Source of the DNA: an uncultured Bacteroidia bacterium
Lineage (GTDB): Bacteria > Bacteroidota > Bacteroidia > Bacteroidales > UBA932
Assembly: GCA_902789445.1 (NCBI GenBank)
Contig: CADAOB010000002.1
Span: 40,334 to 104,333, forward strand
Length of the DNA: 64,000 bases
Reading direction: 5' to 3'
Of the stretch, positions 1 through 64,000 are shown piece by piece (position 1 is the stretch's first letter; each line of letters begins with the position of its first letter). The notes beneath the pieces are model-generated. The model worked only from the letters and a program-made list of their open reading frames with translations, had not been told where the DNA came from and searched no databases. Made by a program: the position numbers and the translations under genes.

Positions 1-1224
1 GAAACCAACAGCCGGCAGGCAAAGAAGGAAGCCAGGACGCTCTCCGTGATGGAGGAAATCATGCTCCGACGGCATATCGACAGCCTCCAGACCCGACGCT
101 ACAGCAAGACGCTCAACGGCTTCCACATCCATTCCTGGGCCCCGTTCTATGCCAATGTGGACCGGCTGATGAACGATCTGGGCAGCTTTGACAGCCAGCA
201 TTTCAGCAACTGGTATGAATTCGTCGCGCCGGGAGCCACGATCCTTTCACAGAACCAGCTCGGTACGCTGGTCACCACGCTCGGCTACTCCTACCACCGG
301 GGTCACCACGGCGGACATGCCTTCATCCGTTACACCGGCCTCTATCCGGAGTTTTCCCTTGCCGTCGACTACAACGAGCGGAGCCGCACCTTCTCCGATG
401 TCCACTACCGGCCGGACGGCGCCCCGCAGATCCAGCTCGACACCCTGTCCAAGCCGGCGCTGGGCATCAACGCCCAGGTCTCCATTCCCTTGAATTTCAC
501 CCGCGGCGGATGGATTACCACGCTCAGGCCCCAGCTCAACTACTACTTGACCAACGATGCCTACCGCTACATGGAGCAAGGCGCAGACACCGGTTTTTCC
601 AGCCAGAACACGGAAATGCTGGTCGCGACGCTGCGTTTCGACACCCGGCTTTCGATGCCGCAGGCGCGTGTGACGCCGCGGCTGGGTTTCGGTTTCCAGC
701 TGAGCGGTCAGGTAAAACTGGGTGAAGGGGTGGCCCGGCGGAGCGTCGGCGCCCTCAACACCTGGGTCTATCTGCCGGGCTTCGGCAAGGAAGACGGATT
801 CAAGCTCTCCTATGCCAGGCAGTTCCAGCCGGAAGGCTCCCTCTTCTACAGCCCTGACTACAACCTCGTGCGCCGCCCCAACGGCTATGCCAACGAGATC
901 CTGATGAACTACCGGCGGGCCACCTTCGAATACGCCCTGCCCATCTACGCCGGCGATCTCGACGGCGGCCTTTTCTTCTACCTGAAACGCTTCATCCTGA
1001 TCCCCTTCGTCGATGTGGCCTACGACAAAAGCCATCCTTTCGTGGAAGAGGGGCGCATCACCCGGATGGAGCCCAAGCATTTCCTCTCCTACGGTTCCGC
1101 CCTGCTGGTCAACACCCGCATCTTCCGCATCGGCAAGGAGTTCCAGTTCGGCGTCCGCTATGCACGGCCGCACGTACCCGGCGATTATGGCAACTTCCGT
1201 TTTATCCTGACAACCGGACTCTGA
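1..1224 (+). CDS. Outer-membrane beta-barrel protein, C-terminal part
   Basis: The reading frame is open from the first base of the window, so the true start lies outside; about 407 residues are visible. The sequence alternates polar and aromatic residues in short amphipathic stretches and ends in a strand-like tail (FRFILTTGL), as expected for a C-terminal outer-membrane barrel. An early segment with HSWAPFY followed by SQNQLGT resembles the barrel part of large Bacteroidota proteins that carry a PD40/TolB-like propeller before the barrel, but the propeller would lie upstream and cannot be seen. pnuC follows after 7 bases, so the two are probably co-transcribed. The outer-membrane location is inferred from pattern only, and the substrate or function is unknown. 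Confidence 0.6.
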   Translation, partial: ETNSRQAKKEARTLSVMEEIMLRRHIDSLQTRRYSKTLNGFHIHSWAPFYANVDRLMNDLGSFDSQHFSNWYEFVAPGATILSQNQLGTLVTTLGYSYHRGHHGGHAFIRYTGLYPEFSLAVDYNERSRTFSDVHYRPDGAPQIQLDTLSKPALGINAQVSIPLNFTRGGWITTLRPQLNYYLTNDAYRYMEQGADTGFSSQNTEMLVATLRFDTRLSMPQARVTPRLGFGFQLSGQVKLGEGVARRSVGALNTWVYLPGFGKEDGFKLSYARQFQPEGSLFYSPDYNLVRRPNGYANEILMNYRRATFEYALPIYAGDLDGGLFFYLKRFILIPFVDVAYDKSHPFVEEGRITRMEPKHFLSYGSALLVNTRIFRIGKEFQFGVRYARPHVPGDYGNFRFILTTGL

Positions 1225-1231
1225 CAAGCAT

Positions 1232-1930
1232 ATGAACAACGCACGCAAGCTGAGCGGTTTCGACTGGTTCCTGATCCTGGGGACCACGGCCGTCAGCATC
1301 GCCTCCTCCCTCCTGGGCGAAGGCTGGGACACCATCGGTTTCATCGTAGCCGTGACCGGCATCATCAACCTGGTGCTCTGCGCCAAAGGCAATATCTGGA
1401 ATTACGCCTTCGGCATCGTTTACAACGCCATCTATGTCTATATCGCCTGGCATTCGAAGCTCTATGCCGACGCGGCGATCTACCTGCTCTATTACCTGCC
1501 GATGCAGTTCGTGGGCTGGGCGCAGTGGAAGAAGAACCAGAATGCGGAGAGCGGCGCGGTCAACGCCGTCCACCTGACGCGACGGCAGGCGCTCGCGCTG
1601 CTGGCCGCCGCCGCCGTCCTGATTCCGCTCTTTGCCTGGATCCTCGGCCTGCCGGCCATCGGCGACTCGCAGCCCTGGCTCGATGCCGTGACCACGGTGG
1701 TCTCGATCCTGGCCATGTACATGATGGTCAAGGCCATCGCGGAGCAGTGGTACATCTGGATCGTCCTCGATGCGGTACAGGTGATCAAATGGACGGTCGC
1801 CACGGTGCGCGGCGAAGCACACGCAGCGCTGATGCTCGTGATGTTCGCCTTCTTCCTGGCCAATGCCGTTTACGGCCTCATTCAGTGGAATGGATTAGCG
1901 AAGCGAGCTTCGGGCCAACCACGGCCGTAA
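1232..1930 (+). CDS. pnuC: PnuC-type nicotinamide riboside/mononucleotide transporter
   Basis: A polytopic membrane protein of 232 residues that should import a vitamin B3 precursor (nicotinamide riboside in most characterised PnuC proteins) for NAD synthesis. Several hydrophobic segments are visible, and the family hallmark WNYAFGIVYNAIYVYIAW lies around residues 55-72, followed by the LPMQFVGWAQW segment near residue 90 and a conserved C-terminal WYIWIVLDA-type segment. The start is the ATG 7 bases after the upstream stop. The last 53 bases overlap the 3' end of the convergent uvrC. The final residues (KRASGQPRP) therefore come from the overlap and may be a dispensable tail. Family assignment is firm; substrate choice is inferred. 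Confidence 0.85.
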   Translation: MNNARKLSGFDWFLILGTTAVSIASSLLGEGWDTIGFIVAVTGIINLVLCAKGNIWNYAFGIVYNAIYVYIAWHSKLYADAAIYLLYYLPMQFVGWAQWKKNQNAESGAVNAVHLTRRQALALLAAAAVLIPLFAWILGLPAIGDSQPWLDAVTTVVSILAMYMMVKAIAEQWYIWIVLDAVQVIKWTVATVRGEAHAALMLVMFAFFLANAVYGLIQWNGLAKRASGQPRP

Positions 1931-3365
1931 GTTCCTCCAGCGAAGCTTCTTTCATCCGTTTGACGCTCCGGAAATGTTTCAGAAGCTTCTCCTCGGTCTT
2001 GGGCCCGACGCCCGGGATCGCGCGCAGGGCGCTGCTTGTCTGTTCCTTGCTCCGCAAGTCCCGGTGGAAGGTGATGCCGAAGCGGTGCGCCTCGTCCCGG
2101 ATGTGCATCAGCACGCGCAGGGAACTGGAATTGCGGTCCAGGAACAGGGGGAGCGGGTCACCCGGCACAATGACTTCCTCCAGGCGTTCGGCCAGGCCGA
2201 CCACGAACACCTGGTCGGCGATCCCCAGCTCCCACAGCGCTTCGAGCGCGAAACTGAGCTGGCCTTTTCCTCCGTCGATGACAATCAGCTGCGGCAGCTC
2301 CTCCCCTTCGGCCATCAACCGTGAATAGCGCCGGTTGACCACTTCTTTCATAGACGCGAAGTCGTTGGCGCCCACCACGGTCTTGATCTTGAAGTGGCGA
2401 TAGTCGCGCTTGCTGGGCAGCGCATCCTTGAACACCACACAGGCAGCCACGGGGTTCGTTCCCTGGATATTCGAGTTGTCGAAGCACTCGATGTGGCGCG
2501 GCAGTTCCTTCATGCCAAGGTCTTTCTGGAGCTGGGCGAGCACTTTCTCGGATTTTTCGATCCGGCGCGGCAGCGTCTTTTCCTTCAGGAGCTTGTAGGT
2601 CTCCATGTCGAGGATGCCGTGTCCCACGGCTTTTTCCCGCTCGTGATGGGCATCCAGCAGGGCGAGGCGCTCTTTCCATTCCTGGGCTTCCTCGAAGCGC
2701 AGCTGCGCGGCGGCCGCAAGCATCTTCTCCCGGCAGGAGGCCAGCAGTTCGCGGGTTCGGCCGCTCAGCAGCTTCTTGATCTCCTCGATCTGGGCGCCGT
2801 ACTCCGCTTCACTGAAAAGGCCTTCGCAGGGGCCGGCGCATTTTTCGAGATGATAGTTCAGGCAGCAGCGCACCTTCCCTGCGGCAATCTGCTCAGGGGT
2901 AAGGGGATGCGCACAGATCCGGAGTTTGTAGAGATTCCCCATCAGGTCGAGCAGGCGCCGCGCGTGCTGGACGGAGGCGTAAGGGCCGTAGTACAGCGAA
3001 CCGTCCTGGATATAGCGCCGCGTCAGCATCACGCGGGGAAACGGTTCATTGCGGATACAGATCCAGGGATAGGTCTTGTCATCCTTGAGCAGGATGTTGT
3101 AGTGGGGCTGCAATTGCTTGATGAGGTTGTTTTCCAGCAGCAGCGCATCTTCTTCCGTCTCGACCACGGTATAGTGGAGGTCGGCGATATGTTCGACCAG
3201 CGCGCGCGTCTTGCGGTCCAGCTGTTCAGGCGGACGGAAATACTGGGAGACACGCCGTTTGAGGTCTTTTGCCTTGCCCACATAGATGACGGTGCCGCTG
3301 GCGTCGAGGTAGCGGTACACGCCCGGATCGTGCGGAAGATATGCTATTTTATCTCTGACATTCAT
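1878..3365 (-). CDS. uvrC: UvrC excinuclease subunit, unusually short
   Basis: Nucleotide excision repair nuclease that makes the two incisions with UvrAB. The N-terminal GIY-YIG domain (PGVYRYLDASGTVIYVGKAK), a four-Cys-type segment (CAHPLTP...CCLNYHLEKCAGPCEG) and a UVR helix pair (LRFEEAQEWKERL) are present. The C-terminal RNase H-like nuclease keeps its likely acidic and His residues (ECFDNSNIQG, VIDGGKGQ, DEAHRFG), and an HhH pair ends the protein (IPGVGPKTEEKLLKHF). At 495 residues it is about 100 shorter than Bacteroides UvrC. The missing part is the stretch between the UVR motif and ECFDNSN, which usually holds the DVDVFS-type and PQRGDKK-type sequences. It is divergent from the acyltransferase gene with 37 bases between the starts, and its 3' end overlaps pnuC. 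Confidence 0.93.
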   Translation of the reverse strand: MNVRDKIAYLPHDPGVYRYLDASGTVIYVGKAKDLKRRVSQYFRPPEQLDRKTRALVEHIADLHYTVVETEEDALLLENNLIKQLQPHYNILLKDDKTYPWICIRNEPFPRVMLTRRYIQDGSLYYGPYASVQHARRLLDLMGNLYKLRICAHPLTPEQIAAGKVRCCLNYHLEKCAGPCEGLFSEAEYGAQIEEIKKLLSGRTRELLASCREKMLAAAAQLRFEEAQEWKERLALLDAHHEREKAVGHGILDMETYKLLKEKTLPRRIEKSEKVLAQLQKDLGMKELPRHIECFDNSNIQGTNPVAACVVFKDALPSKRDYRHFKIKTVVGANDFASMKEVVNRRYSRLMAEGEELPQLIVIDGGKGQLSFALEALWELGIADQVFVVGLAERLEEVIVPGDPLPLFLDRNSSSLRVLMHIRDEAHRFGITFHRDLRSKEQTSSALRAIPGVGPKTEEKLLKHFRSVKRMKEASLEELTAVVGPKLASLIHSTE

Positions 3366-3375
3366 TAAAAAATAT

Positions 3376-3383
3376 TAACTTTG
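3376..3383 (+). promoter_or_regulatory. Promoter -7 box (TAACTTTG) for the acyltransferase gene
   Basis: TAACTTTG matches the Bacteroidota -7 consensus TAnnTTTG. The expected transcription start falls a few bases downstream, just before a TTG at 3388, which favours the ATG at 3403 as the translational start. No clear -33 TTTG is present. Confidence 0.6.
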
Positions 3384-3402
3384 CTATTTGGCGCTTATAA
3401 CT

Positions 3403-5247
3403 ATGAAAAAGACAAAAACAAAGATAATCAATAAATCCGACATTATGCAGGTCATCCACATGCGGGGACCTGTCGGATGGCTGATCGCGACCTTCGCGAT
3501 GTGGATCCTGGGATTCAACAAAGTCAACAAGGCGAACGACCGCTGCAAACAATACCAGGGACCGGAATTTTCAGCCCATATTCTCAAGGACATCGGCATC
3601 CACTACGACCTCAAGCCGCAACAATACAACTACATTCCGCAGGACGGCCCTTTCATCGTCATCGCCAACCACCCCATCGGCTCGGCAGACGGCATGCTGA
3701 TGAATACGGTCATCGGCACGATGCGTACCGATTTCAAGATCATGGCCAATTTCCTGCTGACGATGATCCCCTCGCTCAAAGAGTCTTTCATCGCCGTCAA
3801 TCCCTTCTCCGACAGCGTGTCGGCCCGCAGCAGCCTGGCCGGCCTGCGCTTCGCCAAGGAACATCTGGCCGCCGGCGGCTCGCTTGGCCTGTTCCCGGCC
3901 GGAGAAGTCTCTACCTACCAGCGGGCGAAGAACCGCAGTGCGCTGAAACGGCACGTGGTGGAGGACATTCGCTGGCCGGCTTCGGTCATCAAGCTGATCC
4001 GAAACGCGAACGTGCCGGTCATCCCGGTCTATTTCGAGGCGCAGAATTCGAAATGGTTCCATTTCGTCGGCCGCATCCACCCGATGCTCCGCACCCTCAA
4101 CCTGCCCAACGAACTGTTCAACAAGAAGGGCAAGACCATCCCGATGCGCATCGGCAAAGCGATCATGCCCAACGAGCTGGCCGAATTTCCGGATCTGGAG
4201 CAGCTGGGCGGCTACCTGCGCAGCCGCGTCTATGCCATGGAGGCGGAATTCAACAATCCCAACGAAGAGCTCATGAAACCGCCGGAGATGGTCACGCCCA
4301 TCTCCCTGCCGCGCGACAAGAAAGCCGTCGTCAAGGAATTCGACCGGCTCAAGAACGGCGGCAAGAAACTCTTTGACGTGGCCAACTACCAATGCTACCT
4401 GGCCGAGGCCGACGAAATTCCCGTGGCGATGATCGAATTGGGCCGCCGTCGCGAAGAGGCGTTCCGGGCCACGGGCGAAGGCAGCAACCAGGCCATCGAC
4501 GTGGACGACTACGACAAATACTACAAGCATCTGATCCTCTGGGATGCCAAGCGCAAGCGCATTGCCGGCGGCTACCGCCTGGGCATCGGCAGCGAAATCT
4601 TCGAGCAGCACGGCGGCGTGGAGGGTTTCTACACCAGTTCCCTGTTTACGTATTCCAAGGATTTTGAATCCACGCTGCGCGAGACCATCGAGCTGGGCCG
4701 CTCCTTCGTCAGCCTGGAATACCAGAAGGAGGCGCTTCCGCTGATGCTTCTCCTAAAAGGTTTGATGCACAGCCTGATGCGCTATCCAGACGCGGTCTAT
4801 TTCATCGGCCCGGTGAGCATCAGCAACAGCTATCCGAAGTTCTACCAGAGCCTGATGGTCTATTATCTGGAGAACAAGCACAACGCCCTGCTGCCGGAAA
4901 ATTCGGCCCTGCCGACCACCCCGTTCGAACCGGACTACCTGAAGATCAATCCGCGGGAGCTGCTGCGCAAGAAGATGGACAATTTCGAGAAGTTCGACCG
5001 CTTCCTGATGCGCCTGTCCGACAATACCTACCGGATGCCGACGCTGGTCAAGAAATACATGAAGGTCAATGCGCGCATCATCGCCTTCAATGTCGATCCG
5101 CTGTTCAACTACAGCCTCGACGGCCTGATCATCCTGCGCATCAAGGATTATCCCCGCGCCGAAATCCTCTCGATGACCAAAGACGTGGACAACATCAACG
5201 ACCGCGAAGCCATCATGAACCGCTTCGGCTATTCGCTAAAAGATTAA
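3403..5247 (+). CDS. Fused O-acyltransferase/N-acyltransferase (OlsF/GlsF-like lipid synthase)
   Basis: A two-domain protein of 614 residues. The N-terminal half is a PlsC-type lysophospholipid acyltransferase with the acyl-acceptor motif NHPIGSADGM (about residue 90) and the FPAGEVST motif (about residue 165). The C-terminal half (about 310-500) resembles the GNAT-like OlsB/hemolysin family (RIAGGYRLGIG, ELGRSFVSLEYQ, then YFIGPVSISNSYP). In Serratia and Flavobacterium OlsF the same fusion makes ornithine lipid. In Bacteroides the split GlsA/GlsB pair makes glycine lipids. Production of an amino-acid-containing acyl-oxyacyl lipid in the inner membrane is therefore the best inference; the head group cannot be read from sequence. 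A TTG at 3388 would add five residues but lies at the predicted transcription start. Confidence 0.75.
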   Translation: MKKTKTKIINKSDIMQVIHMRGPVGWLIATFAMWILGFNKVNKANDRCKQYQGPEFSAHILKDIGIHYDLKPQQYNYIPQDGPFIVIANHPIGSADGMLMNTVIGTMRTDFKIMANFLLTMIPSLKESFIAVNPFSDSVSARSSLAGLRFAKEHLAAGGSLGLFPAGEVSTYQRAKNRSALKRHVVEDIRWPASVIKLIRNANVPVIPVYFEAQNSKWFHFVGRIHPMLRTLNLPNELFNKKGKTIPMRIGKAIMPNELAEFPDLEQLGGYLRSRVYAMEAEFNNPNEELMKPPEMVTPISLPRDKKAVVKEFDRLKNGGKKLFDVANYQCYLAEADEIPVAMIELGRRREEAFRATGEGSNQAIDVDDYDKYYKHLILWDAKRKRIAGGYRLGIGSEIFEQHGGVEGFYTSSLFTYSKDFESTLRETIELGRSFVSLEYQKEALPLMLLLKGLMHSLMRYPDAVYFIGPVSISNSYPKFYQSLMVYYLENKHNALLPENSALPTTPFEPDYLKINPRELLRKKMDNFEKFDRFLMRLSDNTYRMPTLVKKYMKVNARIIAFNVDPLFNYSLDGLIILRIKDYPRAEILSMTKDVDNINDREAIMNRFGYSLKD

Positions 5248-5269
5248 CCCCGCTTGGCGGTCTCCAGCC

Positions 5270-5361
5270 GTAGTTTCAGGCAAAGCCCTTCACATCCGCT
5301 ACGGCTATCCGCACAAGCCCCTCCCGCAAAAACTCCGTGAAGGGACTTTGCCCGAAACTAC
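5270..5361. repeat. Long imperfect hairpin, first half of a paired structured element
   Basis: Arms 5270-5293 and 5337-5361 are complementary over about 24 bases with one bulge and one mismatch (GTAGTTTCAGGCAAAG against CTTTGCCCGAAACTAC). The 43-base interior contains CCGCTACG and CCCCTCCCG. Both words recur in reverse complement inside the second element at 5378-5527, so the two look like inverted relatives. It lies 22 bases after the acyltransferase stop and could also end that transcript, but no U-tract follows. Confidence 0.6.
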
Positions 5362-5377
5362 CATCCCCTTGTTATTG

Positions 5378-5527
5378 GTTTTGCCGGAAAGTCGAGTCAG
5401 CTATCGAGTCAAAAACCCATAGCCGCCCGTGGCTATGTGAACGGGAGGGGCCCATCGCTTGCGATGGGAGGGATGGAGCGTAGCGGAAGGTTTTTGACCG
5501 ATAGCTGCGAGACTGAAGGCAAAACAC
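5378..5527. repeat. Cloverleaf-like inverted-repeat element
   Basis: An outer stem is formed by 5378-5417 and 5489-5526 (left arm ends in GTCAAAAACC, right arm begins GGTTTTTGAC; the middle CAGCTATCG pairs with CGATAGCTG). Inside it are two perfect hairpins: CATAGCC/GGCTATG at 5418-5437 and CCCATCGC/GCGATGGG at 5451-5468. The whole could fold as a multi-branched structure in DNA or RNA. No open frame or known RNA family was recognised here. It sits between the 3' ends of two convergent genes. Confidence 0.6.
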
Positions 5528-5533
5528 TGTTTC

Positions 5534-5779
5534 CTACGGCACCGGATCGTAACCGGAACCGCCCCAGGGGGCGCAGCGGAGGATGCGGCGGATGGCCAGC
5601 CAGCTGCCGCGCAGCAGGCCGTGCTTGCGCAACGCCTCGAGCGCATAATTCGAGCAGGTGGGCGTATAGCGGCACTGCCGCCCCATGTAGGGCGACAGGA
5701 AGATCTGGTAGAGGCGGATCAGCTTAACGGGCAGCCAGATCGTCCAGGACCTGAGCGAGGCTTTTGTCGATTCTTTCAT
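5534..5779 (-). CDS. yidD: YidD membrane-protein insertion efficiency factor
   Basis: An 81-residue protein with the YidD signature: [14 protein letters not shown] followed by [20 protein letters not shown] and a C-terminal [11 protein letters not shown]. YidD is a small inner-membrane-associated protein thought to help YidC insert membrane proteins. It overlaps the end of rnpA by 56 bases, the usual rnpA-yidD order. The ATG at 5779 was chosen because the conserved region begins soon after it; an upstream in-frame ATG would add 23 residues that lie wholly inside rnpA and look unlike the family. Last gene of a five-gene operon. Confidence 0.9.
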
Positions 5780-6029
5780 AGTCTTCCACCTGTTTGCCCA
5801 CGTAATAGATGAAAATGTCGTAGCTGCGGCCGCCCAGGCGCCCGACATTCAGCCGGAAAGCCTCGCGGATGCGGCGTTTGAGCAGGTTGCGCCGGACAGC
5901 CCGCTTGAAATTCCGTTTGGGAACCGATACGCCAAAATCCCCCGCGCCCTCCTGAAAGTGGACTTTCAGCGGATAGCGGAACACGACCTGTCCCGTCTTC
6001 AGCAGCGAGAGGATCTGTCGTTCATTCAT
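5724..6029 (-). CDS. rnpA: Ribonuclease P protein component
   Basis: A 101-residue basic protein that binds RNase P RNA and helps tRNA 5' maturation. The hallmark basic helix is present ([22 protein letters not shown], about residues 38-59), preceded by the FGVSVPKR strand. It is slightly shorter than the usual 110-135 residues at the N-terminus. Its start overlaps the hemD stop by four bases (ATGA), so translation is probably coupled, and its 3' end overlaps yidD. Assignment is firm from the signature and from the neighbouring yidD. Confidence 0.93.
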
Positions 6030-6757
6030 CCCAGATAGTTGCTGATCGCGTCGGCGATGGAAGGCGCATTGGGAGCCGGCGCCTTGATCTCCACCTGAAG
6101 CCCCGCTTCTTCCGCCGCACGGGCCGTCGAAGGTCCGAAGGTGGCGAAAACCAGCGACTCCTGCTTGAAGTCAGGCCAGGCTTCCAGCAGCGACTTGATG
6201 TCGGCCGGACTGTAGAAGGCCACGATCTGGTAGCTGTGGATGTCGATGTCGCGGATGTCGTTGCTGACTGTACGCACGAAGACGGCGCTGCCGTGTTTGA
6301 GCTTTTCCTTGGTGAAAAGCTTGTGGACTTCCGGCTTGAGCTGGTCGGTGCACGCAATCAGGAAGTTTTCGCTCCGGTGCTTGGCGCCGATGGACTGGAC
6401 CATCGAGGCGACCGTGCCCGCACCGAAGAAAATCTTGCGTTTACGATAGACGATGTACTTCTGCAGATAGACGGCGATGGTCTCGCTCTGGCAGAAATAC
6501 TTCATCGTTTCAGGGACATTCACCCGCATCTGTTCACAGATGTGGAAAAAGGAGTCAATGGCCAGACGTGACGTAAAGACGATGGCCGTATAGTCGAGGA
6601 TGGTCACCCGTTGCGCGACAAAATCACGGACGGAAACCCCTTCAACCCGGAAGAAAGGACGGAAATCGATAGTCAGGCCTTTCTTGCTTGTCAGGTCGGA
6701 ATAGGGGGATGCCCCCGTCGGCTCGGGTTGCGAGATGAGTACGCGTTTAATTTCCAT
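6026..6757 (-). CDS. hemD: Uroporphyrinogen-III synthase family protein
   Basis: A 243-residue protein of the HemD fold, which closes and inverts ring D of hydroxymethylbilane to give uroporphyrinogen III. Visible family features are the N-terminal ISQPEP strand, the AIVFTSRLAIDSFF segment near residue 60, an FGAGTVA-type linker, IVAFYSPADIKSLLEAW near residue 180 and the closing FATFGPSTARAAEEAGL motif. Bacteroidota often place this gene between DUF4271 and rnpA, as here. The start overlaps the DUF4271 stop by 11 bases. HemD proteins diverge strongly, so enzyme activity is inferred rather than shown by catalytic residues. Confidence 0.83.
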   Translation of the reverse strand: MEIKRVLISQPEPTGASPYSDLTSKKGLTIDFRPFFRVEGVSVRDFVAQRVTILDYTAIVFTSRLAIDSFFHICEQMRVNVPETMKYFCQSETIAVYLQKYIVYRKRKIFFGAGTVASMVQSIGAKHRSENFLIACTDQLKPEVHKLFTKEKLKHGSAVFVRTVSNDIRDIDIHSYQIVAFYSPADIKSLLEAWPDFKQESLVFATFGPSTARAAEEAGLQVEIKAPAPNAPSIADAISNYLG

Positions 6758-7364
6758 TGAACAATCTGTTAACTACCACACAAATCGGTAAAATTTCCAA
6801 AGCGCAAAGATACAAAACCCAGAAAAAAGGAGAAAATTCTGTTTGCAAAAGTAGCGAAAGCCCCCGCCGGAAATAGTAATAAAGCCCGGCGGCAAAAGGC
6901 AGTAAAACAAGCCCCCAGAGCAGCCAGCGGGGTGATTCGGGTGCGAGCCAGCCCACCAGGAGCGCCGGCACGGAAAAAAGAATCACCAGCACGCCCAGCG
7001 CGTAGCCGGTCCGTTCGACGGCACGGAAGGCGCCCGGCCGGGAACCCAGCCAGCCCATCAGCAGGCAGGCCAGCTTCCGGAAAAGCAGCAGGGCGGCCAG
7101 CGCGGCAAGCGTCCAGGCGTAGCCCGCCGTGCTGATGCCGGCGAGCACCAGTGTCAAGGCGTAAAAAGGAACCAGCAGGAAGAAGGCCAGGCGGACGGAA
7201 CTGCAGATATATTTGTTGCCCAGCATTTCCTGCGTACCGTTGAGGCCGTGGAGACAGGAAACGCCGCCACGCACCGCAACCAGCAGCCGGTTGTACGACA
7301 GCATCAGCGCCACCGCAGCCAGCAACAGGAAGGCCAGGACATAGGGATCGGGCAGTTCTCTCAT
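6747..7364 (-). CDS. DUF4271 membrane protein
   Basis: A 205-residue integral membrane protein with about six hydrophobic segments and no charged catalytic motif. The pattern and position (between a SUI1-like gene and hemD) match the Bacteroidota-restricted family DUF4271, whose function is unknown. The ATG at 7364 shares one base with the upstream stop codon (TGATG), so translation is probably coupled. A TTG immediately before it was not chosen. Its membership of an operon with rnpA and yidD gives no strong clue; a role near membrane biogenesis is only a guess. Confidence 0.75.
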   Translation of the reverse strand: MRELPDPYVLAFLLLAAVALMLSYNRLLVAVRGGVSCLHGLNGTQEMLGNKYICSSVRLAFFLLVPFYALTLVLAGISTAGYAWTLAALAALLLFRKLACLLMGWLGSRPGAFRAVERTGYALGVLVILFSVPALLVGWLAPESPRWLLWGLVLLPFAAGLYYYFRRGLSLLLQTEFSPFFWVLYLCALEILPICVVVNRLFNGN

Positions 7365-7702
7365 CAATTCCCGCGTTTGGCCGCGTGGCCCATCTCTTTC
7401 AAAAGGGATACTACTTTGTCGCGGACGTCGCCCTGAAGCAGGATTTCCCCGTCTGCGGCAGAGCCGCCTACGCCGAGGCGCTTGCGCAACAAGGTCCCCA
7501 ACGCCGCCAGGGAAGCCTCATCTCCGTCGAAACCGCTCACCAGCGTCACCTGCTTGCCGGCACGGCGGCGGCGGTCAATCGACACCACCAGCCGTTGTTT
7601 CCGCTGCGGCTGTACAGGGATTTCCGCCGGCGCTTCTTCCGGCAGGGCTGCCAGCTCGTCGGCATAACGGCTCATCAGGATATCTTTCCAGTCTTGTGGC
7701 AT
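7364..7702 (-). CDS. SUI1/eIF1-like translation factor (YciH family)
   Basis: A 112-residue protein whose second half is a SUI1 domain: RLVVSIDRRRRAGKQVTLVSGF, then a helix with LGTLLRKRLGVGGSA and the strand GEILLQGDVRDKV. Bacterial SUI1 proteins resemble eIF1 and can influence start-codon selection on the ribosome, though their normal role is unclear. It is the first gene of the operon running through DUF4271, hemD, rnpA and yidD, and is divergent from the DUF2723 gene with 74 bases between starts. Confidence 0.87.
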   Translation of the reverse strand: MPQDWKDILMSRYADELAALPEEAPAEIPVQPQRKQRLVVSIDRRRRAGKQVTLVSGFDGDEASLAALGTLLRKRLGVGGSAADGEILLQGDVRDKVVSLLKEMGHAAKRGN

Positions 7703-7721
7703 CGTCCTTGCAAAATTTTCG

Positions 7722-7729
7722 CAAAGTTA
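7722..7729 (-). promoter_or_regulatory. Promoter -7 box for the SUI1-yidD operon
   Basis: On the minus strand this reads TAACTTTG, matching TAnnTTTG, 20 bases upstream of the SUI1 ATG at 7702. No clear -33 element is seen. It lies within 20 bases of the opposing DUF2723 promoter. Confidence 0.5.
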
Positions 7730-7742
7730 GTGATAAAACCTT

Positions 7743-7750
7743 TATCTTTG
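7743..7750 (+). promoter_or_regulatory. Promoter -7 box (TATCTTTG) for the DUF2723 gene
   Basis: TATCTTTG matches the Bacteroidota -7 consensus and lies 26 bases before the ATG at 7777. The predicted transcription start lies downstream of alternative in-frame upstream ATGs, which supports the start at 7777. Confidence 0.6.
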
Positions 7751-7776
7751 TTGTTTGCACGAAAAATCACTTGTTT

Positions 7777-10700
7777 ATGGATAAAAAACAGTTCAACAGG
7801 ATCAACCGGATCATCTCGCTGGCCGTAGCCGTACTTGCCTCGCTGGTCTATCTGCTCACCATCGAGCCCACCACCAGTTTCTGGGACTGCGGTGAATTCA
7901 TCGCCTCGTCCTACAAACTGGAAGTCGGCCACGCCCCCGGCAACATGGTCTTCAACCTGTTCGCCCGCATCTTCACGATCGTCTCCGGAGCCGCCCACGC
8001 CGCCGTCGCCGTCAATGCGATGAGCGCCCTCTGCTCCGGCCTGACCATCTTCTTCCTCTACCTGACCATCGTCCACTTCGGACGCAGGCTCCAGGAGAAG
8101 CGGGGACGGACACTCACCAAAGCCGGTGCCCTCGCGCTCTTCGGCGCAGGGATCGTGGGCGCTTTCGCCTACTGTTTTTCCGATACGTTCTGGTTCTCGG
8201 CCGTAGAAGGGGAAGTCTATGCGATGTCTTCGCTCTTCACCGCCGTGGTCTTCTGGGCGGCGCTCAAATGGGAAGAAGAAGCCGATACGCCGTATGCCAA
8301 CCGCTGGCTCATCCTCATCTGCTTCCTGATGGGCCTGTCCATCGGTGTCCACCTGCTCAACCTGCTGACCATTCCGGCCATCGTATTCCTTATTTATTAT
8401 AAAAAGCACCAGCAGCCCGTCACCTTCTGGCACCTGCTCGGCGTGCTGGCGCTTTCGGGCGTGATCCTGGCCGTCGTGCTCTTCGGCATCATTCCCTACC
8501 TGCCGCGCCTGGCCGCCGGCGTGGACCGCCTCTTCGTCAATGGATTCGGCGCCAAGTTCAATGTCGGCGCCACGGTCTTCATGGTGCTCTTCATGGCCAC
8601 CTGCTTCTTCCTGCTGTGGGCCTTCCGCCGGAAAGACAAAGCCATGGCCCACACCATCACCCTGATGGTCACCACCATCGTGATCGGCTACTCGCTCTTT
8701 ACTGTAACCATCATCCGTTCCAGCGCCGGAACGCCGATGAACGAGTACCAGCCCGACAATCCCTATACCCTGATCCGCTACCTGGGCCGCGAACAGTACG
8801 GTTCCACGCCGATCATCTACGGGCAATCCTTCAACTCGCCCTACGAGATCCAGGAGAAGCCCTACTACACGCCGCTCGACGGAAAATACTACCACGCCAC
8901 GAACGTGGACGCCACCTTCCCCTCCAGCGCGAAGATGCTTTTCCCGCGCATGTGGAATGCCTTCAAGGAGGAAGACAAGGCCTTCTACAAGAGCTATGTC
9001 ACCAAATACAAGACCCGCCGCGCCATGGTTTACGGCCGGGGGGTCAACTTCCAGGAGCCCTCGATGGCCGACAACCTGCGTTTCTTCTTCGACTACCAGG
9101 TCAACCACATGTACGTCCGCTACTTCCTGTGGAATTTCGTGGGCCGGCAGAACGACATCCACAGCGACACACCCGGCGACCTGAGCCGCGGCAACTGGGA
9201 AAGCGGCATCAAGTTCATCGACCAGCTGCGCCTGGGCGACCAGAGCGAAGGCCCCGACTTCATCGTCCACAACCGGGGTAAGAACCACTATTTCTTCCTG
9301 CCGCTGATCCTGGGCCTGATCGGCTTCTTCTTCCAGCTGCGTCACGACCCGCGCAACAGCTGGGTTACCGGCCTGCTCTTCCTGCTCACCGGCCTGGCCA
9401 TCGTGGTGTACCTCAACCAGAATCCTTTCCAGGTACGCGAGCGTGACTACGCATACGCGGGTTCCTTCTACGTGTTCGCCCTGTGGATCGGACTGGGTGT
9501 GCTGGCCCTGCAGGCCTGGTTCGAGAAACTGACCAAGAAGGAAGACGGCATGCCCGCCGCCGCGCTGGCCGTAGTCCTCGGCCTGGTGGTACCGGTGCTG
9601 ATGGGCTGCCAGAACTGGGACGACCACGACCGCAGCGGCCGCTACACCGCCCGCGACATGGCCTACAACCACCTCAACAACTGCGGTCCCAATGCCCTGC
9701 TGGTCACCCACGGCGACAACGACACCTTCCCGCTCTGGTATGCCCAGGAAGTGGAAGGCATCCGCACCGACGTGCGCATCGTCAACTCCTCGCTGCTGGG
9801 CACCGACTGGTACATCGACCAGATGAAGTGCCGTTTCTACGATTCCGCGCCGCTGAACATTTCCATTCCACGCAAACAGTACCTCTACGGAACCAACGAC
9901 TTCTGTCCGGTGATCGACGTGGTGGACCGCCCGATCCTGGCTTCCGAAGCCATCGGCATCTTCAAGGACGAACGCTACACCCGTGAGGGACAGGATTTCG
10001 TCCCGGGCCACAAACTGCTCGTGCCCGTCGACAAGGACAACGCCATCGCCGCCGGCATCGTGAAGGAAAGCATGCGCGACAGCATCCAGGACTACATCAC
10101 CCTGAATATCAACGGTAACAATATTACCAAGTTCGACCTCATCCTGCTCGACATCCTGGCAAACTACGACTGGTCGCGCCCCATCTGCTTTGTCTCCCGC
10201 CTGGAAGGAACCAAACTGGGACTCGAGCCCTGGTTGCAGTTCGACGGCTTCGTATATAAACTGGTCCCTTTCCTCAACGATTATTCCGACCGGGAAGCCA
10301 CGGTCGATGCCGACCGGCTCTACGACCTGATCATGAACACCTACCGTCTCGAATCGATGGCCGACACCACGGTTCACTGGGACTACCAGAATATTTTCAC
10401 CTTCAGCGCCGTCGTTCCGGTGCGCGACATTTTCGCCACGGCTTCTACGGCCCTGATTGAACGGGGTGAGAACCAGAAAGCCGAAGAAGTGCTCGACAAG
10501 TGCATCGCCTCGATGCCCGCCAAGAACTTCCCGTACAATGTCTCCCTGCTCCGCGGCCTCAACGAGTGGTCGGTCCTGACACTTATCGAAAACTACTTCC
10601 GCCTCGGAAAAGCCGAGAAAGCCGTCGCCGTGGGAGACCAGCTCGCCGATGAAACGCTCAAGACCATCCTCTATTACTCGATGCCGACCGGTCCGGGACC

Positions 10701-10830
10701 CGACGACATCCTGAGCAAGAAACTGGCTGATGACGCGGCGACGATCTACTTCTACCTGGTCCGCATCTACAACAACTTCGGACAGAAAGAAGCAGCCGCC
10801 CGCCTCGAGGAAAAGCTGAAAAACGCTTAG
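7777..10830 (+). CDS. DUF2723 (TMEM260-like) membrane glycosyltransferase family protein
   Basis: A 1017-residue protein with a polytopic membrane N-terminal half and a soluble C-terminal half. The DUF2723 hallmark TIEPTTSFWDCGEFIASSYK is at residues 24-43, followed by GHAPGNMVFNLFARIF, where the family usually has GHPPGAP. The membrane part resembles C-type (GT-C) glycosyltransferases, and the human relative TMEM260 is a protein O-mannosyltransferase. Bacteroidota O-glycosylate exported proteins, so a role in periplasmic protein glycosylation is plausible but not shown. The C-terminal 150 residues look helical and TPR-like (ALIERGENQKAEEVLDKC). It ends 10 bases before the convergent PD40 gene. 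Confidence 0.82.
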   Translation: MDKKQFNRINRIISLAVAVLASLVYLLTIEPTTSFWDCGEFIASSYKLEVGHAPGNMVFNLFARIFTIVSGAAHAAVAVNAMSALCSGLTIFFLYLTIVHFGRRLQEKRGRTLTKAGALALFGAGIVGAFAYCFSDTFWFSAVEGEVYAMSSLFTAVVFWAALKWEEEADTPYANRWLILICFLMGLSIGVHLLNLLTIPAIVFLIYYKKHQQPVTFWHLLGVLALSGVILAVVLFGIIPYLPRLAAGVDRLFVNGFGAKFNVGATVFMVLFMATCFFLLWAFRRKDKAMAHTITLMVTTIVIGYSLFTVTIIRSSAGTPMNEYQPDNPYTLIRYLGREQYGSTPIIYGQSFNSPYEIQEKPYYTPLDGKYYHATNVDATFPSSAKMLFPRMWNAFKEEDKAFYKSYVTKYKTRRAMVYGRGVNFQEPSMADNLRFFFDYQVNHMYVRYFLWNFVGRQNDIHSDTPGDLSRGNWESGIKFIDQLRLGDQSEGPDFIVHNRGKNHYFFLPLILGLIGFFFQLRHDPRNSWVTGLLFLLTGLAIVVYLNQNPFQVRERDYAYAGSFYVFALWIGLGVLALQAWFEKLTKKEDGMPAAALAVVLGLVVPVLMGCQNWDDHDRSGRYTARDMAYNHLNNCGPNALLVTHGDNDTFPLWYAQEVEGIRTDVRIVNSSLLGTDWYIDQMKCRFYDSAPLNISIPRKQYLYGTNDFCPVIDVVDRPILASEAIGIFKDERYTREGQDFVPGHKLLVPVDKDNAIAAGIVKESMRDSIQDYITLNINGNNITKFDLILLDILANYDWSRPICFVSRLEGTKLGLEPWLQFDGFVYKLVPFLNDYSDREATVDADRLYDLIMNTYRLESMADTTVHWDYQNIFTFSAVVPVRDIFATASTALIERGENQKAEEVLDKCIASMPAKNFPYNVSLLRGLNEWSVLTLIENYFRLGKAEKAVAVGDQLADETLKTILYYSMPTGPGPDDILSKKLADDAATIYFYLVRIYNNFGQKEAAARLEEKLKNA

Positions 10831-10840
10831 CGCCCCCTGA

Positions 10841-11983
10841 TTATTTTACAATCCTGACTTCCTCGGTGATGACTTTCACCGAGGATTCTTGTTTACGGGC
10901 CTTCGAGAGGGACAACGGCTTGCCGTTGTCAAAGGCGATGACGAAGGCCGTGGGGAAAAGCCGCCGGACGGCCGGCAGCGCCAGCTCCGCTTCGGTATAG
11001 GTCCGGAAGAGGCCGGCCGCGCAAAGTTTCTTGCCGGAACGCTGGGGATGGACGTACACCGGGCTGATGCCTTTCAACTGCCGTACGGAAGGCTTCGAAC
11101 CCGACACGAACAGTTGGATCTGATAGACCAGGCCGGCGGGCAGATTGTTGTTTTCCGCAAAGGCCCCCGGGCCGGATGTCGTAAATTCATAGTCGAAAAC
11201 CTCGACCGGTTCTTCGAAATCGATCTTCGGGACCGGGCCGAAACTGCGCTTTGCAAACGCGTAGCCCCCGTCAGGCTGCGTGACGGACAGCGCGGCGAGT
11301 CGCTGCGCCTCTCCGCTCTTGAGCGGCGCATAGACCGGGGTCTCCTGCCGCAGGACATAGATCACCATCGAATCTTTCGCGCAGGAGCGGTTCGAGGCCA
11401 TCAGGCTGTAGCGGCCGTCGGGCGTGTCGCAGAACAGCAGGTCGTCCGCCGCTGAATTAAAGGGAAATCCCATGTTCTGGACGTGTCCCCAGACCTGTCG
11501 CTGCGGATCCCAGGTGGCGACATAGAGGTCATAGCCACCCATCCCGAACAGGCCGTCCGAGGCAAAATACAGCCGGCGGCCGTCGGGGGAAAGCATCGGG
11601 AAAATCTCGTTGCCCGGGGAGACGGCTTCGTCGCACACGGGCTCCGGCGTACTCCAGCGCGTGGTATCGACCGGCTCGCTGCGGACGATATCGTAGTCGC
11701 CGGCAGGCGTCTGCCGCGCCAGGTATAGGACCTGTGTTTCCTGCGGATACCAGTTCCGGTCACTGCCCCAGCCCCGATCGGCCAGGTGGCTGTACCAGAG
11801 GAAAAAATCACTGCGCGCCACCCGTTTTTCAGCCACCACGGCCGGGTGGGCGGCATATTGCATGAGCACTTGCTGGTTTTCCGCCTCGATCTGGCGCTTC
11901 AAGGCCAGGCTGTCCACAGCCTGTCCGTGCAGCAACGTCGTCAGCATCAAGGCACTCGATAGCGTCAAAAACAATCTTTTCAT
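10841..11983 (-). CDS. Secreted PD40 beta-propeller protein with SPOR-like C-terminus
   Basis: A 380-residue protein with a signal peptide (MKRLFLTLSSALMLTTLLHGQA). The middle carries PD40/WD40-like Tol-Pal propeller motifs (GNEIFPMLSPDGRRLYFASDG, then GGYDLYVATW and SAADDLLFCDTPDGRYSLMASNR). The last 100 residues (GLVYQIQLFVSGSKPS, AAGLFRTYTEAELALPAVRRLF) fit a SPOR-like fold, which in other proteins binds peptidoglycan. A periplasmic, cell-wall-associated role is therefore inferred. Similar Bacteroidota proteins accompany OmpA-type or gliding genes, but no such partner is adjacent. It is convergent with the DUF2723 gene and divergent from secDF. Confidence 0.65.
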   Translation of the reverse strand: MKRLFLTLSSALMLTTLLHGQAVDSLALKRQIEAENQQVLMQYAAHPAVVAEKRVARSDFFLWYSHLADRGWGSDRNWYPQETQVLYLARQTPAGDYDIVRSEPVDTTRWSTPEPVCDEAVSPGNEIFPMLSPDGRRLYFASDGLFGMGGYDLYVATWDPQRQVWGHVQNMGFPFNSAADDLLFCDTPDGRYSLMASNRSCAKDSMVIYVLRQETPVYAPLKSGEAQRLAALSVTQPDGGYAFAKRSFGPVPKIDFEEPVEVFDYEFTTSGPGAFAENNNLPAGLVYQIQLFVSGSKPSVRQLKGISPVYVHPQRSGKKLCAAGLFRTYTEAELALPAVRRLFPTAFVIAFDNGKPLSLSKARKQESSVKVITEEVRIVK

Positions 11984-12047
11984 TGACTTGGGGCAGATTT
12001 TTCGACAACAAATTTAGGTAAATCCTTTAGATATTGGGAAAAAAGTG

Positions 12048-12055
12048 TAATTTTG
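12048..12055 (+). promoter_or_regulatory. Promoter -7 box (TAATTTTG) for secDF
   Basis: TAATTTTG matches TAnnTTTG. A TTTA about 18 bases upstream is a weak -33 candidate. The predicted leader to the ATG at 12112 is about 54 bases and AT-rich. Confidence 0.55.
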
Positions 12056-12111
12056 CAGGCTACTTTCGAATAAAAGCGTATTTGAAATATTAATTTAAAA
12101 ATAACACATTT

Positions 12112-15100
12112 ATGCAAAGCAAAGGCGCCATTACATTTGTGGCCATTCTCATCGGCTTGGCCTGTGTGTTCCAGCTGTCTTTCACGGCTGCGACCGCCAT
12201 ACAGGAAAGCAAGGCTGCCAAAGCTGCCGACAAAGTCATCGAGCAGGTGCAGCAGAGTCCTTCGTTTGCAGAGGTTTCCGAACTGAACCGGGCATTCTAC
12301 CTCGACTCCGTCCGGACGAACGCCAACAAGGCTTACCTCGACTCCATCGCAAGCAAGAAGGTTTACTTCAATTACACGTACAAGAATGTCAAGGAGAAGG
12401 AACTCAACCTCGGTCTTGACCTGAAAGGCGGTATGAACATCGTCCTTCAGCTCGACCTGGCCGAACTCGTGCGTTCCTGCGCCCGCGAAAAGACAACGGA
12501 AGAATTCAACAAGGCCATGGCCCTCGCCCAGGAGCGTGCCGACCAGACCCATGAAGACTTCATCTCCCTGTTCGCGGTCGCCTGGGACGAAGTGGCTCCC
12601 GGCAAACGCCTGTCTTTCGACATCGACCTCGACAAGCTCAGCGGTGACGTGAAGAACAAATCGAAGGCGACCAACGACGAGATCATCGCCCTGCTCAAGG
12701 ACGAGGCCAAGAGCGCCATCGACAACTCCTACCAGGTGGTCGAGCGCCGTGTCAACCAGTTCGGTGTGGCACAGCCCAACATCCAGAAAGTGGCCGGCAC
12801 CGGCCGCATCCTGGTCGAGCTTCCGGGCGTGAAGGAGCCGGAGCGCGTGCGCAAGCTCCTGCAGGGTACCGCCTCCCTCGAATTCTGGGAGACCTACACC
12901 GCCCAGGAGATCCAGCCCTACCTCCAGGAACTCAACGAGACCATCCGTCTCCAGAACGAGGCGCTGGAATCCGCTGAGGGCAGCGAGGAAACCAAGGTGG
13001 CTGAAAAGCCCGCCGAGGAAAAGAGCCTCGAAGCTGAACTGGCCGCCGCCAGCGACGAGAAAGCCAGCGAAACCGAGGATTATATCCGCAAGGCCAACCC
13101 GGTCTTCAGCCGTCTCCAGATGTTCGGCGGCAATTCCGCCCTGCTGGGTATCGCCCACTATCGCGACACCGCCCAGATCAACGCCTGGCTTGCCGCCAAC
13201 CGCGGCCTCTTCCCGGGCGACTTCGTCCCGGCCTGGAGCTTCAAGGCTTTCGTCGGGGAAAACGTCCTTCCCGATACCTATTATGAACTGATCGCCCTCA
13301 AGAGCCATGTTGGCAAGGGTCCCGCCCTCGACGGCAAATACATCGCTTCGGCCAGCGTCAACTACAACCAGATGACCGGTGCGCCGGAAGTCAGCATGGC
13401 CATGAACAGCAAAGGCGCCATCGAGTGGGAAAACATCACCGGCGAGAACGTCGGCCACCAGATCGCCATCGTCATGGACGGCCAGGTCTATTCCTACCCG
13501 AACGTCCAGAGCAAGATCAGCGGCGGCAACTCCTCGATCTCGGGCAACTTCACCCAGCAGGATGCCGACGACCTTGCCAACGTGCTCAAATCCGGTAAGC
13601 TGTCCACCCCCGCCCGCATCGTCCAGGAGCAGGTGGTCGGCCCGTCCCTGGGTAGCGCTTCCATCCGTGCCGGTATGATCTCGTTCATCATCGCCTTCAT
13701 CCTGATCCTGATCTATATGATCATCTTCTACCGCAAGGCCGGTGTGGCCGCCGATATCGCACTGCTCTGCAACGTGCTCTTCCTCTTCGGCGCCCTGGCC
13801 TCCTTCGGTACGGTGTTCACACTTTCGGGTATCGCCGGTCTCGTGTTGACGATGGGTATGGCCGTTGACGCCAACGTGATCATCTACGAGCGCGTCAAGG
13901 AAGAACTCAACGCCGGCAAGGCCCTGCGCCTGGCCATCAGCGACGGTTACAAGAACGCCTACTCGGCCATCCTCGACGGCCAGATCACGACGATCCTCAC
14001 CGGTATCATCCTCTACATCTTCGGCAGCGGTACCATCAAGGGCTTCGCCGCCGTGCTGGTCATCGGTATCATCACCTCGGTGCTGACCTCCATCTTCATC
14101 ACCCGACTGATCTTCGAATCGCAGCTCAAACGCGGCAAGGACATCTCCTTCTACTCCAACTGGTCGAAGAACTTCCTCAAGAACACGCATATCGACTTCC
14201 TCGGCAAACGGAAGATGACCTACCTGATCTCCGGCGCCGTCTGCCTCATCTGCCTGGTGTTCATCTTCACCAAGGGCTTCTCCCTGGGTGTGGACTTCAG
14301 CGGCGGCCGTACCTACACGGTCCGTTTCGACCAGCAGGTCACGCCTGAGCAGGTGCGTGCAGCCCTCCTCGACGAGTTCGGCGAATCCTCCGAAGTCAAA
14401 CAGTTCGGTGGTGCCTCCCAGATGCGTATCACCACCAAATACATGGTCGGCGACAAGTCCTCCGAGACGGACCGCCTCATTGAAGGCAAACTCTATAATG
14501 CCCTCAAAGGCTTCTACGCCAACGACCTGACCCTCGAAGGCTTCACCTCCACACTTGAAAACCCGAACGGTATCATTTCGAGCGACCGCGTGGATGCCTC
14601 CATCGCCAGCGAGATGAAACGCGACGCCGTGATCGCCGTGATCATCGCCCTGATTGTGATCTTCGGTTACATCGCCATCCGGTTCAAGAACTGGACCTGG
14701 GGTCTTGGCGGTGTCAGCTCGCTGATCCACAACTCGATCATCGTCATCGGCTTCTACTCGATCTTCAGCGGCATCCTGCCGTTCACCCTCGACGTGGACC
14801 AGACCTTCATCGCGGCTGTGCTGACCATCATCGGTTACTCGATCAACGACAACGTGGTGATCTTCGACCGTATCCGTGAGTACCGGACCCTGTTCCCGAA
14901 ACGGCCGCTCGAACAGAACATCAACGAAGCTCTGAACTCGACCCTGTCGCGTACCATCAACACCTCCGTCAGTACGCTGCTCGTGCTGATCGCCATCGCC
15001 ATCTTCGGCGGCGAAAGCATCCGCGGCTTCTCGGTCTCCCTGGCCCTGGGCGTGATTGTCGGTACCTACGCTTCGATCTTCATCGGTACGCCGATCATGT

Positions 15101-15147
15101 ACGACCTCAACCGCAAGAAGATTGCAAAGGCTGAAAAGGCCAAATAA
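12112..15147 (+). CDS. secDF: SecDF fused protein-export membrane protein
   Basis: A 1011-residue fusion of SecD and SecF, the proton-driven factor that pulls preproteins across the inner membrane with SecYEG. SecD features are the N-terminal membrane segment, the LNLGLDLKGGMNIVLQLDL motif near residue 100, the VDANVIIYERVKEEL motif in TM4 near residue 585, and the periplasmic P1 domain between. SecF begins near residue 700 with GVDFSGGRTYTVRF and repeats the motif as YSINDNVVIFDRIREY. A Glu/Ala/Lys-rich insert (about residues 285-325) sits in P1 and is low complexity. Fusion is the norm in Bacteroidota. The start is the ATG after the TAATTTTG promoter, and a strong terminator follows. Confidence 0.96.
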   Translation: MQSKGAITFVAILIGLACVFQLSFTAATAIQESKAAKAADKVIEQVQQSPSFAEVSELNRAFYLDSVRTNANKAYLDSIASKKVYFNYTYKNVKEKELNLGLDLKGGMNIVLQLDLAELVRSCAREKTTEEFNKAMALAQERADQTHEDFISLFAVAWDEVAPGKRLSFDIDLDKLSGDVKNKSKATNDEIIALLKDEAKSAIDNSYQVVERRVNQFGVAQPNIQKVAGTGRILVELPGVKEPERVRKLLQGTASLEFWETYTAQEIQPYLQELNETIRLQNEALESAEGSEETKVAEKPAEEKSLEAELAAASDEKASETEDYIRKANPVFSRLQMFGGNSALLGIAHYRDTAQINAWLAANRGLFPGDFVPAWSFKAFVGENVLPDTYYELIALKSHVGKGPALDGKYIASASVNYNQMTGAPEVSMAMNSKGAIEWENITGENVGHQIAIVMDGQVYSYPNVQSKISGGNSSISGNFTQQDADDLANVLKSGKLSTPARIVQEQVVGPSLGSASIRAGMISFIIAFILILIYMIIFYRKAGVAADIALLCNVLFLFGALASFGTVFTLSGIAGLVLTMGMAVDANVIIYERVKEELNAGKALRLAISDGYKNAYSAILDGQITTILTGIILYIFGSGTIKGFAAVLVIGIITSVLTSIFITRLIFESQLKRGKDISFYSNWSKNFLKNTHIDFLGKRKMTYLISGAVCLICLVFIFTKGFSLGVDFSGGRTYTVRFDQQVTPEQVRAALLDEFGESSEVKQFGGASQMRITTKYMVGDKSSETDRLIEGKLYNALKGFYANDLTLEGFTSTLENPNGIISSDRVDASIASEMKRDAVIAVIIALIVIFGYIAIRFKNWTWGLGGVSSLIHNSIIVIGFYSIFSGILPFTLDVDQTFIAAVLTIIGYSINDNVVIFDRIREYRTLFPKRPLEQNINEALNSTLSRTINTSVSTLLVLIAIAIFGGESIRGFSVSLALGVIVGTYASIFIGTPIMYDLNRKKIAKAEKAK

Positions 15148-15168
15148 AGCCTGACAGACCAAACAAAC

Positions 15169-15202
15169 AAAAGAAGGGTGACCGGATGGTCACCCTTCTT
15201 TT
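15169..15202. terminator. Bidirectional terminator between secDF and the NSS transporter gene
   Basis: A perfect 15-bp stem (15169-15183 with 15188-15202, core AAGAAGGGTGACC) and a GGAT loop, followed on the plus strand by TTGTTTT. On the minus strand TTTTGTTTG follows. It lies 21 bases after the secDF stop and 16 bases beyond the convergent transporter stop, so it can serve both. Confidence 0.85.
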
Positions 15203-15218
15203 GTTTTCTGAACGCCCG

Positions 15219-16601
15219 CTATATCCACTGAAAGATTGCAATCGTGACGATGGCGGCGGGAGCCAGATAGCGGACCAGGAAGGTGATCGTATCGATGAGC
15301 CAGGCGGGTATACGGAGGGCCCCGCTGTTGGTCAGTTCATCGTGGATCACCTGACGGCCGAGTTTCCAGCCCACAAAGAGGACGACCAGCAGGCCACCGA
15401 TGAGCATCAGGACATTAGCAGAGACAAAGTCGAAGAAATCGAAAATCGTCTTGCCGAACAGCTTCCAGTCGCTCAAGACACCTTGTGACAGAGAGCACAG
15501 GCAGCCCAGGATCCAGAGTACGGACAGACTGATCGCGACAGCGCTGCGCCGCTTGATATGGAACTCTTCGATGCAGAAAGCGACGATGACCTCCAGCAGC
15601 GAGATCGAAGAAGTCACAGCGGCAAGCAGCAGTGCGACAAAGAAAAGGATCGCAATGACACCACCCAGGGGAAGCTGGCTGAAAATATGCGGCAACGTGA
15701 TGAACACCAGACCGGGACCTTCGCCGGGACTGATGCCATAGGCAAAAACGGCCGGCATGATGGCACAGCCTGCAATCAAGGCAAACAAAGTGTCGGCAAG
15801 GGCCGTCTGCGCGGATATGGACACAATCTTCTCCTTGCGGGAAACATACGAACCGTAGGTGATGGCCATTCCGCTGCCCAGCGAGAGCGAGAAAAACGCC
15901 TGTCCGAGGGCTGCCAGGAAAGTATTGGCCGTCACTTCCGACCAATCCGGTTTGAAGAGATAGTCAATGCCGGCCCCGGCGCCCGGCAGCGTGAGCGAAC
16001 GTACGGCTATGCCGATGATGATCAGGAACAACAGTGGCATCATCACTTTCGAGAACTTCTCGATGCCATTCTTGACGCCCAGGATGACAATCAGGCCTGA
16101 TAGCAAGAGGAATATCGTATGGCAGACCAGCGGCTGCCAGGACGACGCAGCAAAATCCGAGAAAATGGAGGAGAGCGCCGCACTGTCACCGCCCCGTGTG
16201 AAGTCAAAGCGGAAGGCTTTGAAAAGATACTCGATGCCCCAGCCGCCGACAACGGAATAAAACGAGAGGATCATCACGCAGCACAAGACCGCCAGAATGC
16301 CCGCAAAACCCCAGCGGCTTTCCGGCGCCAGCTTCTTGAAAGCCCCCCGGGCATTGGCCTGGCTCCGGCGCCCGATGATGAATTCGGACATCAGGATCGG
16401 AATGCCGATCAGGATGACGAATGCCAGATAGATGATGATAAAAGCCGCACCGCCGTTTTCGCCGACCAGGTAGGGAAAGCGCCAGAGATTTCCCAGTCCT
16501 ACGGCGGAACCGGCCAGGGCGACCAGGACGCCGAAAGAACTGCCGAAATTATCGCGGGAACCGTGATGATGCGCAGGCTGCGCACTATTTGCGTCTTTCA
16601 T
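15219..16601 (-). CDS. Sodium-dependent NSS-family transporter
   Basis: A 460-residue membrane protein of the neurotransmitter:sodium symporter family (LeuT fold), probably importing an amino acid with sodium. The TM1 hallmark is visible (GVLVALAGSAVGLGNLWRFPYLVGENGGAAF), with the unwound NLWRFP region, and about 11-12 hydrophobic segments follow. Later conserved segments include FFSLSLGSGMAITYGSYV (TM6 region). The ATG at 16601 was chosen because it precedes the conserved N-terminus by 17 residues; an upstream in-frame ATG would run 34 residues into folA. It overlaps the folA stop by 17 bases and is the last gene of the operon. Substrate unknown. Confidence 0.88.
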   Translation of the reverse strand: MKDANSAQPAHHHGSRDNFGSSFGVLVALAGSAVGLGNLWRFPYLVGENGGAAFIIIYLAFVILIGIPILMSEFIIGRRSQANARGAFKKLAPESRWGFAGILAVLCCVMILSFYSVVGGWGIEYLFKAFRFDFTRGGDSAALSSIFSDFAASSWQPLVCHTIFLLLSGLIVILGVKNGIEKFSKVMMPLLFLIIIGIAVRSLTLPGAGAGIDYLFKPDWSEVTANTFLAALGQAFFSLSLGSGMAITYGSYVSRKEKIVSISAQTALADTLFALIAGCAIMPAVFAYGISPGEGPGLVFITLPHIFSQLPLGGVIAILFFVALLLAAVTSSISLLEVIVAFCIEEFHIKRRSAVAISLSVLWILGCLCSLSQGVLSDWKLFGKTIFDFFDFVSANVLMLIGGLLVVLFVGWKLGRQVIHDELTNSGALRIPAWLIDTITFLVRYLAPAAIVTIAIFQWI

Positions 16602-17094
16602 AGAGCAGGAATGTATAGTCGAAACCCGAGGCTTCATCGTGATAACGGATACTTCGGAGGACTTCCTGCCACTGGGCGGGATCGATGTCGGGGAAGAAGG
16701 CATCTGCCGGTTCCACGACCGTATGGATGCGCGTCACGTACACCCGGTCGGCCCGCCCGATCATCTGGCGGTACATCATGCCACCGCCGATGATGAATAT
16801 CTCGCGGGCTCCGGCGGCCGCGGCGAGGGCATCGTCGGGCGAGGAAAAGAATTCCGCGCCGGAGGCCCGGTCGGCTTCGGTCACCGGCTGGTCTGAGACA
16901 ACCAGATTGCGCCGGCCCGGAAGCGGACGGCCGTTGAACGAACGCCAGGTGGCTAGACCCATGATGACCGGATGGCCCATCGTAATGCGTTTGAAATACT
17001 GGAAATCGGCGGAAATGTGCCACGGTATCAGGCCGCGGTATCCGATGGCGTTGTTTTCGGCGGCTGCGCCGATCAGGCTGATGTTATCTTTCAT
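16585..17094 (-). CDS. folA: Dihydrofolate reductase
   Basis: A 169-residue NADPH-dependent enzyme that reduces dihydrofolate made by thymidylate synthase. Family motifs are [31 protein letters not shown] at the N-terminus (substrate and Met20-loop region, with Asp at the proton-donor position), [13 protein letters not shown] for NADPH binding and [14 protein letters not shown] near residue 100. The normal G-R after VIMG is replaced by GLATW, a small deviation from GRxTW. The ATG overlaps the thyA stop by four bases (ATGA), so the pair is translationally coupled and functionally linked in the thymidylate cycle. Confidence 0.95.
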
Positions 17095-17885
17095 ACGGCA
17101 ACGGGGGCTTTGATGGCCGGCCAGGGATCGTAGCCGGTCAGGGTGAAATCTTCATAAACAAAATCCAGCAGGTTTTTCCGTGCGGGATTAAGGGTCATGG
17201 TCGGAAGCGGGCGCGGCTCGCGGGATAGCTGGAGCGCCACTTGCTCGTGATGGTTCGAATAGATGTGGACATCCCCGAAAGTGTGCACGAAATCGCCCGG
17301 CTTCAGGTCGCAGACCTGCGCCACCATCATCGTCAGCAGGGCATACGAAGCGATATTGAAGGGGACGCCCAGGAAAACATCGGCGCTGCGCTGATAGAGC
17401 TGGCAACTGAGACGCCCTTGCGAGACATAGAATTGGAACAGCGTATGGCAGGGCGGCAGGGCCATCTTGTCCACTTCTGCGGGATTCCAGGCTGAGACGA
17501 TCAGGCGCCGGCTGTCGGGATTGCGCCGGATCTGCGCCACCACGTCGGAAAGCTGGTCGATGGTCCGGCCGTCCGGCGCGGGCCAGGAGCGCCACTGGTG
17601 TCCGTACACAGGGCCCAGTTCACCGTTTTCATCCGCCCATTCATCCCAGATGGAAACACCGTGTTCCTTCAGGTAACGGATGTTGGTGTCGCCGGCGATG
17701 AACCAGAGCAGTTCATAGATGATGGATTTCAAGTGGACTTTCTTGGTGGTCAGCAGCGGAAAACCTTCGGACAGGTCAAAGCGCATCTGGTAGCCGAAAA
17801 CGCTGGTCGTGCCGGTCCCGGTCCGGTCGCCCTTGAAGACGCCGTTTTTTTCAATATGCCGCAGCAGGTCGAGATATTGCTTCAT
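17091..17885 (-). CDS. thyA: Thymidylate synthase
   Basis: A 264-residue enzyme, the same length as E. coli ThyA, that converts dUMP and methylene-tetrahydrofolate to dTMP and dihydrofolate. The catalytic Cys is in [14 protein letters not shown] (about residue 146). The phosphate-binding Arg lies in [10 protein letters not shown], with [16 protein letters not shown] and [20 protein letters not shown] downstream. It is followed by folA with a four-base overlap and preceded by the EEP-family gene with a 21-base gap. Confidence 0.97.
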
Positions 17886-17906
17886 AACTTCAAATATACG
17901 AATTTT

Positions 17907-18812
17907 TCAACGATTTATCCGCAAAACAATCGGAAGATGGTCGGACAGCCCGCCATTGTAACGCGGACCGCTGTAGGTCCGACGCGGTTTGACGCCCAGC
18001 CATGCCTTGTCGGGCTCCAGCAGGAAAGGGGGCGCAAAGACCCGCATGGCCGCTTCCAGCGCGGGGGAAACGAAAAAATGGTCGATCTGCTCCCAGCGGC
18101 CGTGATATTTCAGTGTGCCCGGCGCGTCAGGGGCGTCCGACGATGTATCCCGGAATGCGGGAAGCAGGCCGCGTACGCAAACCCCGGTATCGTTGAAATC
18201 GCCCATCACGACGATCCGGCGCTGCGGATCTTCTGCAAGCAGGGAATCGGCGGCCGCCTCCAGCACCGCCAGGGCCGCTGCGCGTCGTCCGTCCGAGGTG
18301 CGGGCACCGCCCCGTTTGGAAGGAAGATGGACGACAAAGACATGCAGCGATGCCCGGTCGGAGCCGGGGATCTCATTCAGCCGCACATACAGGATGTCCC
18401 GCGTCACAACGCCCGGCACCTGTAAAGAATCCACCGCCGCCACGCGGAAAACATCCTTCCGGTAAAGCAGCGCCACATCGATGCCGCGCTCATCCGGCGA
18501 CTCCCGGTGCACGAAACCATAGCCCAGCTCTTCAAGCAGTGTCTTGCGCACCAGCTGGGACACCACCAGCCGGTTCTCCACCTCGGCCAGGCCTACGAGT
18601 GCGGGCAGTTCACCCCACACATCCCCTGCCGCCAGGATCGTCTGCGCAATACCGTCGCGCTTGGCTTCAAAGCGCGGCCACGTCCAGTGCCGCTGGGCAA
18701 CGGACGTGAACTCGTCATCGTTTTTCAGAGGATCGTCGAAAGGATCGAACAGGTTTTCGACATTCCAGAACATCACGACGGCCACCAGGGCCGTGAAAAT
18801 CTCCCGCCACAT
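17907..18812 (-). CDS. Endonuclease/exonuclease/phosphatase family protein
   Basis: A 301-residue protein of the EEP fold, which covers metal-dependent nucleases and phosphodiesterases. Motifs seen are FWNVENLFDPFDD (metal-ligand region), the Glu-containing GLAEVENR, VVMGDFNDTG with the conserved D-x-N, and the closing GGLSDHLPIVLRINR with the catalytic Asp-His. The N-terminus (MWREIFTALVAVVMF) is hydrophobic and could be a signal peptide or anchor, which suggests an exported enzyme. Bacteroidota carry many such proteins of unknown substrate. It lies 14 bases after rsmA in the same operon. Confidence 0.85.
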   Translation of the reverse strand: MWREIFTALVAVVMFWNVENLFDPFDDPLKNDDEFTSVAQRHWTWPRFEAKRDGIAQTILAAGDVWGELPALVGLAEVENRLVVSQLVRKTLLEELGYGFVHRESPDERGIDVALLYRKDVFRVAAVDSLQVPGVVTRDILYVRLNEIPGSDRASLHVFVVHLPSKRGGARTSDGRRAAALAVLEAAADSLLAEDPQRRIVVMGDFNDTGVCVRGLLPAFRDTSSDAPDAPGTLKYHGRWEQIDHFFVSPALEAAMRVFAPPFLLEPDKAWLGVKPRRTYSGPRYNGGLSDHLPIVLRINR

Positions 18813-18826
18813 AGCACGTATCTTTT

Positions 18827-19597
18827 CTACAAAGATACGGATTTTGTCAATTCAACAAATTCTTCGACGGAAAGTTGTTCGGGACGTGCATCGAGATACG
18901 GGATGTAATCCGGCAGCTTGGGCAGGGTCGCCAAAACGGGTTTCAGGGAATTCCGGATGGTCTTGCGGCGCTGGTTGAATGTCGTCTTGACCACTTTTTT
19001 AAAGAGCTCTTCGTCGCAGTCGAGCGTGGTCCGCCCGTTCCGGGTCAGCCGGATGACGGCACTTTTGACCTTGGGCGGCGGCAGGAAAGACCCCTCCCCG
19101 ACCGTGAACAGGTATTCGATGTCATACCAGGCCTGGAGCAGGACGGACAGGATGCCGTAGGTCTTCGAGCCGGGGCCGGCCGCAAGGCGCTCGGCCACTT
19201 CTTTCTGCACCATGCACACCACTTCCGGTACCTGCTGGCGGTAGTCCAGCACCTTGAAGAAGATCTGCGAGGAAATATTGTAGGGAAAATTGCCGATAAC
19301 GGCAAAGTCGGCCGGAAACAGCCGCGTCAGGTCGAGCTTCAGGAAATCGGCCTCATACAGCGACGGCGCCAGCTTGGGAAAGTGTTCCAGCAGGTAGCGG
19401 ACCGACTCGCCGTCGATTTCCACGACTTTCAGCCCGATTCCGGGATCCTGGAGCAGATACTGCGTGAGCACGCCGGTCCCCGGACCGACCTCCAGCACAG
19501 GCCCGCGGCTGCGGAGTGCAGCCACGATGGCCTGTGCGACACTTTGGTCGGTGAGGAAATGCTGCCCGAGGGCTTTCTTGGGCCGGACAGGCTGCAT
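18827..19597 (-). CDS. rsmA: 16S rRNA (A1518/A1519) dimethyladenosine transferase
   Basis: A 256-residue SAM-dependent methyltransferase (KsgA) that dimethylates two adjacent adenines near the 3' end of 16S rRNA late in 30S assembly. Motifs are PKKALGQHFLTDQ at the N-terminus, LEVGPGTGVLTQYLL for SAM binding, and the catalytic NFPYNISSQIFFK (NxPY) near residue 103. The C-terminal FNQRRKTIRNSLK is typical. The ATG at 19597 shares its A with the upstream stop (TGATG); a GTG just before it is less likely. Confidence 0.96.
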   Translation of the reverse strand: MQPVRPKKALGQHFLTDQSVAQAIVAALRSRGPVLEVGPGTGVLTQYLLQDPGIGLKVVEIDGESVRYLLEHFPKLAPSLYEADFLKLDLTRLFPADFAVIGNFPYNISSQIFFKVLDYRQQVPEVVCMVQKEVAERLAAGPGSKTYGILSVLLQAWYDIEYLFTVGEGSFLPPPKVKSAVIRLTRNGRTTLDCDEELFKKVVKTTFNQRRKTIRNSLKPVLATLPKLPDYIPYLDARPEQLSVEEFVELTKSVSL

Positions 19598-20742
19598 CAC
19601 TTGGCGATGAAATACTTATACATCCGGGCGATACCCTGGTGGAGGACATTGTCCTGTCCCTCGCCGTCGTGGGCACCGCTGCAGATGAGCACAAAGCCAT
19701 ACTTTTCTTCAGGATTGAAGAACATGGCGCTGCTCAGGCCGTAGGCGCCGCCCGTATGGCCCACGAGGGTGACACCGGGCACATAATCGTCGGCCAGCCA
19801 GAGATTCAAGCCATAGTGCTGGGCCTCGGAACGTTCGACCTGCATGTTGCGGGAGCTCTCTTCGGAGATGATCCGGACCCCGTCGGGCGTGGTACCGTAA
19901 TTCATGTGCATCGTCATGTAGCGGGCCAGGTCGAGGGCGGATATCTTCATGCCGCCGGTCGGCGAGAAGATCAGGGCATCGTGGCCCATCGTATAGTTGG
20001 CCACCTGCTCGCTGCGCGGGGCATAGGCGTCGGCGTAATTGTCCACGAACTTGCCCTCTTTCGCATTCCAGTCATAGAGGTGTGCGAAACGGCTCTTGTC
20101 GAGCGAGTCCACGCAATAGCCGCCGTACAGGTCCAGCGGACGGAGCACGTGATTGACCACATACTGGTCGAAGCGTTCGCCCGAGACCCGTTCCAGGATG
20201 GTACCGGCCATATTGAGGTTGAGGTTGCAGTACTCGTAGCTGCCGCTGCCCGGCTCATAGTCGTTATAGCATTTGCCGGCATCGGGATTGACATCCGGGT
20301 TGATGATGTCGATGGTGGACCAGTAGCCCAGGTCGTCATTGATGCTCGACGTGTGGGAAAGCAGCATCTCCAGCGTGATCGGGGTATCGGGGAACTTGGG
20401 ATTCCGCACCTTGAAACCGATCAGGTCACTCACGTCGTCGGTCAGCTTCACGCGGCCCTGTTCGACCTGCTGGAGCAGGCTGGTGGCGGTGAAAGACTTG
20501 GAGATGGAGGCGATGCGGAAGATCGTCTGGTCATCCACAGGCTCCTTTGTCGCGAGGTCTTTCACCCCGAAATTATGATGGTAAATGATCTGGTTGTCCT
20601 TCACGACGGCGCAGCTGACGCCGACGGCTTCGATTTCAGCAAGATATGCTTCCATATCTTTTTCAAATTCCTTTTCGGGCTTTTGGCAGCCGGAAAGCAG
20701 CAGGGCGGCCATAAGGCCGGCAGCAAGAAGGCGTTTTTTCAT
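19597..20742 (-). CDS. Beta-lactamase-related serine hydrolase lipoprotein
   Basis: A 381-residue protein of the class C beta-lactamase/DD-peptidase fold. A lipoprotein signal ends at LLLSGC (Cys19). The SxxK motif is FRIASISKSFTATSLL (near residue 83), the Tyr motif is probably YEYCN (near residue 170) and the third motif is LVGHTGGAYG (near residue 337). These mark an acyl-serine hydrolase acting in the periplasm or at the cell surface; family members include esterases, D-aminopeptidases and penicillin-binding proteins, so neither substrate nor antibiotic resistance should be assumed. It is the first gene of the operon through rsmA, the EEP gene, thyA, folA and the NSS transporter. Confidence 0.83.
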   Translation of the reverse strand: MKKRLLAAGLMAALLLSGCQKPEKEFEKDMEAYLAEIEAVGVSCAVVKDNQIIYHHNFGVKDLATKEPVDDQTIFRIASISKSFTATSLLQQVEQGRVKLTDDVSDLIGFKVRNPKFPDTPITLEMLLSHTSSINDDLGYWSTIDIINPDVNPDAGKCYNDYEPGSGSYEYCNLNLNMAGTILERVSGERFDQYVVNHVLRPLDLYGGYCVDSLDKSRFAHLYDWNAKEGKFVDNYADAYAPRSEQVANYTMGHDALIFSPTGGMKISALDLARYMTMHMNYGTTPDGVRIISEESSRNMQVERSEAQHYGLNLWLADDYVPGVTLVGHTGGAYGLSSAMFFNPEEKYGFVLICSGAHDGEGQDNVLHQGIARMYKYFIAK

Positions 20743-20805
20743 TTTTTTATGGTTTTATCGGTTTTGTTGCGCATCAATTCGACTTTCCTGTCGAAAATTC
20801 TCCTA

Positions 20806-20813
20806 CAAAGATA
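20806..20813 (-). promoter_or_regulatory. Promoter -7 box for the serine hydrolase-rsmA-thyA-folA operon
   Basis: Reads TATCTTTG on the minus strand, about 64 bases before the ATG at 20742. A TTCGAC/GTCGAA inverted repeat (20778-20795) lies in the predicted leader. No -33 TTTG is evident. Confidence 0.5.
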
Positions 20814-20836
20814 GTATTCTGCGTCGATTTTTTCGG

Positions 20837-20844
20837 TATTTTTG
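20837..20844 (+). promoter_or_regulatory. Promoter -7 box (TATTTTTG) for mutS
   Basis: TATTTTTG ends six bases before the mutS ATG at 20851. If it acts at the usual -7 position the mRNA would have almost no leader. No clear -33 element is present, so an upstream promoter is possible. Confidence 0.5.
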
Positions 20845-20850
20845 TTCGCA

Positions 20851-23451
20851 ATGAAAGAGAAAAAACCAGCGGAAGCCTCTCCGGCTACGCCCATGCTCAA
20901 GCAATATTTCGAGATCAAGGCCCAGTATCCCGAAGCGATCCTGCTGTATCGCGTCGGCGATTTCTATGAAACCTACGGCGATGACGCCCTCAAGGCAAGC
21001 CGCCTGCTGGGTATCGTGCTCACGCGGAAGTCCTCCGGTGGCGGCAGTTTCATCGAAATGGCCGGTATCCCCTACCACGCCATCGACAACTACCTGCCCC
21101 GCCTGGTCCAGGCGGGCTGCAAAGTAGCCGTCTGCGACCAGCTGGAAGACCCGAAACTGACCAAGAAACTGGTGAAGCGGGGCGTGACGGAACTTGTCAC
21201 GCCGGGTGTGGCCTACAACGACAATCTGCTCAAAGCCGGGGAAAACAACTGGCTGGCCGCCCTGTCTTTCAGCGGGAAAGAAGCCGGCATGGCCTTCCTG
21301 GACATTTCGACCGGCAGTTTCCGGCTGACCCAGGGTTCGCTCGAATATGCCGATGTCCTGCTCAGCACCATGGCGCCCCACGAGATCCTGGTCGAACGCT
21401 CCTTCCTCGACGGATTCCGCCAGCGCTTCGGCAACCGTGCCTGCATAACGCCGCTCGATCCCTGGACATTCGTGCCGGAAGCCGCCTACAAGAAAGTCTG
21501 CTCCCAGCTGGAAACCGGTTCCCTCAAGGGATTCGGCGTGGAGGGTATGCCGCAGGGCATCGCTGCGGCCGGCGCCATTCTCTTTTATCTGGAAATGACG
21601 CAGCATACGGCGCTGGGGCACATCAAGTCCCTGTCCCGCATCGACGAGGGCGCCTATGTCTGGATGGACCGCTTTACGCTCCGCAACCTGGAAGTGTTCC
21701 AGTCGCTGGCCGGTGCCGAAGGCCGTTCCCTCATTGAAGCCGTGGACCGGTGCTGCACCCCGATGGGAAAGCGCCTGCTTCGCGCCTGGCTCTCGATGCC
21801 GCTCAAGGATATTGCACGGCTCAACGAACGCTACGACACCGTGGACGCCTTCCTGTCCGACGGGGAAATGCGTACGGCCGTCCGGGAAGAACTCGGGGAA
21901 GTCGGCGACCTGGAACGCATCGTGGCCAAAGCGGCGGCAGGGCGGCTGCTGCCGCGCGAAGCGCTGCAGCTGGCCCGCGCCCTGCACAGCAGCGCCGCCA
22001 TCCGTGCGACCATCGCCAAGCCGGAACTGGCCGCCTGGTGCGAGTCGCTGGATGACTGTACGGCGCTCTCCGAACGGATCACCCGGACGCTGCTGCCCGA
22101 TGCCGCCGCCGCCCTGGGCAAGGGCGACGTCATCGCTGCCGGCATATCAGCCGACCTGGACACGCTCCGCGACACGCTGCACAACGGCCGGCAGATCCTG
22201 CTCGACATCCAGCAGCGCGAACGCGATGCGACCGGAATCTCGTCCCTGAAGATCGGCTACAACAACGTCTTCGGCTACTATCTGGAAGTGCGCAATGCGT
22301 TCAAGGACAAGGTTCCTGCCGAGTGGATCCGCAAACAGACCCTGGTCGGTGCCGAACGCTATATTACCGCCGAACTCAAACAATACGAAGAGACCATCCT
22401 CGGTGCCGAACAGCGCATCCTCGAACTGGAAACACGGCTGTACGGCGAACTGGTCGAGGCCGTCCGCCGGGAAATCCCCGCCATCCAGCACAACGCCGGC
22501 ACGCTCGCCCAGCTCGACGTGCTCGCGGGATTCGCGCTGCTCGCGGACGACCGGCATTATTGCCGTCCCGTCCTGGATGACTCGCTGACGCTCGACATCA
22601 AGCAGGGACGCCATCCCGTCATCGAACAGCTGATGCCCGACGGCGAAGAATATGTGGCCAACGACCTGCATCTGGACAGCAGCGGCCAGCAGATCATCAT
22701 CCTCACCGGCCCGAATATGGCCGGAAAATCGGCGTTTCTGCGGCAGACCGCCCTGGTCTGTCTCCTAGCCCAGACAGGCTGCTTTGTGCCCGCAAAAAGC
22801 CTGAAAATGGGCATTGTTGACAAGATTTTCACCCGGGTCGGCGCTTCGGACAATATTTCCCGGGGAGAATCGACCTTCATGGTCGAGATGCTGGAGACCG
22901 CCACCATCCTGAACAACCTGTCCGACCGCTCCCTGGTCTTGCTCGACGAGATCGGACGCGGCACCAGCACCTTCGACGGCATGTCCATCGCCTGGTCCAT
23001 CGTGGAGTACCTCCACGCCCGCTCCAGGGCCAAAACGCTCTTCGCCACCCACTACCACGAACTCAACGAACTTGAGAAACGTTGTGCCCGCGTCCGCAAT
23101 TACCACATTGCCGTCAAGGAAATGGACGGACAGGTCATTTTCCTGCGGAAGCTGCAGCCCGGCGGCGTTGCGCACAGCTTCGGCATCCATGTCGCCCGAC
23201 TGGCCGGTATGCCCTCGGACGTCGTGTACCGGGCCGAAAAGAAACTCCGTGAGCTGGAATCGGCCGCCCCCGACCTTTCGGGCGAGCGCGCCGCTGCGGC
23301 CTCCCAAGGCGTCCAGCTGTCGCTCTACCAGCTTGATGACCCGTTGCTGCTGGACATCAAGGATGAACTCGCCCGCATGGATATCAACAAAATGTCGCCG
23401 CTGGACGCTTTCGATGCCCTGCGGGGACTCAAAAAGAAAATCGGACTGTAA
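20851..23451 (+). CDS. mutS: DNA mismatch repair protein MutS
   Basis: An 866-residue MutS that recognises mismatches and recruits MutL. The N-terminal mismatch-binding segment is present (MLKQYFEIKAQYPEAILLYRVGDFYETYGDDA, with the Phe-x-Glu of GDFYE). The ABC ATPase core follows near residue 620: ILTGPNMAGKSAFLRQ, then SDNISRGESTFMVEMLE, LVLLDEIGRGTSTFDG and FATHYHEL. Length is typical of MutS1. The ATG at 20851 fits the family start; a TTG nine bases upstream lies inside the promoter box and was not used. The permease gene follows after 24 bases. Confidence 0.97.
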   Translation: MKEKKPAEASPATPMLKQYFEIKAQYPEAILLYRVGDFYETYGDDALKASRLLGIVLTRKSSGGGSFIEMAGIPYHAIDNYLPRLVQAGCKVAVCDQLEDPKLTKKLVKRGVTELVTPGVAYNDNLLKAGENNWLAALSFSGKEAGMAFLDISTGSFRLTQGSLEYADVLLSTMAPHEILVERSFLDGFRQRFGNRACITPLDPWTFVPEAAYKKVCSQLETGSLKGFGVEGMPQGIAAAGAILFYLEMTQHTALGHIKSLSRIDEGAYVWMDRFTLRNLEVFQSLAGAEGRSLIEAVDRCCTPMGKRLLRAWLSMPLKDIARLNERYDTVDAFLSDGEMRTAVREELGEVGDLERIVAKAAAGRLLPREALQLARALHSSAAIRATIAKPELAAWCESLDDCTALSERITRTLLPDAAAALGKGDVIAAGISADLDTLRDTLHNGRQILLDIQQRERDATGISSLKIGYNNVFGYYLEVRNAFKDKVPAEWIRKQTLVGAERYITAELKQYEETILGAEQRILELETRLYGELVEAVRREIPAIQHNAGTLAQLDVLAGFALLADDRHYCRPVLDDSLTLDIKQGRHPVIEQLMPDGEEYVANDLHLDSSGQQIIILTGPNMAGKSAFLRQTALVCLLAQTGCFVPAKSLKMGIVDKIFTRVGASDNISRGESTFMVEMLETATILNNLSDRSLVLLDEIGRGTSTFDGMSIAWSIVEYLHARSRAKTLFATHYHELNELEKRCARVRNYHIAVKEMDGQVIFLRKLQPGGVAHSFGIHVARLAGMPSDVVYRAEKKLRELESAAPDLSGERAAAASQGVQLSLYQLDDPLLLDIKDELARMDINKMSPLDAFDALRGLKKKIGL

Positions 23452-23475
23452 TAAGACCGAAGCGAAAGATTTGTG

Positions 23476-24633
23476 ATGACCGATTCATTCCTGCAGGCCT
23501 TCAGGGAACTGAAGGCCGACCGCTTCCGTACGCTGCTCTCGCTGCTGGGCGTCGCCGTCGGTATCTTTTCAATCGTGGCCGCCCTGACCCTGGTCGATTC
23601 CCTCCAGGCCTCCGTGCGGGAAGGTTTTGCGGCATACGGCAGCGATATTCTGTTTGTGGACCGCGAACCGCTAGAGCCAGACCTTGATGAAGACGGAAGT
23701 TTCCGCTGGTGGATGTATGCGGGGAGACCGGCCGTCAGCTGGCAGGATTACCGCTTCCTGAAGGAGAAGGGACAGCAGGCTTACCAACAGATTGCCTTTG
23801 TATCCTATGGCATCCATACGGTAGGCGTAGCGGGCGACTGGCGGCTGCTCGTACCGCAAACGATCGTACAAGGCCGCGGATTCACCCCCGTAGAACTTGC
23901 AGAAGGTGCTGCCGTGACAGTCGTAGGCGCAGAGGCAGAAGCAAATCTCGGCGAGAAAATCTGGCTCGACGGCCAACGATACGAAGTGATCGGCATTTTC
24001 GGGAAAGCGGGCCTGACGACGGTAAGCCCCGTTGACATCGACGCGCTGAGGCTGATTCCCGCCCGTGGGCAGCAGGGCCCCGTCATAAGGAGCAGTATCC
24101 TGCTCTCAGCCGCGGACAGGGAAGCAATCCGGAGCCTTATGCGGACTGCAAGAAGACTTACCCCGCTTGACCCGGATAATTTCGCTTTGAATAAACTGTC
24201 CTTCCTGATGGAAGAAATGAACAGTCTGTTCACGCTCGCAGCGAAACTGGGATGGATTATCGGCCTGTTTGCCTTGCTTTCCGGAGGATTCGGAATAGCG
24301 AACATGATGTATGTCTCAGTGGAAGAAAGGCGTCCGCAAATAGGTATCCGCAGAGCCTTGGGGGCGAAAAGAGAGACAATCATCCGCACATTTCTGGAAG
24401 AATCCATAGCGCTGTCCTTGTTGGGAAGTATCCTGGGAATCGGGCTTACGGCTTTGCTCTTTGAAAGCTTGAATCTGACGCTCAAAAATGGAATAAGCTT
24501 CGGCTTGACACCGCGTGCTGCATGTACAGGCCTGATAATCGCGCTGACTGTCGGTCTTATCTTTGGTCTCGCTCCGGCAAGAGCCGCTGCCAAGCTTTCA
24601 CCGGTAGAAGCGATGAACAGCTATAAAAAATGA
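23476..24633 (+). CDS. MacB/FtsX-family ABC transporter permease
   Basis: A 385-residue permease with one N-terminal membrane segment (LLSLLGVAVGIFSIVAALTLV), a large periplasmic domain (about residues 50-240) and three C-terminal membrane segments, the FtsX-MacB topology. The cytoplasmic signature RPQIGIRRALGAKRETIIRTFLEESIALSLLGS and the closing GLAPARAAAKLSPVEAM are typical. MacB-type permeases move substrates or transmit mechanical force, usually with a separate ATPase and often a membrane-fusion protein; neither is adjacent, so the partner must be elsewhere. It probably reads through from mutS. A GTG directly before the ATG is an alternative start. Confidence 0.83.
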   Translation: MTDSFLQAFRELKADRFRTLLSLLGVAVGIFSIVAALTLVDSLQASVREGFAAYGSDILFVDREPLEPDLDEDGSFRWWMYAGRPAVSWQDYRFLKEKGQQAYQQIAFVSYGIHTVGVAGDWRLLVPQTIVQGRGFTPVELAEGAAVTVVGAEAEANLGEKIWLDGQRYEVIGIFGKAGLTTVSPVDIDALRLIPARGQQGPVIRSSILLSAADREAIRSLMRTARRLTPLDPDNFALNKLSFLMEEMNSLFTLAAKLGWIIGLFALLSGGFGIANMMYVSVEERRPQIGIRRALGAKRETIIRTFLEESIALSLLGSILGIGLTALLFESLNLTLKNGISFGLTPRAACTGLIIALTVGLIFGLAPARAAAKLSPVEAMNSYKK

Positions 24634-24657
24634 AGGGTGACCTTGCAGGGTCACCCT
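24634..24657 (-). terminator. Stem-loop terminator between the permease and the barrel gene
   Basis: A perfect 9-bp stem AGGGTGACC/GGTCACCCT with a 6-base loop. On the minus strand it is followed by CATTTTTTAT, so it best serves the barrel gene ending at 24713; on the plus strand only CGATTTAT follows. The stem repeats the core of the terminator at 15169-15202. Confidence 0.7.
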
Positions 24658-24712
24658 CGATTTATCAGTACTGTTGAGACTGCCGGTACGAGGCCGGCCA
24701 TCCCGCGAGGTT

Positions 24713-25678
24713 TTAGAATCTTACACCAATTGTGAGTTGTGGATAGGCGAAAGCGCGAAGGTTGTGGTTCATCGCATAGTAGGCATCCTGGCCGGCGATC
24801 TGCAGGTGCAGCAGCGTGTACTGGTAGCAGACCGGAGCAACCTCAGCCCCGATGAACAGGCCTTCCATCAGCGCATATTCAACACCGAAGTTGATGCCGC
24901 CACCGAAGCCCAGCGCCTGGCCGCCACGATTGACGAGCCAAAGGTCAACTTCCTCGAAGGCAGGATCGCCGACAAGGGCCGCATCGTGGACTTCATTGTC
25001 GTAGTTCATACCCGTGTACGGATAGTAACTCTCGATGCGGGCCATCTTGAACTGGCCGAAAATGCCCAGGTAAGGGAAGATACGCTGGTTCTTCGTGTTG
25101 AAGTAGTACTCACTTCCCAGCTGCACGAACAGACGGTTGGTCACCGCGCCAAGGATGGCTTTGCTCGCGTAGATGTCACTCACATCCACTTTGGCAGGCG
25201 TATAGCTCGGATCGGTATTCAGTCCGAAGTCGTCGCGGTTCAGCGAGAAGCTCTCGCCTTCAATGAACGGCTTGTCAGGCTGGATATTCATGATATACGC
25301 ACCGCTGAGGTTGATGTTGATGTGGTCCGTGATGAAATACTTCGCACCCACGGAGAAGTTCTTCAACGTGTAGTTGAGGCTTCCCGTGTTGGCAAGCGTC
25401 GTAGACAGGTCACTGCTGATGTAGGCGTTGCCCAGGCCGTAGTTCGTACCGATGGTCTCGGCGTTGATGCCGATTCCCATTGCAGTACCGTCTTCTTCCG
25501 GAAGCATGTAGTACAGCCCCGTGAAGTCGTTGAAGAACTGGCCGGCGCCAACATTGAAGTTGAACTGCCACTGTCCCGCCTTCGGTCCAAACACACACTC
25601 ACAACTCTCCTGAGGTTGTGCCATTGCAGGCACAACCAGGAGGAGCGTCATGATAAGTATGCTTAATCTTTTCAACAT
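24713..25678 (-). CDS. Predicted outer-membrane beta-barrel protein
   Basis: A 321-residue exported protein with a signal peptide (MLKRLSILIMTLLLVVPAMA). The mature part begins with CECVFGPKAGQWQFNFNVG and continues in amphipathic strands, ending in a terminal strand YPQLTIGVRF with a final Phe, the usual barrel-assembly signal. It resembles the small Bacteroidota barrel families (for example proteins grouped with BT1926), though the exact family is uncertain. It follows the giant coiled-coil lipoprotein gene by 48 bases on the same strand, so the two probably form an operon and may work together at the outer membrane. Confidence 0.72.
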   Translation of the reverse strand: MLKRLSILIMTLLLVVPAMAQPQESCECVFGPKAGQWQFNFNVGAGQFFNDFTGLYYMLPEEDGTAMGIGINAETIGTNYGLGNAYISSDLSTTLANTGSLNYTLKNFSVGAKYFITDHININLSGAYIMNIQPDKPFIEGESFSLNRDDFGLNTDPSYTPAKVDVSDIYASKAILGAVTNRLFVQLGSEYYFNTKNQRIFPYLGIFGQFKMARIESYYPYTGMNYDNEVHDAALVGDPAFEEVDLWLVNRGGQALGFGGGINFGVEYALMEGLFIGAEVAPVCYQYTLLHLQIAGQDAYYAMNHNLRAFAYPQLTIGVRF

Positions 25679-25726
25679 ATTGTCCGTTTTAGGAAACGTT
25701 TTTTTGTTGCGTTAAGATAAGTTTAA

Positions 25727-28700
25727 TTACGGGATGATCGGATCGACAGTATCGCCTGTCGGGATGATCACGAAGTTCACGTCGAGGGTCTCGAGGTACT
25801 GGAAGATGCGCTCGAGGTTCTCGCGGGCACCCTTCAGGACTTCCTCCATCGTGGAGAGCTTCTTGTTCTCCTTGTCGAGGTCGGCCTGAGCCTTGGCGAT
25901 GTCGATGTCAGCCTGGCTGTCAGCGCTTTCGAAGTCAGCGATGAGCTTCATGTTGGCGTCGATCGCAGCTTCCTGAGCTTCGATGTCAGCCTTGATGGCG
26001 TCAACGTAAGCCTTACGGGCAGCCTTGTAGTTCTCGATCAACTCGTCATAGTTGGCAGCATCGAGATCTTCGGCATAACCGGCGGCCTTGGCAGCGGCGA
26101 AGTAAGCCGGCTTCAGGGCAGCGATCAGGATCTGGGCGTGAGCGATATCGTCATCGATCTTCTCGTTCTCCTCATACCATTCGTTCAGTTTGGCAGGGAA
26201 TTCAGGGAAGTACTGGTTGGCGAGTTCAAGCTGTTTGCCACCGAGGGTCTCAATCCATTCACCGTCGATCACGTCAACGAGTTCGAACTTGTACTGGATG
26301 GAAGCAACGTCAGGATAGCTGCCGGTGATCTTCTTCAGGCCGTTGATGACGTCTTTGCCGTCAACCTTACGGGTGCCGGTGAATTCCTTCAGGGCAGCCT
26401 GGTACTCATCGTAAGCAGCTTTCTTCTTGTCGTAAGCGGCTTTGTCCTTGTTGTACTGCTCGACAGCCTTGTCGTAAGCCTTCTTGGCAGCAGCAGCAGC
26501 GTCTTCAGCCTGAGCGTCGAACGCAGCGGCAACGGCCTCAACCCAAGCCTGGATCTCGGCGATGTCACCAACGGCCGGGTTCAGCGCGAGCTGATAGAGG
26601 TATTCAGCGTACAGATAGACATTGAGGTCGGTCGGGTCAGCAGCGGTACCGAAGACCACGGAGTCGTCGGAGCCACCGAAGAAGGTCAGGTTGGCAGCCT
26701 TCGGCTGGGTAGCGGCCTTGTCAACAGAACCGAGGATGGCGCCGAGGGCGTTCGTTCCGGTCGGGACATTGGCGGATTCCCAAGCGTTCGGGATGATGAA
26801 CGGCTCGGTGAAGGTAGCGAGGGTGTAGCTCTCGATATCGGTATCGGGGTTGGCCTCGATGGCAGCCTTGATAGCCTTCTCGTCCATGTCGGAAGTGATG
26901 GTACCGGCAGCCGGCCAGGTCTCGTTCCAGTAGCGCTCGTAGCAATCCTGGTAGCCAGCGATCGCATCGTCGACAGCCTTCTTGGCAGCCGTCACGGCAG
27001 CAGAGCTGTACGGAGTATCCATACCGTCGTTCAGCACGAAGTGAGCGTCACCAGCACCCGGAGCGGACTCAGGGACATATTTGTAAAGGGTGTAGAACGC
27101 CTTGCAGTTGTCGTCGTTGATGTTGGCGAGGCTGAAGCTCCAAGGAGCATCGTTGTTGCCGATCTCATTGCCGAAGGTCGTGTTGACCAACTGATAGATG
27201 ATGTGGGCAATCGTCGTATTCTTCGCGGCAAAGTCGCCCTGCGGATCTTTGACAGTCTTGCCGAACTTGGAGTTCTTGTCAGCGAGTTTGGCATAGGTGA
27301 TGTCACGGAAAGCAATGTTCAGGGTGTCACCGATGCCATTGCCATACCAGTAGAACTTACGGTCGAACTGGTCAGCTCCTTCCGGATCCCAAGCATAGTC
27401 GAAGTAGTCCTCACGGGCCTTGGCATAAGCAGCCACGGCGTCAGCGATGCGGACCGAGTCGTTCTTCGACAGGTCGGCGGCGTTCACGGAGTTGAGGGCT
27501 TCCATCAGGGCGTCGACGGCTTTAACCATCTTGTCACCATTGGTTTCCTCAGCGTTCTTGAGGTCGTTGTAAGCTTTGAGGGCGTCAATGTACGGCTGGT
27601 AAGCGAGCAGACCGGCAGCGAGGGTGTCATGGTCAGCCTGCCAAGCGGCGAGGGCCTTGTCGGCAGCTTCGCGAGCCTTCTCAGGATCGGCGGGAACGTC
27701 CGGGTTCAGCACCTTGTCACGGAGCAGCACGGAGACAGCACCGAAGAGACCGTAGTCAGCTTCGTATTTGGTCTTGTCGATGGTGACCTTCTGGGTCTTC
27801 ACATCACCGTATTCGTCACCAAGGATGAATTCCTTCATGGCGATGTTGGCAACCACGTCATAGTTACCTTCAGAGTTGATGAAGATCATCTTGTTCTTCG
27901 GATCAGCCTTGGAGACCGGGGATTCCTGGGTCATGTAGCTGTCGAGGAGATATTCGAACTTGGCATAAGCCGGGGTGGTCTTCTGCTCGAGGGCAGGAAC
28001 GGTAATGGTGTCGTTCAGACCATACTTGGAAGCAGGATAATCTTTCTCCTTCGGAGCTTCGGGGGCTTTGCCAGGATTGGCGACAGCTTCGTGCTCTTCA
28101 ACCCAGGCGTCGATGGCGTCGTTGTAAGCCTTCACACCGTCGTGCACATAGGTCACATAGTAAGCGGCAGCTTCCTGGGTCAGTTCGTGACGGCTGTATT
28201 CAGCAGCGTCAGCAGTAGCCTGATAGGCCTGCAGTTCAGCATTCCAAGCATCCACGTCAGGGAGCTCAGGAACATTCTTGAGGGCCTCTTCGTCTTCGGC
28301 GATGTAACCCTTGGCACGCTCAATGGCGCGGCTGTAGAGGTCAACGAGGTTCTGATAGGAGTGCGTTTCGCTGTCCCAAGCATAGTCCGGATTGTACTGG
28401 CCAATCTCTTTGGCACGTTTGGCATCGGCGAGAGCCTTCTCGGCTTCCATCACCTTGATCTTCTGATCCTGGACTTCTTCCCAGATGGCGAGGTAAGCCT
28501 CGGCAGCACCAAGGACAGCTTCCTTCTCGGCAGCGGTCAGGTCCTGAGCCTGGAGGGCGATGTCGCGGAGGACAACGCGGAGAGCCTCTTCAGCCTGGGC
28601 TTTCTCAGCCTGCTTGTTGATCAGGTCGATCTCGTGCTGCTTGTTGGCGAGCTCCATCTCTTTCTGGATGGCGTCGATCTCAGCTTCGATCTGAGCAGCG

Positions 28701-29023
28701 CGGAGTTCATTCTCCATCGTCTTCTCGGCGATTTCGAGTTCTTTCAGTTCACGCTCCAGAGCCTGCATCTTCGTGTAGGCATCCGTAACAGCCTGCTGAT
28801 GAGCAGCTTCAGCCTGCTTCAGAGCGGCCTCAGCCTGCTTCAGGGCAGCCTCAGCCTCGCGGAGGACACCGTCCTTGCCACGCAGCTGAGAGAGTGCGTC
28901 GTAGTACCGAGCCTTGGCTTCGCGGAGGGCCTTGATGCCTTCCGGCTCAACCTGCTGGATACAGGAAGTGAAAAGACTGCCGGCAGCAATCATAATCACC
29001 AGTGAATAAATAATCTTTTTCAT
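25727..29023 (-). CDS. Giant Ala/Glu/Lys-rich coiled-coil lipoprotein
   Basis: A 1098-residue protein with a lipoprotein signal (cleavage before Cys21 in SLFTSC). Residues about 30-210 are a heptad-rich coiled coil with near-exact repeats (AEAALKQ twice, then AEAAHQQ). A less regular middle (about 215-850) contains two similar YAW-D segments. A second coiled coil follows (about 880-930, KAVEQYNKDKAAYDKKKAAY), and another helical region (about 1000-1080) precedes the acidic tail. No enzyme motif was recognised. The long helices recall stalk regions of surface adhesins, but function is unknown. It is driven by a clear promoter at 29092-29123 and followed by a barrel gene. A periplasm-spanning or surface stalk is inferred only. 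Confidence 0.75.
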   Translation of the reverse strand: MKKIIYSLVIMIAAGSLFTSCIQQVEPEGIKALREAKARYYDALSQLRGKDGVLREAEAALKQAEAALKQAEAAHQQAVTDAYTKMQALERELKELEIAEKTMENELRAAQIEAEIDAIQKEMELANKQHEIDLINKQAEKAQAEEALRVVLRDIALQAQDLTAAEKEAVLGAAEAYLAIWEEVQDQKIKVMEAEKALADAKRAKEIGQYNPDYAWDSETHSYQNLVDLYSRAIERAKGYIAEDEEALKNVPELPDVDAWNAELQAYQATADAAEYSRHELTQEAAAYYVTYVHDGVKAYNDAIDAWVEEHEAVANPGKAPEAPKEKDYPASKYGLNDTITVPALEQKTTPAYAKFEYLLDSYMTQESPVSKADPKNKMIFINSEGNYDVVANIAMKEFILGDEYGDVKTQKVTIDKTKYEADYGLFGAVSVLLRDKVLNPDVPADPEKAREAADKALAAWQADHDTLAAGLLAYQPYIDALKAYNDLKNAEETNGDKMVKAVDALMEALNSVNAADLSKNDSVRIADAVAAYAKAREDYFDYAWDPEGADQFDRKFYWYGNGIGDTLNIAFRDITYAKLADKNSKFGKTVKDPQGDFAAKNTTIAHIIYQLVNTTFGNEIGNNDAPWSFSLANINDDNCKAFYTLYKYVPESAPGAGDAHFVLNDGMDTPYSSAAVTAAKKAVDDAIAGYQDCYERYWNETWPAAGTITSDMDEKAIKAAIEANPDTDIESYTLATFTEPFIIPNAWESANVPTGTNALGAILGSVDKAATQPKAANLTFFGGSDDSVVFGTAADPTDLNVYLYAEYLYQLALNPAVGDIAEIQAWVEAVAAAFDAQAEDAAAAAKKAYDKAVEQYNKDKAAYDKKKAAYDEYQAALKEFTGTRKVDGKDVINGLKKITGSYPDVASIQYKFELVDVIDGEWIETLGGKQLELANQYFPEFPAKLNEWYEENEKIDDDIAHAQILIAALKPAYFAAAKAAGYAEDLDAANYDELIENYKAARKAYVDAIKADIEAQEAAIDANMKLIADFESADSQADIDIAKAQADLDKENKKLSTMEEVLKGARENLERIFQYLETLDVNFVIIPTGDTVDPIIP

Positions 29024-29091
29024 AAAAAAATTTGTTAAGTGTGTTTATTATTTTTGGTTAAACATTAAAATATCTACACAGTTTATCGCCT

Positions 29092-29123
29092 CAAAATTAG
29101 ACAATAATTTTTGATTGTCCAAA
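29092..29123 (-). promoter_or_regulatory. Strong promoter with palindromic spacer for the coiled-coil lipoprotein operon
   Basis: On the minus strand TTTG (29120-29123), a 20-base spacer and TAATTTTG (29092-29099) match the full Bacteroidota consensus. The spacer is itself an inverted repeat, GACAAT-N8-ATTGTC (29100-29119), placed where a repressor could block RNA polymerase. The predicted leader to the ATG at 29023 is about 65 bases and AT-rich. Confidence 0.7.
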
Positions 29124-29134
29124 TTTTAGGGGAA

Positions 29135-29157
29135 TTTTTCAACGGATTGTTGAAAAA
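29135..29157 (-). terminator. AT-rich stem-loop after the PpiD-like gene
   Basis: A perfect 9-bp inverted repeat TTTTTCAAC/GTTGAAAAA with a 5-base loop, three bases beyond the PpiD-like stop. It may end that transcript, though the stem is weak in GC and the U-run is short. The arms also match the TTTTCAACA words counted as DnaA-box-like at 40 kb, so a protein-binding role is an alternative. Confidence 0.4.
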
Positions 29158-29160
29158 ATG

Positions 29161-31215
29161 TTAAAAAAATCGGGCTCGGTTATCTTTAATATCTGCTTCA
29201 TTGGCAATTACACGTTGCAGCACATTGGTGTGATAAGCCGCCTTGCGCGAAAGCTGGGTCGCCGCATCTGCGTCGGAGAAGAAACTTCCCGTGCTACGGT
29301 CCATCACCTCAAACACATAGACACCGATTGCACCGCCTACGCTCTGGATGGTTCCCTGGGGCGCAGCCGCGACGGCTCCGATGAAAGCGGGGTCGTTCTG
29401 GCCGTACTGAACCGATCCGAAGGAGAGGCCGGGCGCATGGCTGACAGTGGTCCCAAGCTTTTCGGCAATCTGCTCAAGCGAATTCAGGCCGGCAATCTCG
29501 CCACGGACTTCTTCCAGCCGTTTTTCCACGCTCTTGCGTGAAGACAGCAGCATGCGGATCTGCGTGGCAGCCTCGTTGATGTCGGTGTAACCTTCCTTGC
29601 GGGTCTTTGTCACGGCCGTGACAAAGTAGTACTTGTTATCGACGATCTTCAGGTCGGACACGTCGCCCGCCTTGGTTTTCTTGTCAAATACCCACGAAAC
29701 AACCTCCCGGGCGTTGTCGGCAGGGCCGATCCGACGGTTGGCCTCAACCATATTATTAATAGGTATGACCGGCAGATCCTGTTCCTGGGCAATCCGCTGG
29801 AAGTTGGCCAGCTTGCCGCCGCAGGCATCCGCGAACTCCACCGCCTTCATCTGGAAGTCGCGATACGTCTCGTCGGAAGGAAGGACGCGCTTGAGGAGCG
29901 TGGCGATCTGCACCTTGCGCTGCGGCTTGGTGCGCTGGTCGACGTAGAGGGCGAAAATGGTCTGCGCCGCAACACTCTTTACCTTGAAGACCTTCTGCGC
30001 CGCATCGAAGACCGGCGTCAGGTCCGTGAGATTATTGGACATCAGGCCTTCCTGCGTAACCCAGCCCAGTTCGCTGAACTGCGCCACATCGGTCTTCCGG
30101 AGCTGCTCGGCCACGAAAGCGTCGGCATCGGCTTCCTGCGAAAGGGCGAATACCTTATAATATACATGGGCGCTGTCGGCCATCATCTTGACATCGTTGA
30201 CACGCATGGCGGCGTAAGCATCGTCTTCCGTGCGGACAGGGCTGACCGTACCGACCGGCTCATGGAAAGCCGTCTGCTGGAATTCCGGCATGACGGAGAG
30301 CTGGTCCTCGGTGAAATAGTACGGATTGAACTTGTTGTCAGAATGGAGGGTGACAAAGCTCTTCAGATTGTCGGCAGTGGCGAATTCAGCCAGCAGTTCG
30401 TCGAACTCTTCTTTCGTATCGGCGAAATCCTGGGCTGAAGGTACCACTTCCCACATCACATATTCGATGTCGCGGTTGGCCGGCTGCTTGTACTGTTCCT
30501 TATGCTCGTTATAGTAACTGCGGATCTCATCACTGCTGACCGTAATCGTAGTATCGGAATACGTGATCGGGGAAAAAACGAAATCCACGTCTGCCGTCAC
30601 ATTGCTCTCGTTCATCAGGCGGTTCTTTTCAAGATCCGTCAGGAAATCACTTTTCTCGACCAGGGATGCATATTTGGCAAAAAGACGCTCGCGATAGACA
30701 TTTTCTTCGAGGAAGGACCAGAGGTTGGCATACTGACCGGTCTCATCGGCATCGATGGTCTGGACGAAATTGGCCAGGGCTTCCCGGCTGAAACTTCCGT
30801 TCTGGTCGTTGAAGAGACCCTGCTGCAGGAGCACCGGGGAGATGTCTTTGCCCTGCGTAAGGTCCAGCATTTCTTCCTCACCGACAGCAAGACCGGCAGC
30901 ACCGGCCTTCGGGATGAGGACTTCATTTTCGAAGATCGACTGCCAGGCTGCATCGCGCAGCTGGGACTGCTGCTCTTCCGAAGAAGGGTTCTGGCCCATC
31001 ATCTTGGCAATCTCGGTGTAGGTGTTGAGTTGTTCGTAGAACTCCTTGTATGAAACGGACTTGCCGTTCATGGAACCTACTTTGTTGTCTGAGGAGAAAC
31101 GGTCCGCGGCGGACCTGAGTGTCTGAGGATCAATGATGAACGACAACAAGGCCAGCGCTACGAGAACCGTGATCAAAATTCCGAATTTGACGCGAATTTT
31201 CTCTAATACCGCCAT
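29161..31215 (-). CDS. ppiD: PpiD/SurA-type periplasmic folding factor
   Basis: A 684-residue membrane-anchored chaperone. One N-terminal membrane segment (FGILITVLVALALLSFII, residues 11-28) is followed by a SurA-N-like helical region (SMNGKSVSYKEFYEQLNTY) and, further on, a parvulin-like region in which FSELGWVTQEGLMS (near residue 385) matches the G-[DE]-LGW signature. PpiD anchors to the inner membrane at the Sec translocon and helps folding of exported proteins; peptidyl-prolyl isomerase activity is often weak or absent. It follows lptC after 137 bases, with its own promoter at 31282-31289. Family certain, enzymatic activity not. Confidence 0.87.
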   Translation of the reverse strand: MAVLEKIRVKFGILITVLVALALLSFIIDPQTLRSAADRFSSDNKVGSMNGKSVSYKEFYEQLNTYTEIAKMMGQNPSSEEQQSQLRDAAWQSIFENEVLIPKAGAAGLAVGEEEMLDLTQGKDISPVLLQQGLFNDQNGSFSREALANFVQTIDADETGQYANLWSFLEENVYRERLFAKYASLVEKSDFLTDLEKNRLMNESNVTADVDFVFSPITYSDTTITVSSDEIRSYYNEHKEQYKQPANRDIEYVMWEVVPSAQDFADTKEEFDELLAEFATADNLKSFVTLHSDNKFNPYYFTEDQLSVMPEFQQTAFHEPVGTVSPVRTEDDAYAAMRVNDVKMMADSAHVYYKVFALSQEADADAFVAEQLRKTDVAQFSELGWVTQEGLMSNNLTDLTPVFDAAQKVFKVKSVAAQTIFALYVDQRTKPQRKVQIATLLKRVLPSDETYRDFQMKAVEFADACGGKLANFQRIAQEQDLPVIPINNMVEANRRIGPADNAREVVSWVFDKKTKAGDVSDLKIVDNKYYFVTAVTKTRKEGYTDINEAATQIRMLLSSRKSVEKRLEEVRGEIAGLNSLEQIAEKLGTTVSHAPGLSFGSVQYGQNDPAFIGAVAAAPQGTIQSVGGAIGVYVFEVMDRSTGSFFSDADAATQLSRKAAYHTNVLQRVIANEADIKDNRARFF

Positions 31216-31281
31216 TTTACGTTTAGTTTTAGTTATTAATTTTTATCTACTTTTCCATTAGGCCCTTTGCGGGACGAGGTG

Positions 31282-31289
31282 CAAAAGTA
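31282..31289 (-). promoter_or_regulatory. Promoter -7 box for the PpiD-like gene
   Basis: Reads TACTTTTG on the minus strand, with a TTTG about 22 bases upstream, and lies 66 bases before the ATG at 31215. It gives the gene its own transcription start apart from lptC. Confidence 0.55.
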
Positions 31290-31352
31290 CACAAAAATCA
31301 GATAATAGATGCAAAAAGGGGGTAAAACGTTGCGTTGGAAAATGCAAAAATT

Positions 31353-31985
31353 TCAATTTTTTTTGCGCGAAGGACCCATTGTATTGACGGTATCGACGAA
31401 ACGGTAGGTGGAATCCCGGTCCACGGCATACCAGTCGAAAGGCCGCAGGATAACGGAATTGCGCGCCCTTTCGTCGGATGTCATCCCGAATCCCTGCATC
31501 AGGCCGCTGTCGTTGGTGAGCTTGACGTAGCAGTCGGTATAGATCTGATGTTCTTCCTTGTTCCAGTAGATGGTGTCCGTCTCCATCCGCTCACCTTTTA
31601 TATGGTTGGTAACCACGACGTTACCAAAAGCACTCCAGGATTCCTGGCCTTCGGTGGTCACGTGCCGGGCCTGGTCGGCGATGATCGTGGTCTCCAGCTG
31701 GCCGTTTTCGGTGTAAGCATCGACGAAGAAGCCGTCGGTATAGAGTTCGTAGGACTGGACGATCGAGTCTTTCTCGAAATTGTAACGTTTCATCAGCGGT
31801 GCCCGCATCCGCATTTCCGCCTCGCCGAGATTGGTCTGCAGGATCTGCATGTCGTGCACGACCTGGACCGGCGTCTGTTCGAAATCGAAATTCTCTTCTC
31901 CCGCTTCCTTGCAGGAAAACAACAGGATGGCCGCCGCAAAGGCGACGGCCACCCGTTGAAATCTGTTATGAATCTGTCTGTTCAA
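31353..31985 (-). CDS. lptC: LptC-like LPS-export lipoprotein
   Basis: A 210-residue protein with an N-terminal lipoprotein signal (AAILLFSC, Cys25) and a beta-rich LptC/OstA-like domain (residues about 35-190; typical phrases are LYTDGFFVDAYTENGQLETTIIADQAR and FGNVVVTNHIKGERMETDTIYWN). LptC links the LptBFG transporter to LptA/LptD in carrying LPS across the periplasm. The start appears to be TTG, immediately after the stop codon of the TPR gene; no in-frame ATG precedes the signal peptide. It is the last gene of the FadL-like, TPR, lptC cluster found in many Bacteroidota. Confidence 0.86.
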   Translation of the reverse strand: MNRQIHNRFQRVAVAFAAAILLFSCKEAGEENFDFEQTPVQVVHDMQILQTNLGEAEMRMRAPLMKRYNFEKDSIVQSYELYTDGFFVDAYTENGQLETTIIADQARHVTTEGQESWSAFGNVVVTNHIKGERMETDTIYWNKEEHQIYTDCYVKLTNDSGLMQGFGMTSDERARNSVILRPFDWYAVDRDSTYRFVDTVNTMGPSRKKN

Positions 31986-33299
31986 TTACTTGTTGGTACG
32001 GACGGTCGTGCTCTCGGTCATGCCGCCGCAGCTGACGGTATAGCGGCTGCCGTCGGTGATGTCGAGGAAGAAGGCATCCTCGGTCTTCGGGAAGTAACGC
32101 CGGTACTGGGCTGCCAGCGAGTTGGCGTCGTCTGCCACGGAAGGATCGGCAGCAGCAGCGCGCTGCAGGTAGTCCACGGCCACCCAGAAGTTGGCACGGC
32201 TGTTGACTTCGTCACCGCCGCATTTCTGGCCACCCCAGACGGTACCGATCAGCAGGTAAGCTTTGCCGCGGTAAGACTCGTCGAGTTCAGCAGCCTCTTT
32301 GGCCTTGGCGACAGCCGGAGCGGCCTTGCCGCATTTCTTGAAGTAGTAGGTCGCCAGTTCGAAGGTGTATTCCGCCTTGGTGGCGATATCGTCCGGATTG
32401 ACCAGGCTGATGGCGCGCTCGAGGGCTTCAGCGGCCTTGGTGTTCTCGTCACGCGAAGAATACAGGCGGTAGAGACCGTAAACCGAACTGGCCGTCGGAT
32501 TGATCTCGTTGAGGGCGACGATCGACTGCAGGAAGAGCTCCGTGTTCATGCACTCGCTCTTGGAGAGCATCTTGACCATGTTGGTCAGGAGGGCTTCGTC
32601 ACTCGGATTGGCCTGGAAACGCGGGGTGTAGAGGGCGACCAGGTTGTCGCAGGAAGCCACGCCGCTGTCGATCAGCAGGCTTTCGACATCCTGCTTGGCG
32701 CTGCGGTATTCCGGATCGTTGCTCTTGTCAATCTTTTCGTCGAGATAGCCGGAAATCTTGGTGTAGTTGTTCATCACGCCTTCGGCGTCCAGTTTCTGGT
32801 TGCGGTACATCTCGACCGCCGCCTTCATCTGGGTGACAAATGCCACAGGACGGGCTTCGCCCTTGATCTTGTCAAGGACGTCCAGCAGATAAGTATACTG
32901 CGCCTCATAGTCTGATCCCAGATAGTTGGCCACGTCAACGGCTTTGTTGTCCAGGCTCTTGACGGCGTAATTCGGATAATTGGCAGCACGCACGTCACTC
33001 AGCATCAGCAGGGTATCGACCAGTTGGCGGTAGCGGACAGGATCCTTGCGGTTCTTGTTGATCTCGTAGCGGATGATTGTCTGACCATAGATGAGCATGT
33101 TCTGGCTCGCCGTGGGCGGGCAGAGACTGAATGCCTTCCTCCAGAACGGAGCCGCTTCCTCGTAATTCTTCTGTTTGTAAAGCTCCTGGTAGTAGGAGAG
33201 ATACTTCGTGCACTCGGCACTGTCTTTTCCGAATCGTCCCTGAGCGAAAGTCGGTACGGCAAGCACCAGGGTCATCAGGATGATGGCAATCTTTTTCAT
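31986..33299 (-). CDS. Secreted TPR-repeat protein
   Basis: A 437-residue protein with a signal peptide (MKKIAIILMTLVLAVPTFA) and tetratricopeptide-like helical pairs, clearest at residues 20-50 (YYQELYKQKNYEEAAPFWRKAFSL), 270-320 (ENTKAAEALERAISLVNP) and 350-400. TPR scaffolds mediate protein contacts, here in the periplasm or at the outer membrane. Its constant place between an OmpP1/FadL-like barrel and lptC suggests a role in envelope assembly, but this is inference. The ATG at 33299 was chosen because it begins the signal peptide; an upstream ATG would add 20 residues from the promoter region. lptC starts directly after its stop. Confidence 0.78.
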   Translation of the reverse strand: MKKIAIILMTLVLAVPTFAQGRFGKDSAECTKYLSYYQELYKQKNYEEAAPFWRKAFSLCPPTASQNMLIYGQTIIRYEINKNRKDPVRYRQLVDTLLMLSDVRAANYPNYAVKSLDNKAVDVANYLGSDYEAQYTYLLDVLDKIKGEARPVAFVTQMKAAVEMYRNQKLDAEGVMNNYTKISGYLDEKIDKSNDPEYRSAKQDVESLLIDSGVASCDNLVALYTPRFQANPSDEALLTNMVKMLSKSECMNTELFLQSIVALNEINPTASSVYGLYRLYSSRDENTKAAEALERAISLVNPDDIATKAEYTFELATYYFKKCGKAAPAVAKAKEAAELDESYRGKAYLLIGTVWGGQKCGGDEVNSRANFWVAVDYLQRAAAADPSVADDANSLAAQYRRYFPKTEDAFFLDITDGSRYTVSCGGMTESTTVRTNK

Positions 33300-33331
33300 C
33301 GTTATCGTGTTTAGTGGCAAAATTAGCAAAT

Positions 33332-34675
33332 TTAGTTGTACAATGTAGGGATGAACCAAATATCGTGCAAATTGAACGAAAGCGTGAATAAAAAATAACG
33401 TTCGCGGACCAGATTGTTCTTCAAAGTGCCCCGCTGGCCGAGTTCAAGACCCACATTGATGCTGTTGTAATAGCGGAAAACCGGGATGCCCACGCCCGCC
33501 GTGATGCCGGTCGCGGCAATCTGGCTTCCGTTCAGGCAGAGGTGGGAGAGTTCATGATAAACGCCTGCCCGGTAGGTGAGCCGGCGCAGCCAGTGGCCGC
33601 GGCGCACATCATAACGGTTGGGCGTAATCTCGAAACCACCACGGAAACTCTGGGCGACGCCCGTTGCAAAATCAACACCCGGATAGCCGCCGAAATCGAT
33701 GCCGTTCCAGTCGGCGCGCGTATAGTCGAATCCGACCATCCACTTGTCCGCCCCGCGGATCGTGATGCCTGCACCCAGTTCCGCGGGCATGCGGTAGCTG
33801 TCGAGGGTGCCTGTCCGGCTGATGATGGTATCGGTCACAGTGGATGTCTCTCCGTAGGCATAGCGTGTCTCTTCACCCCGCAGGCGTGTCGGAAGCGTAT
33901 AGGTGAGGCCGATGACCGCACTGGTCGTATTGGAAAAAGGCTGCTCATACTGCAGGCCGAATTTTCCGCCGAAGCAGCTCACGTTGTAGCGCCAGCCGGA
34001 AGACAGGGAGCGATAGGACGAACTGCTGCGGAACGTAGCGGAACTGTTGCGGTCGATCTTGCCGAAATAATAATCGGCGTCCGCACCCAGGCTGAGCCGC
34101 TTCCACAGGGTCACGCCCGCACCCAGGAAAACCTGGTAGATGCCGCCCGAACCTTCCTTCGTATAGCGGATATCCCCTGCCTCGGCAATCAGCGCGTCAG
34201 AGGTTTCGTCCGCCTGGAACTTGTACGATACGGTGCTGTAGGGTGCGATGCCCAGCTTGAAGGCACCCGCACGGGCGATAGGCAGCGACACCGCGACATG
34301 ATGCATGTTGAAGGTGTTGTTGCCGGACTTCAGGACGCCCGAGGCCGTTTCACTGAGCGAAGTGGCGGCGTTTCCCTGATAGAGCACGTTGCGGTTCTCC
34401 AGACCGAAGTCCATCATGAAGGACTTGGCTTCCCGCGCCGTGATTCCGGCAGGATTGAGCAGATTCATGTATCGGACGTTGCGGTCTCCGATCCCGATGC
34501 CGCCCATCGAAAGATTATAGCTCGTCCCCTGCCGGATCAGGTCTCCGATTCCGAAAAGGGAATAGGGCGAAAAACCGTTTCCGGCTACAGGGTCCTGGGC
34601 CCGGGCGGGCTGGATGGCCGCTGTCAGCAGGAAGGCCGCAAGGGCCGCAAGCAGTATCTTTGTCTTCTTTACCAT
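33332..34675 (-). CDS. OmpP1/FadL-like outer-membrane protein
   Basis: A 447-residue exported barrel. The signal peptide (VKKTKILLAALAAFLLTAAIQPARA) is followed by a FadL-like N-terminal plug region (GNGFSPYSLFGIGDLIRQGTSYNLSMGGIG, then NLLNPAGI) and many amphipathic strands ending in FTLSFNLHDIWFIP. FadL proteins pass hydrophobic compounds through the outer membrane, but the Bacteroidota group next to TPR and lptC genes has no known substrate. The ATG at 34675 is chosen because it sits at the basic start of the signal peptide, downstream of a TACCTTTG promoter box. The TPR gene follows after 32 bases. Confidence 0.78.
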   Translation of the reverse strand: MVKKTKILLAALAAFLLTAAIQPARAQDPVAGNGFSPYSLFGIGDLIRQGTSYNLSMGGIGIGDRNVRYMNLLNPAGITAREAKSFMMDFGLENRNVLYQGNAATSLSETASGVLKSGNNTFNMHHVAVSLPIARAGAFKLGIAPYSTVSYKFQADETSDALIAEAGDIRYTKEGSGGIYQVFLGAGVTLWKRLSLGADADYYFGKIDRNSSATFRSSSSYRSLSSGWRYNVSCFGGKFGLQYEQPFSNTTSAVIGLTYTLPTRLRGEETRYAYGETSTVTDTIISRTGTLDSYRMPAELGAGITIRGADKWMVGFDYTRADWNGIDFGGYPGVDFATGVAQSFRGGFEITPNRYDVRRGHWLRRLTYRAGVYHELSHLCLNGSQIAATGITAGVGIPVFRYYNSINVGLELGQRGTLKNNLVRERYFLFTLSFNLHDIWFIPTLYN

Positions 34676-34699
34676 ACTGTTTTTTGCGCGTGCGAAATG

Positions 34700-34732
34700 C
34701 AAAGGTAGTAAAAATTCAAAGATTATACCAAA
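34700..34732 (-). promoter_or_regulatory. Promoter for the FadL-like/TPR/lptC cluster
   Basis: On the minus strand a TTTG (34729-34732), 21 bases and TACCTTTG (34700-34707) fit the consensus. The -33 word lies inside the last codons of mfd, and the ATG at 34675 is 24 bases beyond the -7 box. Confidence 0.5.
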
Positions 34733-37700
34733 AAGGACGACAGAACCTTGGCGGCTGCCTGCACAGACTTGACATCCTTCACTTTGAAATGCAGTTTGCC
34801 GGCCGATTCCTGCAGACTGATGCCGTCGCGGCGGGCGGCCAGCTGCTGCAGGATCGTGCCGAAGCGCTCCGACTGGAAGAAAGGATGGTTTCTGTCGGCG
34901 ATGAACCAGGCCAGCATCACGTTATTTTTAAGTACGATCCGTTCGATGCCCAGCTTGGCGGCCGTCATCCGCAGGCGCACCACATCGATCAGTTCCAGGA
35001 CCGGTGTGGGCACCGGCGCCCCGAAACGGTCGGCGAGATTGGCGGTAAAGCGCTTGAGCAGGTCTTCCGATTTGATGTTGTCGAGTTCCTTGTAGAGACG
35101 GATCTTTTCAGAAGGTACATTGACGTACCAGTCCGGGATCATCAGTTCAAGGTCCGTATCGACCTGGGTATCGATTTCGTAGGCAATCCGCTGCAGCACG
35201 GGTTCTTCATCCGCGGCGGAACCGCTGTGGGAGAGCACCAGTTCATTCATGGCTTCCTTGAGGATCCGCATGTATGTCTCGAATCCCATTTCGGCCATGA
35301 AGCCGGATTGTTCGGCGCCGAGCAGATTGCCGGCTCCGCGGATATCCAGATCCTGCATCGCGATGTTGAAGCCGCTTCCGAGGTCGCTGAAGGCTTCCAG
35401 GGCGCGGATGCGCCGGCGGGCATCGTCGGTCAGGGTTTCCTCTTCCGGCACAATAAGATAGCAGTAGGCTTTGACATTGCTGCGCCCCACCCTTCCGCGG
35501 AGCTGGTGCAGGTCGCTCAAGCCGAAGCGGTGCGCCCGGTCCACGATCATCGTATTGGCATTGGGAATGTCGATGCCGTTTTCGATGATTGTGGTGGACA
35601 GCAGGATGTCATAGTCCCCGTTGATGAATTCCAGGATCTTTCCCTCCAGTTCCCGGGCTTCCATCTGTCCGTGCGCCACACAGATTTCGGCACGGGGACA
35701 GATGCGGTGCAGCTTGTCCCGCACGGCGAAGATGTCATCCACACGGTTGTGCACGAAATAGACCTGTCCGCCGCGTTCGAGTTCCCGGTTCAGGATGTCG
35801 GCCAGGTACTCTTCATCGAAACGGATGACTTCCGTGGTGACGGGGATGCGGTTGGGCGGCGGCGTGTTGATAATGGAAAGGTCGCGGGCGCCCAGCAGCG
35901 AGAACTGCAGGGTGCGCGGAATCGGCGTGGCTGTGAGCGTGAGCGTATCGACCGATGTTTTCATCTGGCGGATTTTTTCTTTGGCCGTGACACCGAATTT
36001 CTGCTCTTCATCGATGATCAGCAGGCCCAGGTCCTTGAACTTGAGGCTGCTGTTCAAGATTCGGTGCGTTCCGATGAGGATATCTGTCTTCCCGGAAGCG
36101 ATATTTTCTGCAATCTGCTTGATTTCCTTTGCGGTACGCAGGCGGCTGATGTAATCCACATTGACCGGGAAGTTCTTTAGACGCGACTTGAAGGTCTGGT
36201 AATGCTGCAGGGCGAGGATCGTCGTGGGAACCAGCACCGCCACCTGTTTGCTGTCACATACGGCTTTGAAAGCGGCGCGGATGGCCACTTCCGTCTTGCC
36301 GAAGCCCACGTCGCCGCAGACCAGCCGGTCCATCGGATGCAGGCTTTCCATATCCGATTTGACTGCTTCGGTGGCTGTAGCCTGGTCGGGCGTATCTTCA
36401 TACATGAAGGACGATTCGAGTTCCTGCTGCAGATACGAATCCGGCGAAAAGGCGAAACCGCGTGCCTGCTGCCGCTCCGAATAGAGTTTGATGAGGTCTT
36501 CCGCGATATCCTTGACTTTCGACTTGGTATTGCGCTTGAGGTTTTCCCAGGCCTTGCTTCCGAGCCGGTAGATTTTGGGCGGCTCTCCGTCGCGGGACTT
36601 GAACTTGGAAATGCGGTGCAGCGAGTGGATGGATACGAACACCACGTCGCCGCCGGCATAGATGAGTTTGACGGCTTCCTGGACATGACCGTTCAGATTG
36701 GTCTTGACCAGACCCCCGTACTGTCCGACACCGTGGTCGATATGGACGATGTAATCACCGATGCGCAGGGCATTGAGGTCATTGATGGTCATCTGTTCCG
36801 AACGCTCCACCTGCCGGCGGATGCTGATCTTGTGGTAGCGCTCGAAAATCTGATGGTCGGTATAATAACAGTTTCTGGAGGCTTTGTCGATATATCCCTC
36901 ATGCAGCGAAACCGGCAGGAAGTCCGGTTTTACGCCGCGCAGGATTTCTTTCAGACGCCGCGTCTGGCTTTCGTTCGGGGAAAGGATGGTGACCTTGTAG
37001 CCCTGGATCTGATGATGGACGATATCGTCGGAGAGCATCTCGAAGTTCTTGGCAAAAGCCGGTTGGGGCAGGATGCCGTCATCTTCCTTCTCCAGGATAT
37101 TGTCGCGCAGGTCCCAGATGGTGGTTCCTTCCGGCAGGATATCCTGAAAGCTCGCGTGTTCGCTTTCCTGGCCGATTTCATCGAGATTCGGATAAATGGC
37201 CACCGACGGCAGCGGATCGCCGACGGACAACTGGTTGTCCGGATTGAAATAGCGAATCGATTCGATCTCATCACCGAAGAAATCGATGCGGAAAGGCTTT
37301 TCATCGGCAAAAGAGAAAATATCCACCAGTGAACCGCGGAGGGCGAATTCTCCGGGCTCCGTCACAAAATCAGCCTTCCGGAAACCGTCGTTGAAAAGGG
37401 TTTCACTGATAACGTCGCGGGATAGGGATTCGCCTTTCCGCAGCGTCAGCAAAGAAGAACGGATGGATTTGGTCCGAAGCACCCGCTCGCCCATGGCATC
37501 GGTATAGGTTACGATGACCGTGGAGGAAATAATTTCTTTCTTCCAGAGTTCCCGCGTTATCTGGTAGGATCCTTCTTTCGGGACGACCGGACTCTTGTCC
37601 CATTTCGCAATGGCGGAAAGGGCTGCCGTGCGCTGCAGCAGCGCCGTACTTTTCTTATACTCCGACTTTTCAGCGGAAGAGGGAAAATAGAACAGATTCT

Positions 37701-37839
37701 CCTCGCAGAAAAAATTGTCAAGGTCGGAAGCCAGGTAATAGGCCAGTTTCTTGTTGTCTGCAATCACGACGTGAAGCGCACCTTCAGGGGCGCGCTTCAC
37801 GGCATTGGCGATATAGACGGCTTTCGCGGAACAGATCAT
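34723..37839 (-). CDS. mfd: Transcription-repair coupling factor Mfd
   Basis: A 1038-residue SF2 translocase that removes stalled RNA polymerase from damaged DNA and recruits UvrA. The UvrB-like N-terminal region is present (PGEFALRGSLVDIFSF, FRIDFFGDEIESIRYF), then the RNA polymerase-interacting region (LRIGDYIVHIDHGVGQYGGL), the ATPase motifs near residue 510 (MDRLVCGDVGFGKTEVAIRAAFK), LLIIDEEQKFGV, and TATPIPRTLQFSLLG, and the C-terminal regulatory domain. Compared with Bacteroides Mfd (about 1110-1120 residues) the first 30-40 residues are missing; the first visible residues correspond to the GL-x-SS region. The ATG overlaps the stop of the upstream Ntn hydrolase gene (ATGA). Confidence 0.95.
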   Translation of the reverse strand: MICSAKAVYIANAVKRAPEGALHVVIADNKKLAYYLASDLDNFFCEENLFYFPSSAEKSEYKKSTALLQRTAALSAIAKWDKSPVVPKEGSYQITRELWKKEIISSTVIVTYTDAMGERVLRTKSIRSSLLTLRKGESLSRDVISETLFNDGFRKADFVTEPGEFALRGSLVDIFSFADEKPFRIDFFGDEIESIRYFNPDNQLSVGDPLPSVAIYPNLDEIGQESEHASFQDILPEGTTIWDLRDNILEKEDDGILPQPAFAKNFEMLSDDIVHHQIQGYKVTILSPNESQTRRLKEILRGVKPDFLPVSLHEGYIDKASRNCYYTDHQIFERYHKISIRRQVERSEQMTINDLNALRIGDYIVHIDHGVGQYGGLVKTNLNGHVQEAVKLIYAGGDVVFVSIHSLHRISKFKSRDGEPPKIYRLGSKAWENLKRNTKSKVKDIAEDLIKLYSERQQARGFAFSPDSYLQQELESSFMYEDTPDQATATEAVKSDMESLHPMDRLVCGDVGFGKTEVAIRAAFKAVCDSKQVAVLVPTTILALQHYQTFKSRLKNFPVNVDYISRLRTAKEIKQIAENIASGKTDILIGTHRILNSSLKFKDLGLLIIDEEQKFGVTAKEKIRQMKTSVDTLTLTATPIPRTLQFSLLGARDLSIINTPPPNRIPVTTEVIRFDEEYLADILNRELERGGQVYFVHNRVDDIFAVRDKLHRICPRAEICVAHGQMEARELEGKILEFINGDYDILLSTTIIENGIDIPNANTMIVDRAHRFGLSDLHQLRGRVGRSNVKAYCYLIVPEEETLTDDARRRIRALEAFSDLGSGFNIAMQDLDIRGAGNLLGAEQSGFMAEMGFETYMRILKEAMNELVLSHSGSAADEEPVLQRIAYEIDTQVDTDLELMIPDWYVNVPSEKIRLYKELDNIKSEDLLKRFTANLADRFGAPVPTPVLELIDVVRLRMTAAKLGIERIVLKNNVMLAWFIADRNHPFFQSERFGTILQQLAARRDGISLQESAGKLHFKVKDVKSVQAAAKVLSSFLV

Positions 37840-39029
37840 AGTGCGGGTTCCTCCGACAGGATGCTGTCGTAGAGACGCTTGATATCTGCCTTGTTGATGC
37901 CGCCGGCTTTATACTGCTTCTCCATCATCTTTTCCGTCACCTGGAAATTGTTATCTTCCAGCCTGTACAGCGCATGCATATAGAACTGGGCCAGTGCAAC
38001 GTCGAAATAGTTCTTTCCATTGCCGCGCTTGAGCGGGAAGATGCGGGCGCGGCGTTCGAGCGCCTGGTCGCACATCAGGCAGTTGTCGCTCTCTGCCGTC
38101 TTGCACATATAAGCCGGCTGGTCGGCACCTGCTGCGGCGAAAAGCGGAATGGCGATACCGCACGGCGGATAACCGAGAACGGTCCACATCACGGTCAGGT
38201 CGGGATTCTCACCTTTTTTGACGCCTTTGACCACAATCGAGGCGCTGGTGCTGCGGCGCGGAATGAAATCCTGGTCGATGTACCAGCCTTCCGGAGCGAG
38301 TTCCGGATTCTTGTTGAGGTCCACGCCCAGCAGCGAGTGATAGTAGCTGCGGGACAGGTTGTTGAAAATCCACTGCGGCGTAACGTCCACACCCTGGATC
38401 CAGGCCTTGTGGAAGATTTCGTTGGCCGTATTGTAACGGACATATCCCATTCCATCATCTTTGCGGCCGGTATAGGAGTGATTGGTATAGACCAGAAAAC
38501 CTTCGGGAGCGATCTTCGGATCGTTCACGTCGATCTTGGTCCAGGTCGTGTTGTTCACTTCATAATAGGCAGCACCGCCTTCCGCGTCGATCACGCCGAA
38601 ATTGGCTTCCACTCCGCGGGGCTTCTTCATCTTGTCGAGCATTTTTTCAAAATCCTGCAGGGTCCGGCAGCTTGCCAGCGCCTGATACATCACAACGCCT
38701 TCCTGATCTTCGAAATCGGCTTTTTCAACCTGAAGATTGTAGGAAGCGGTATTCATGATGGAAAAACCGGCTTCATTGGTTCCGGTCCAGACCTCTCCGT
38801 CCTGGACGTCGCTGTTGACCAGGCCGATGAAACCGTATTTGCGTCCGTTTCCGGCCGGGAAGTATTCGATGCGGTTATTCAGTTCGCCCGTATCGCGGTG
38901 CTTCCAGAGCAGCGGACGACCGTCGGGTGTGGCTTTTCCAGTAAAGATGGCCGAAGTGCAGGCATCGGCTTCCAGGGTGGAAAACAGCGCTGCGATCAGC
39001 AGCAGGCTAAGAGAAAAGATCTTTTTCAT
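37836..39029 (-). CDS. Secreted Ntn hydrolase (C45/choloylglycine-hydrolase-like)
   Basis: A 397-residue exported protein. The signal peptide ends just before Cys24 (LEADA, then [23 protein letters not shown]). A Cys exposed as the new N-terminus is the nucleophile of the Ntn-hydrolase superfamily, and the surrounding sequence resembles the acyl-CoA:6-APA acyltransferase (C45) and bile-salt/penicillin-acylase groups. Supporting segments are [29 protein letters not shown] and VYTNHSY. A periplasmic amide or ester hydrolase is inferred; substrate unknown. It lies inside a DNA-repair operon: its start overlaps the ruvB end by 23 bases and its stop overlaps the mfd start. Confidence 0.78.
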
Positions 39030-40029
39030 AATTGGGATTGAATTTTCCTAAATGTTTGTATGCCAATTCCGTCACGACACGACCACGTGGCGTTCTGGTG
39101 AGGAATCCTTCTTTGATCAGGAAGGGTTCATAGACTTCTTCCAATGTACCGACATCTTCACTGATGGCTGTGGCGATGGTACCGGCCCCGACCGGACCGC
39201 CGCCGAACTTGTCGATGATCGTGCTGAGGATCTTGTTGTCGATGGCGTCCAGGCCGCGGGTGTCGATATTGAGCGCATTGAGTGCGAAACGTGCGATCTC
39301 CAGGTCAATCGTGCCGTTGCCCCGCACCTGGGCGAAATCCCGCACCCGGCGCAGCAGCGAATTGGCGATACGCGGCGTACCGCGGCTGCGGAGGGCGATT
39401 TCGCGGGCTGCCTCGTCTTCGATGCCGATGTCCAGGATGCTGGCGCTTCGCTTGATGATGTTGAAAAGAACCGGGGCGTCATAGTATTCCAGATGGCACT
39501 GGATGCCGAAACGGGCCCGGAGCGGCGAAGTCAGCAGGCCGCTTCGGGTGGTGGCTCCGATCAGCGTGAAGGGATTGAGTGAGATCTGCACGCTGCGCGC
39601 GCCCGGACCCTTGTCGATCATGATATCGATCCGGTAGTCTTCCATCGCGGAATAGAGGTATTCCTCCACAATGGGACTGAGCCGGTGAATCTCATCGATG
39701 AACAGGACATCCCCGTTTTCCAGGGAAGTCAGCAGCCCGGCCAGGTCGCCGGGTTTGTCGAGGATGGGACCGGAAGTGATTTTCAGGTTCACCCCCAGTT
39801 CCTGGGCTACAATATGGGCCAGCGTCGTCTTTCCAAGGCCCGGAGGACCGTGGAAAAGAACATGGTCGAGCGCTTCCCCGCGAAGCATGGCAGCCTTGAC
39901 GAAGATCTTCAGATTGTCGAGCACCTTGTCCTGACCGGAAAACTGGTCGAAGGACTGGGGCCGGATCATCTTGTCGAACTCGTTTTCTTTATAGGTAAGT
40001 TCCGTCCGCGGATTGAATTCGTCTGCCAT
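39007..40029 (-). CDS. ruvB: Holliday junction branch-migration ATPase RuvB
   Basis: A 340-residue AAA+ motor that drives branch migration with RuvA. Motifs include the N-terminal [15 protein letters not shown], Walker [15 protein letters not shown] (near residue 65), Walker [12 protein letters not shown], sensor 1 [19 protein letters not shown] with the Arg finger, and the C-terminal winged helix ([17 protein letters not shown]). The ATG at 40029 is preceded directly by an in-frame GTG; the ATG is preferred. First gene of the ruvB-hydrolase-mfd operon. ruvA is in the same window 20 kb away; ruvC is not in the window. Confidence 0.97.
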
Positions 40030-40041
40030 CACGTCAAATCT

Positions 40042-40332
40042 TTGTCAACAGCACAAATTTAATAAATAAAATTTTTTAAAAAGACTTTCCGGGTATTTCT
40101 TAGCCTGTTGAAACTGTTGATAATTCTTTCTTTCCAAGTTTTCCCCGATTTTTTCAACAGAAAACAAACACCCGTTCCTCCTATGGATGAAACGGGTGTC
40201 GGTTTTGTGGATAATCCATCCGGGACGGTTTGTTGAAAAGCGGCTTGTTGAGAATCGTCGGATAAGTGCGTTCCTGTCTGTCCTTTTTCAACAGCGGCCG
40301 GAAATATCAACAAATTCCCAAGGTTTTCAACT
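40042..40332. other. oriC: Candidate chromosomal replication origin (DnaA-box cluster plus AT-rich tract)
   Basis: The 300-base gap between ruvB and frdB contains one perfect DnaA box, TTATCCACA (minus, 40206-40214), and eight related 9-mers of the form TTNTCAACA or close to it: 40042-40050, 40106-40114 (minus), 40115-40123 (minus, TTATCAACA), 40151-40159, 40231-40239 (minus), 40246-40254 (minus), 40285-40293 and 40304-40312, with a partial one at 40324-40332. An AT-only-like tract at 40054-40080 (AATTTAATAAATAAAA and on) adjoins the cluster and could be the unwinding element. No gene of useful length fits here. An origin role is inferred from motif density; the frd terminator lies inside it. 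Confidence 0.6.
40168..40199 (-). terminator. Terminator of the frdAB operon
   Basis: A 9-bp perfect stem ACACCCGTT/AACGGGTGT with a 14-base loop. On the minus strand it is followed by TTTGTTTTCT. It lies about 130 bases beyond the frdB stop, inside the DnaA-box cluster. Confidence 0.7.
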
Positions 40333-41116
40333 AGTCTTTGAACTTCGCCTTGAGGAATTCCCGGTTGAGGCGGGCGATATGGCTGACCGTAATATGCTTC
40401 GGGCATTCCATTTCGCAGGCACGGGTGTTGGTGCAGGCACCGAAGCCCAGCTCGTCCATCTTGGCTACCATGGCTTTCGCACGGCGTGCGCCTTCGATCT
40501 TGCCTTGCGGAAGCAGGGCGAGCGAACTTACGCGGGCCGCCACGAAGAGCATGGCCGAACCGTTCTTGCAGGTAGCCGCGCAGGCGCCGCAACCGACGCA
40601 GGAGGCTGCATCCATGCTTTCATCGGCATTCTTCTTCGGAATGGGAATCGCATTGGCATCAGGCACACCGCCGGTATTGACGCTGATGAAGCCGCCGGCC
40701 TGCAGGATCTTGTCGTAGGCGCCACGGTCCACGACCAGGTCCTTGATCACCGGGAAACCGCGGCTGCGCCAGGGTTCGATGGTGATGGTGCTGCCATCCT
40801 TGAATTTGCGCATATAGAGCTGGCAGGTGGTCACGCCGCTCTCCGGACCGTGGGCACGGCCGTTGATGTAGAGCGAGCAGGCACCGCAGATACCCTCGCG
40901 GCAGTCATGGTCGAACGACACGGGGCCGCTCTGCTTGCCGTGGCAGCCGGCATCGAACTTGACCGGGTCGATTTTTTCACGGATCAGCTGCTCGTTGAGG
41001 ATATCCATCATCTCCAGGAAAGAAGTGCCTTCCGAGATGTCCTTCACCTGATAGGTCTCAAAGTGTCCTTTGCTTTTCGCGTCTCTCTGACGCCAAACTT
41101 TCAACGTAAAATTCAT
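40331..41116 (-). CDS. frdB: Fumarate reductase/succinate dehydrogenase iron-sulfur subunit
   Basis: A 261-residue electron-transfer subunit that links quinone to the flavoprotein. The plant-type [2Fe-2S] ligands are in [24 protein letters not shown] with a further Cys in GVTTCQLY, and the bacterial ferredoxin-type clusters are in [14 protein letters not shown] (near residue 160) and [15 protein letters not shown] (near residue 228). In anaerobic Bacteroidota the complex reduces fumarate to succinate as a main electron sink. It follows frdA by 18 bases. Direction (reductase rather than dehydrogenase) is inferred from lineage. Confidence 0.94.
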
Positions 41117-41134
41117 ATCACTTCTTTCTAAAGA

Positions 41135-43078
41135 TTAGTCTTTGTAGTTGCGGGTCGCCACGTGAGCGAATTCAAACTTGAGCGGCTCCTTGTGGAGTTC
41201 CGGCGTCTTGTCATCACCCTTGTACTCCCAGGCGGAAACATACATGTAGTTGACATCGTCACGCTTGGTCTCACCTTCTTCGGTCTGCATTTCCTCACGG
41301 AAGTGACCGCCGCAGGATTCATTGCGGTTGAGGGCGTCACGGGCCATCAGTTCGCCGATTTCAAGGAAGTCGGCCACGCGGAGGGCTTTTTCGAGTTCCT
41401 GGTTGAACACGCCCGTCTCACCGGCTACATAGACATTGGACCAGAATTCCTTCTTTAGGTTCTGGATCAGTTCAATGGCTTTCTTCAGGCCGGCTTCGTT
41501 GCGGGCCATGCCGACATATTCCCACATGATGTGGCCCAGTTCCTTGTGGAAAGCATCCACGGTCTTGGTGCCCTTGATGTTCATCAGCTTGTCGATCTTG
41601 GCCTGGACCGCTTTCTCGGCGGCTTCGAATTCCGGCGCGTTGGTGTCGGTCTTCGGTTCCTTGAACTTGCTGGCCAGGTAGTCACCGATGGTGTACGGCA
41701 GGATGAAGTAGCCGTCGGCCAGACCCTGCATCAGGGCCGAAGCGCCGAGGCGGTTGCCGCCGTGGTCGGAGAAGTTGGCCTCACCGATGGCATACAGACC
41801 CGGAATGGTGGTCATCAGGTTGTAGTCAACCCACAGACCGCCCATCGTATAGTGGATGGCCGGATAGATCATCATCGGTTCTTCGTGCGGATCCACGTCG
41901 GTGATTTCCTTGTACATGTCGAAGAGGTTTCCGTAGCGCTGGTCCACGACGTCGCGGCCGAGGCGCTTGAAAGCATCCTGGAAATCGAGGAACACGGCCT
42001 TGCCGGTGTTGTTCACGCCATAACCTGCGTCGCAGCGCTCCTTGGCGGCACGGGAAGCCACGTCACGCGGGACGAGGTTGCCGAAAGCCGGGTAGCGGCG
42101 CTCGAGGTAGTAGTCGCGGTCTTCTTCCGGAATCTGGGAACCTTTGATCTTGCCTTCCTGGAGTTTCTTGGCGTCTTCGAGTTTCTTGGGAACCCAGATG
42201 CGGCCGTCGTTGCGGAGCGATTCGGACATCAGGGTCAGCTTGGACTGCTGGTCCCCGTGGATCGGGATGCAGGTCGGGTGGATCTGCGCGAAGCAGGGAT
42301 TTGCGAAGAATGCACCTTTCTTATAGCACTGCCATGCGGCCGAACCGTTGGAGTTCATGGCATTGGTGCTCAGGAAATAGGTATTGCCGTAACCGCCGGA
42401 AGCCAGGACCACGGCGTGGGCGCCGAAACGCTCGATCTTGCCGTTGGTCAGGTTGCGGGCGATGATGCCTTTGGCTTCGCCATTGATGATGACCAGGTCG
42501 AGCATCTCATGGCGCGGATAAGACTTCACGTGGCCATTGGCGATGGCACGGTTGAGGGCGGCATAGGCACCCAGCAGCAGCTGCTGTCCGGTCTGGCCGC
42601 GGGCGTAGAAGGTACGGGAGACCTGCGCACCGCCGAACGAACGGTTGTCGAGCAGTCCGCCGTAGTCGCGGGCAAAGGGAACGCCCTGGGCGACGCACTG
42701 GTCGATGATGTTGTTGCTCACCTCGGCCAGGCGGTACACGTTGGCTTCACGGCTGCGGTAGTCGCCGCCTTTGATGGTGTCGTAGAACAGACGATAGACG
42801 GAGTCGTTGTCGTTCTGGTAGTTTTTGGCGGCGTTGATACCACCCTGTGCGGCGATGGAGTGCGCACGACGCGGGGAATCGCTGATGCAGAACACCTTGA
42901 CATTGTAACCCAGTTCACCCAGGGAAGCAGCTGCAGACGCTCCGCCCAGACCGGTACCGATCACGATGATCTCCATTTTGCGCTTGTTGGCAGGACTCAC
43001 GACTTTGATGTCGGCTTTATGCTTCGACCATTTCAGTTCGAGCGGTCCTTCCGGAACCTTAGAAATCAATTCAGTCAT
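41135..43078 (-). CDS. frdA: Fumarate reductase/succinate dehydrogenase flavoprotein subunit
   Basis: A 647-residue FAD-binding subunit. The Rossmann motif is [23 protein letters not shown] near residue 37, the His for covalent FAD is in the [17 protein letters not shown] segment (near residue 70), the substrate site follows in [11 protein letters not shown] and the catalytic Arg region in [11 protein letters not shown]. Length and C-terminus match the Bacteroides type, which is longer than the E. coli enzyme. In Bacteroides a cytochrome b anchor gene (frdC) precedes frdA; here the upstream DNA is a promoter and a divergent gene, so the anchor is not adjacent. Confidence 0.95.
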
Positions 43079-43126
43079 ATATGATCTAATTTAAGTGTTT
43101 CAAAAACATACAAATGTCGGAAAAAT

Positions 43127-43134
43127 CAAAGATA
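43127..43134 (-). promoter_or_regulatory. Promoter -7 box for frdAB
   Basis: Reads TATCTTTG on the minus strand, 48 bases before the frdA ATG. The opposing near-match TATCTTTA (43149-43156) could serve the divergent DUF4251 gene, so the two promoters lie back to back. Confidence 0.5.
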
Positions 43135-43179
43135 TTTGCAATTATTTGTATCTTTACTGACGAAATTTTAGGATTTACA

Positions 43180-43680
43180 ATGATGAAAACATGCAAAATC
43201 ATCCTTTTCTGCCTTCTGATGAGCTCAGTTGCGCTTTCTTGCGGGGTTGCCCGGCAGACGGCCCAGGAGCGTGAGGCTCTGGTAGATGCCATCGAAGACA
43301 GCGAGTTCATTCTGGATATTACCGAGATCATGCCCTTCGGTTATCCTTCCCGTGCTTCGACGGGTGAATATGCGCTCCGCGTCGATGATGAAACCGTGAC
43401 CACCCGGCTTCCCTTCATCGGTGACAGCCGGATGCCCATGATGTCTTCCGATGAAATTTCCATCGTTTTCGAGAAGGAAAAAGTGGATATGGCGAAAGAT
43501 TTCAGTGCTGCTTCCCGCGGTGAATACCGTTTCCGTTTCAAGGGAGGAAAAGGACTGGACCAATGGACTGTCAATCTTCAATTGTTCGACAGCGGAAAGG
43601 CCTATATCCGCTGTGTGAGCACAAGTGGCAGGCAAATGAGTTATATGGCTAATGTCGTGGTTCCTAAAGATGAAGATTAA
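43180..43680 (+). CDS. DUF4251 lipoprotein
   Basis: A 166-residue protein with a lipoprotein signal (IILFCLLMSSVALSC, Cys21). The rest is beta-rich: an N-terminal helix (QEREALVDAIEDSEFILDITEI), then YALRVDDETVTTRLPFIG and YRFRFKGGKGLDQWTVNLQLF. This matches DUF4251, a Bacteroidota family of small exported proteins without known function. Two adjacent ATGs (43180 and 43183) are possible starts. Its 3' end overlaps the GH20 gene by 11 bases, so it is the first gene of a three-gene operon with the hexosaminidase and an alpha/beta hydrolase. Confidence 0.75.
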   Translation: MMKTCKIILFCLLMSSVALSCGVARQTAQEREALVDAIEDSEFILDITEIMPFGYPSRASTGEYALRVDDETVTTRLPFIGDSRMPMMSSDEISIVFEKEKVDMAKDFSAASRGEYRFRFKGGKGLDQWTVNLQLFDSGKAYIRCVSTSGRQMSYMANVVVPKDED

Positions 43681-45877
43681 TAATATTATCGCATTTACAA
43701 TGCTGGCAGTTTTGCTGCAGACGCCGCTCTTTGCCGAGAGGCGCATCGATTTTGTTCCCCAACCCGTCCGCGTGCAGTACAGCAGCGATGCGGATGCACA
43801 CTTTACCTTCGACAAAAATGTCCGGATCGTCGGAGGCGATCCGTTCAACGCAAGTTATCTGCAAACCCATCTTGCACGGGTATTCAATCCTCTGGGAGAC
43901 AGCTGGGTACGCGAAGGCGACCGCAGCATCGAGTTTGTCCGCGTCAAATCGTTCCCCGAGGAGGGATACGCCATCGAGGTCTCCCCTTCCCGGATCCTGG
44001 TCAGTTCTTCGACCCGTGCCGGCGAGTTCTATGCCATCCAGACCCTGCTTCAGATGCTGCCCGCACAGGTGTACCGGCGCGCCGAAGGTCCGGATGCCAT
44101 GCTCATCCGGCAGTGGGAGGTTCCGTGCATGGAGATCCAGGACCAGCCCCGCTTCGAATGGCGCGGCAGCATGCTCGATGTCTCGCGCAACTTCTTTGAC
44201 AAGGCCTATATCCTCCGCCATCTCGATTGGCTGGCTTACCATAAGATCAACAAGTTCCACTGGCATCTGGTCGATGACAACGGCTGGCGGATCGAGATCA
44301 AGAAGTATCCCAAACTGACGCAGGAAGGTGCCTGGCGCGGCCGTGACGAAGTGCTGATGCCGGCCTATAATTCCGGGGAAGAACGCTATGGCGGTTTCTA
44401 TACCCAGGACGACATCCGGGAAATCGTCGCCTATGCTTCGCAGCGCAACATCGAGATCATTCCCGAAATCGATCTTCCGGGACACTCCAAGGCGCTGGCA
44501 ACGACCTATCCCGAGATCCTCTGCCATCATGGGGAAGAACTCCTCAGCGTCCAGGGTGAAACCCGCAATGTCATCTGCGTCAGCAGCGAACATACCTATA
44601 AGATGCTCGACAACATCTTCAAGGAAGTCGCCGGGCTCTTTCCTTCGAAATACATCCACATCGGCGTCGAAGAGGTCGTCACCGAATCGTGGAAATACTG
44701 CCCCGACTGCCAGGCGCTGATGAAAAAACTCGGATATACCGAAGAGCGCCAGCTGCTGGGTTATTTCGGGGAACGGATGCAGAAGATGCTGGCCAAATAC
44801 GGCAAGAAGGTGGAAGCCTGGGAAGACGTGGTGGAAGCCAAGACCATCGGCCGCGACAATCTGGTGCTGGTCTGGCACAACCAGAAAGTGATGCAGAAAG
44901 CCCTGGATGCCGGCTATCCGGTCGTCACCCAGAACTGCGAGTATCTCTATTTCGACATGAAGCATACGTCCGCCGAACGCGGCCATACCTGGGCTGCGAT
45001 CATCGATATTGAAAAGGTTTACTCCTTCGATCCGATGCAGCACCTTGACCTGTCGGACGGCAAGGACAAACTGATCCGCGGCCTGCAGGGAGGTCTCTGG
45101 ACCGAGATGTTGTACTATCCGCCCCATTTCTCCGAATACCAGATCTTCCCGAGACTCTGCGCCATGGCGGAAGCCGCCTGGACGCCGCAGGAACAACGCA
45201 ACTATGCCGATTTCGATGGCCGCCTGTCCCGGACCCATTTTGAAAGGATGTGGAATATGGGGATCCGATTCCGGATTCCGGCACCGTATGTCGATGCACA
45301 GGGCAATGTGCGCTGCCCTTATCCCAATATGGTCGTCCGTTATACCTTCGACGGCACGGAGCCGACCGTCAGTTCGCCGGTCGTGACCGGCCGGATTGTG
45401 ACCGACCATCCCGAACGGTTGCGTTTCGCCACGTTCTATGCCGATGTGAAGAGCATTACGGTTGAGGTTCCGGGTGCCCGCAAGTATTTGAAACCAGCTG
45501 TCAAGGTCAGTTCTTCCATGGAAGCAGTCAAGCGGCTGCCTGTCGAGAACCTGGCGCTGTACGAGAAGCGCAAATATATGCGGACCGCCAATCCGCCGCA
45601 GAAAGGCGACCAGGTGCTCTTCACCTTCGAAGAACCCTTGACCTGCCACGCGATTACCGTCCAGACCAACGACCCGGTGAACCAGTTCTTCGGCATCACG
45701 CAAGGTCATGTCGAGGTCTGCTATGCCGGCAGCGATCAGTTTGTGCCGGCAGGAAGCTTCGATATGTACAACCGGGTTCGCATCTGCCCGGAAAAAGCGG
45801 TCAAGGCTGTCAAGATCGTCGTCGACGGCCCTTGCGAAGGCAAGGCAGTCAGTATTCAACCCCTTATCATTGAATAA
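43670..45877 (+). CDS. GH20 beta-N-acetylhexosaminidase-like protein with altered catalytic pair
   Basis: A 735-residue exported protein. A signal peptide precedes an N-terminal GH20b domain and the GH20 barrel: FEWRGSMLDVSRNF, HWHLVDDNGWRIEIKKYP, then IEIIPEIDLPGHSKAL. The catalytic motif of the family is H-x-G-G-D-E. Here it reads H330-I-G-V-E334-E335, so the Asp that orients the substrate N-acetyl group is a Glu, while the acid/base Glu is kept. The C-terminal part has a chitobiase-like Fn3 region (VVRYTFDGTEPTVSSPV) and an F5/8-type end. Such enzymes trim GlcNAc/GalNAc from host mucin or peptidoglycan; activity of this variant is uncertain. Confidence 0.85.
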   Translation: MKINNIIAFTMLAVLLQTPLFAERRIDFVPQPVRVQYSSDADAHFTFDKNVRIVGGDPFNASYLQTHLARVFNPLGDSWVREGDRSIEFVRVKSFPEEGYAIEVSPSRILVSSSTRAGEFYAIQTLLQMLPAQVYRRAEGPDAMLIRQWEVPCMEIQDQPRFEWRGSMLDVSRNFFDKAYILRHLDWLAYHKINKFHWHLVDDNGWRIEIKKYPKLTQEGAWRGRDEVLMPAYNSGEERYGGFYTQDDIREIVAYASQRNIEIIPEIDLPGHSKALATTYPEILCHHGEELLSVQGETRNVICVSSEHTYKMLDNIFKEVAGLFPSKYIHIGVEEVVTESWKYCPDCQALMKKLGYTEERQLLGYFGERMQKMLAKYGKKVEAWEDVVEAKTIGRDNLVLVWHNQKVMQKALDAGYPVVTQNCEYLYFDMKHTSAERGHTWAAIIDIEKVYSFDPMQHLDLSDGKDKLIRGLQGGLWTEMLYYPPHFSEYQIFPRLCAMAEAAWTPQEQRNYADFDGRLSRTHFERMWNMGIRFRIPAPYVDAQGNVRCPYPNMVVRYTFDGTEPTVSSPVVTGRIVTDHPERLRFATFYADVKSITVEVPGARKYLKPAVKVSSSMEAVKRLPVENLALYEKRKYMRTANPPQKGDQVLFTFEEPLTCHAITVQTNDPVNQFFGITQGHVEVCYAGSDQFVPAGSFDMYNRVRICPEKAVKAVKIVVDGPCEGKAVSIQPLIIE

Positions 45878-45878
45878 T

Positions 45879-46703
45879 ATGGAGTTTTTCACCACTGCTG
45901 CCGGCATCACGGTCCATGTCTGGGATACGCGCGACGAAAGATGCCCGGTCAAGCCGGGGTCTCTCGTCCTCCTGCACGGCTATCTCGAGACCATGTATAT
46001 CTACACCGAACTGGTGGAGGCATTGAAAGACCGCTATCGCGTGATCGTCATCGATATGCCCGGCCACGGACTGACCGATTCCGCGCCTGCCGACGAGGCC
46101 GGCCACCGGGTCAATTCGCTGGAATTCCAGGCCCGCGTCGTGGCCGCTGTCCTCGACAAATGCGGTGTGGACAAGGCGGTCATCGCCGGTCATTCCATGG
46201 GCGGTTATGTGACGCTCCAGTTCCTCAAAGATTTTCCGGAACGGGCGCAGGCCGCCATCTTGCTCCATTCGAATCCCTATGCGGATTCTCCGGAAAAGCA
46301 GGCTGACCGTCAGCGTGAAGAACAAATGATTGCGGATGGAAAACTGCTCTCGCTGGCCGCTCTTTCGATTCCCAAAATGTATGCGGAAGAGAATCTCCGC
46401 GCCTGTGACGAAAAGATCCGCGAGACCGTCGAACTTTGTGAGACACACGATCCGGAGGGCATCATTGCCTCTCTGGAAGGGCTTCGGACGCGGCCGGACC
46501 TGCAATCCGTGATGCAGGCTCCGCCCGTTCCCCTGATGCTGGTCCATGGGGATCACGACAACTTCCTGCCGCTGGAAAAAGTGGAAACGATGAAGGAATC
46601 CTTCCCGAAGGTCCGTTATGAACTGGTTCCGGGTACGGGACACAATTCCTTCGTCGAGCGGCTGGACGCTGTGGTCGCGCTTCTTACCAGAGAAAATTGT
46701 TGA
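45879..46703 (+). CDS. Alpha/beta hydrolase
   Basis: A 274-residue alpha/beta-hydrolase-fold protein without signal peptide, so probably cytoplasmic. The oxyanion segment is LVLLHGYLETMYIY, the nucleophile elbow VIAGHSMGGYVTLQF (Ser near residue 98), the acid is in MLVHGDHDNFLPLE and the His in VPGTGHNSFVERL. Substrate cannot be told; family members include esterases, lipases and C-C hydrolases. It begins one base after the GH20 stop, the last gene of the operon, and its end overlaps the convergent hflX by 20 bases. Confidence 0.85.
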   Translation: MEFFTTAAGITVHVWDTRDERCPVKPGSLVLLHGYLETMYIYTELVEALKDRYRVIVIDMPGHGLTDSAPADEAGHRVNSLEFQARVVAAVLDKCGVDKAVIAGHSMGGYVTLQFLKDFPERAQAAILLHSNPYADSPEKQADRQREEQMIADGKLLSLAALSIPKMYAEENLRACDEKIRETVELCETHDPEGIIASLEGLRTRPDLQSVMQAPPVPLMLVHGDHDNFLPLEKVETMKESFPKVRYELVPGTGHNSFVERLDAVVALLTRENC

Positions 46704-47901
46704 ACGGGTAGCGTCCCGCATGAATCTCCGCAACCATCTTGTAAAGATCGTTGCGGAGTTTGTCTATGCCCGTTTTCTCCAGGGCCGACAGGAAGATGCA
46801 TGGTGTATGCTCCCGTGAGATCCAGGTATGTTTGAGTTCATCGAGCGAATAGTTCTTCATCTGTTTTTCCTGCAGCGAGAACTCATCGTACGGCTCGTAA
46901 TGGTAGGCGTCGATCTTGTTGAATACCATATAGACCGGCTTGTCCTGCGCACCGATGTCCTTGAGCGTCTGGCTCACGACGCGGATCTGGTCTTCGAAGT
47001 TCGGATGGGAGATATCCACCACATGCATCAGGATATCCGCTTCCCGCACTTCATCGAGCGTACTCTTGAACGATTCGACCAGCTGCGTGGGAAGTTTGCG
47101 GATGAAACCCACCGTGTCGCTGAGCAGGAATGGCACGTTTTCGATGACAACCTTGCGCACGGTCGTGTCCAGCGTGGCGAACAGCTTGTTTTCGGCAAAC
47201 ACGTCGCTCTTGGCCAGCAGGTTCATGATGGTGCTCTTGCCCACGTTGGTATAACCCACCAGCGAAATCCGCACCATCTGGCCGCGGTTCGAGCGCTGGG
47301 AGGCCATCTGGCGGTCGATCTTCTTGAGCTGTTCCTTGAGCCGCGAGATCTTGTCCAGCACGATGCGCCGGTCGGTCTCCAGCTGGCTTTCACCCGGGCC
47401 GCGCATGTTGAGGCCGCCCTTGCCGCCGCGCTGCCGTTCCAGGTGCGTCCACATGCCGGTCAGGCGGGGATACAGATACTGGTATTGCGCCAGTTCCACC
47501 TGCGTCTTGGCGTAGGCGGTCTGGGCGCGGTCGGCGAAGATGTCGAGAATCAGGCCGGTCCGGTCCACGACGCTGCAGTGGTGATCGGGCCATTTTGCAT
47601 TGATTTCCCGCTCGATATTGCGCATCTGGGAAGGCGAAAGCTCGTCGTCGAAAAGGACGTAATCGATCTCGTTTGCCCGGACGTAGTCTTTGATTTCCTG
47701 TAATTTACCTGCTCCGATATAGGTCCTCGGATTGGGATGGTCCAGCCGCTGGGTGAAACGCTTCTCCCCCACCACCCCCGCGGTCAGGGCCAGGAACTGC
47801 AGTTCGTCAAGATACTCCTTGACCTGCGCCTCGTCCTGCTGCTGGGTGATGATCGCCACGAACACGGCGGTCACGATGCTGTTGTCAACGGTCTCATACA
47901 T
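46684..47901 (-). CDS. hflX: Ribosome-associated GTPase HflX
   Basis: A 405-residue GTPase that binds the 50S subunit and can split stalled ribosomes. The N-terminal HflX domain (NPRTYIGAGKLQEIKDYV, VLFDDELSPSQMRNIE, VVDRTGLILDIFADRAQT) is followed by the coiled helix with the glycine-rich RQRGGKGGLNMRGPGESQLETDRR. The G domain starts near residue 212 (VGYTNVGKST), with DTTVRK (G2), LSDTVGFIRKLP (G3) and FNKID (G4). The ATG at 47901 was chosen for the family N-terminus; the frame is open further upstream only because it lies opposite the P1 peptidase gene. Confidence 0.96.
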   Translation of the reverse strand: MYETVDNSIVTAVFVAIITQQQDEAQVKEYLDELQFLALTAGVVGEKRFTQRLDHPNPRTYIGAGKLQEIKDYVRANEIDYVLFDDELSPSQMRNIEREINAKWPDHHCSVVDRTGLILDIFADRAQTAYAKTQVELAQYQYLYPRLTGMWTHLERQRGGKGGLNMRGPGESQLETDRRIVLDKISRLKEQLKKIDRQMASQRSNRGQMVRISLVGYTNVGKSTIMNLLAKSDVFAENKLFATLDTTVRKVVIENVPFLLSDTVGFIRKLPTQLVESFKSTLDEVREADILMHVVDISHPNFEDQIRVVSQTLKDIGAQDKPVYMVFNKIDAYHYEPYDEFSLQEKQMKNYSLDELKHTWISREHTPCIFLSALEKTGIDKLRNDLYKMVAEIHAGRYPFNNFLW

Positions 47902-47918
47902 ATTTGCAAAAATACGAT

Positions 47919-47926
47919 TATATTTG
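47919..47926 (+). promoter_or_regulatory. Promoter -7 box (TATATTTG) for the P1 peptidase gene
   Basis: TATATTTG lies 17 bases before the ATG at 47944 and only 17 bases from the divergent hflX start, which supports starting the peptidase at its signal peptide. Confidence 0.55.
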
Positions 47927-47943
47927 TAAAAAATAACGCTGCT

Positions 47944-49089
47944 ATGAAGAGATTTTGCCTTTCCTTCGTGCTGCTGGCGCTTTGCGTGAGCGCATTCGCA
48001 CAGACTTCCGGCCGCGGCCGCATCCGTGATTTCGGCATCGAGCCGGGGATTTTCAAAACGGGAACCTACAATGCCATCACCGACGTCCCGGGCGTCAAGG
48101 TCGGCCAGGTTACGATCATTGAAGGCGACAACGTCCGGACCGGCGTCACGGCCATCGTGCCGCACGACGGCAATATCTTCCGCAAGAAATGTCCTGCCGC
48201 CATTTTTGCGGGCAACGGCTTCGGCAAACTGGCCGGCGTGACGCAGGTCAAGGAACTTGGCAACATCGAAACCCCTATCGTACTGACGAATACCTTGTCG
48301 GTAGCCCAAGGCATCGAAGGCGTTCTGAACTACACGCTCAACCAGCCGGGCAATGAAAATGTACGCAGTGTCAACGCCATTGTCGGTGAAACCAACGACG
48401 GCGGGCTCAACGACATCCGCGGCCGCCACGTCAAGGCCGACGATGTGGTGAAAGCCATCCTCAGCGCCAAGAGCGGTCCGGTGGAAGAAGGCTGTGTCGG
48501 CGCCGGTACGGGCACGATCTGCTTCGGTTGGAAAGGCGGTATCGGTACTTCCTCGCGCGTGTTGCCGGCCGATCTGGGCGGCTATACGGTCGGCGTCCTG
48601 GTGCAGACCAATTACGGTGGCATCCTCGAGATCGACGGTGTCCCTGTCGGGCAGCGCCTGGGCCAGTACAGCTATAAGAAGAGCGTCGAAAATCCCGACT
48701 ATCTGATGAGCCCCGACGGTTCCTGTATGATGGTTGTCTTCACCGACGCCCCGCTGGACGCCCGCAACCTGGAGCGCCTGGCCAAACGCGCGATGATGGG
48801 CATCGCCAAGACGGGCGGTATCGCCTCCAACGGCAGCGGCGACTATGTGATTGCCGTGAGCGTCAATCCGGAGAACCTGATCGACGAGAACACGGAGCGC
48901 TACTATCCCACCCTGCTCCACAACGACGATATGAGCCCGCTCTTCGAAGCGACCATCGAAGCCACGGCCGAAGCCCTCTGGAATTCCCTCTTTATGGCCA
49001 CCGATATGAAAGGCCGTGACGGCGCCTTCGTCCCCGCCCTTCCCATCGAATCGGTCCTCCAGGCGATGAAACAGCCGATTTTGAAATAA
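47944..49089 (+). CDS. P1 family (DmpA-like, S58) peptidase
   Basis: A 381-residue exported protein with a signal peptide (MKRFCLSFVLLALCVSAFA). The mature part follows the DmpA pattern: ITDVPGVKVGQVTII, GVTAIVPHD, NDGGLNDIRGRHV, GCVGAGTGTICFGWKGGIGTSSRVL, and GIASNGSGDYVIAVS. In DmpA-type enzymes the precursor cleaves itself before the Ser of the GSGD motif (here about Ser298), creating an N-terminal nucleophile. The family removes N-terminal beta-amino or D-/L-amino acids from small peptides. A periplasmic aminopeptidase is the likely role. It is a single-gene unit with its own promoter and terminator. Confidence 0.87.
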   Translation: MKRFCLSFVLLALCVSAFAQTSGRGRIRDFGIEPGIFKTGTYNAITDVPGVKVGQVTIIEGDNVRTGVTAIVPHDGNIFRKKCPAAIFAGNGFGKLAGVTQVKELGNIETPIVLTNTLSVAQGIEGVLNYTLNQPGNENVRSVNAIVGETNDGGLNDIRGRHVKADDVVKAILSAKSGPVEEGCVGAGTGTICFGWKGGIGTSSRVLPADLGGYTVGVLVQTNYGGILEIDGVPVGQRLGQYSYKKSVENPDYLMSPDGSCMMVVFTDAPLDARNLERLAKRAMMGIAKTGGIASNGSGDYVIAVSVNPENLIDENTERYYPTLLHNDDMSPLFEATIEATAEALWNSLFMATDMKGRDGAFVPALPIESVLQAMKQPILK

Positions 49090-49091
49090 TA

Positions 49092-49119
49092 AATGGCTGC
49101 CTCGAAAGAGGCAGCCATT
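49092..49119. terminator. Bidirectional terminator between the P1 peptidase and tonB genes
   Basis: A perfect 12-bp stem AATGGCTGCCTC/GAGGCAGCCATT with a GAAA loop, two bases after the peptidase stop and 21 bases beyond the convergent tonB stop. The minus strand is followed by TATTATTTC; the plus-strand U-run is poor. Confidence 0.75.
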
Positions 49120-49140
49120 CGTTGTGTAAAAAAGCCTTGT

Positions 49141-49833
49141 TTAGCGGAGCTGGAACACGACCGGGAAGTTGTAGACCACTTTCACCGGACGCTCTCTCTG
49201 TTTGCCAGGCGTCCACTTCGGAGACATCTTGACGATACGGACAGCCTCTTTGTCAAGCGAGGAGTCCACGCCACGCAGCACCTTCACGTCGCTGACGGAA
49301 CCGTCGGTGTTGACCGTGAACTGGAGCGTCACGCGGCCCTGCACGCCGTTTTCCTTGGCGATTTCAGGATACTGGAGGTTCTTGTTGACCCAAGCGGAGA
49401 ACGTGTTGGCGTCACCGCCCTGGAATTTCGGTTTCTCCTCCACGAGTGCGAACGGAATGGCTTCCTCTTCGACCACTTCTTCCTCGACGGCTGCGTGGTA
49501 GTCCATGATTTCAACACCGAGGTTGGCGTTGTCTTCCATGTCGATGAAGAGGTCGTCGTTGACCTGGATGTCATCGTCCACGATGTCGATGATGTCGGAA
49601 AGTACCGGAACCTTCGGAATCTCCGGGGGGACTTCCTGCTGTTCCTGCGTGTTGATGATCTCTTCTTCTTCGATGGTCTGGGTCTGAGCCGTCAGGTCCA
49701 TCGTTTCGACCTTGTCAGAAGTGGACCACTCGAATGCGAGAAGGCAGATGGCAAGCGATGCGATCAGGCCGATCTCAAGGAACATCAAGTTCTTCTTCTG
49801 CAGATCTGCTTTGGGAGTAATTTTGCTTTCCAT
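49141..49833 (-). CDS. tonB: TonB-family energy-transduction protein
   Basis: A 230-residue protein with one N-terminal membrane anchor (FLEIGLIASLAICLLAFEW, about residues 18-36), an acidic and Pro-containing periplasmic linker (residues 40-140, many Glu/Asp, PPEIPKVPVL), and a C-terminal TonB domain (FQGGDANTFSAWVNKNLQYPEIAKENGVQGRV, then DGSVSDVKVLRGVDSSLDKEAVRIVK and WTPGKQRERPVKVVYNFPV). It should couple the proton motive force to outer-membrane TonB-dependent receptors. No exbB/exbD genes are adjacent. The linker is acidic rather than the basic Pro/Lys type of E. coli, as often in Bacteroidota. Start at ATG 49833 by fit of the anchor. Confidence 0.88.
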   Translation of the reverse strand: MESKITPKADLQKKNLMFLEIGLIASLAICLLAFEWSTSDKVETMDLTAQTQTIEEEEIINTQEQQEVPPEIPKVPVLSDIIDIVDDDIQVNDDLFIDMEDNANLGVEIMDYHAAVEEEVVEEEAIPFALVEEKPKFQGGDANTFSAWVNKNLQYPEIAKENGVQGRVTLQFTVNTDGSVSDVKVLRGVDSSLDKEAVRIVKMSPKWTPGKQRERPVKVVYNFPVVFQLR

Positions 49834-49893
49834 ATCGTTACGTTTTTTTCTTTTGTTTCTTTCAAGTTTCGCGCCGTAAACGACACTAGTACC

Positions 49894-49901
49894 CAAAATT
49901 A
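49894..49901 (-). promoter_or_regulatory. Promoter -7 box for tonB
   Basis: Reads TAATTTTG on the minus strand with an ATTG about 21 bases upstream as a weak -33. The leader to the ATG at 49833 is about 58 bases. The rest of the gap to mdh (49902-49983) is AT-rich and shows nothing further. Confidence 0.55.
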
Positions 49902-49983
49902 AGAAGAAAAAATCAATTAATCCAATTTTTCTTTCAAAAAATTGTTGACAACTTTTCGGCTTTTTCGGCCAAACCGCTGATAA

Positions 49984-50931
49984 TTAGCGAGATAAAATCT
50001 TGCTCTCGTAAAGCACGTTATTAACAATCTTCACGGCAGCAGCGCTCTTTTCGAAAGCGGCCTTCTCTTCAGCGGTCAGATCATACTTGAGGATCTTCTC
50101 GCAGCCTTTCTTGCCGATGACGGCAGGGACGCCGATGCAGAGGTCTTCCTGGCCGTATTCGCCTTCGAGGTAGCAGCAGCACGGGAATACTTTCTTCTCG
50201 TCGAGGAGGATGGACTTGACCATGGCAGCGCAGGATGCACCCGGTGCGTACCAGGCGGAGGTGCCCAGGAGTTTGGTCAGGGTTGCACCGCCGACCATCG
50301 TGTCAGCAACGACTTTCTGTGCGACGGCTTTGCCCAGGAGTTTGGTCACAGGCATGCTCTTGCAGGTAGCTTTGCTCAGCAGCGGGATCATCGTGGTGTC
50401 GCCGTGTCCGCCGATCACGATACCTTCAACATCGCTCGGAGCGGCTTTCAGCGCCTGGCTCAGATAGTAGCAGAAGCGGTTGCTGTCGAGCTGGCCGCCC
50501 ATGCCGATGACGCGGCTCTTCGGCAGGCCGGTGGCCTTGAGGGTCAGGTAGGTCATCGTGTCCATCGGGTTGGAGATGATGATGAAGATGGCTTTCGGGG
50601 AATACTTCAGCGCGTTGGAAACCACGCCGTTGACGATGCCGGCGTTCACGCCGATGAGTTCCTCGCGGGTCATGCCCGGTTTGCGGGGGATACCCGAGGT
50701 AACCACGACCACGTCGGAGTTGCGGGTAGCCGCATAGTCGTTGGTGACGCCTTTGATACGGGTGTTGAAGCCGTACATTTTGGCGGTCTGCATCATATCG
50801 ATAGCCTTACCCTCGGAGAGACCTTCCTTGATGTCGAGAAGAACGAGATCCGAGCAGATCTTCAGATGTGCAATGGCGTTTGCACAGGTAGCGCCCACGT
50901 TGCCGGCGCCGATGACTGTAACTTTAGACAT
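49984..50931 (-). CDS. mdh: Malate dehydrogenase
   Basis: A 315-residue NAD-dependent enzyme interconverting malate and oxaloacetate; in anaerobic Bacteroidota it feeds the reductive branch to fumarate and succinate, which links it to frdAB in this window. The NAD site is VTVIGAGNVGATCANAIA, the substrate-binding arginines are in GIPRKPGMTREELI, and the catalytic pair is in RVIGMGGQLDSNRF (Asp region) and IVIGGHGDTTMIPL (His). The active-site residue pattern favours malate over lactate dehydrogenase. It has its own promoter on the minus strand that overlaps the ybeY leader. Confidence 0.93.
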   Translation of the reverse strand: MSKVTVIGAGNVGATCANAIAHLKICSDLVLLDIKEGLSEGKAIDMMQTAKMYGFNTRIKGVTNDYAATRNSDVVVVTSGIPRKPGMTREELIGVNAGIVNGVVSNALKYSPKAIFIIISNPMDTMTYLTLKATGLPKSRVIGMGGQLDSNRFCYYLSQALKAAPSDVEGIVIGGHGDTTMIPLLSKATCKSMPVTKLLGKAVAQKVVADTMVGGATLTKLLGTSAWYAPGASCAAMVKSILLDEKKVFPCCCYLEGEYGQEDLCIGVPAVIGKKGCEKILKYDLTAEEKAAFEKSAAAVKIVNNVLYESKILSR

Positions 50932-50943
50932 AATGATTATTTG

Positions 50944-50974
50944 TTTGAGTAGTTTTTGATTTTATGTAATTTTG
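50944..50974 (+). promoter_or_regulatory. Full consensus promoter for ybeY-mnmG
   Basis: TTTG (50944-50947), 19 bases and TAATTTTG (50967-50974), 31 bases before the ybeY ATG. It overlaps the mdh leader on the other strand. Confidence 0.65.
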
Positions 50975-50988
50975 TCATTTGTAATCCG

Positions 50989-50996
50989 CAAAGGTA
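50989..50996 (-). promoter_or_regulatory. Promoter -7 box for mdh
   Basis: Reads TACCTTTG on the minus strand, 57 bases before the mdh ATG. It lies downstream of the ybeY -7 box, so the two transcripts start facing each other with a few bases in common. Confidence 0.55.
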
Positions 50997-51005
50997 TAAA
51001 TTTTT

Positions 51006-51458
51006 ATGATTCGGTATTTCACGGAAGACACGACTTTCACGCTGAAAGGCAAACGTCTGATAAGCAAATGGTTGAAGCAGGTTGCCCAGGAAAACGGCCA
51101 CGTTTTGGGCGAACTTAACTACATTTTTTGCTCCGATCCGTACCTGCTGGCTATCAACCAGCAATTTCTGGACCACGACTATTTTACGGACATCATCACT
51201 TTCGACAACTCCGACGACTTCTTCCAGGAGACGGGTAGGAAAGGGGTGAGTGCCGATATTTATATCAGTATCGATACGGTCAAGGCAAATGGCGCGGCTT
51301 ACGGAGAGGGCTTCGAGCGCGAACTTCACCGCGTGATTGTCCATGGCCTGCTGCACCTGGTCGGGTACGATGACGTGTCGGAGTGGAAGCAGCGCCGGAT
51401 GCGCGCGGCGGAAAACCGCGCCTTGAAATTGCTGGATGCCATGCGGGCAGGGGAGTAG
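51006..51458 (+). CDS. ybeY: Endoribonuclease YbeY (16S rRNA maturation)
   Basis: A 150-residue metal-dependent RNase for 16S rRNA 3' end maturation and 70S quality control. The zinc motif H-x3-H-x5-[HD] is in VIVHGLLHLVGYDD (near residue 110), preceded by the typical NQQFLDHDYFTDIITFDN and the strand DIYISIDTVKANA-like region. It is 13 bases upstream of mnmG in the same direction. The short N-terminal part and the high AT content of the first 150 bases differ from its neighbours but the frame is clean. Confidence 0.93.
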   Translation: MIRYFTEDTTFTLKGKRLISKWLKQVAQENGHVLGELNYIFCSDPYLLAINQQFLDHDYFTDIITFDNSDDFFQETGRKGVSADIYISIDTVKANGAAYGEGFERELHRVIVHGLLHLVGYDDVSEWKQRRMRAAENRALKLLDAMRAGE

Positions 51459-51470
51459 GGGGTTTTACGG

Positions 51471-53432
51471 ATGGTAGCCGAGTACGACATTATTGTAGTA
51501 GGTGCGGGTCATGCAGGGTGCGAAGCGGCCGTCGCGGCTGCGCGCCTTGGGTCGCGTGTCTTGCTGGTGACCCAGGACATGAACAAGATTGCCCAGATGT
51601 CGTGCAACCCGGCCATTGGTGGCATTGCCAAAGGACAGCTTGTCCGGGAGATCGATGCGCTCGGTGGATGCTCCGGCATCGTGACGGACGCTTCGACCAT
51701 CCAGTTCCGGATGCTCAACCGTTCGAAGGGTCCTGCGATGTGGAGTCCCCGCGCCCAATGTGACAAATTGAACTTTTCGCTGAACTGGCGTTATGTACTC
51801 GAAAATACCTGTGGCTTAGACATTTGGCAAGATTCTGTCGTCGAATTAACCTTCCGAGAATCGAAAATTTCCGGGGTCCGACTGGGGATGGGTGCTGAAT
51901 TTGGCGCCAAATCCGTCATTCTGACGGCTGGGACTTTCCTCGAAGGCCGTCTTTTTGTGGGAACTGAAATGACGGAAGGGGGCAGATTAGGGGAGTTGCC
52001 TTCGAAAGGACTTTCCGCACAACTGGCCGCACGCGGCCTGTCGGTCGGTCGGATGAAGACCGGCACGCCGCCCCGGATCGATGTCCGGTCGCTCGACCTT
52101 TCCCGGCTTGAGCGACAAGATGGCGACCCAGTCCCGGAGCGTTTTTCTTACCTTCCGGTTCCGACGGCCATCCAGCAGGGTAGGGAGCAGAAGTGCTGCT
52201 ACCAGGTCCATACGAATACGCGGGTTCACGACATCCTGCGTACCGGTTTCGACCGGTCTCCGCTCTTTACGGGGAAGATTCACGGCATTGGTCCGCGTTA
52301 TTGCCCGTCTATTGAAGACAAGCTCCGGACTTTCGCCGACAAGGATTCCCATCTGCTCTTTCTTGAACCGGAAGGGTGGAATACCTATGAATATTATCTG
52401 CAGGGTTTTTCGTCGTCGCTTCCCCTGGAAGTTCAGATCGAAGCGCTGCGAGCCATTGAGGGTCTGGAATCCGTGCGGATCTTCCGGCCGGCTTATGCCG
52501 TTGAATATGACTTCTTTGATCCGACGCAACTTCAGGCGACGCTCGAATCGCGGGTCATCCCCGGGCTGTATCTTGCGGGCCAGGTCAACGGAACAACCGG
52601 TTACGAAGAGGCGGCGGCACAGGGCTTGATGGCCGGTATCAATGCCCACCTCAAGCTCGCTGGCAAAGAGCCGCTGGTCTTGAAACGCGATGAGGCGTAT
52701 ATCGGTGTCCTGATTGACGACCTGATCACAAAAGGTGTCGATGAACCCTACCGGATGTTTACCTCCCGTGCCGAGTTCCGAATCTTACTGCGGCAGGACG
52801 ACGCCGACCGTCGTCTTACACCTATAGGCCGTAGCATCGGTCTGGTGGATGTTTTTCGTTGGCAAGTCTTACAAAGCAAATGGGAAGCGGTTGACCATCT
52901 TACAAAATGCCTTGATGAGACTTCTTTGAAACCCGAGGTAATCAATCCGTATCTTCTCAAAGTCAGATCTACGCCGATTGATAGTTCCAAACGAGCCTCC
53001 GATCTCCTCGTTCGGCCCGATGTTACCTTGTCGGATCTCCTCCCATTTGTCTCGAATGTTCCACGTGGAACTGTAGAAGGTCATACCCGTCTTGACCGGG
53101 TATCTGATTTGTTGCCGTTGCAGATGCCTTGGGCAGGTAGGGAAGAACCCGCCGTCATTCGCTTTGACGAAAAAGAGGTTTATGATGCCGCGGAAATCCG
53201 TATCAAGTATGCCGGATACATCGAACGGGAGAGGCTGCAAGCCGAAAAGATTCATCGCCTCGAGAATCTGACTATCCCAGAAGATTTCGACTTTTTCAAG
53301 ATAACGGCGCTTTCGATGGAGTGTCGGATCAAACTTGACCGCTATCGTCCTCGTACGATTGCGCAAGCCTCGCGGATTTCTGGAGTCTCTCCCGCCGACA
53401 TTTCTGTCCTTCTTGTTTATTTCGGGCGTTAG
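51471..53432 (+). CDS. mnmG: tRNA uridine-34 carboxymethylaminomethyl modification enzyme MnmG
   Basis: A 653-residue FAD enzyme that works with MnmE to modify the wobble uridine of certain tRNAs. The FAD motif is [23 protein letters not shown] at the N-terminus, with [35 protein letters not shown], and the [19 protein letters not shown] segment near residue 370. It is about 25-30 residues longer than E. coli MnmG. One parS-like site lies in its coding sequence (encoding NVPRGT) and another eight bases beyond its stop. mnmG (gidA) is often close to the replication origin. Confidence 0.96.
53057..53072. other. parS: parS-like site inside mnmG
   Basis: TGTTCCACGTGGAACT matches 15 of 16 bases of the palindrome TGTTCCACGTGGAACA and keeps the central CACGTG needed by chromosomal ParB. 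It is read in frame as N-V-P-R-G-T within mnmG. Confidence 0.75.
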
Positions 53433-53439
53433 TATCCAA

Positions 53440-53455
53440 TGTTCCACGTGGAACA
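53440..53455. other. parS: parS-like site after mnmG
   Basis: TGTTCCACGTGGAACA is a perfect 16-bp palindrome that extends to 20 bp with the flanking AA/TT. It differs from the classic parS (TGTTNCACGTGAAACA) by one symmetric base. It lies eight bases after the mnmG stop and 367 bases after the internal site's end. Confidence 0.82.
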
Positions 53456-53471
53456 TTGCTCGGATACGTAG

Positions 53472-53525
53472 CCGCGGATGGTTTTTTGCCGAGCGAGCAT
53501 TTTTCTGCGAGCGAGGTGAAAAACC
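53472..53525. repeat. Imperfect hairpin downstream of mnmG
   Basis: GGTTTTTTG (53479-53487) faces GAAAAACC near 53518-53525, and two GAGCGAG words lie between them as direct rather than inverted repeats. It may end the ybeY-mnmG transcript; the remaining DNA to 53639 is AT-rich and holds only the probable promoter of the acyl-CoA ligase gene. Confidence 0.35.
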
Positions 53526-53639
53526 GGAGCCGCCATGTCATAATAGAATTATATAAAAATACTTAGTCGGTGTTAATTAAGTATTCAGAAATTTTTTGTA
53601 AATTGCGTATCTAAATTTTTGTAACACGCCTGTAACACT

Positions 53640-55409
53640 ATGGAAATCCTGCGCACCTTCGATTTGCTCGAGAATCTCAAGAGCTATCCACCCAAGGATG
53701 ACATCCTGGCCCGCCGCACACGGGGGAAATGGATCAAGTACAGTATTGATCAGTACTACGAAATCTCCCATACGGTGGCGTATGGCCTCCTGGCCCTGGG
53801 ATTCAAACCGGGTACCAAGGTGATTACGATCACCAACAACCGCCCGGAATGGAATTTTATGGATATGGGCATCAATCTGGCGCGGATGATCCATATTCCG
53901 GTTTACAGCACCCTCAGCAAAGATGATTACCTGCATATCTTCAATCATTCCGATGTGGAATTGATTGTCGTGGGTACGCCGGCCCTTTACAAGCGTGTGG
54001 CGCCGATTGCTGCCCAGGTGGACCGGGAGATCCGCTTCCTGATGATGGACGATTCCGATGAGGTGATGTCCCTGGCCAAACTCTATGAATTGGGACGCGA
54101 AAACAAGGCGCGTTTTGCCCCGGTGGTGGAAGAAAACAAGAAAACCATCAGCCCGGATGAGTGTGCAAGCATCGTCTATACGTCCGGTACCACCGGCCTG
54201 CCGAAAGGTGTGATGCTCTCGCATCGCAACATGATGTTCAATTCACACGGCCATGCGATCCGGCAGACCAAGAACTATAGCCACAAGATGGTGAGTTTCC
54301 TGCCCCTTTGCCACGTGTACGAGCGTACGATGAACTACGAATACCAGGAGCTGGCCATCAGCATCTATTACGCCGAAAGCCTGGCAACCATCGCATCGGA
54401 CCTGAAAGACTGCCATGCAGACGGCTTCTGTGCCGTACCGCGCGTACTTGAAATGATGTACGGCAAACTGGAGGACGCCGGCAAGAAACTCACAGGTTTC
54501 AAGCGCAAGATCTACGATGCCGCCTGGAAGTATGCCAATACCTTCGACAATGAGAATACAGGCTGGTTCTACCTGCAGAAACAGAAACTTTTCGACAAGT
54601 TGGTTTACAGCAAGTGGCGCGAGAATCTGGGCGGACACGAGATGCTGGTGGTCAGCGGGGGCTCGTCCATCCAGGCCAAGATTGTCCGGACATTCAATGC
54701 GGCCAAGCTCTATATCTTCGAGGGCTACGGCATGACGGAGACCTCTCCGGTCATCGCCGTCAATTCGCCGGCCGACAAATACAATGTCATCGGGACCGTG
54801 GGCAAGGCGATGGATGGGACGGAACTTTCCTTCGCCGAAGACGGCGAAATTCTGACCCGCGGCCCGCACGTGATGCTGGGTTACTACAAAAACCCCGAAG
54901 CAACGAAAGAAATCATCGATGCGGACGGCTGGCTCCACACCGGTGACATCGGTTATCTGGTGGATGGCAAATACCTCAAGATTACCGACCGGAAGAAGGA
55001 AATCTTCAAACTTTCTTCCGGCAAGTACATTGCCCCGCAGGTACTGGAAACACTCCTGCGCGAAAGTGAATACATTGACAATGCCTTTGTTTTCGGCGCC
55101 AACGAAAAGTTCGCGTCGGCCATCATCATCCCGTCGTATGCCAAAGTGCGCGAATATGCCCAGTCCCAGGGGATTAAAGCCGAAACAAAAGAGCAATTAC
55201 TTGATAATAAGCAAATTATCGAATTTTTAAACAGGGAGGTAGCTGCCGTCAACGCCAAAGTGGCGGCCCACGAGAACCTCAAGAAACCACATTTCGTCTT
55301 CGACGAATGGACCGCCGACAACGAGATGCTTTCGCAGACGCTCAAGCCCAAGCGCCGCAACCTGCTCAAACGCTATGCGGATATCATCACAGAAACCTAT
55401 AATGCTTAA
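53640..55409 (+). CDS. Long-chain fatty acid-CoA ligase (FadD-like)
   Basis: A 589-residue AMP-forming enzyme that activates fatty acids to acyl-CoA. The P-loop is SIVYTSGTTGLPKGVMLSHRN (near residue 180), with YIFEGYGMTETSPV (A5), the GWLHTGDIGYLVDGKYLKITDRKKEIFKLSSGKYIAPQ segment (A7-A8) and a C-terminal PKRRNLLKRY containing the late conserved Lys region. Length and the KITDRKKEIFK phrase fit the long-chain (FAA-type) group. Likely role is recycling exogenous or membrane-derived fatty acids. It may be co-transcribed with the two secreted proteins downstream, starting 11 bases after its stop. Confidence 0.91.
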   Translation: MEILRTFDLLENLKSYPPKDDILARRTRGKWIKYSIDQYYEISHTVAYGLLALGFKPGTKVITITNNRPEWNFMDMGINLARMIHIPVYSTLSKDDYLHIFNHSDVELIVVGTPALYKRVAPIAAQVDREIRFLMMDDSDEVMSLAKLYELGRENKARFAPVVEENKKTISPDECASIVYTSGTTGLPKGVMLSHRNMMFNSHGHAIRQTKNYSHKMVSFLPLCHVYERTMNYEYQELAISIYYAESLATIASDLKDCHADGFCAVPRVLEMMYGKLEDAGKKLTGFKRKIYDAAWKYANTFDNENTGWFYLQKQKLFDKLVYSKWRENLGGHEMLVVSGGSSIQAKIVRTFNAAKLYIFEGYGMTETSPVIAVNSPADKYNVIGTVGKAMDGTELSFAEDGEILTRGPHVMLGYYKNPEATKEIIDADGWLHTGDIGYLVDGKYLKITDRKKEIFKLSSGKYIAPQVLETLLRESEYIDNAFVFGANEKFASAIIIPSYAKVREYAQSQGIKAETKEQLLDNKQIIEFLNREVAAVNAKVAAHENLKKPHFVFDEWTADNEMLSQTLKPKRRNLLKRYADIITETYNA

Positions 55410-55420
55410 AATTCATAACT

Positions 55421-56503
55421 ATGAAGAAGATAACTCTTGTATTTTTTTTGGTGTGTGCCATGCTGGCAAGCTTTCCCGCTGGGGCGCAGAACGGTAATCA
55501 GGGGCCGGAGCGGCATGCGCTGCTGGCGTTGACGCCCACCGATCGAGACAGCAGCACGGGCGACATCCTCAATCAGACGGCCTGGGAGTTCATATACTAC
55601 AAACCGGACCAGATCAAGGAATTCGCCGGGCAGCTCTGTCGGCGGATCAAGTGGGACCTGCAGGTTACCGATGAAATGGCCGAAGGGAAGCGGCCGAAAG
55701 ATGCGGCGCTGGAAAAGTCTCTGATTGATGAATGCAAAGTGTTCCTGGAATTCATGCTCCGGCTCGGCCAGATCGCCGAACAGCACACGAATGTCCGGAT
55801 GAACCGCAACGAGCGGGGAGAATGGGCTTATGCGCTGACCCCTGCACCGGAATGTGAAACGGGTCTTTGGACGAAGCACGTACCGAAAGCCCTGAAAAAG
55901 AAAGATGTGAGCACCTATGCAGCTTGTATGGTAAACGGCGTCTTTTATTTCTGCGAGCGGCCGTTCGGCGGCGGCTTCGTTCCGGTGGTCCTGGATGACG
56001 ATGAACTGTATGTTCCGAGTGTTGCGATGGCGCTGGTCCGGAATATCGGGCTGATGTATGAGAATGGTATCCTGGACCTGCTCAAGGAAATGTATACCGA
56101 CAAATATCATCAGGACAATTTCGAGCGTTCCTATCAGACCTGCCATTTCTATTTGAGTGCAGTAAGCCAGGCACTTGGCAACAACGACAAGATTGAGGTC
56201 AAATACGAACCGATGCCCAGGGCCGGTGCGATGAACGCCTCGATGAAGGCCAAGGTGCTCCCGCTGGAGAAGGCCATCACCGACAAGGTCGTGGACTGTG
56301 TCGTGACTTCGGACGGCTGGGAGGTGCAGCGCGACGCTGCGGGCAACATCCTCCGCCGTGTCATTTACGGTTATTCCCTGGTCCAGACCAAACGGGGCAA
56401 GCAGGCCACGCGCGTCTCCTGGGCCGAAGACTACATGGGTGGCGGCAACTACGGTACTCTCCATGCCTACGGCGTCGGCGGTGCAAAATTCTATGTGAAG
56501 TAA
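55421..56503 (+). CDS. Secreted protein of unknown function, with shared C-terminal module
   Basis: Not recognised. A 360-residue protein with a signal peptide (MKKITLVFFLVCAMLASFPAGA). The middle is helical (FAGQLCRRIKWDLQVTDEMAEG; LDLLKEMYTDKYHQDNFERSYQTCHFYLSAVS) with four or more Cys that could form disulfides. The last 75 residues (286-360) form a beta-rich module: CVVTSDGWEVQRDAAGNIL, YGYSLVQTKRGKQ, then GGGNYGTLHAYGVGG. The same pattern ends the next protein, so the two are distant relatives. It lies 11 bases after the acyl-CoA ligase gene and 17 bases before its relative. Cell location is periplasm or outside by inference. Confidence 0.6.
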   Translation: MKKITLVFFLVCAMLASFPAGAQNGNQGPERHALLALTPTDRDSSTGDILNQTAWEFIYYKPDQIKEFAGQLCRRIKWDLQVTDEMAEGKRPKDAALEKSLIDECKVFLEFMLRLGQIAEQHTNVRMNRNERGEWAYALTPAPECETGLWTKHVPKALKKKDVSTYAACMVNGVFYFCERPFGGGFVPVVLDDDELYVPSVAMALVRNIGLMYENGILDLLKEMYTDKYHQDNFERSYQTCHFYLSAVSQALGNNDKIEVKYEPMPRAGAMNASMKAKVLPLEKAITDKVVDCVVTSDGWEVQRDAAGNILRRVIYGYSLVQTKRGKQATRVSWAEDYMGGGNYGTLHAYGVGGAKFYVK

Positions 56504-56520
56504 TTGAAAAACACGTTGTT

Positions 56521-57798
56521 ATGAAACAGATTCGATTCGCAATTTTATTTCTTTGCGCACTGCTGCTTGTCGTGCCTGTCCGCGCCCAGAACCTGAAGCC
56601 TTCCGCGGCGGCCATCGCCGCCGACCCTGGGGCTTCCGAGCAGACCATCCGGGACGGCTATAGCAAACCGACTTCCCATATTCGCGCCATGTACGAGCAG
56701 CTGGATCCGGCCCTCTTCATCTATAAGCCGTACTATCAAGGAGATAACCGTTATTTCTATTATGTCGAAGCCGATCCGAATGCCAAAAATTCTCCCAAAG
56801 AATTCAATGACCAGTGCTACAAGTGGTTTATGTACAAGGCGCAGGATGAATACGGCGTAGGCTGGACCCGGGTCGGTACATTCTTCGGCGGCACACCGGG
56901 CCATGACGGAGAATATGTCCTGTATGGGGAGCACGCGATGCATGCCGGTTTTGCCGAAGTCATCGCCGATCCGGGATCGAGCAATCCGTTCAACCATTTC
57001 CTTCATGCCTGTACGATCCTGGATATTTCTTCCGAGTCGGCGGTGTCTTATGGCGGTCCTTACAACGGGACGGAAAAGGTAATCCGATACAACGACGGAA
57101 AAGTCTATCCGATGATCGAAACCGTCAGTGACCAGCTCGCCCGAAACCGGCGGATGAAAGCCCTTGCCGAATCCGTTATTGTGAAAGAGTCTCCCTTTGA
57201 TCTCCTGGTCTTCATGGCCGACTGGATATGGTCGAGGTATCAGGACCGGCAGAAGGCCGGCAAGTTCTTCTATATCGACGCCGTCGAGTATATGGAAACG
57301 TGTGCCCTGATGGCCGCCCACTCAGCCCTGTCAAGTGGTGACGCGAAGGAGCAGGAGCGCTGCCAGGCCCTGGCAAAGAAGCACATGTCCCAGAATGAAG
57401 AGATTCAGGCCAAGAAGATGGAGTTCTATCTTGCGAACGGTTCGGCGGCAAAGGCAGCGGCCAGCGCGATGACGATGGCCGAGATCCCCAAACCGGGCAT
57501 GAGCGACGCCAGCCTTGAAGCGACATTCAAGTCACTGGCCATGAATTCCGGCGCATTGTCGAAAGAGGTGAGTATCAAGAAAGTCATCATCCGCGATGCC
57601 GGCTGGAACTACGACCACAACGAACTGGGCGCGGTAACCGCCCGCTACAAAGGCGCGTATCTCATCTATTCCTTTGGCGGCAAGACGATGATGAAGGAAA
57701 TGTCGTTCAAGCAGCCCGCCACCGGCGGCGGCTCTTTCGGCAGCTGGCAATACCGCGGCATCGGCACAGAAACCCGTACGATTACCGACTGGAAGTAA
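56521..57798 (+). CDS. Secreted protein of unknown function, relative of the preceding gene
   Basis: Not recognised. A 425-residue protein with a signal peptide (MKQIRFAILFLCALLLVVPVRA). An N-terminal region rich in aromatic residues (YKPYYQGDNRYFYYVEAD; CYKWFMYKAQDEYGVGWTRVGTFFGG) is followed by a helical middle and the C-terminal module at residues 349-425 (KKVIIRDAGWNYDHNEL, GAYLIYSFGGKTMM, TGGGSFGSWQYRGIGTE), which aligns with residues 286-360 of the preceding protein (D-x-GW, Y-x-L-[IV], GK, GGG-x-[FY]-G, Y-x-G-[IV]-G). It is the last gene before the long repeat-filled region. A helical, TPR-like stretch (about 255-325) is possible but weak. Confidence 0.6.
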   Translation: MKQIRFAILFLCALLLVVPVRAQNLKPSAAAIAADPGASEQTIRDGYSKPTSHIRAMYEQLDPALFIYKPYYQGDNRYFYYVEADPNAKNSPKEFNDQCYKWFMYKAQDEYGVGWTRVGTFFGGTPGHDGEYVLYGEHAMHAGFAEVIADPGSSNPFNHFLHACTILDISSESAVSYGGPYNGTEKVIRYNDGKVYPMIETVSDQLARNRRMKALAESVIVKESPFDLLVFMADWIWSRYQDRQKAGKFFYIDAVEYMETCALMAAHSALSSGDAKEQERCQALAKKHMSQNEEIQAKKMEFYLANGSAAKAAASAMTMAEIPKPGMSDASLEATFKSLAMNSGALSKEVSIKKVIIRDAGWNYDHNELGAVTARYKGAYLIYSFGGKTMMKEMSFKQPATGGGSFGSWQYRGIGTETRTITDWK

Positions 57799-57829
57799 AT
57801 ACCCGTACCCGCAATACCGCGGCCACCTT

Positions 57830-57933
57830 ATTGGGGTAGGTGTGGTAGGCCGGGACCTCCCGGCCCGTGACTGCCGTCCCTCCCGGCCTAGGACTGCCGG
57901 ACCCCCTTCGGCCCAGACCTACCCCACCCCAAT
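57830..57933. repeat. Compound inverted repeat after the secreted-protein gene
   Basis: Outer arms ATTGGGGTAGGTGTGG (57830-57845) and CCTACCCCACCCCAAT (57918-57933) pair with few mismatches. Inside is a tight perfect hairpin GGCCGGGA/TCCCGGCC (57848-57865). It may end the upstream transcript, although no U-run follows. Confidence 0.5.
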
Positions 57934-58090
57934 TCGTTGTGTGTCACACCAAAATCTGGCAACGGTATGCCGCCCCCGGCCCAGGACTGCCGTCCCTCCC
58001 GGTCCTGGACTGCCAGCCCCCGGCCCCCCCCCGGTCGGTGACCGACAGCAGTGACAGTCAGGCCGGCTGCTCGTTGCAGACAACAAGGTT

Positions 58091-58166
58091 TCTCCTCCGC
58101 GTTCCCCCGCGTTCTTTCGCGTCCCTTTGCGTTCCCCCACGTTCTCACGCATTTTCCCGCGTCTTT
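58091..58166. repeat. Ten-base-period tandem repeat (GTTCYYYCGC-like)
   Basis: Seven to eight consecutive decamers, each ending in GC or AC: CTCCTCCGC, GTTCCCCCGC, GTTCTTTCGC, GTCCCTTTGC, GTTCCCCCAC, GTTCTCACGC, ATTTTCCCGC, GTCTTT. The spacing equals about one helical turn, so the pyrimidine tracts lie on one face of the DNA. Confidence 0.6.
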
Positions 58167-58189
58167 CTGTCCCCACTGGGACAGAAAGA
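58162..58189. repeat. Perfect hairpin, first of a related pair
   Basis: Stem TCTTTCTGTCCC/GGGACAGAAAGA (12 bp) with a CACT loop. It is followed by AATCAGCAAACAG, similar to what follows the second hairpin, so the pair looks like a diverged duplication. No U-run follows on either strand. Confidence 0.65.
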
Positions 58190-58262
58190 AATCAGCAAAC
58201 AGCTGATTATCAGCAATTAGCTAAGCATCTTTTTGAGACCTCGAATAAAAACCATTCTCGGC

Positions 58263-58302
58263 CCTATTTCTTTCTGTTCCATTTGGAACAGAAAGAAATA
58301 GG
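58263..58302. repeat. Perfect 18-bp hairpin, second of a related pair
   Basis: Stem CCTATTTCTTTCTGTTCC paired with its exact complement, with an ATTT loop. It shares TTTCTGT-[CT]-CC and the 3' flank GAAAGAAAT with the hairpin 101 bases upstream. The arms resemble the outer halves of parS, but the centre is ATTT instead of ACGT. Confidence 0.7.
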
Positions 58303-58400
58303 CAAATACCAAATAATCAATATTTTACGAAGTATTATCCTAGGGCTGCTAGAGACAGCCAGTCGTGAGATTGGCGAACGCCGAGGTTGTTTGGCGGGGT

Positions 58401-58839
58401 GCGAGCCCGTGGGGATGGTCACTGGTGGTTGTCAGACGAGGGTAGAGCGGGCTCGGAGGGTCTCAGACGGGGTGCGAGCCCGCGAGGTTGGCCACTGGTG
58501 GTTTTCAGACGAGGGTAGAGCGGGCTCGGAGGGTCTCTGGCAGGGTGCGATCCCGTGGGAATGGCCACTGGTGGTTGTCAGACGAGGGTAGAGCGGGCTC
58601 GGAGGGTCTCAGGCAGGGTGCGAGCCCGTGGGGATGGCCACTGGCGGTTGTCGGACGGGGGTTGAGCGGGCTCGGAGGGTCTCAGCCGGGGTGCGAGCCC
58701 GTGGGGAAGGCCACTGGTGGTTGTCAGACGAGGGTAGAGCGGGCTCGGAGGGTTTCAGCCGGGGTGCGAGCCCGTGGGTATGGCCACTGGCGGTTGTCAG
58801 ACCAGGGTTGATTGGGCTCGGCGGGGGCTCTGGCAGGGT
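58401..58839. repeat. Six tandem copies of a 73-bp G-rich unit
   Basis: Units begin at 58401, 58474, 58547, 58620, 58693 and 58766 (the last is 74 bp), with a decayed start of a seventh at 58840. Each unit runs GCGAGCCCG, GGGGATGGCCACTGG, TGGTTGTCAGACGAGGG, TAGAGCGGGCTCGGAGGG. Within most units CGAGCCCG and CGGGCTCG are perfect inverted repeats about 38 bases apart, so each can form a hairpin. The period is not a multiple of three, arguing against coding. G strongly exceeds C on the plus strand. There are no unique spacers, so this is not a CRISPR array. Confidence 0.85.
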
Positions 58840-58987
58840 GCGGGATAGTGGGATGCCGCCTCCTGCGCGTTGAACGGGGGAAAGAGAAAGGAAAAGGGGA
58901 TACATGTGGAATGGGAAGGACCTCGTGGTTGAAGTAGGAAAAGGGAAAGAAACAGCTAAAAATCTTGTGGTAAAAGAAAAATTTTAT

Positions 58988-58995
58988 TATATTTG
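58988..58995 (+). promoter_or_regulatory. Promoter -7 box (TATATTTG) for gcvH
   Basis: TATATTTG with CTTG 20 bases upstream, 27 bases before the ATG at 59023. It separates gcvH transcription from the repeat region. Confidence 0.6.
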
Positions 58996-59022
58996 CGCAT
59001 TGATAGTTTAAATAGGAAAAAA

Positions 59023-59397
59023 ATGAATATACCTGCTGAACTTAAATACACGAAAGATCACGAGTGGGTACGCCAGGAAGGCGACCTTGCCGTCGTGGGT
59101 ATTACCGATTTTGCCCAGAGCGAACTGGGTGACATCGTATTTGTCGACATCCAGACCGAAGGCGAGACGCTTGCCAAAGAGGAAGTGTTCGGTGCCATCG
59201 AGGCTGTCAAGACGGTCGCGGACGCTTTCATGCCGGTTTCCGGCGAAGTGGTGGAAGTCAATCCCGCCCTGGAAGGTGCTCCTGAACTCGTGAACTCCGA
59301 TCCTTATGGTGAAGGATGGATGATCAAGATCAAATGCTCCGACCCGTCGGAATTTGATACGCTCCTTTCTGCTGCGCAGTACGAGCAAATAATCTGA
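59023..59397 (+). CDS. gcvH: Glycine cleavage system H protein
   Basis: A 124-residue lipoyl carrier that shuttles the aminomethyl group between the P, T and L proteins of glycine cleavage. The start [33 protein letters not shown] and the lipoylation site [21 protein letters not shown] (Lys63) are typical, as is the end [15 protein letters not shown]. No other gcv gene is adjacent; H proteins also serve in lipoate handling. The ATG at 59023 follows a good promoter; a strong terminator is 30 bases after the stop. Confidence 0.96.
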
Positions 59398-59426
59398 TTT
59401 GTAAAAAATCAAAAATGTGATGTGTT

Positions 59427-59456
59427 CAAGGGGAACCTCGCCAGAGGTTCCCCTTG
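59427..59456 (+). terminator. gcvH terminator
   Basis: A perfect 13-bp stem CAAGGGGAACCTC/GAGGTTCCCCTTG with a GCCA loop, followed by GTTATTATTTTC. Confidence 0.9.
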
Positions 59457-59560
59457 GTTATTATTTTCTACTGGGCTCTGCCCAGACCTGCCGCTTCGGC
59501 CTGCTGTCGCTTCGGCCTGCTGTTGCGCAGGCTTGCACGACGGGGTGCGCGCGACGGAAT

Positions 59561-59595
59561 GCTCCCGATGTCCCCAAAAACGGGACATCGGGAGC
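59561..59595. repeat. Perfect 14-bp hairpin downstream of ruvA
   Basis: Stem GCTCCCGATGTCCC/GGGACATCGGGAGC with a CAAAAAC loop. It shares GATGTCCC/GGGACATC with the hairpin at 59618-59640. It lies between the convergent gcvH and ruvA genes; the flanks lack a U-run. Confidence 0.6.
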
Positions 59596-59617
59596 AAATT
59601 ACGGCGTTTTTGCGCTT

Positions 59618-59640
59618 GATGTCCCATTTTTTGGGACATC
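59618..59640. repeat. Second GATGTCCC hairpin downstream of ruvA
   Basis: Stem GATGTCCCA/TGGGACATC with a TTTTT loop, extended by GCGC/GCGC after a two-base mismatch. It is 20 bases beyond the ruvA stop and may act as its terminator together with the preceding hairpin. Confidence 0.5.
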
Positions 59641-59659
59641 GGGCGCAGCGAAAAGCGGA

Positions 59660-60250
59660 TTACATCAGTTTGAGGGCGCGCTTGATGAGTTCTTCGACGG
59701 TGTAGTCGGGTTTTTCTTTCAGGAGTTTGTCGAGGGTCTTTTCGATGGCCGGCTTGGCAAAGCCCAGCATCGTCAAGGCGCCGAACGCCTCTTCGCGGAC
59801 CGGGGAGCTGGCAGGAGCCGTTTCGAAGGAGAATTCGCCGCCGCCTTTGCCGATCTTGTCCTTCAGGTCGATGATGATGCGTTGGGCGGTCTTCAGGCCG
59901 ATGCCTTTGACGGCTTTGAAACGGTTCACGTCGCCGGTGAGGATGGCTTCTTTCACCTCGTCGGCGGTCATCGCCGAGAGGATCATCCGGGCGGAGCCGG
60001 CGCCGACCCCGCTGACGGAGATCAGTTGGGTGAAGACACTGCGCTCGCCGCGGTCGGCGAAACCGAAGAGCGATTCGTCGTCTTCGCGGACCTGGTGGTA
60101 GGTGTACAGTTTGACGGTCTGGCCTTGCGCACTTTGCAATTTCGAGAAGGTACTCAGGGAGATGACCAGGTCGTAGCCGATGCCGCAGGCTTCGACGATG
60201 GCGTCGGTCGGGGTGATTTCTTCGAGGCGGCCGGTGATATATTCGTACAT
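59660..60250 (-). CDS. ruvA: Holliday junction DNA-binding protein RuvA
   Basis: A 196-residue protein that forms the tetramer holding the four-way junction for RuvB. Domain I (MYEYITGRLEEITPTDAIVEACGIGYDLVIS), the HhH domain II (FTQLISVSGVGAGSARMIL; FKAVKGIGLKTAQRIIIDLKDKI) and the C-terminal RuvB-contact domain III (EEAFGALTMLGFAKPAIEKTLDKLL) are all present. The ATG at 60250 begins the conserved domain; an upstream ATG would add 21 residues covering the sufS promoter. It is divergent from sufS. Confidence 0.96.
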   Translation of the reverse strand: MYEYITGRLEEITPTDAIVEACGIGYDLVISLSTFSKLQSAQGQTVKLYTYHQVREDDESLFGFADRGERSVFTQLISVSGVGAGSARMILSAMTADEVKEAILTGDVNRFKAVKGIGLKTAQRIIIDLKDKIGKGGGEFSFETAPASSPVREEAFGALTMLGFAKPAIEKTLDKLLKEKPDYTVEELIKRALKLM

Positions 60251-60286
60251 AAGCGGGTGTTTTCGTAAATTTTCTGTAAAAATAGT

Positions 60287-60294
60287 TAATTTTG
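60287..60294 (+). promoter_or_regulatory. Promoter -7 box (TAATTTTG) for the suf-folK-glyS operon
   Basis: TAATTTTG ends ten bases before the sufS ATG at 60304, predicting a leader of only a few bases. An in-frame TTG at 60292 lies inside the box and was rejected as start. Confidence 0.6.
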
Positions 60295-60303
60295 CAGGAT
60301 TAT

Positions 60304-61530
60304 ATGGATGCAAGACGTTTTTTTCCGGCCCTGGACCGGCAGATTTACGGCAAACCGCTCGTCTATTTTGACAACGCGGCGACGGCCCAGCGCCCGCAGG
60401 CTGTGCTGGACCTCCAGCAGCGGCTCTGCGTGGAAGCCGACGGCAATGTGCACCGGGCTGTCCATAAACTGGGTGCCGAGGCGACCGACTTCTACGAAGC
60501 CGGCCGGGAAGCCGTCCGCAGCTACCTGAATGCGCCCGGCCGGGAGAACGTCATCTTTACCAGCGGTACGACCGCCTCGATCAATCTGGTGGCCACTTGT
60601 TTCTGTCAGCGATATGTCGCGCCGGGCGACCGGATCCTGGTCTCCGAAGCCGAACATCACAGCAACATTGTCTCCTGGCAGCTGGCCTGCGAGCGCTGCG
60701 GCGCTTCGCTCGAAGTGCTTCCGGTCGATGAGGCGGGGGAAATCTCGGTGGAAGTGCTGCAACAGCGCCTCGAAAAAGCGGCCGGCCGCATCAAACTGCT
60801 GGCCGTCGCCCATATCTCCAATGTACTGGGCATCGTGAACCCCGTGCGGGAAATCATCGAAACAGCCCATCGCTACGAGGTTCCCGTCCTGCTGGACGGC
60901 GCCCAGGGAATTGTTCACGAGAAGGTTGACGTACAGGCGCTTGATTGTGATTTTTACGCATTTTCCGGCCATAAGATCTACGCGCCCACCGGTATCGGCG
61001 TCCTCTACGGAAAGACCCGCTGGCTGGCGGAAATGCCGCCGTATATGGGGGGCGGTGAGATGATTGAGACCGTCCGTTTCGAAAAGACCACCTTCGCGCC
61101 GCTGCCGCTCAAGTTCGAGGCCGGTACGCCCAATTTCGTTGCAGGAGCCTGCTTCGCGCCGGCATTGGAAACGGCCCGCCAGCTGGCTGAAGACCCGCAG
61201 CTGCAGGACAATCAGTGCGCCATGCGTGATTTCCTGCTGGAAGAACTGCCCCGCATTCCCGGCCTGCGCATCTACGGCCTGCCGCGCGACCGCCAGCGGA
61301 AGATTCCGCTCTTTTCCTTTACGCTGGACGGTGCGTTCCCGGCCGACCTGGCCCAGATTCTCGACAAGATGGGCATTGCCGTCCGCTCGGGCCATATGTG
61401 TGCCGAACCCCTGCTGCGGCGCTTCGGCCAGACGTCGATGCTGCGCGCCTCGCTGGCGCCTTACAATACGCTCGCGGAATGTGAAACCTTCCTGGCGGCG
61501 CTCCGCCGGGCCGCCGCGATGCTCCGATAG
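60304..61530 (+). CDS. sufS: Cysteine desulfurase SufS
   Basis: A 408-residue PLP enzyme that takes sulfur from cysteine for Fe-S cluster assembly. The N-terminal YFDNAATAQRP, the PLP-binding DGAQGIVHEKVDVQALDCDFYAFSGHKIYAPTG with Lys224 and the active-site Cys366 in VRSGHMCAEPLLRRFG mark the type II (SufS) group. The sufE-sufT fusion follows after nine bases, which supports sulfur transfer from Cys366 to SufE. sufBCD is not in the window, so the scaffold genes are elsewhere or upstream of a different promoter. Confidence 0.95.
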   Translation: MDARRFFPALDRQIYGKPLVYFDNAATAQRPQAVLDLQQRLCVEADGNVHRAVHKLGAEATDFYEAGREAVRSYLNAPGRENVIFTSGTTASINLVATCFCQRYVAPGDRILVSEAEHHSNIVSWQLACERCGASLEVLPVDEAGEISVEVLQQRLEKAAGRIKLLAVAHISNVLGIVNPVREIIETAHRYEVPVLLDGAQGIVHEKVDVQALDCDFYAFSGHKIYAPTGIGVLYGKTRWLAEMPPYMGGGEMIETVRFEKTTFAPLPLKFEAGTPNFVAGACFAPALETARQLAEDPQLQDNQCAMRDFLLEELPRIPGLRIYGLPRDRQRKIPLFSFTLDGAFPADLAQILDKMGIAVRSGHMCAEPLLRRFGQTSMLRASLAPYNTLAECETFLAALRRAAAMLR

Positions 61531-61539
61531 CTTAGTGAA

Positions 61540-62280
61540 ATGAATACGATTCAAGAAATACAAGCCGACATTGTCGAAGAGTTCGCCGTCTTCACCGACT
61601 GGATGGACAAATATGAATATCTCATCGAACTGGGCAAGAATATGCCGCTGATCGACGAGAAAGACAAGACCGACGACCATCTGATCCGCGGCTGCCAGTC
61701 GCGGGTCTGGCTCTCCTGCCGACAGGAGGAGGGGAAATTGTTTTTTGCCGCTGACAGCGACGCCATCATCACCAAAGGCATCATCTCTTTGCTGCTGAAA
61801 GTCTATAACGGGCAGACGCCCGAAGCGATCCTGGCAGCGGACGAGGCGTTCATCGAGAAGATCGGTCTGCGGGAGAATCTTTCCCCGACGCGAGCCAACG
61901 GGCTGGTGTCGATGATCCAGACCATCAAGGGATATGCGGCGGCAGCGGTGGATCAGGCCGCCCGTCCGGCCGGGAAGAACGACCTGGAATCCGACGTCAT
62001 CGTGGCCTTGCGCCAGGTCTATGATCCGGAGATCCCGGTCAATATCTACGACCTGGGCCTGATCTACGACATCCAGGCCGATGCCGATGGCCAGGTGTTC
62101 ATCCGGATGACGCTCACGGCACCCAACTGCCCGATCGCCGACGATGTGGTGGCGCAGGTACGGGAAGCCGTGGCCGACGTGCCGGGCGTCAAAGATGTCC
62201 AGGTGGACCTGGTCTTCGAGCCGGAGTGGACGACCGACCGGATGAGCGAAGAAGCCAAACTCGAACTGGGCATGCTATGA
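61540..62280 (+). CDS. SufE-SufT fusion (sulfur acceptor plus MIP18/DUF59 domain)
   Basis: A 246-residue protein of two parts. Residues about 5-140 are SufE: FAVFTDWMDKYEYLIELGKNMP and DHLIRGCQSRVWL, with the sulfur-accepting Cys52. Residues about 148-246 are a MIP18/SufT (DUF59) domain: SDVIVALRQVYDPEIPVNIYDLGLIYDI, MTLTAPNCPIADDV and VDLVFEPEW. SufE takes sulfur from SufS; SufT-type proteins help mature Fe-S proteins. In many Bacteroidota the two are separate neighbouring genes; here they are one open frame with a short Ala/Gln/Pro-containing linker. It starts nine bases after sufS and overlaps folK (ATGA). Confidence 0.93.
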   Translation: MNTIQEIQADIVEEFAVFTDWMDKYEYLIELGKNMPLIDEKDKTDDHLIRGCQSRVWLSCRQEEGKLFFAADSDAIITKGIISLLLKVYNGQTPEAILAADEAFIEKIGLRENLSPTRANGLVSMIQTIKGYAAAAVDQAARPAGKNDLESDVIVALRQVYDPEIPVNIYDLGLIYDIQADADGQVFIRMTLTAPNCPIADDVVAQVREAVADVPGVKDVQVDLVFEPEWTTDRMSEEAKLELGML

Positions 62281-62689
62281 TCTATCTGGTGTTGGGATCG
62301 AACCTGGGAGACCGGGAATGGAACCTTGAGCAGGCGAAGGCCCTGCTGGCGGAGGCCTTGAAGGTCGATATGCTCTGTTCGCAGGTGCTGGAAACCGAGG
62401 CCATCGGTTTCGACGGTTCGGCCTTTCTCAATCAGGCCGTCTGCTTCGATTGCGCAATCGAGCCGGAAGCTTTGCTCGACATCTGCCAGGACATCGAATT
62501 CCGTCTGGGACGGCCCCGCCACCAGCCGGAATACGACGCCCAGGGCCGCCGGATCTTCCACGACCGGACCATCGACATCGACATTGTCCTGTTTGACGAC
62601 CGCCAGATCCACACCGACCGCCTGACGATTCCGCATCCCCAGCTTTGGGAGCGGCCCTATGTAAAAGAATTATTAAATGACATAACGAT

Positions 62690-62693
<4 letters not shown>
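62277..62693 (+). CDS. folK: Hydroxymethyldihydropterin pyrophosphokinase
   Basis: A 138-residue enzyme of folate synthesis that transfers pyrophosphate from ATP to 6-hydroxymethyl-7,8-dihydropterin. Motifs are VLGSNLGDREWNL at the start, FLNQAVCFDCAIEPEALLDICQDIEFRLGR in the middle and the metal-binding DRTIDIDIVLFDD. The ATG overlaps the sufE-sufT stop and its own stop overlaps the glyS start by four bases each, so translation is coupled across the operon. Confidence 0.94.

Positions 62694-64000
<1,307 letters not shown>

Follow-up and report, generated by a model that had tools for sequence, protein, structure and literature searches.

A predicted chromosomal replication origin upstream of ruvB in an uncultured Bacteroidales lineage

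According to the available text of PMC8287927, the basal unwinding system (BUS) of bacterial origins consists of tandem DnaA boxes at most 3 bp apart, placed next to the site of unwinding. Its trio rule calls for a run of three or more DnaA-trios (NAN), counted on the strand that has its 5' end away from the boxes. The same source, in the part available, gives 15% as the share of genomes that have no trios. In Bacteroidetes, an oriC far from dnaA is common according to DoriC, as stated in the accessible part of PMC4755523; therefore, distance between the two is not new in itself. Leading strands are in general richer in G and T (PMC5291525, accessible part).

Here we analyzed a window, that is, one whole stretch of 64,000 nt, from an uncultured Bacteroidia bacterium (Bacteroidales; UBA932; GCA_902789445.1, contig CADAOB010000002.1, positions 40,334-104,333, forward strand), together with the draft genome it belongs to (2,255,586 bases in 78 contigs, 84.19% complete). 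All feature coordinates are positions in the window. A first-pass annotation had read the space between ruvB and frdB as a candidate oriC. This reading is supported by a DnaA-box cluster that is unique in the draft genome, by the retention of the cluster in the family and by a switch in corrected strand composition. On this sequence evidence, we predict with high confidence that this Bacteroidales lineage has its chromosomal oriC in the 301-bp gap upstream of ruvB. Many relatives very probably keep the predicted start site before ruvB while the other neighbours change.

The DnaA-box cluster and its neighbours

The predicted oriC comprises the whole ruvB-frdB intergenic region (40030-40330, 301 bp), which has a GC content of 39% against about 55-56% in the surrounding 2-kb bins. 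Its constant neighbour is ruvB (39007-40029, minus strand; Pfam RuvB_N, AAA_lid_4 and RuvB_C). The variable neighbour (40331-41116, minus strand) encodes the iron-sulfur subunit of a fumarate reductase/succinate dehydrogenase with Fer2_3 and Fer4 domains, and is presumably frdB. Three ORFs from the mechanical call (125, 177 and 314 aa) extend into the gap and were taken as shadows of ruvB or frdB. No RNA families or tRNAs were found in the window at the thresholds used. Next to ruvB, the minus strand of 37836-39029 encodes a protein of 397 aa; its start is signal-like, with CTSAIFTG close by. We take this protein to be reminiscent of the choloylglycine-hydrolase/NAAA type, and the neighbouring gene on its side away from ruvB to be mfd-like.

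The gap contains six exact copies of TTNTCAACA, one TTATCCACA and two one-mismatch copies, distributed over both strands. The box nearest to ruvB, TTGTCAACA (40042-40050, plus strand), lies about 21 bp before the ruvB start; 16 of the 17 aligned genus sequences have the same word at this position and the other has TTTTCAACA. It is followed by an abutting pair on the minus strand, of which TTATCAACA (40115-40123) is the first box and the one-mismatch copy GTTTCAACA (40106-40114) the second. The exact-box scan further located TTTTCAACA at 40151-40159 (plus), 40231-40239 (minus) and 40285-40293 (plus), TTCTCAACA at 40246-40254 (minus) and the E. coli-consensus box TTATCCACA at 40206-40214 (minus), while the one-mismatch scan added ATATCAACA at 40304-40312 (plus). 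The perfect minus-strand box at 40206 and the eight near-identical 9-mers on both strands described in the first-pass annotation were thus recovered, the eight being the six exact and two one-mismatch copies beside TTATCCACA.

In the window, TTNTCAACA occurs 14 times against 1.48 expected (0/100 shuffles reach 14), and six of these 14 sites fall within 40042-40293. Dinucleotide-preserving shuffles of the 301-bp gap contained 0.06 boxes on average and two at most, and none of 5000 reached seven. All 69 TTNTCAACA sites of the draft genome were enumerated and a second cluster was absent. The next-closest pairs were at least about 850 bp apart as judged by eye, except for one site that lies within ruvB, 583 bp away from the edge of the cluster. 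The E. coli-type TTATNCACA had 19 scattered matches in the draft. Equally dense 9-mer clusters at other loci, which the first-pass annotation had named as counter-evidence, were found nowhere in the draft genome. The cluster is thus the only and densest one in this draft, which, being in 78 contigs and 84% complete, leaves an absent part where a better cluster could sit.

Internal anatomy and the DnaA protein

We aligned 17 distinct sequences from 23 genus loci with a gap of 300-320 bp, leaving out genus members with longer gaps. Column identity was 0.909 where boxes cover at least 30% of the rows and 0.721 where they never do, a difference that arises partly by construction because the columns were picked by exact boxes. 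The best-kept block, read on the minus strand, is TTATCAACA-GTTTCAACA-GG-CTAAGAAATA (40123 to 40094), followed by the AT tract (40082-40055) and then by the box TTGTCAACA (40050-40042). The abutting pair (40106-40123) is directed at the AT tract and ruvB, as seen in the genus alignment and in counts over upstream sequences. The strongly conserved element GG-CTAAGAAATA (40094-40105, minus strand) separates the pair from the tract. The latter, described earlier as 27 bases of almost only A and T, is by our measurement an uninterrupted A/T run of 28 bp (40055-40082), and its composition and its place beside the boxes make it a candidate DNA unwinding element. At 56.2, its 50-bp duplex stability is below the mean for the window (74.8, sd 5.4); the window minimum of 51.4 lies elsewhere.

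Among 83 distinct ruvB-upstream sequences, drawn from 119 and including the frdB loci of named records, 44 had a box pair (spacing 8-10) directed toward ruvB within 250 bp of the gene and two had one in the opposite direction; these counts are not independent, since many of the 83 sequences are from close relatives. None of 20 mononucleotide-shuffled sets contained a pair directed at ruvB.

The promoter-like word TAAATTTG of ruvB (40054-40061, minus strand) lies 32 bp before the gene and overlaps the AT tract. A position-conserved box follows this TAnnTTTG word after 3 bases (40042-40061), and given that proximity DnaA may control ruvB as well. Between the box groups, still inside the predicted origin, a hairpin followed by a T-rich stretch is found at 40162-40205 on the minus strand (-23.7 kcal/mol, z -5.4). 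Its stem is conserved across the genus alignment, where inspection by eye shows paired changes. A simple terminator scan reported nothing, this hairpin included; it is probably the terminator of the frd transcript.

The two boxes of the pair abut and so lie within the spacing of the BUS. For the trio count, the strand with its 5' end distal to the boxes was chosen from the '5'-tail' scaffolds of PMC8287927 and the 5'-CTA-3' reading of PMC8235120, both as given in the available portions of these papers, and runs were counted from starts up to 7 bases past the second box. By reading, the window has a run of one (CTA). DnaA-trios were not above the shuffle level: 7 of 44 sequences reach three, with a mean run of 1.73 against 1.60 in shuffled sequences. 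The conserved CTAAGAAATA did not hold as a trio array in this test. On the opposite strand, 33 of 44 sequences reach three A-centred triplets, with a mean run of 3.89 against 2.93 in shuffled sequences; we note this as a lead only.

These elements suggest how the site might work. DnaA would bind the scattered TTATCAACA and TTTTCAACA boxes and nucleate on the abutting pair. From the pair it would be guided over the short conserved spacer to the AT tract of 28 bp, the putative site of melting. The helicase would be loaded at this tract, and forks would leave in both directions.

A search for dnaA in four genomes gave one match above the family cut-off in each. In the genome under study, dnaA is on C10, another contig than the cluster, and in the relative G003 it is on C11 and the ruvB locus on C10. 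It lies at 76 kb in G042, where the cluster is at 672 kb, and at 1.63 Mb in the complete genome of Bacteroidales bacterium CF, where ruvB is at 16 kb. The gene is thus on another contig or hundreds of kb off, consistent with the earlier placement of the origin away from dnaA.

The C-terminal domain of the DnaA protein matches Bac_DnaA_C and carries DHATV where the five solved chains with alignments shown (six matched) have DHTTV; G003, G042 and CF have DHATV too. DnaA ends were also obtained from 18 of 60 genomes (L320-L337), 17 outside the family and one (G081) inside it, and gave 15 clean frames. Outside the family 13 of these have DHATV and one DHSTV, and G081 has DHSTV. We assume that the position varying between DHATV and DHTTV contacts the DnaA box. 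The DHATV change could explain the C-to-A change in the box core, from TTATCCACA to TTATCAACA. This box shift with its candidate matching residue is directly testable using TTATCAACA, TTATCCACA and TTATTAACA. A wider proposal would join three elements: an origin anchored, in this family, at the ruvB start with its other neighbours variable; a shifted box TTATCAACA that corresponds to the DHATV/DHSTV change in the recognition helix across the order sample; and opening via the abutting pair and spacer outside the published trio rule. Taken as a whole, this combination is tentative and we consider it rather unlikely.

Conservation in relatives and strand composition

An frdB search gave matches in 64 of 80 genomes, our own included. 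A second collection of 80 named loci, titled Bacteroidales or similar and overlapping with the former set, includes Candidatus Cacconaster, Candidatus Cryptobacteroides and the complete genome of CF. Over 110 loci, frdB was followed by ruvB on the same strand with 260-601 bp between them in 40, and in 27 (two with partial ruvB matches) ruvB was on the same strand as frdB and its start lay 3.8-5.8 kb upstream of where frdB ends. The remaining loci had the genes on opposite strands (1/110), a 2.1-kb gap (1/110) or no ruvB within the fetched stretch (41/110). Many of the 27 loci with a distant ruvB have boxes immediately before ruvB. G029, a 98%-complete genus member without any frdB match, has four boxes in 191 bp (C1:247,682-247,873), about 0.9 kb upstream of its ruvB (248,740). 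Since many relatives either lack frdB or have it on the far side of ruvB, while the cluster stays with ruvB, the anchor is ruvB. The placement between ruvB and frdB given in the first-pass annotation holds in the window; as a definition it was dropped in favour of 'upstream of ruvB', frdB being replaceable and ruvB constant. Genus members without frdB beside ruvB included G029, L229-L231, L233 and L235, which suggests that frdB was lost in a subclade of the genus. Another genome, G013, carries two different full-length ruvB genes, one on C56 (82% identity to the query) and one on C28 (73%). The contig of the second also has an frdB fragment, and the finding represents either contamination or a duplicate.

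For a survey based on ruvB, we used the best 30 of 40 genus genomes, the best 30 of 79 family genomes (8 already in the set) and the best 30 of 149 order genomes, and added the ruvB stretches of G042, CF and G242. Loci with at least 400 bp of upstream sequence were scored as having a cluster when the 1.2 kb preceding ruvB held two or more exact boxes inside a 400-bp span; L238 was grouped with the genus, and the genus loci L225 and L226 were dropped because their upstream sequences were too short. Clusters were present in 28 of the 29 genus loci, our own among them, and in 21 of the 26 from the family's other genera. The 27 order loci outside the family had none, and the origin site of those other families was not found. 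The first 1.2 kb of the ruvB genes, used as a control, gave 0/55 in the family and 1/27 in the rest of the order (0/28, 0/27 and 1/27 with L238 counted among the other genera). The loci below two boxes were L230 in the genus and L239, L240, L243, L255 and CF (L151) in the family. Upstream of its ruvB, CF has 13 sites in about 350 bp, one of them exact and the others with a single mismatch; among them is an overlapping pair directed at ruvB, with one mismatch in each box.

Raw GC skew in the window has its cumulative minimum near 24 kb and not at the cluster, and was set aside as uninformative; third codon positions show a strong coding-strand bias. We therefore called ORFs, took third codon positions, regressed out the coding strand and searched within 300 kb for the single split that best separated values of GC skew minus AT skew. 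Splits are given relative to the cluster with 95% bootstrap intervals. For the single-contig genomes G042, G242 and CF, samples of 30, 20 and 30 stretches were used, each at most 20 kb long. The split was at -6.2 to -3.9 kb in our own contig (interval -65 to +12, wide), +7.5 to +8.5 kb in G003 (-17 to +34), +7.2 to +8.2 kb in G029 (-5 to +21), -10.1 to -8.3 kb in G042 (-22 to -0.5, the cluster being 0.5 kb outside), -1.7 to +0.8 kb in G242 (-13 to +6; about -5 kb with a 400-kb range) and -0.7 to +1.9 kb in CF (-14 to +17). Gene-order permutations reached the combined statistic in 24/2000 cases for our own contig and in 0/2000 for each of the other five.

The combined switch thus lies within about 10 kb of the locus, which is also about its resolution, in all six contigs or sampled chromosomes, clearly in the five relatives and weakly in our own contig. 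All six have negative values on the left arm and positive ones on the right, the right side gaining third-position G and T. Run in this corrected form, the skew test proposed in the first-pass annotation placed the switch at or near the orthologous locus and did not refute the origin reading. Taken singly, the measures were less regular. In our own contig neither was significant (GC alone 740/2000, AT alone 373/2000). GC alone split G003 at the contig end (257 kb) and G029 at about +16 kb (15/2000), and AT alone split CF at -78 kb (22/2000) and G242 at about -40 kb. Within arms, splits significant at the 5% level were seen only in CF, on both sides, and in G242, on the left.

The same annotation had read gene orientation as pointing away from the site. 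This applies only locally. In our own contig 18 of 28 genes within 20 kb point away, and 40 of 73 within 100 kb, which is near random; the other five gave 71/152, 82/149, 76/143, 58/121 and 87/158 within 100 kb. Furthermore, frdB and frdA (40331-43078) read leftwards through the cluster. Gene orientation was accordingly rejected as origin evidence beyond 20 kb.

Alternative readings and comparison with known origins

A DnaA-binding regulatory or titration site, either datA-like or serving control of the ruvB promoter by DnaA, with the true origin elsewhere, would suit the position-conserved box 3 bases after the promoter-like word and the way in which the cluster tracks ruvB rather than frdB. 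It fits poorly with a combined switch within about 10 kb in six of six sequences (one weakly) and with the lack of any other cluster in the draft genome. The G029 cluster, at about 0.9 kb from ruvB, is also far for simple promoter control, and we regard a site of this kind as improbable. The same splits might indicate an origin nearby, within about 10 kb but outside the gap, because the best ones are offset by up to 10 kb and the G042 interval just excludes the cluster. The offsets, however, differ in direction from genome to genome, and in two of the six they are no larger than 2 kb. Moreover, no other dense box cluster was found in the window or in the scanned stretches of G042, G003, CF, G029 and G242, that of CF having no exact-box cluster at all. 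An origin next to the gap is hence highly improbable. As the gap is AT-rich compared with its surroundings, a chance gathering of AT-rich words in a low-GC intergenic stretch was also considered. The shuffles of the gap never came near seven boxes, and the retention of the cluster in most family loci examined speaks strongly against chance, which leaves this explanation a negligible probability.

With oriC in the gap as the preferred reading, a located origin makes it possible to estimate growth rates from peak-to-trough ratios and to check assemblies by skew in an uncultured lineage. Judging by record titles, its named relatives are mostly from the guts of ruminants and other animals. The many species sharing one anchor gene also form a comparative series on how origin boxes turn over while the core stays.

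The element is of a known kind, an oriC. In the literature searched, none of the matches listed, viewed mostly at listing level, placed an origin at ruvB. Elizabethkingia meningoseptica is a point of comparison within Bacteroidota. The predicted oriC of strain G4076, as described in the available text of PMC8994065, likewise has boxes with at most one mismatch to TTATCCACA and lies far from dnaA, but it has three boxes, and ruvB is named in that text in a gene table only. The predicted oriC of Prevotella intermedia OMA14, in the accessible part of PMC4755523, resembles ours in being from Bacteroidales, in its GC-skew transition and multiple DnaA boxes and in its distance from dnaA; that part does not name its flanking genes, and outside the present family ruvB-upstream clusters were seen in 0/27 order loci. 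Compared with the BUS of B. subtilis and bacterial oriC, as far as described in the available parts of PMC6669920 and PMC8287927, our site shares the box cluster, tandem boxes with the upstream one nearer consensus, a short spacer and an AT-rich tract past the pair. It differs in that the commonest box is TTATCAACA/TTTTCAACA and not TTATCCACA, that the window has no three-trio run on the published strand, and that the cluster is not beside dnaA. A further counterpart is the complete genome of the family member CF (CP006772), in which boxes are degenerate and frdB lies about 5.6 kb beyond ruvB, but which has the combined switch just upstream of ruvB and a box pair directed toward that gene.
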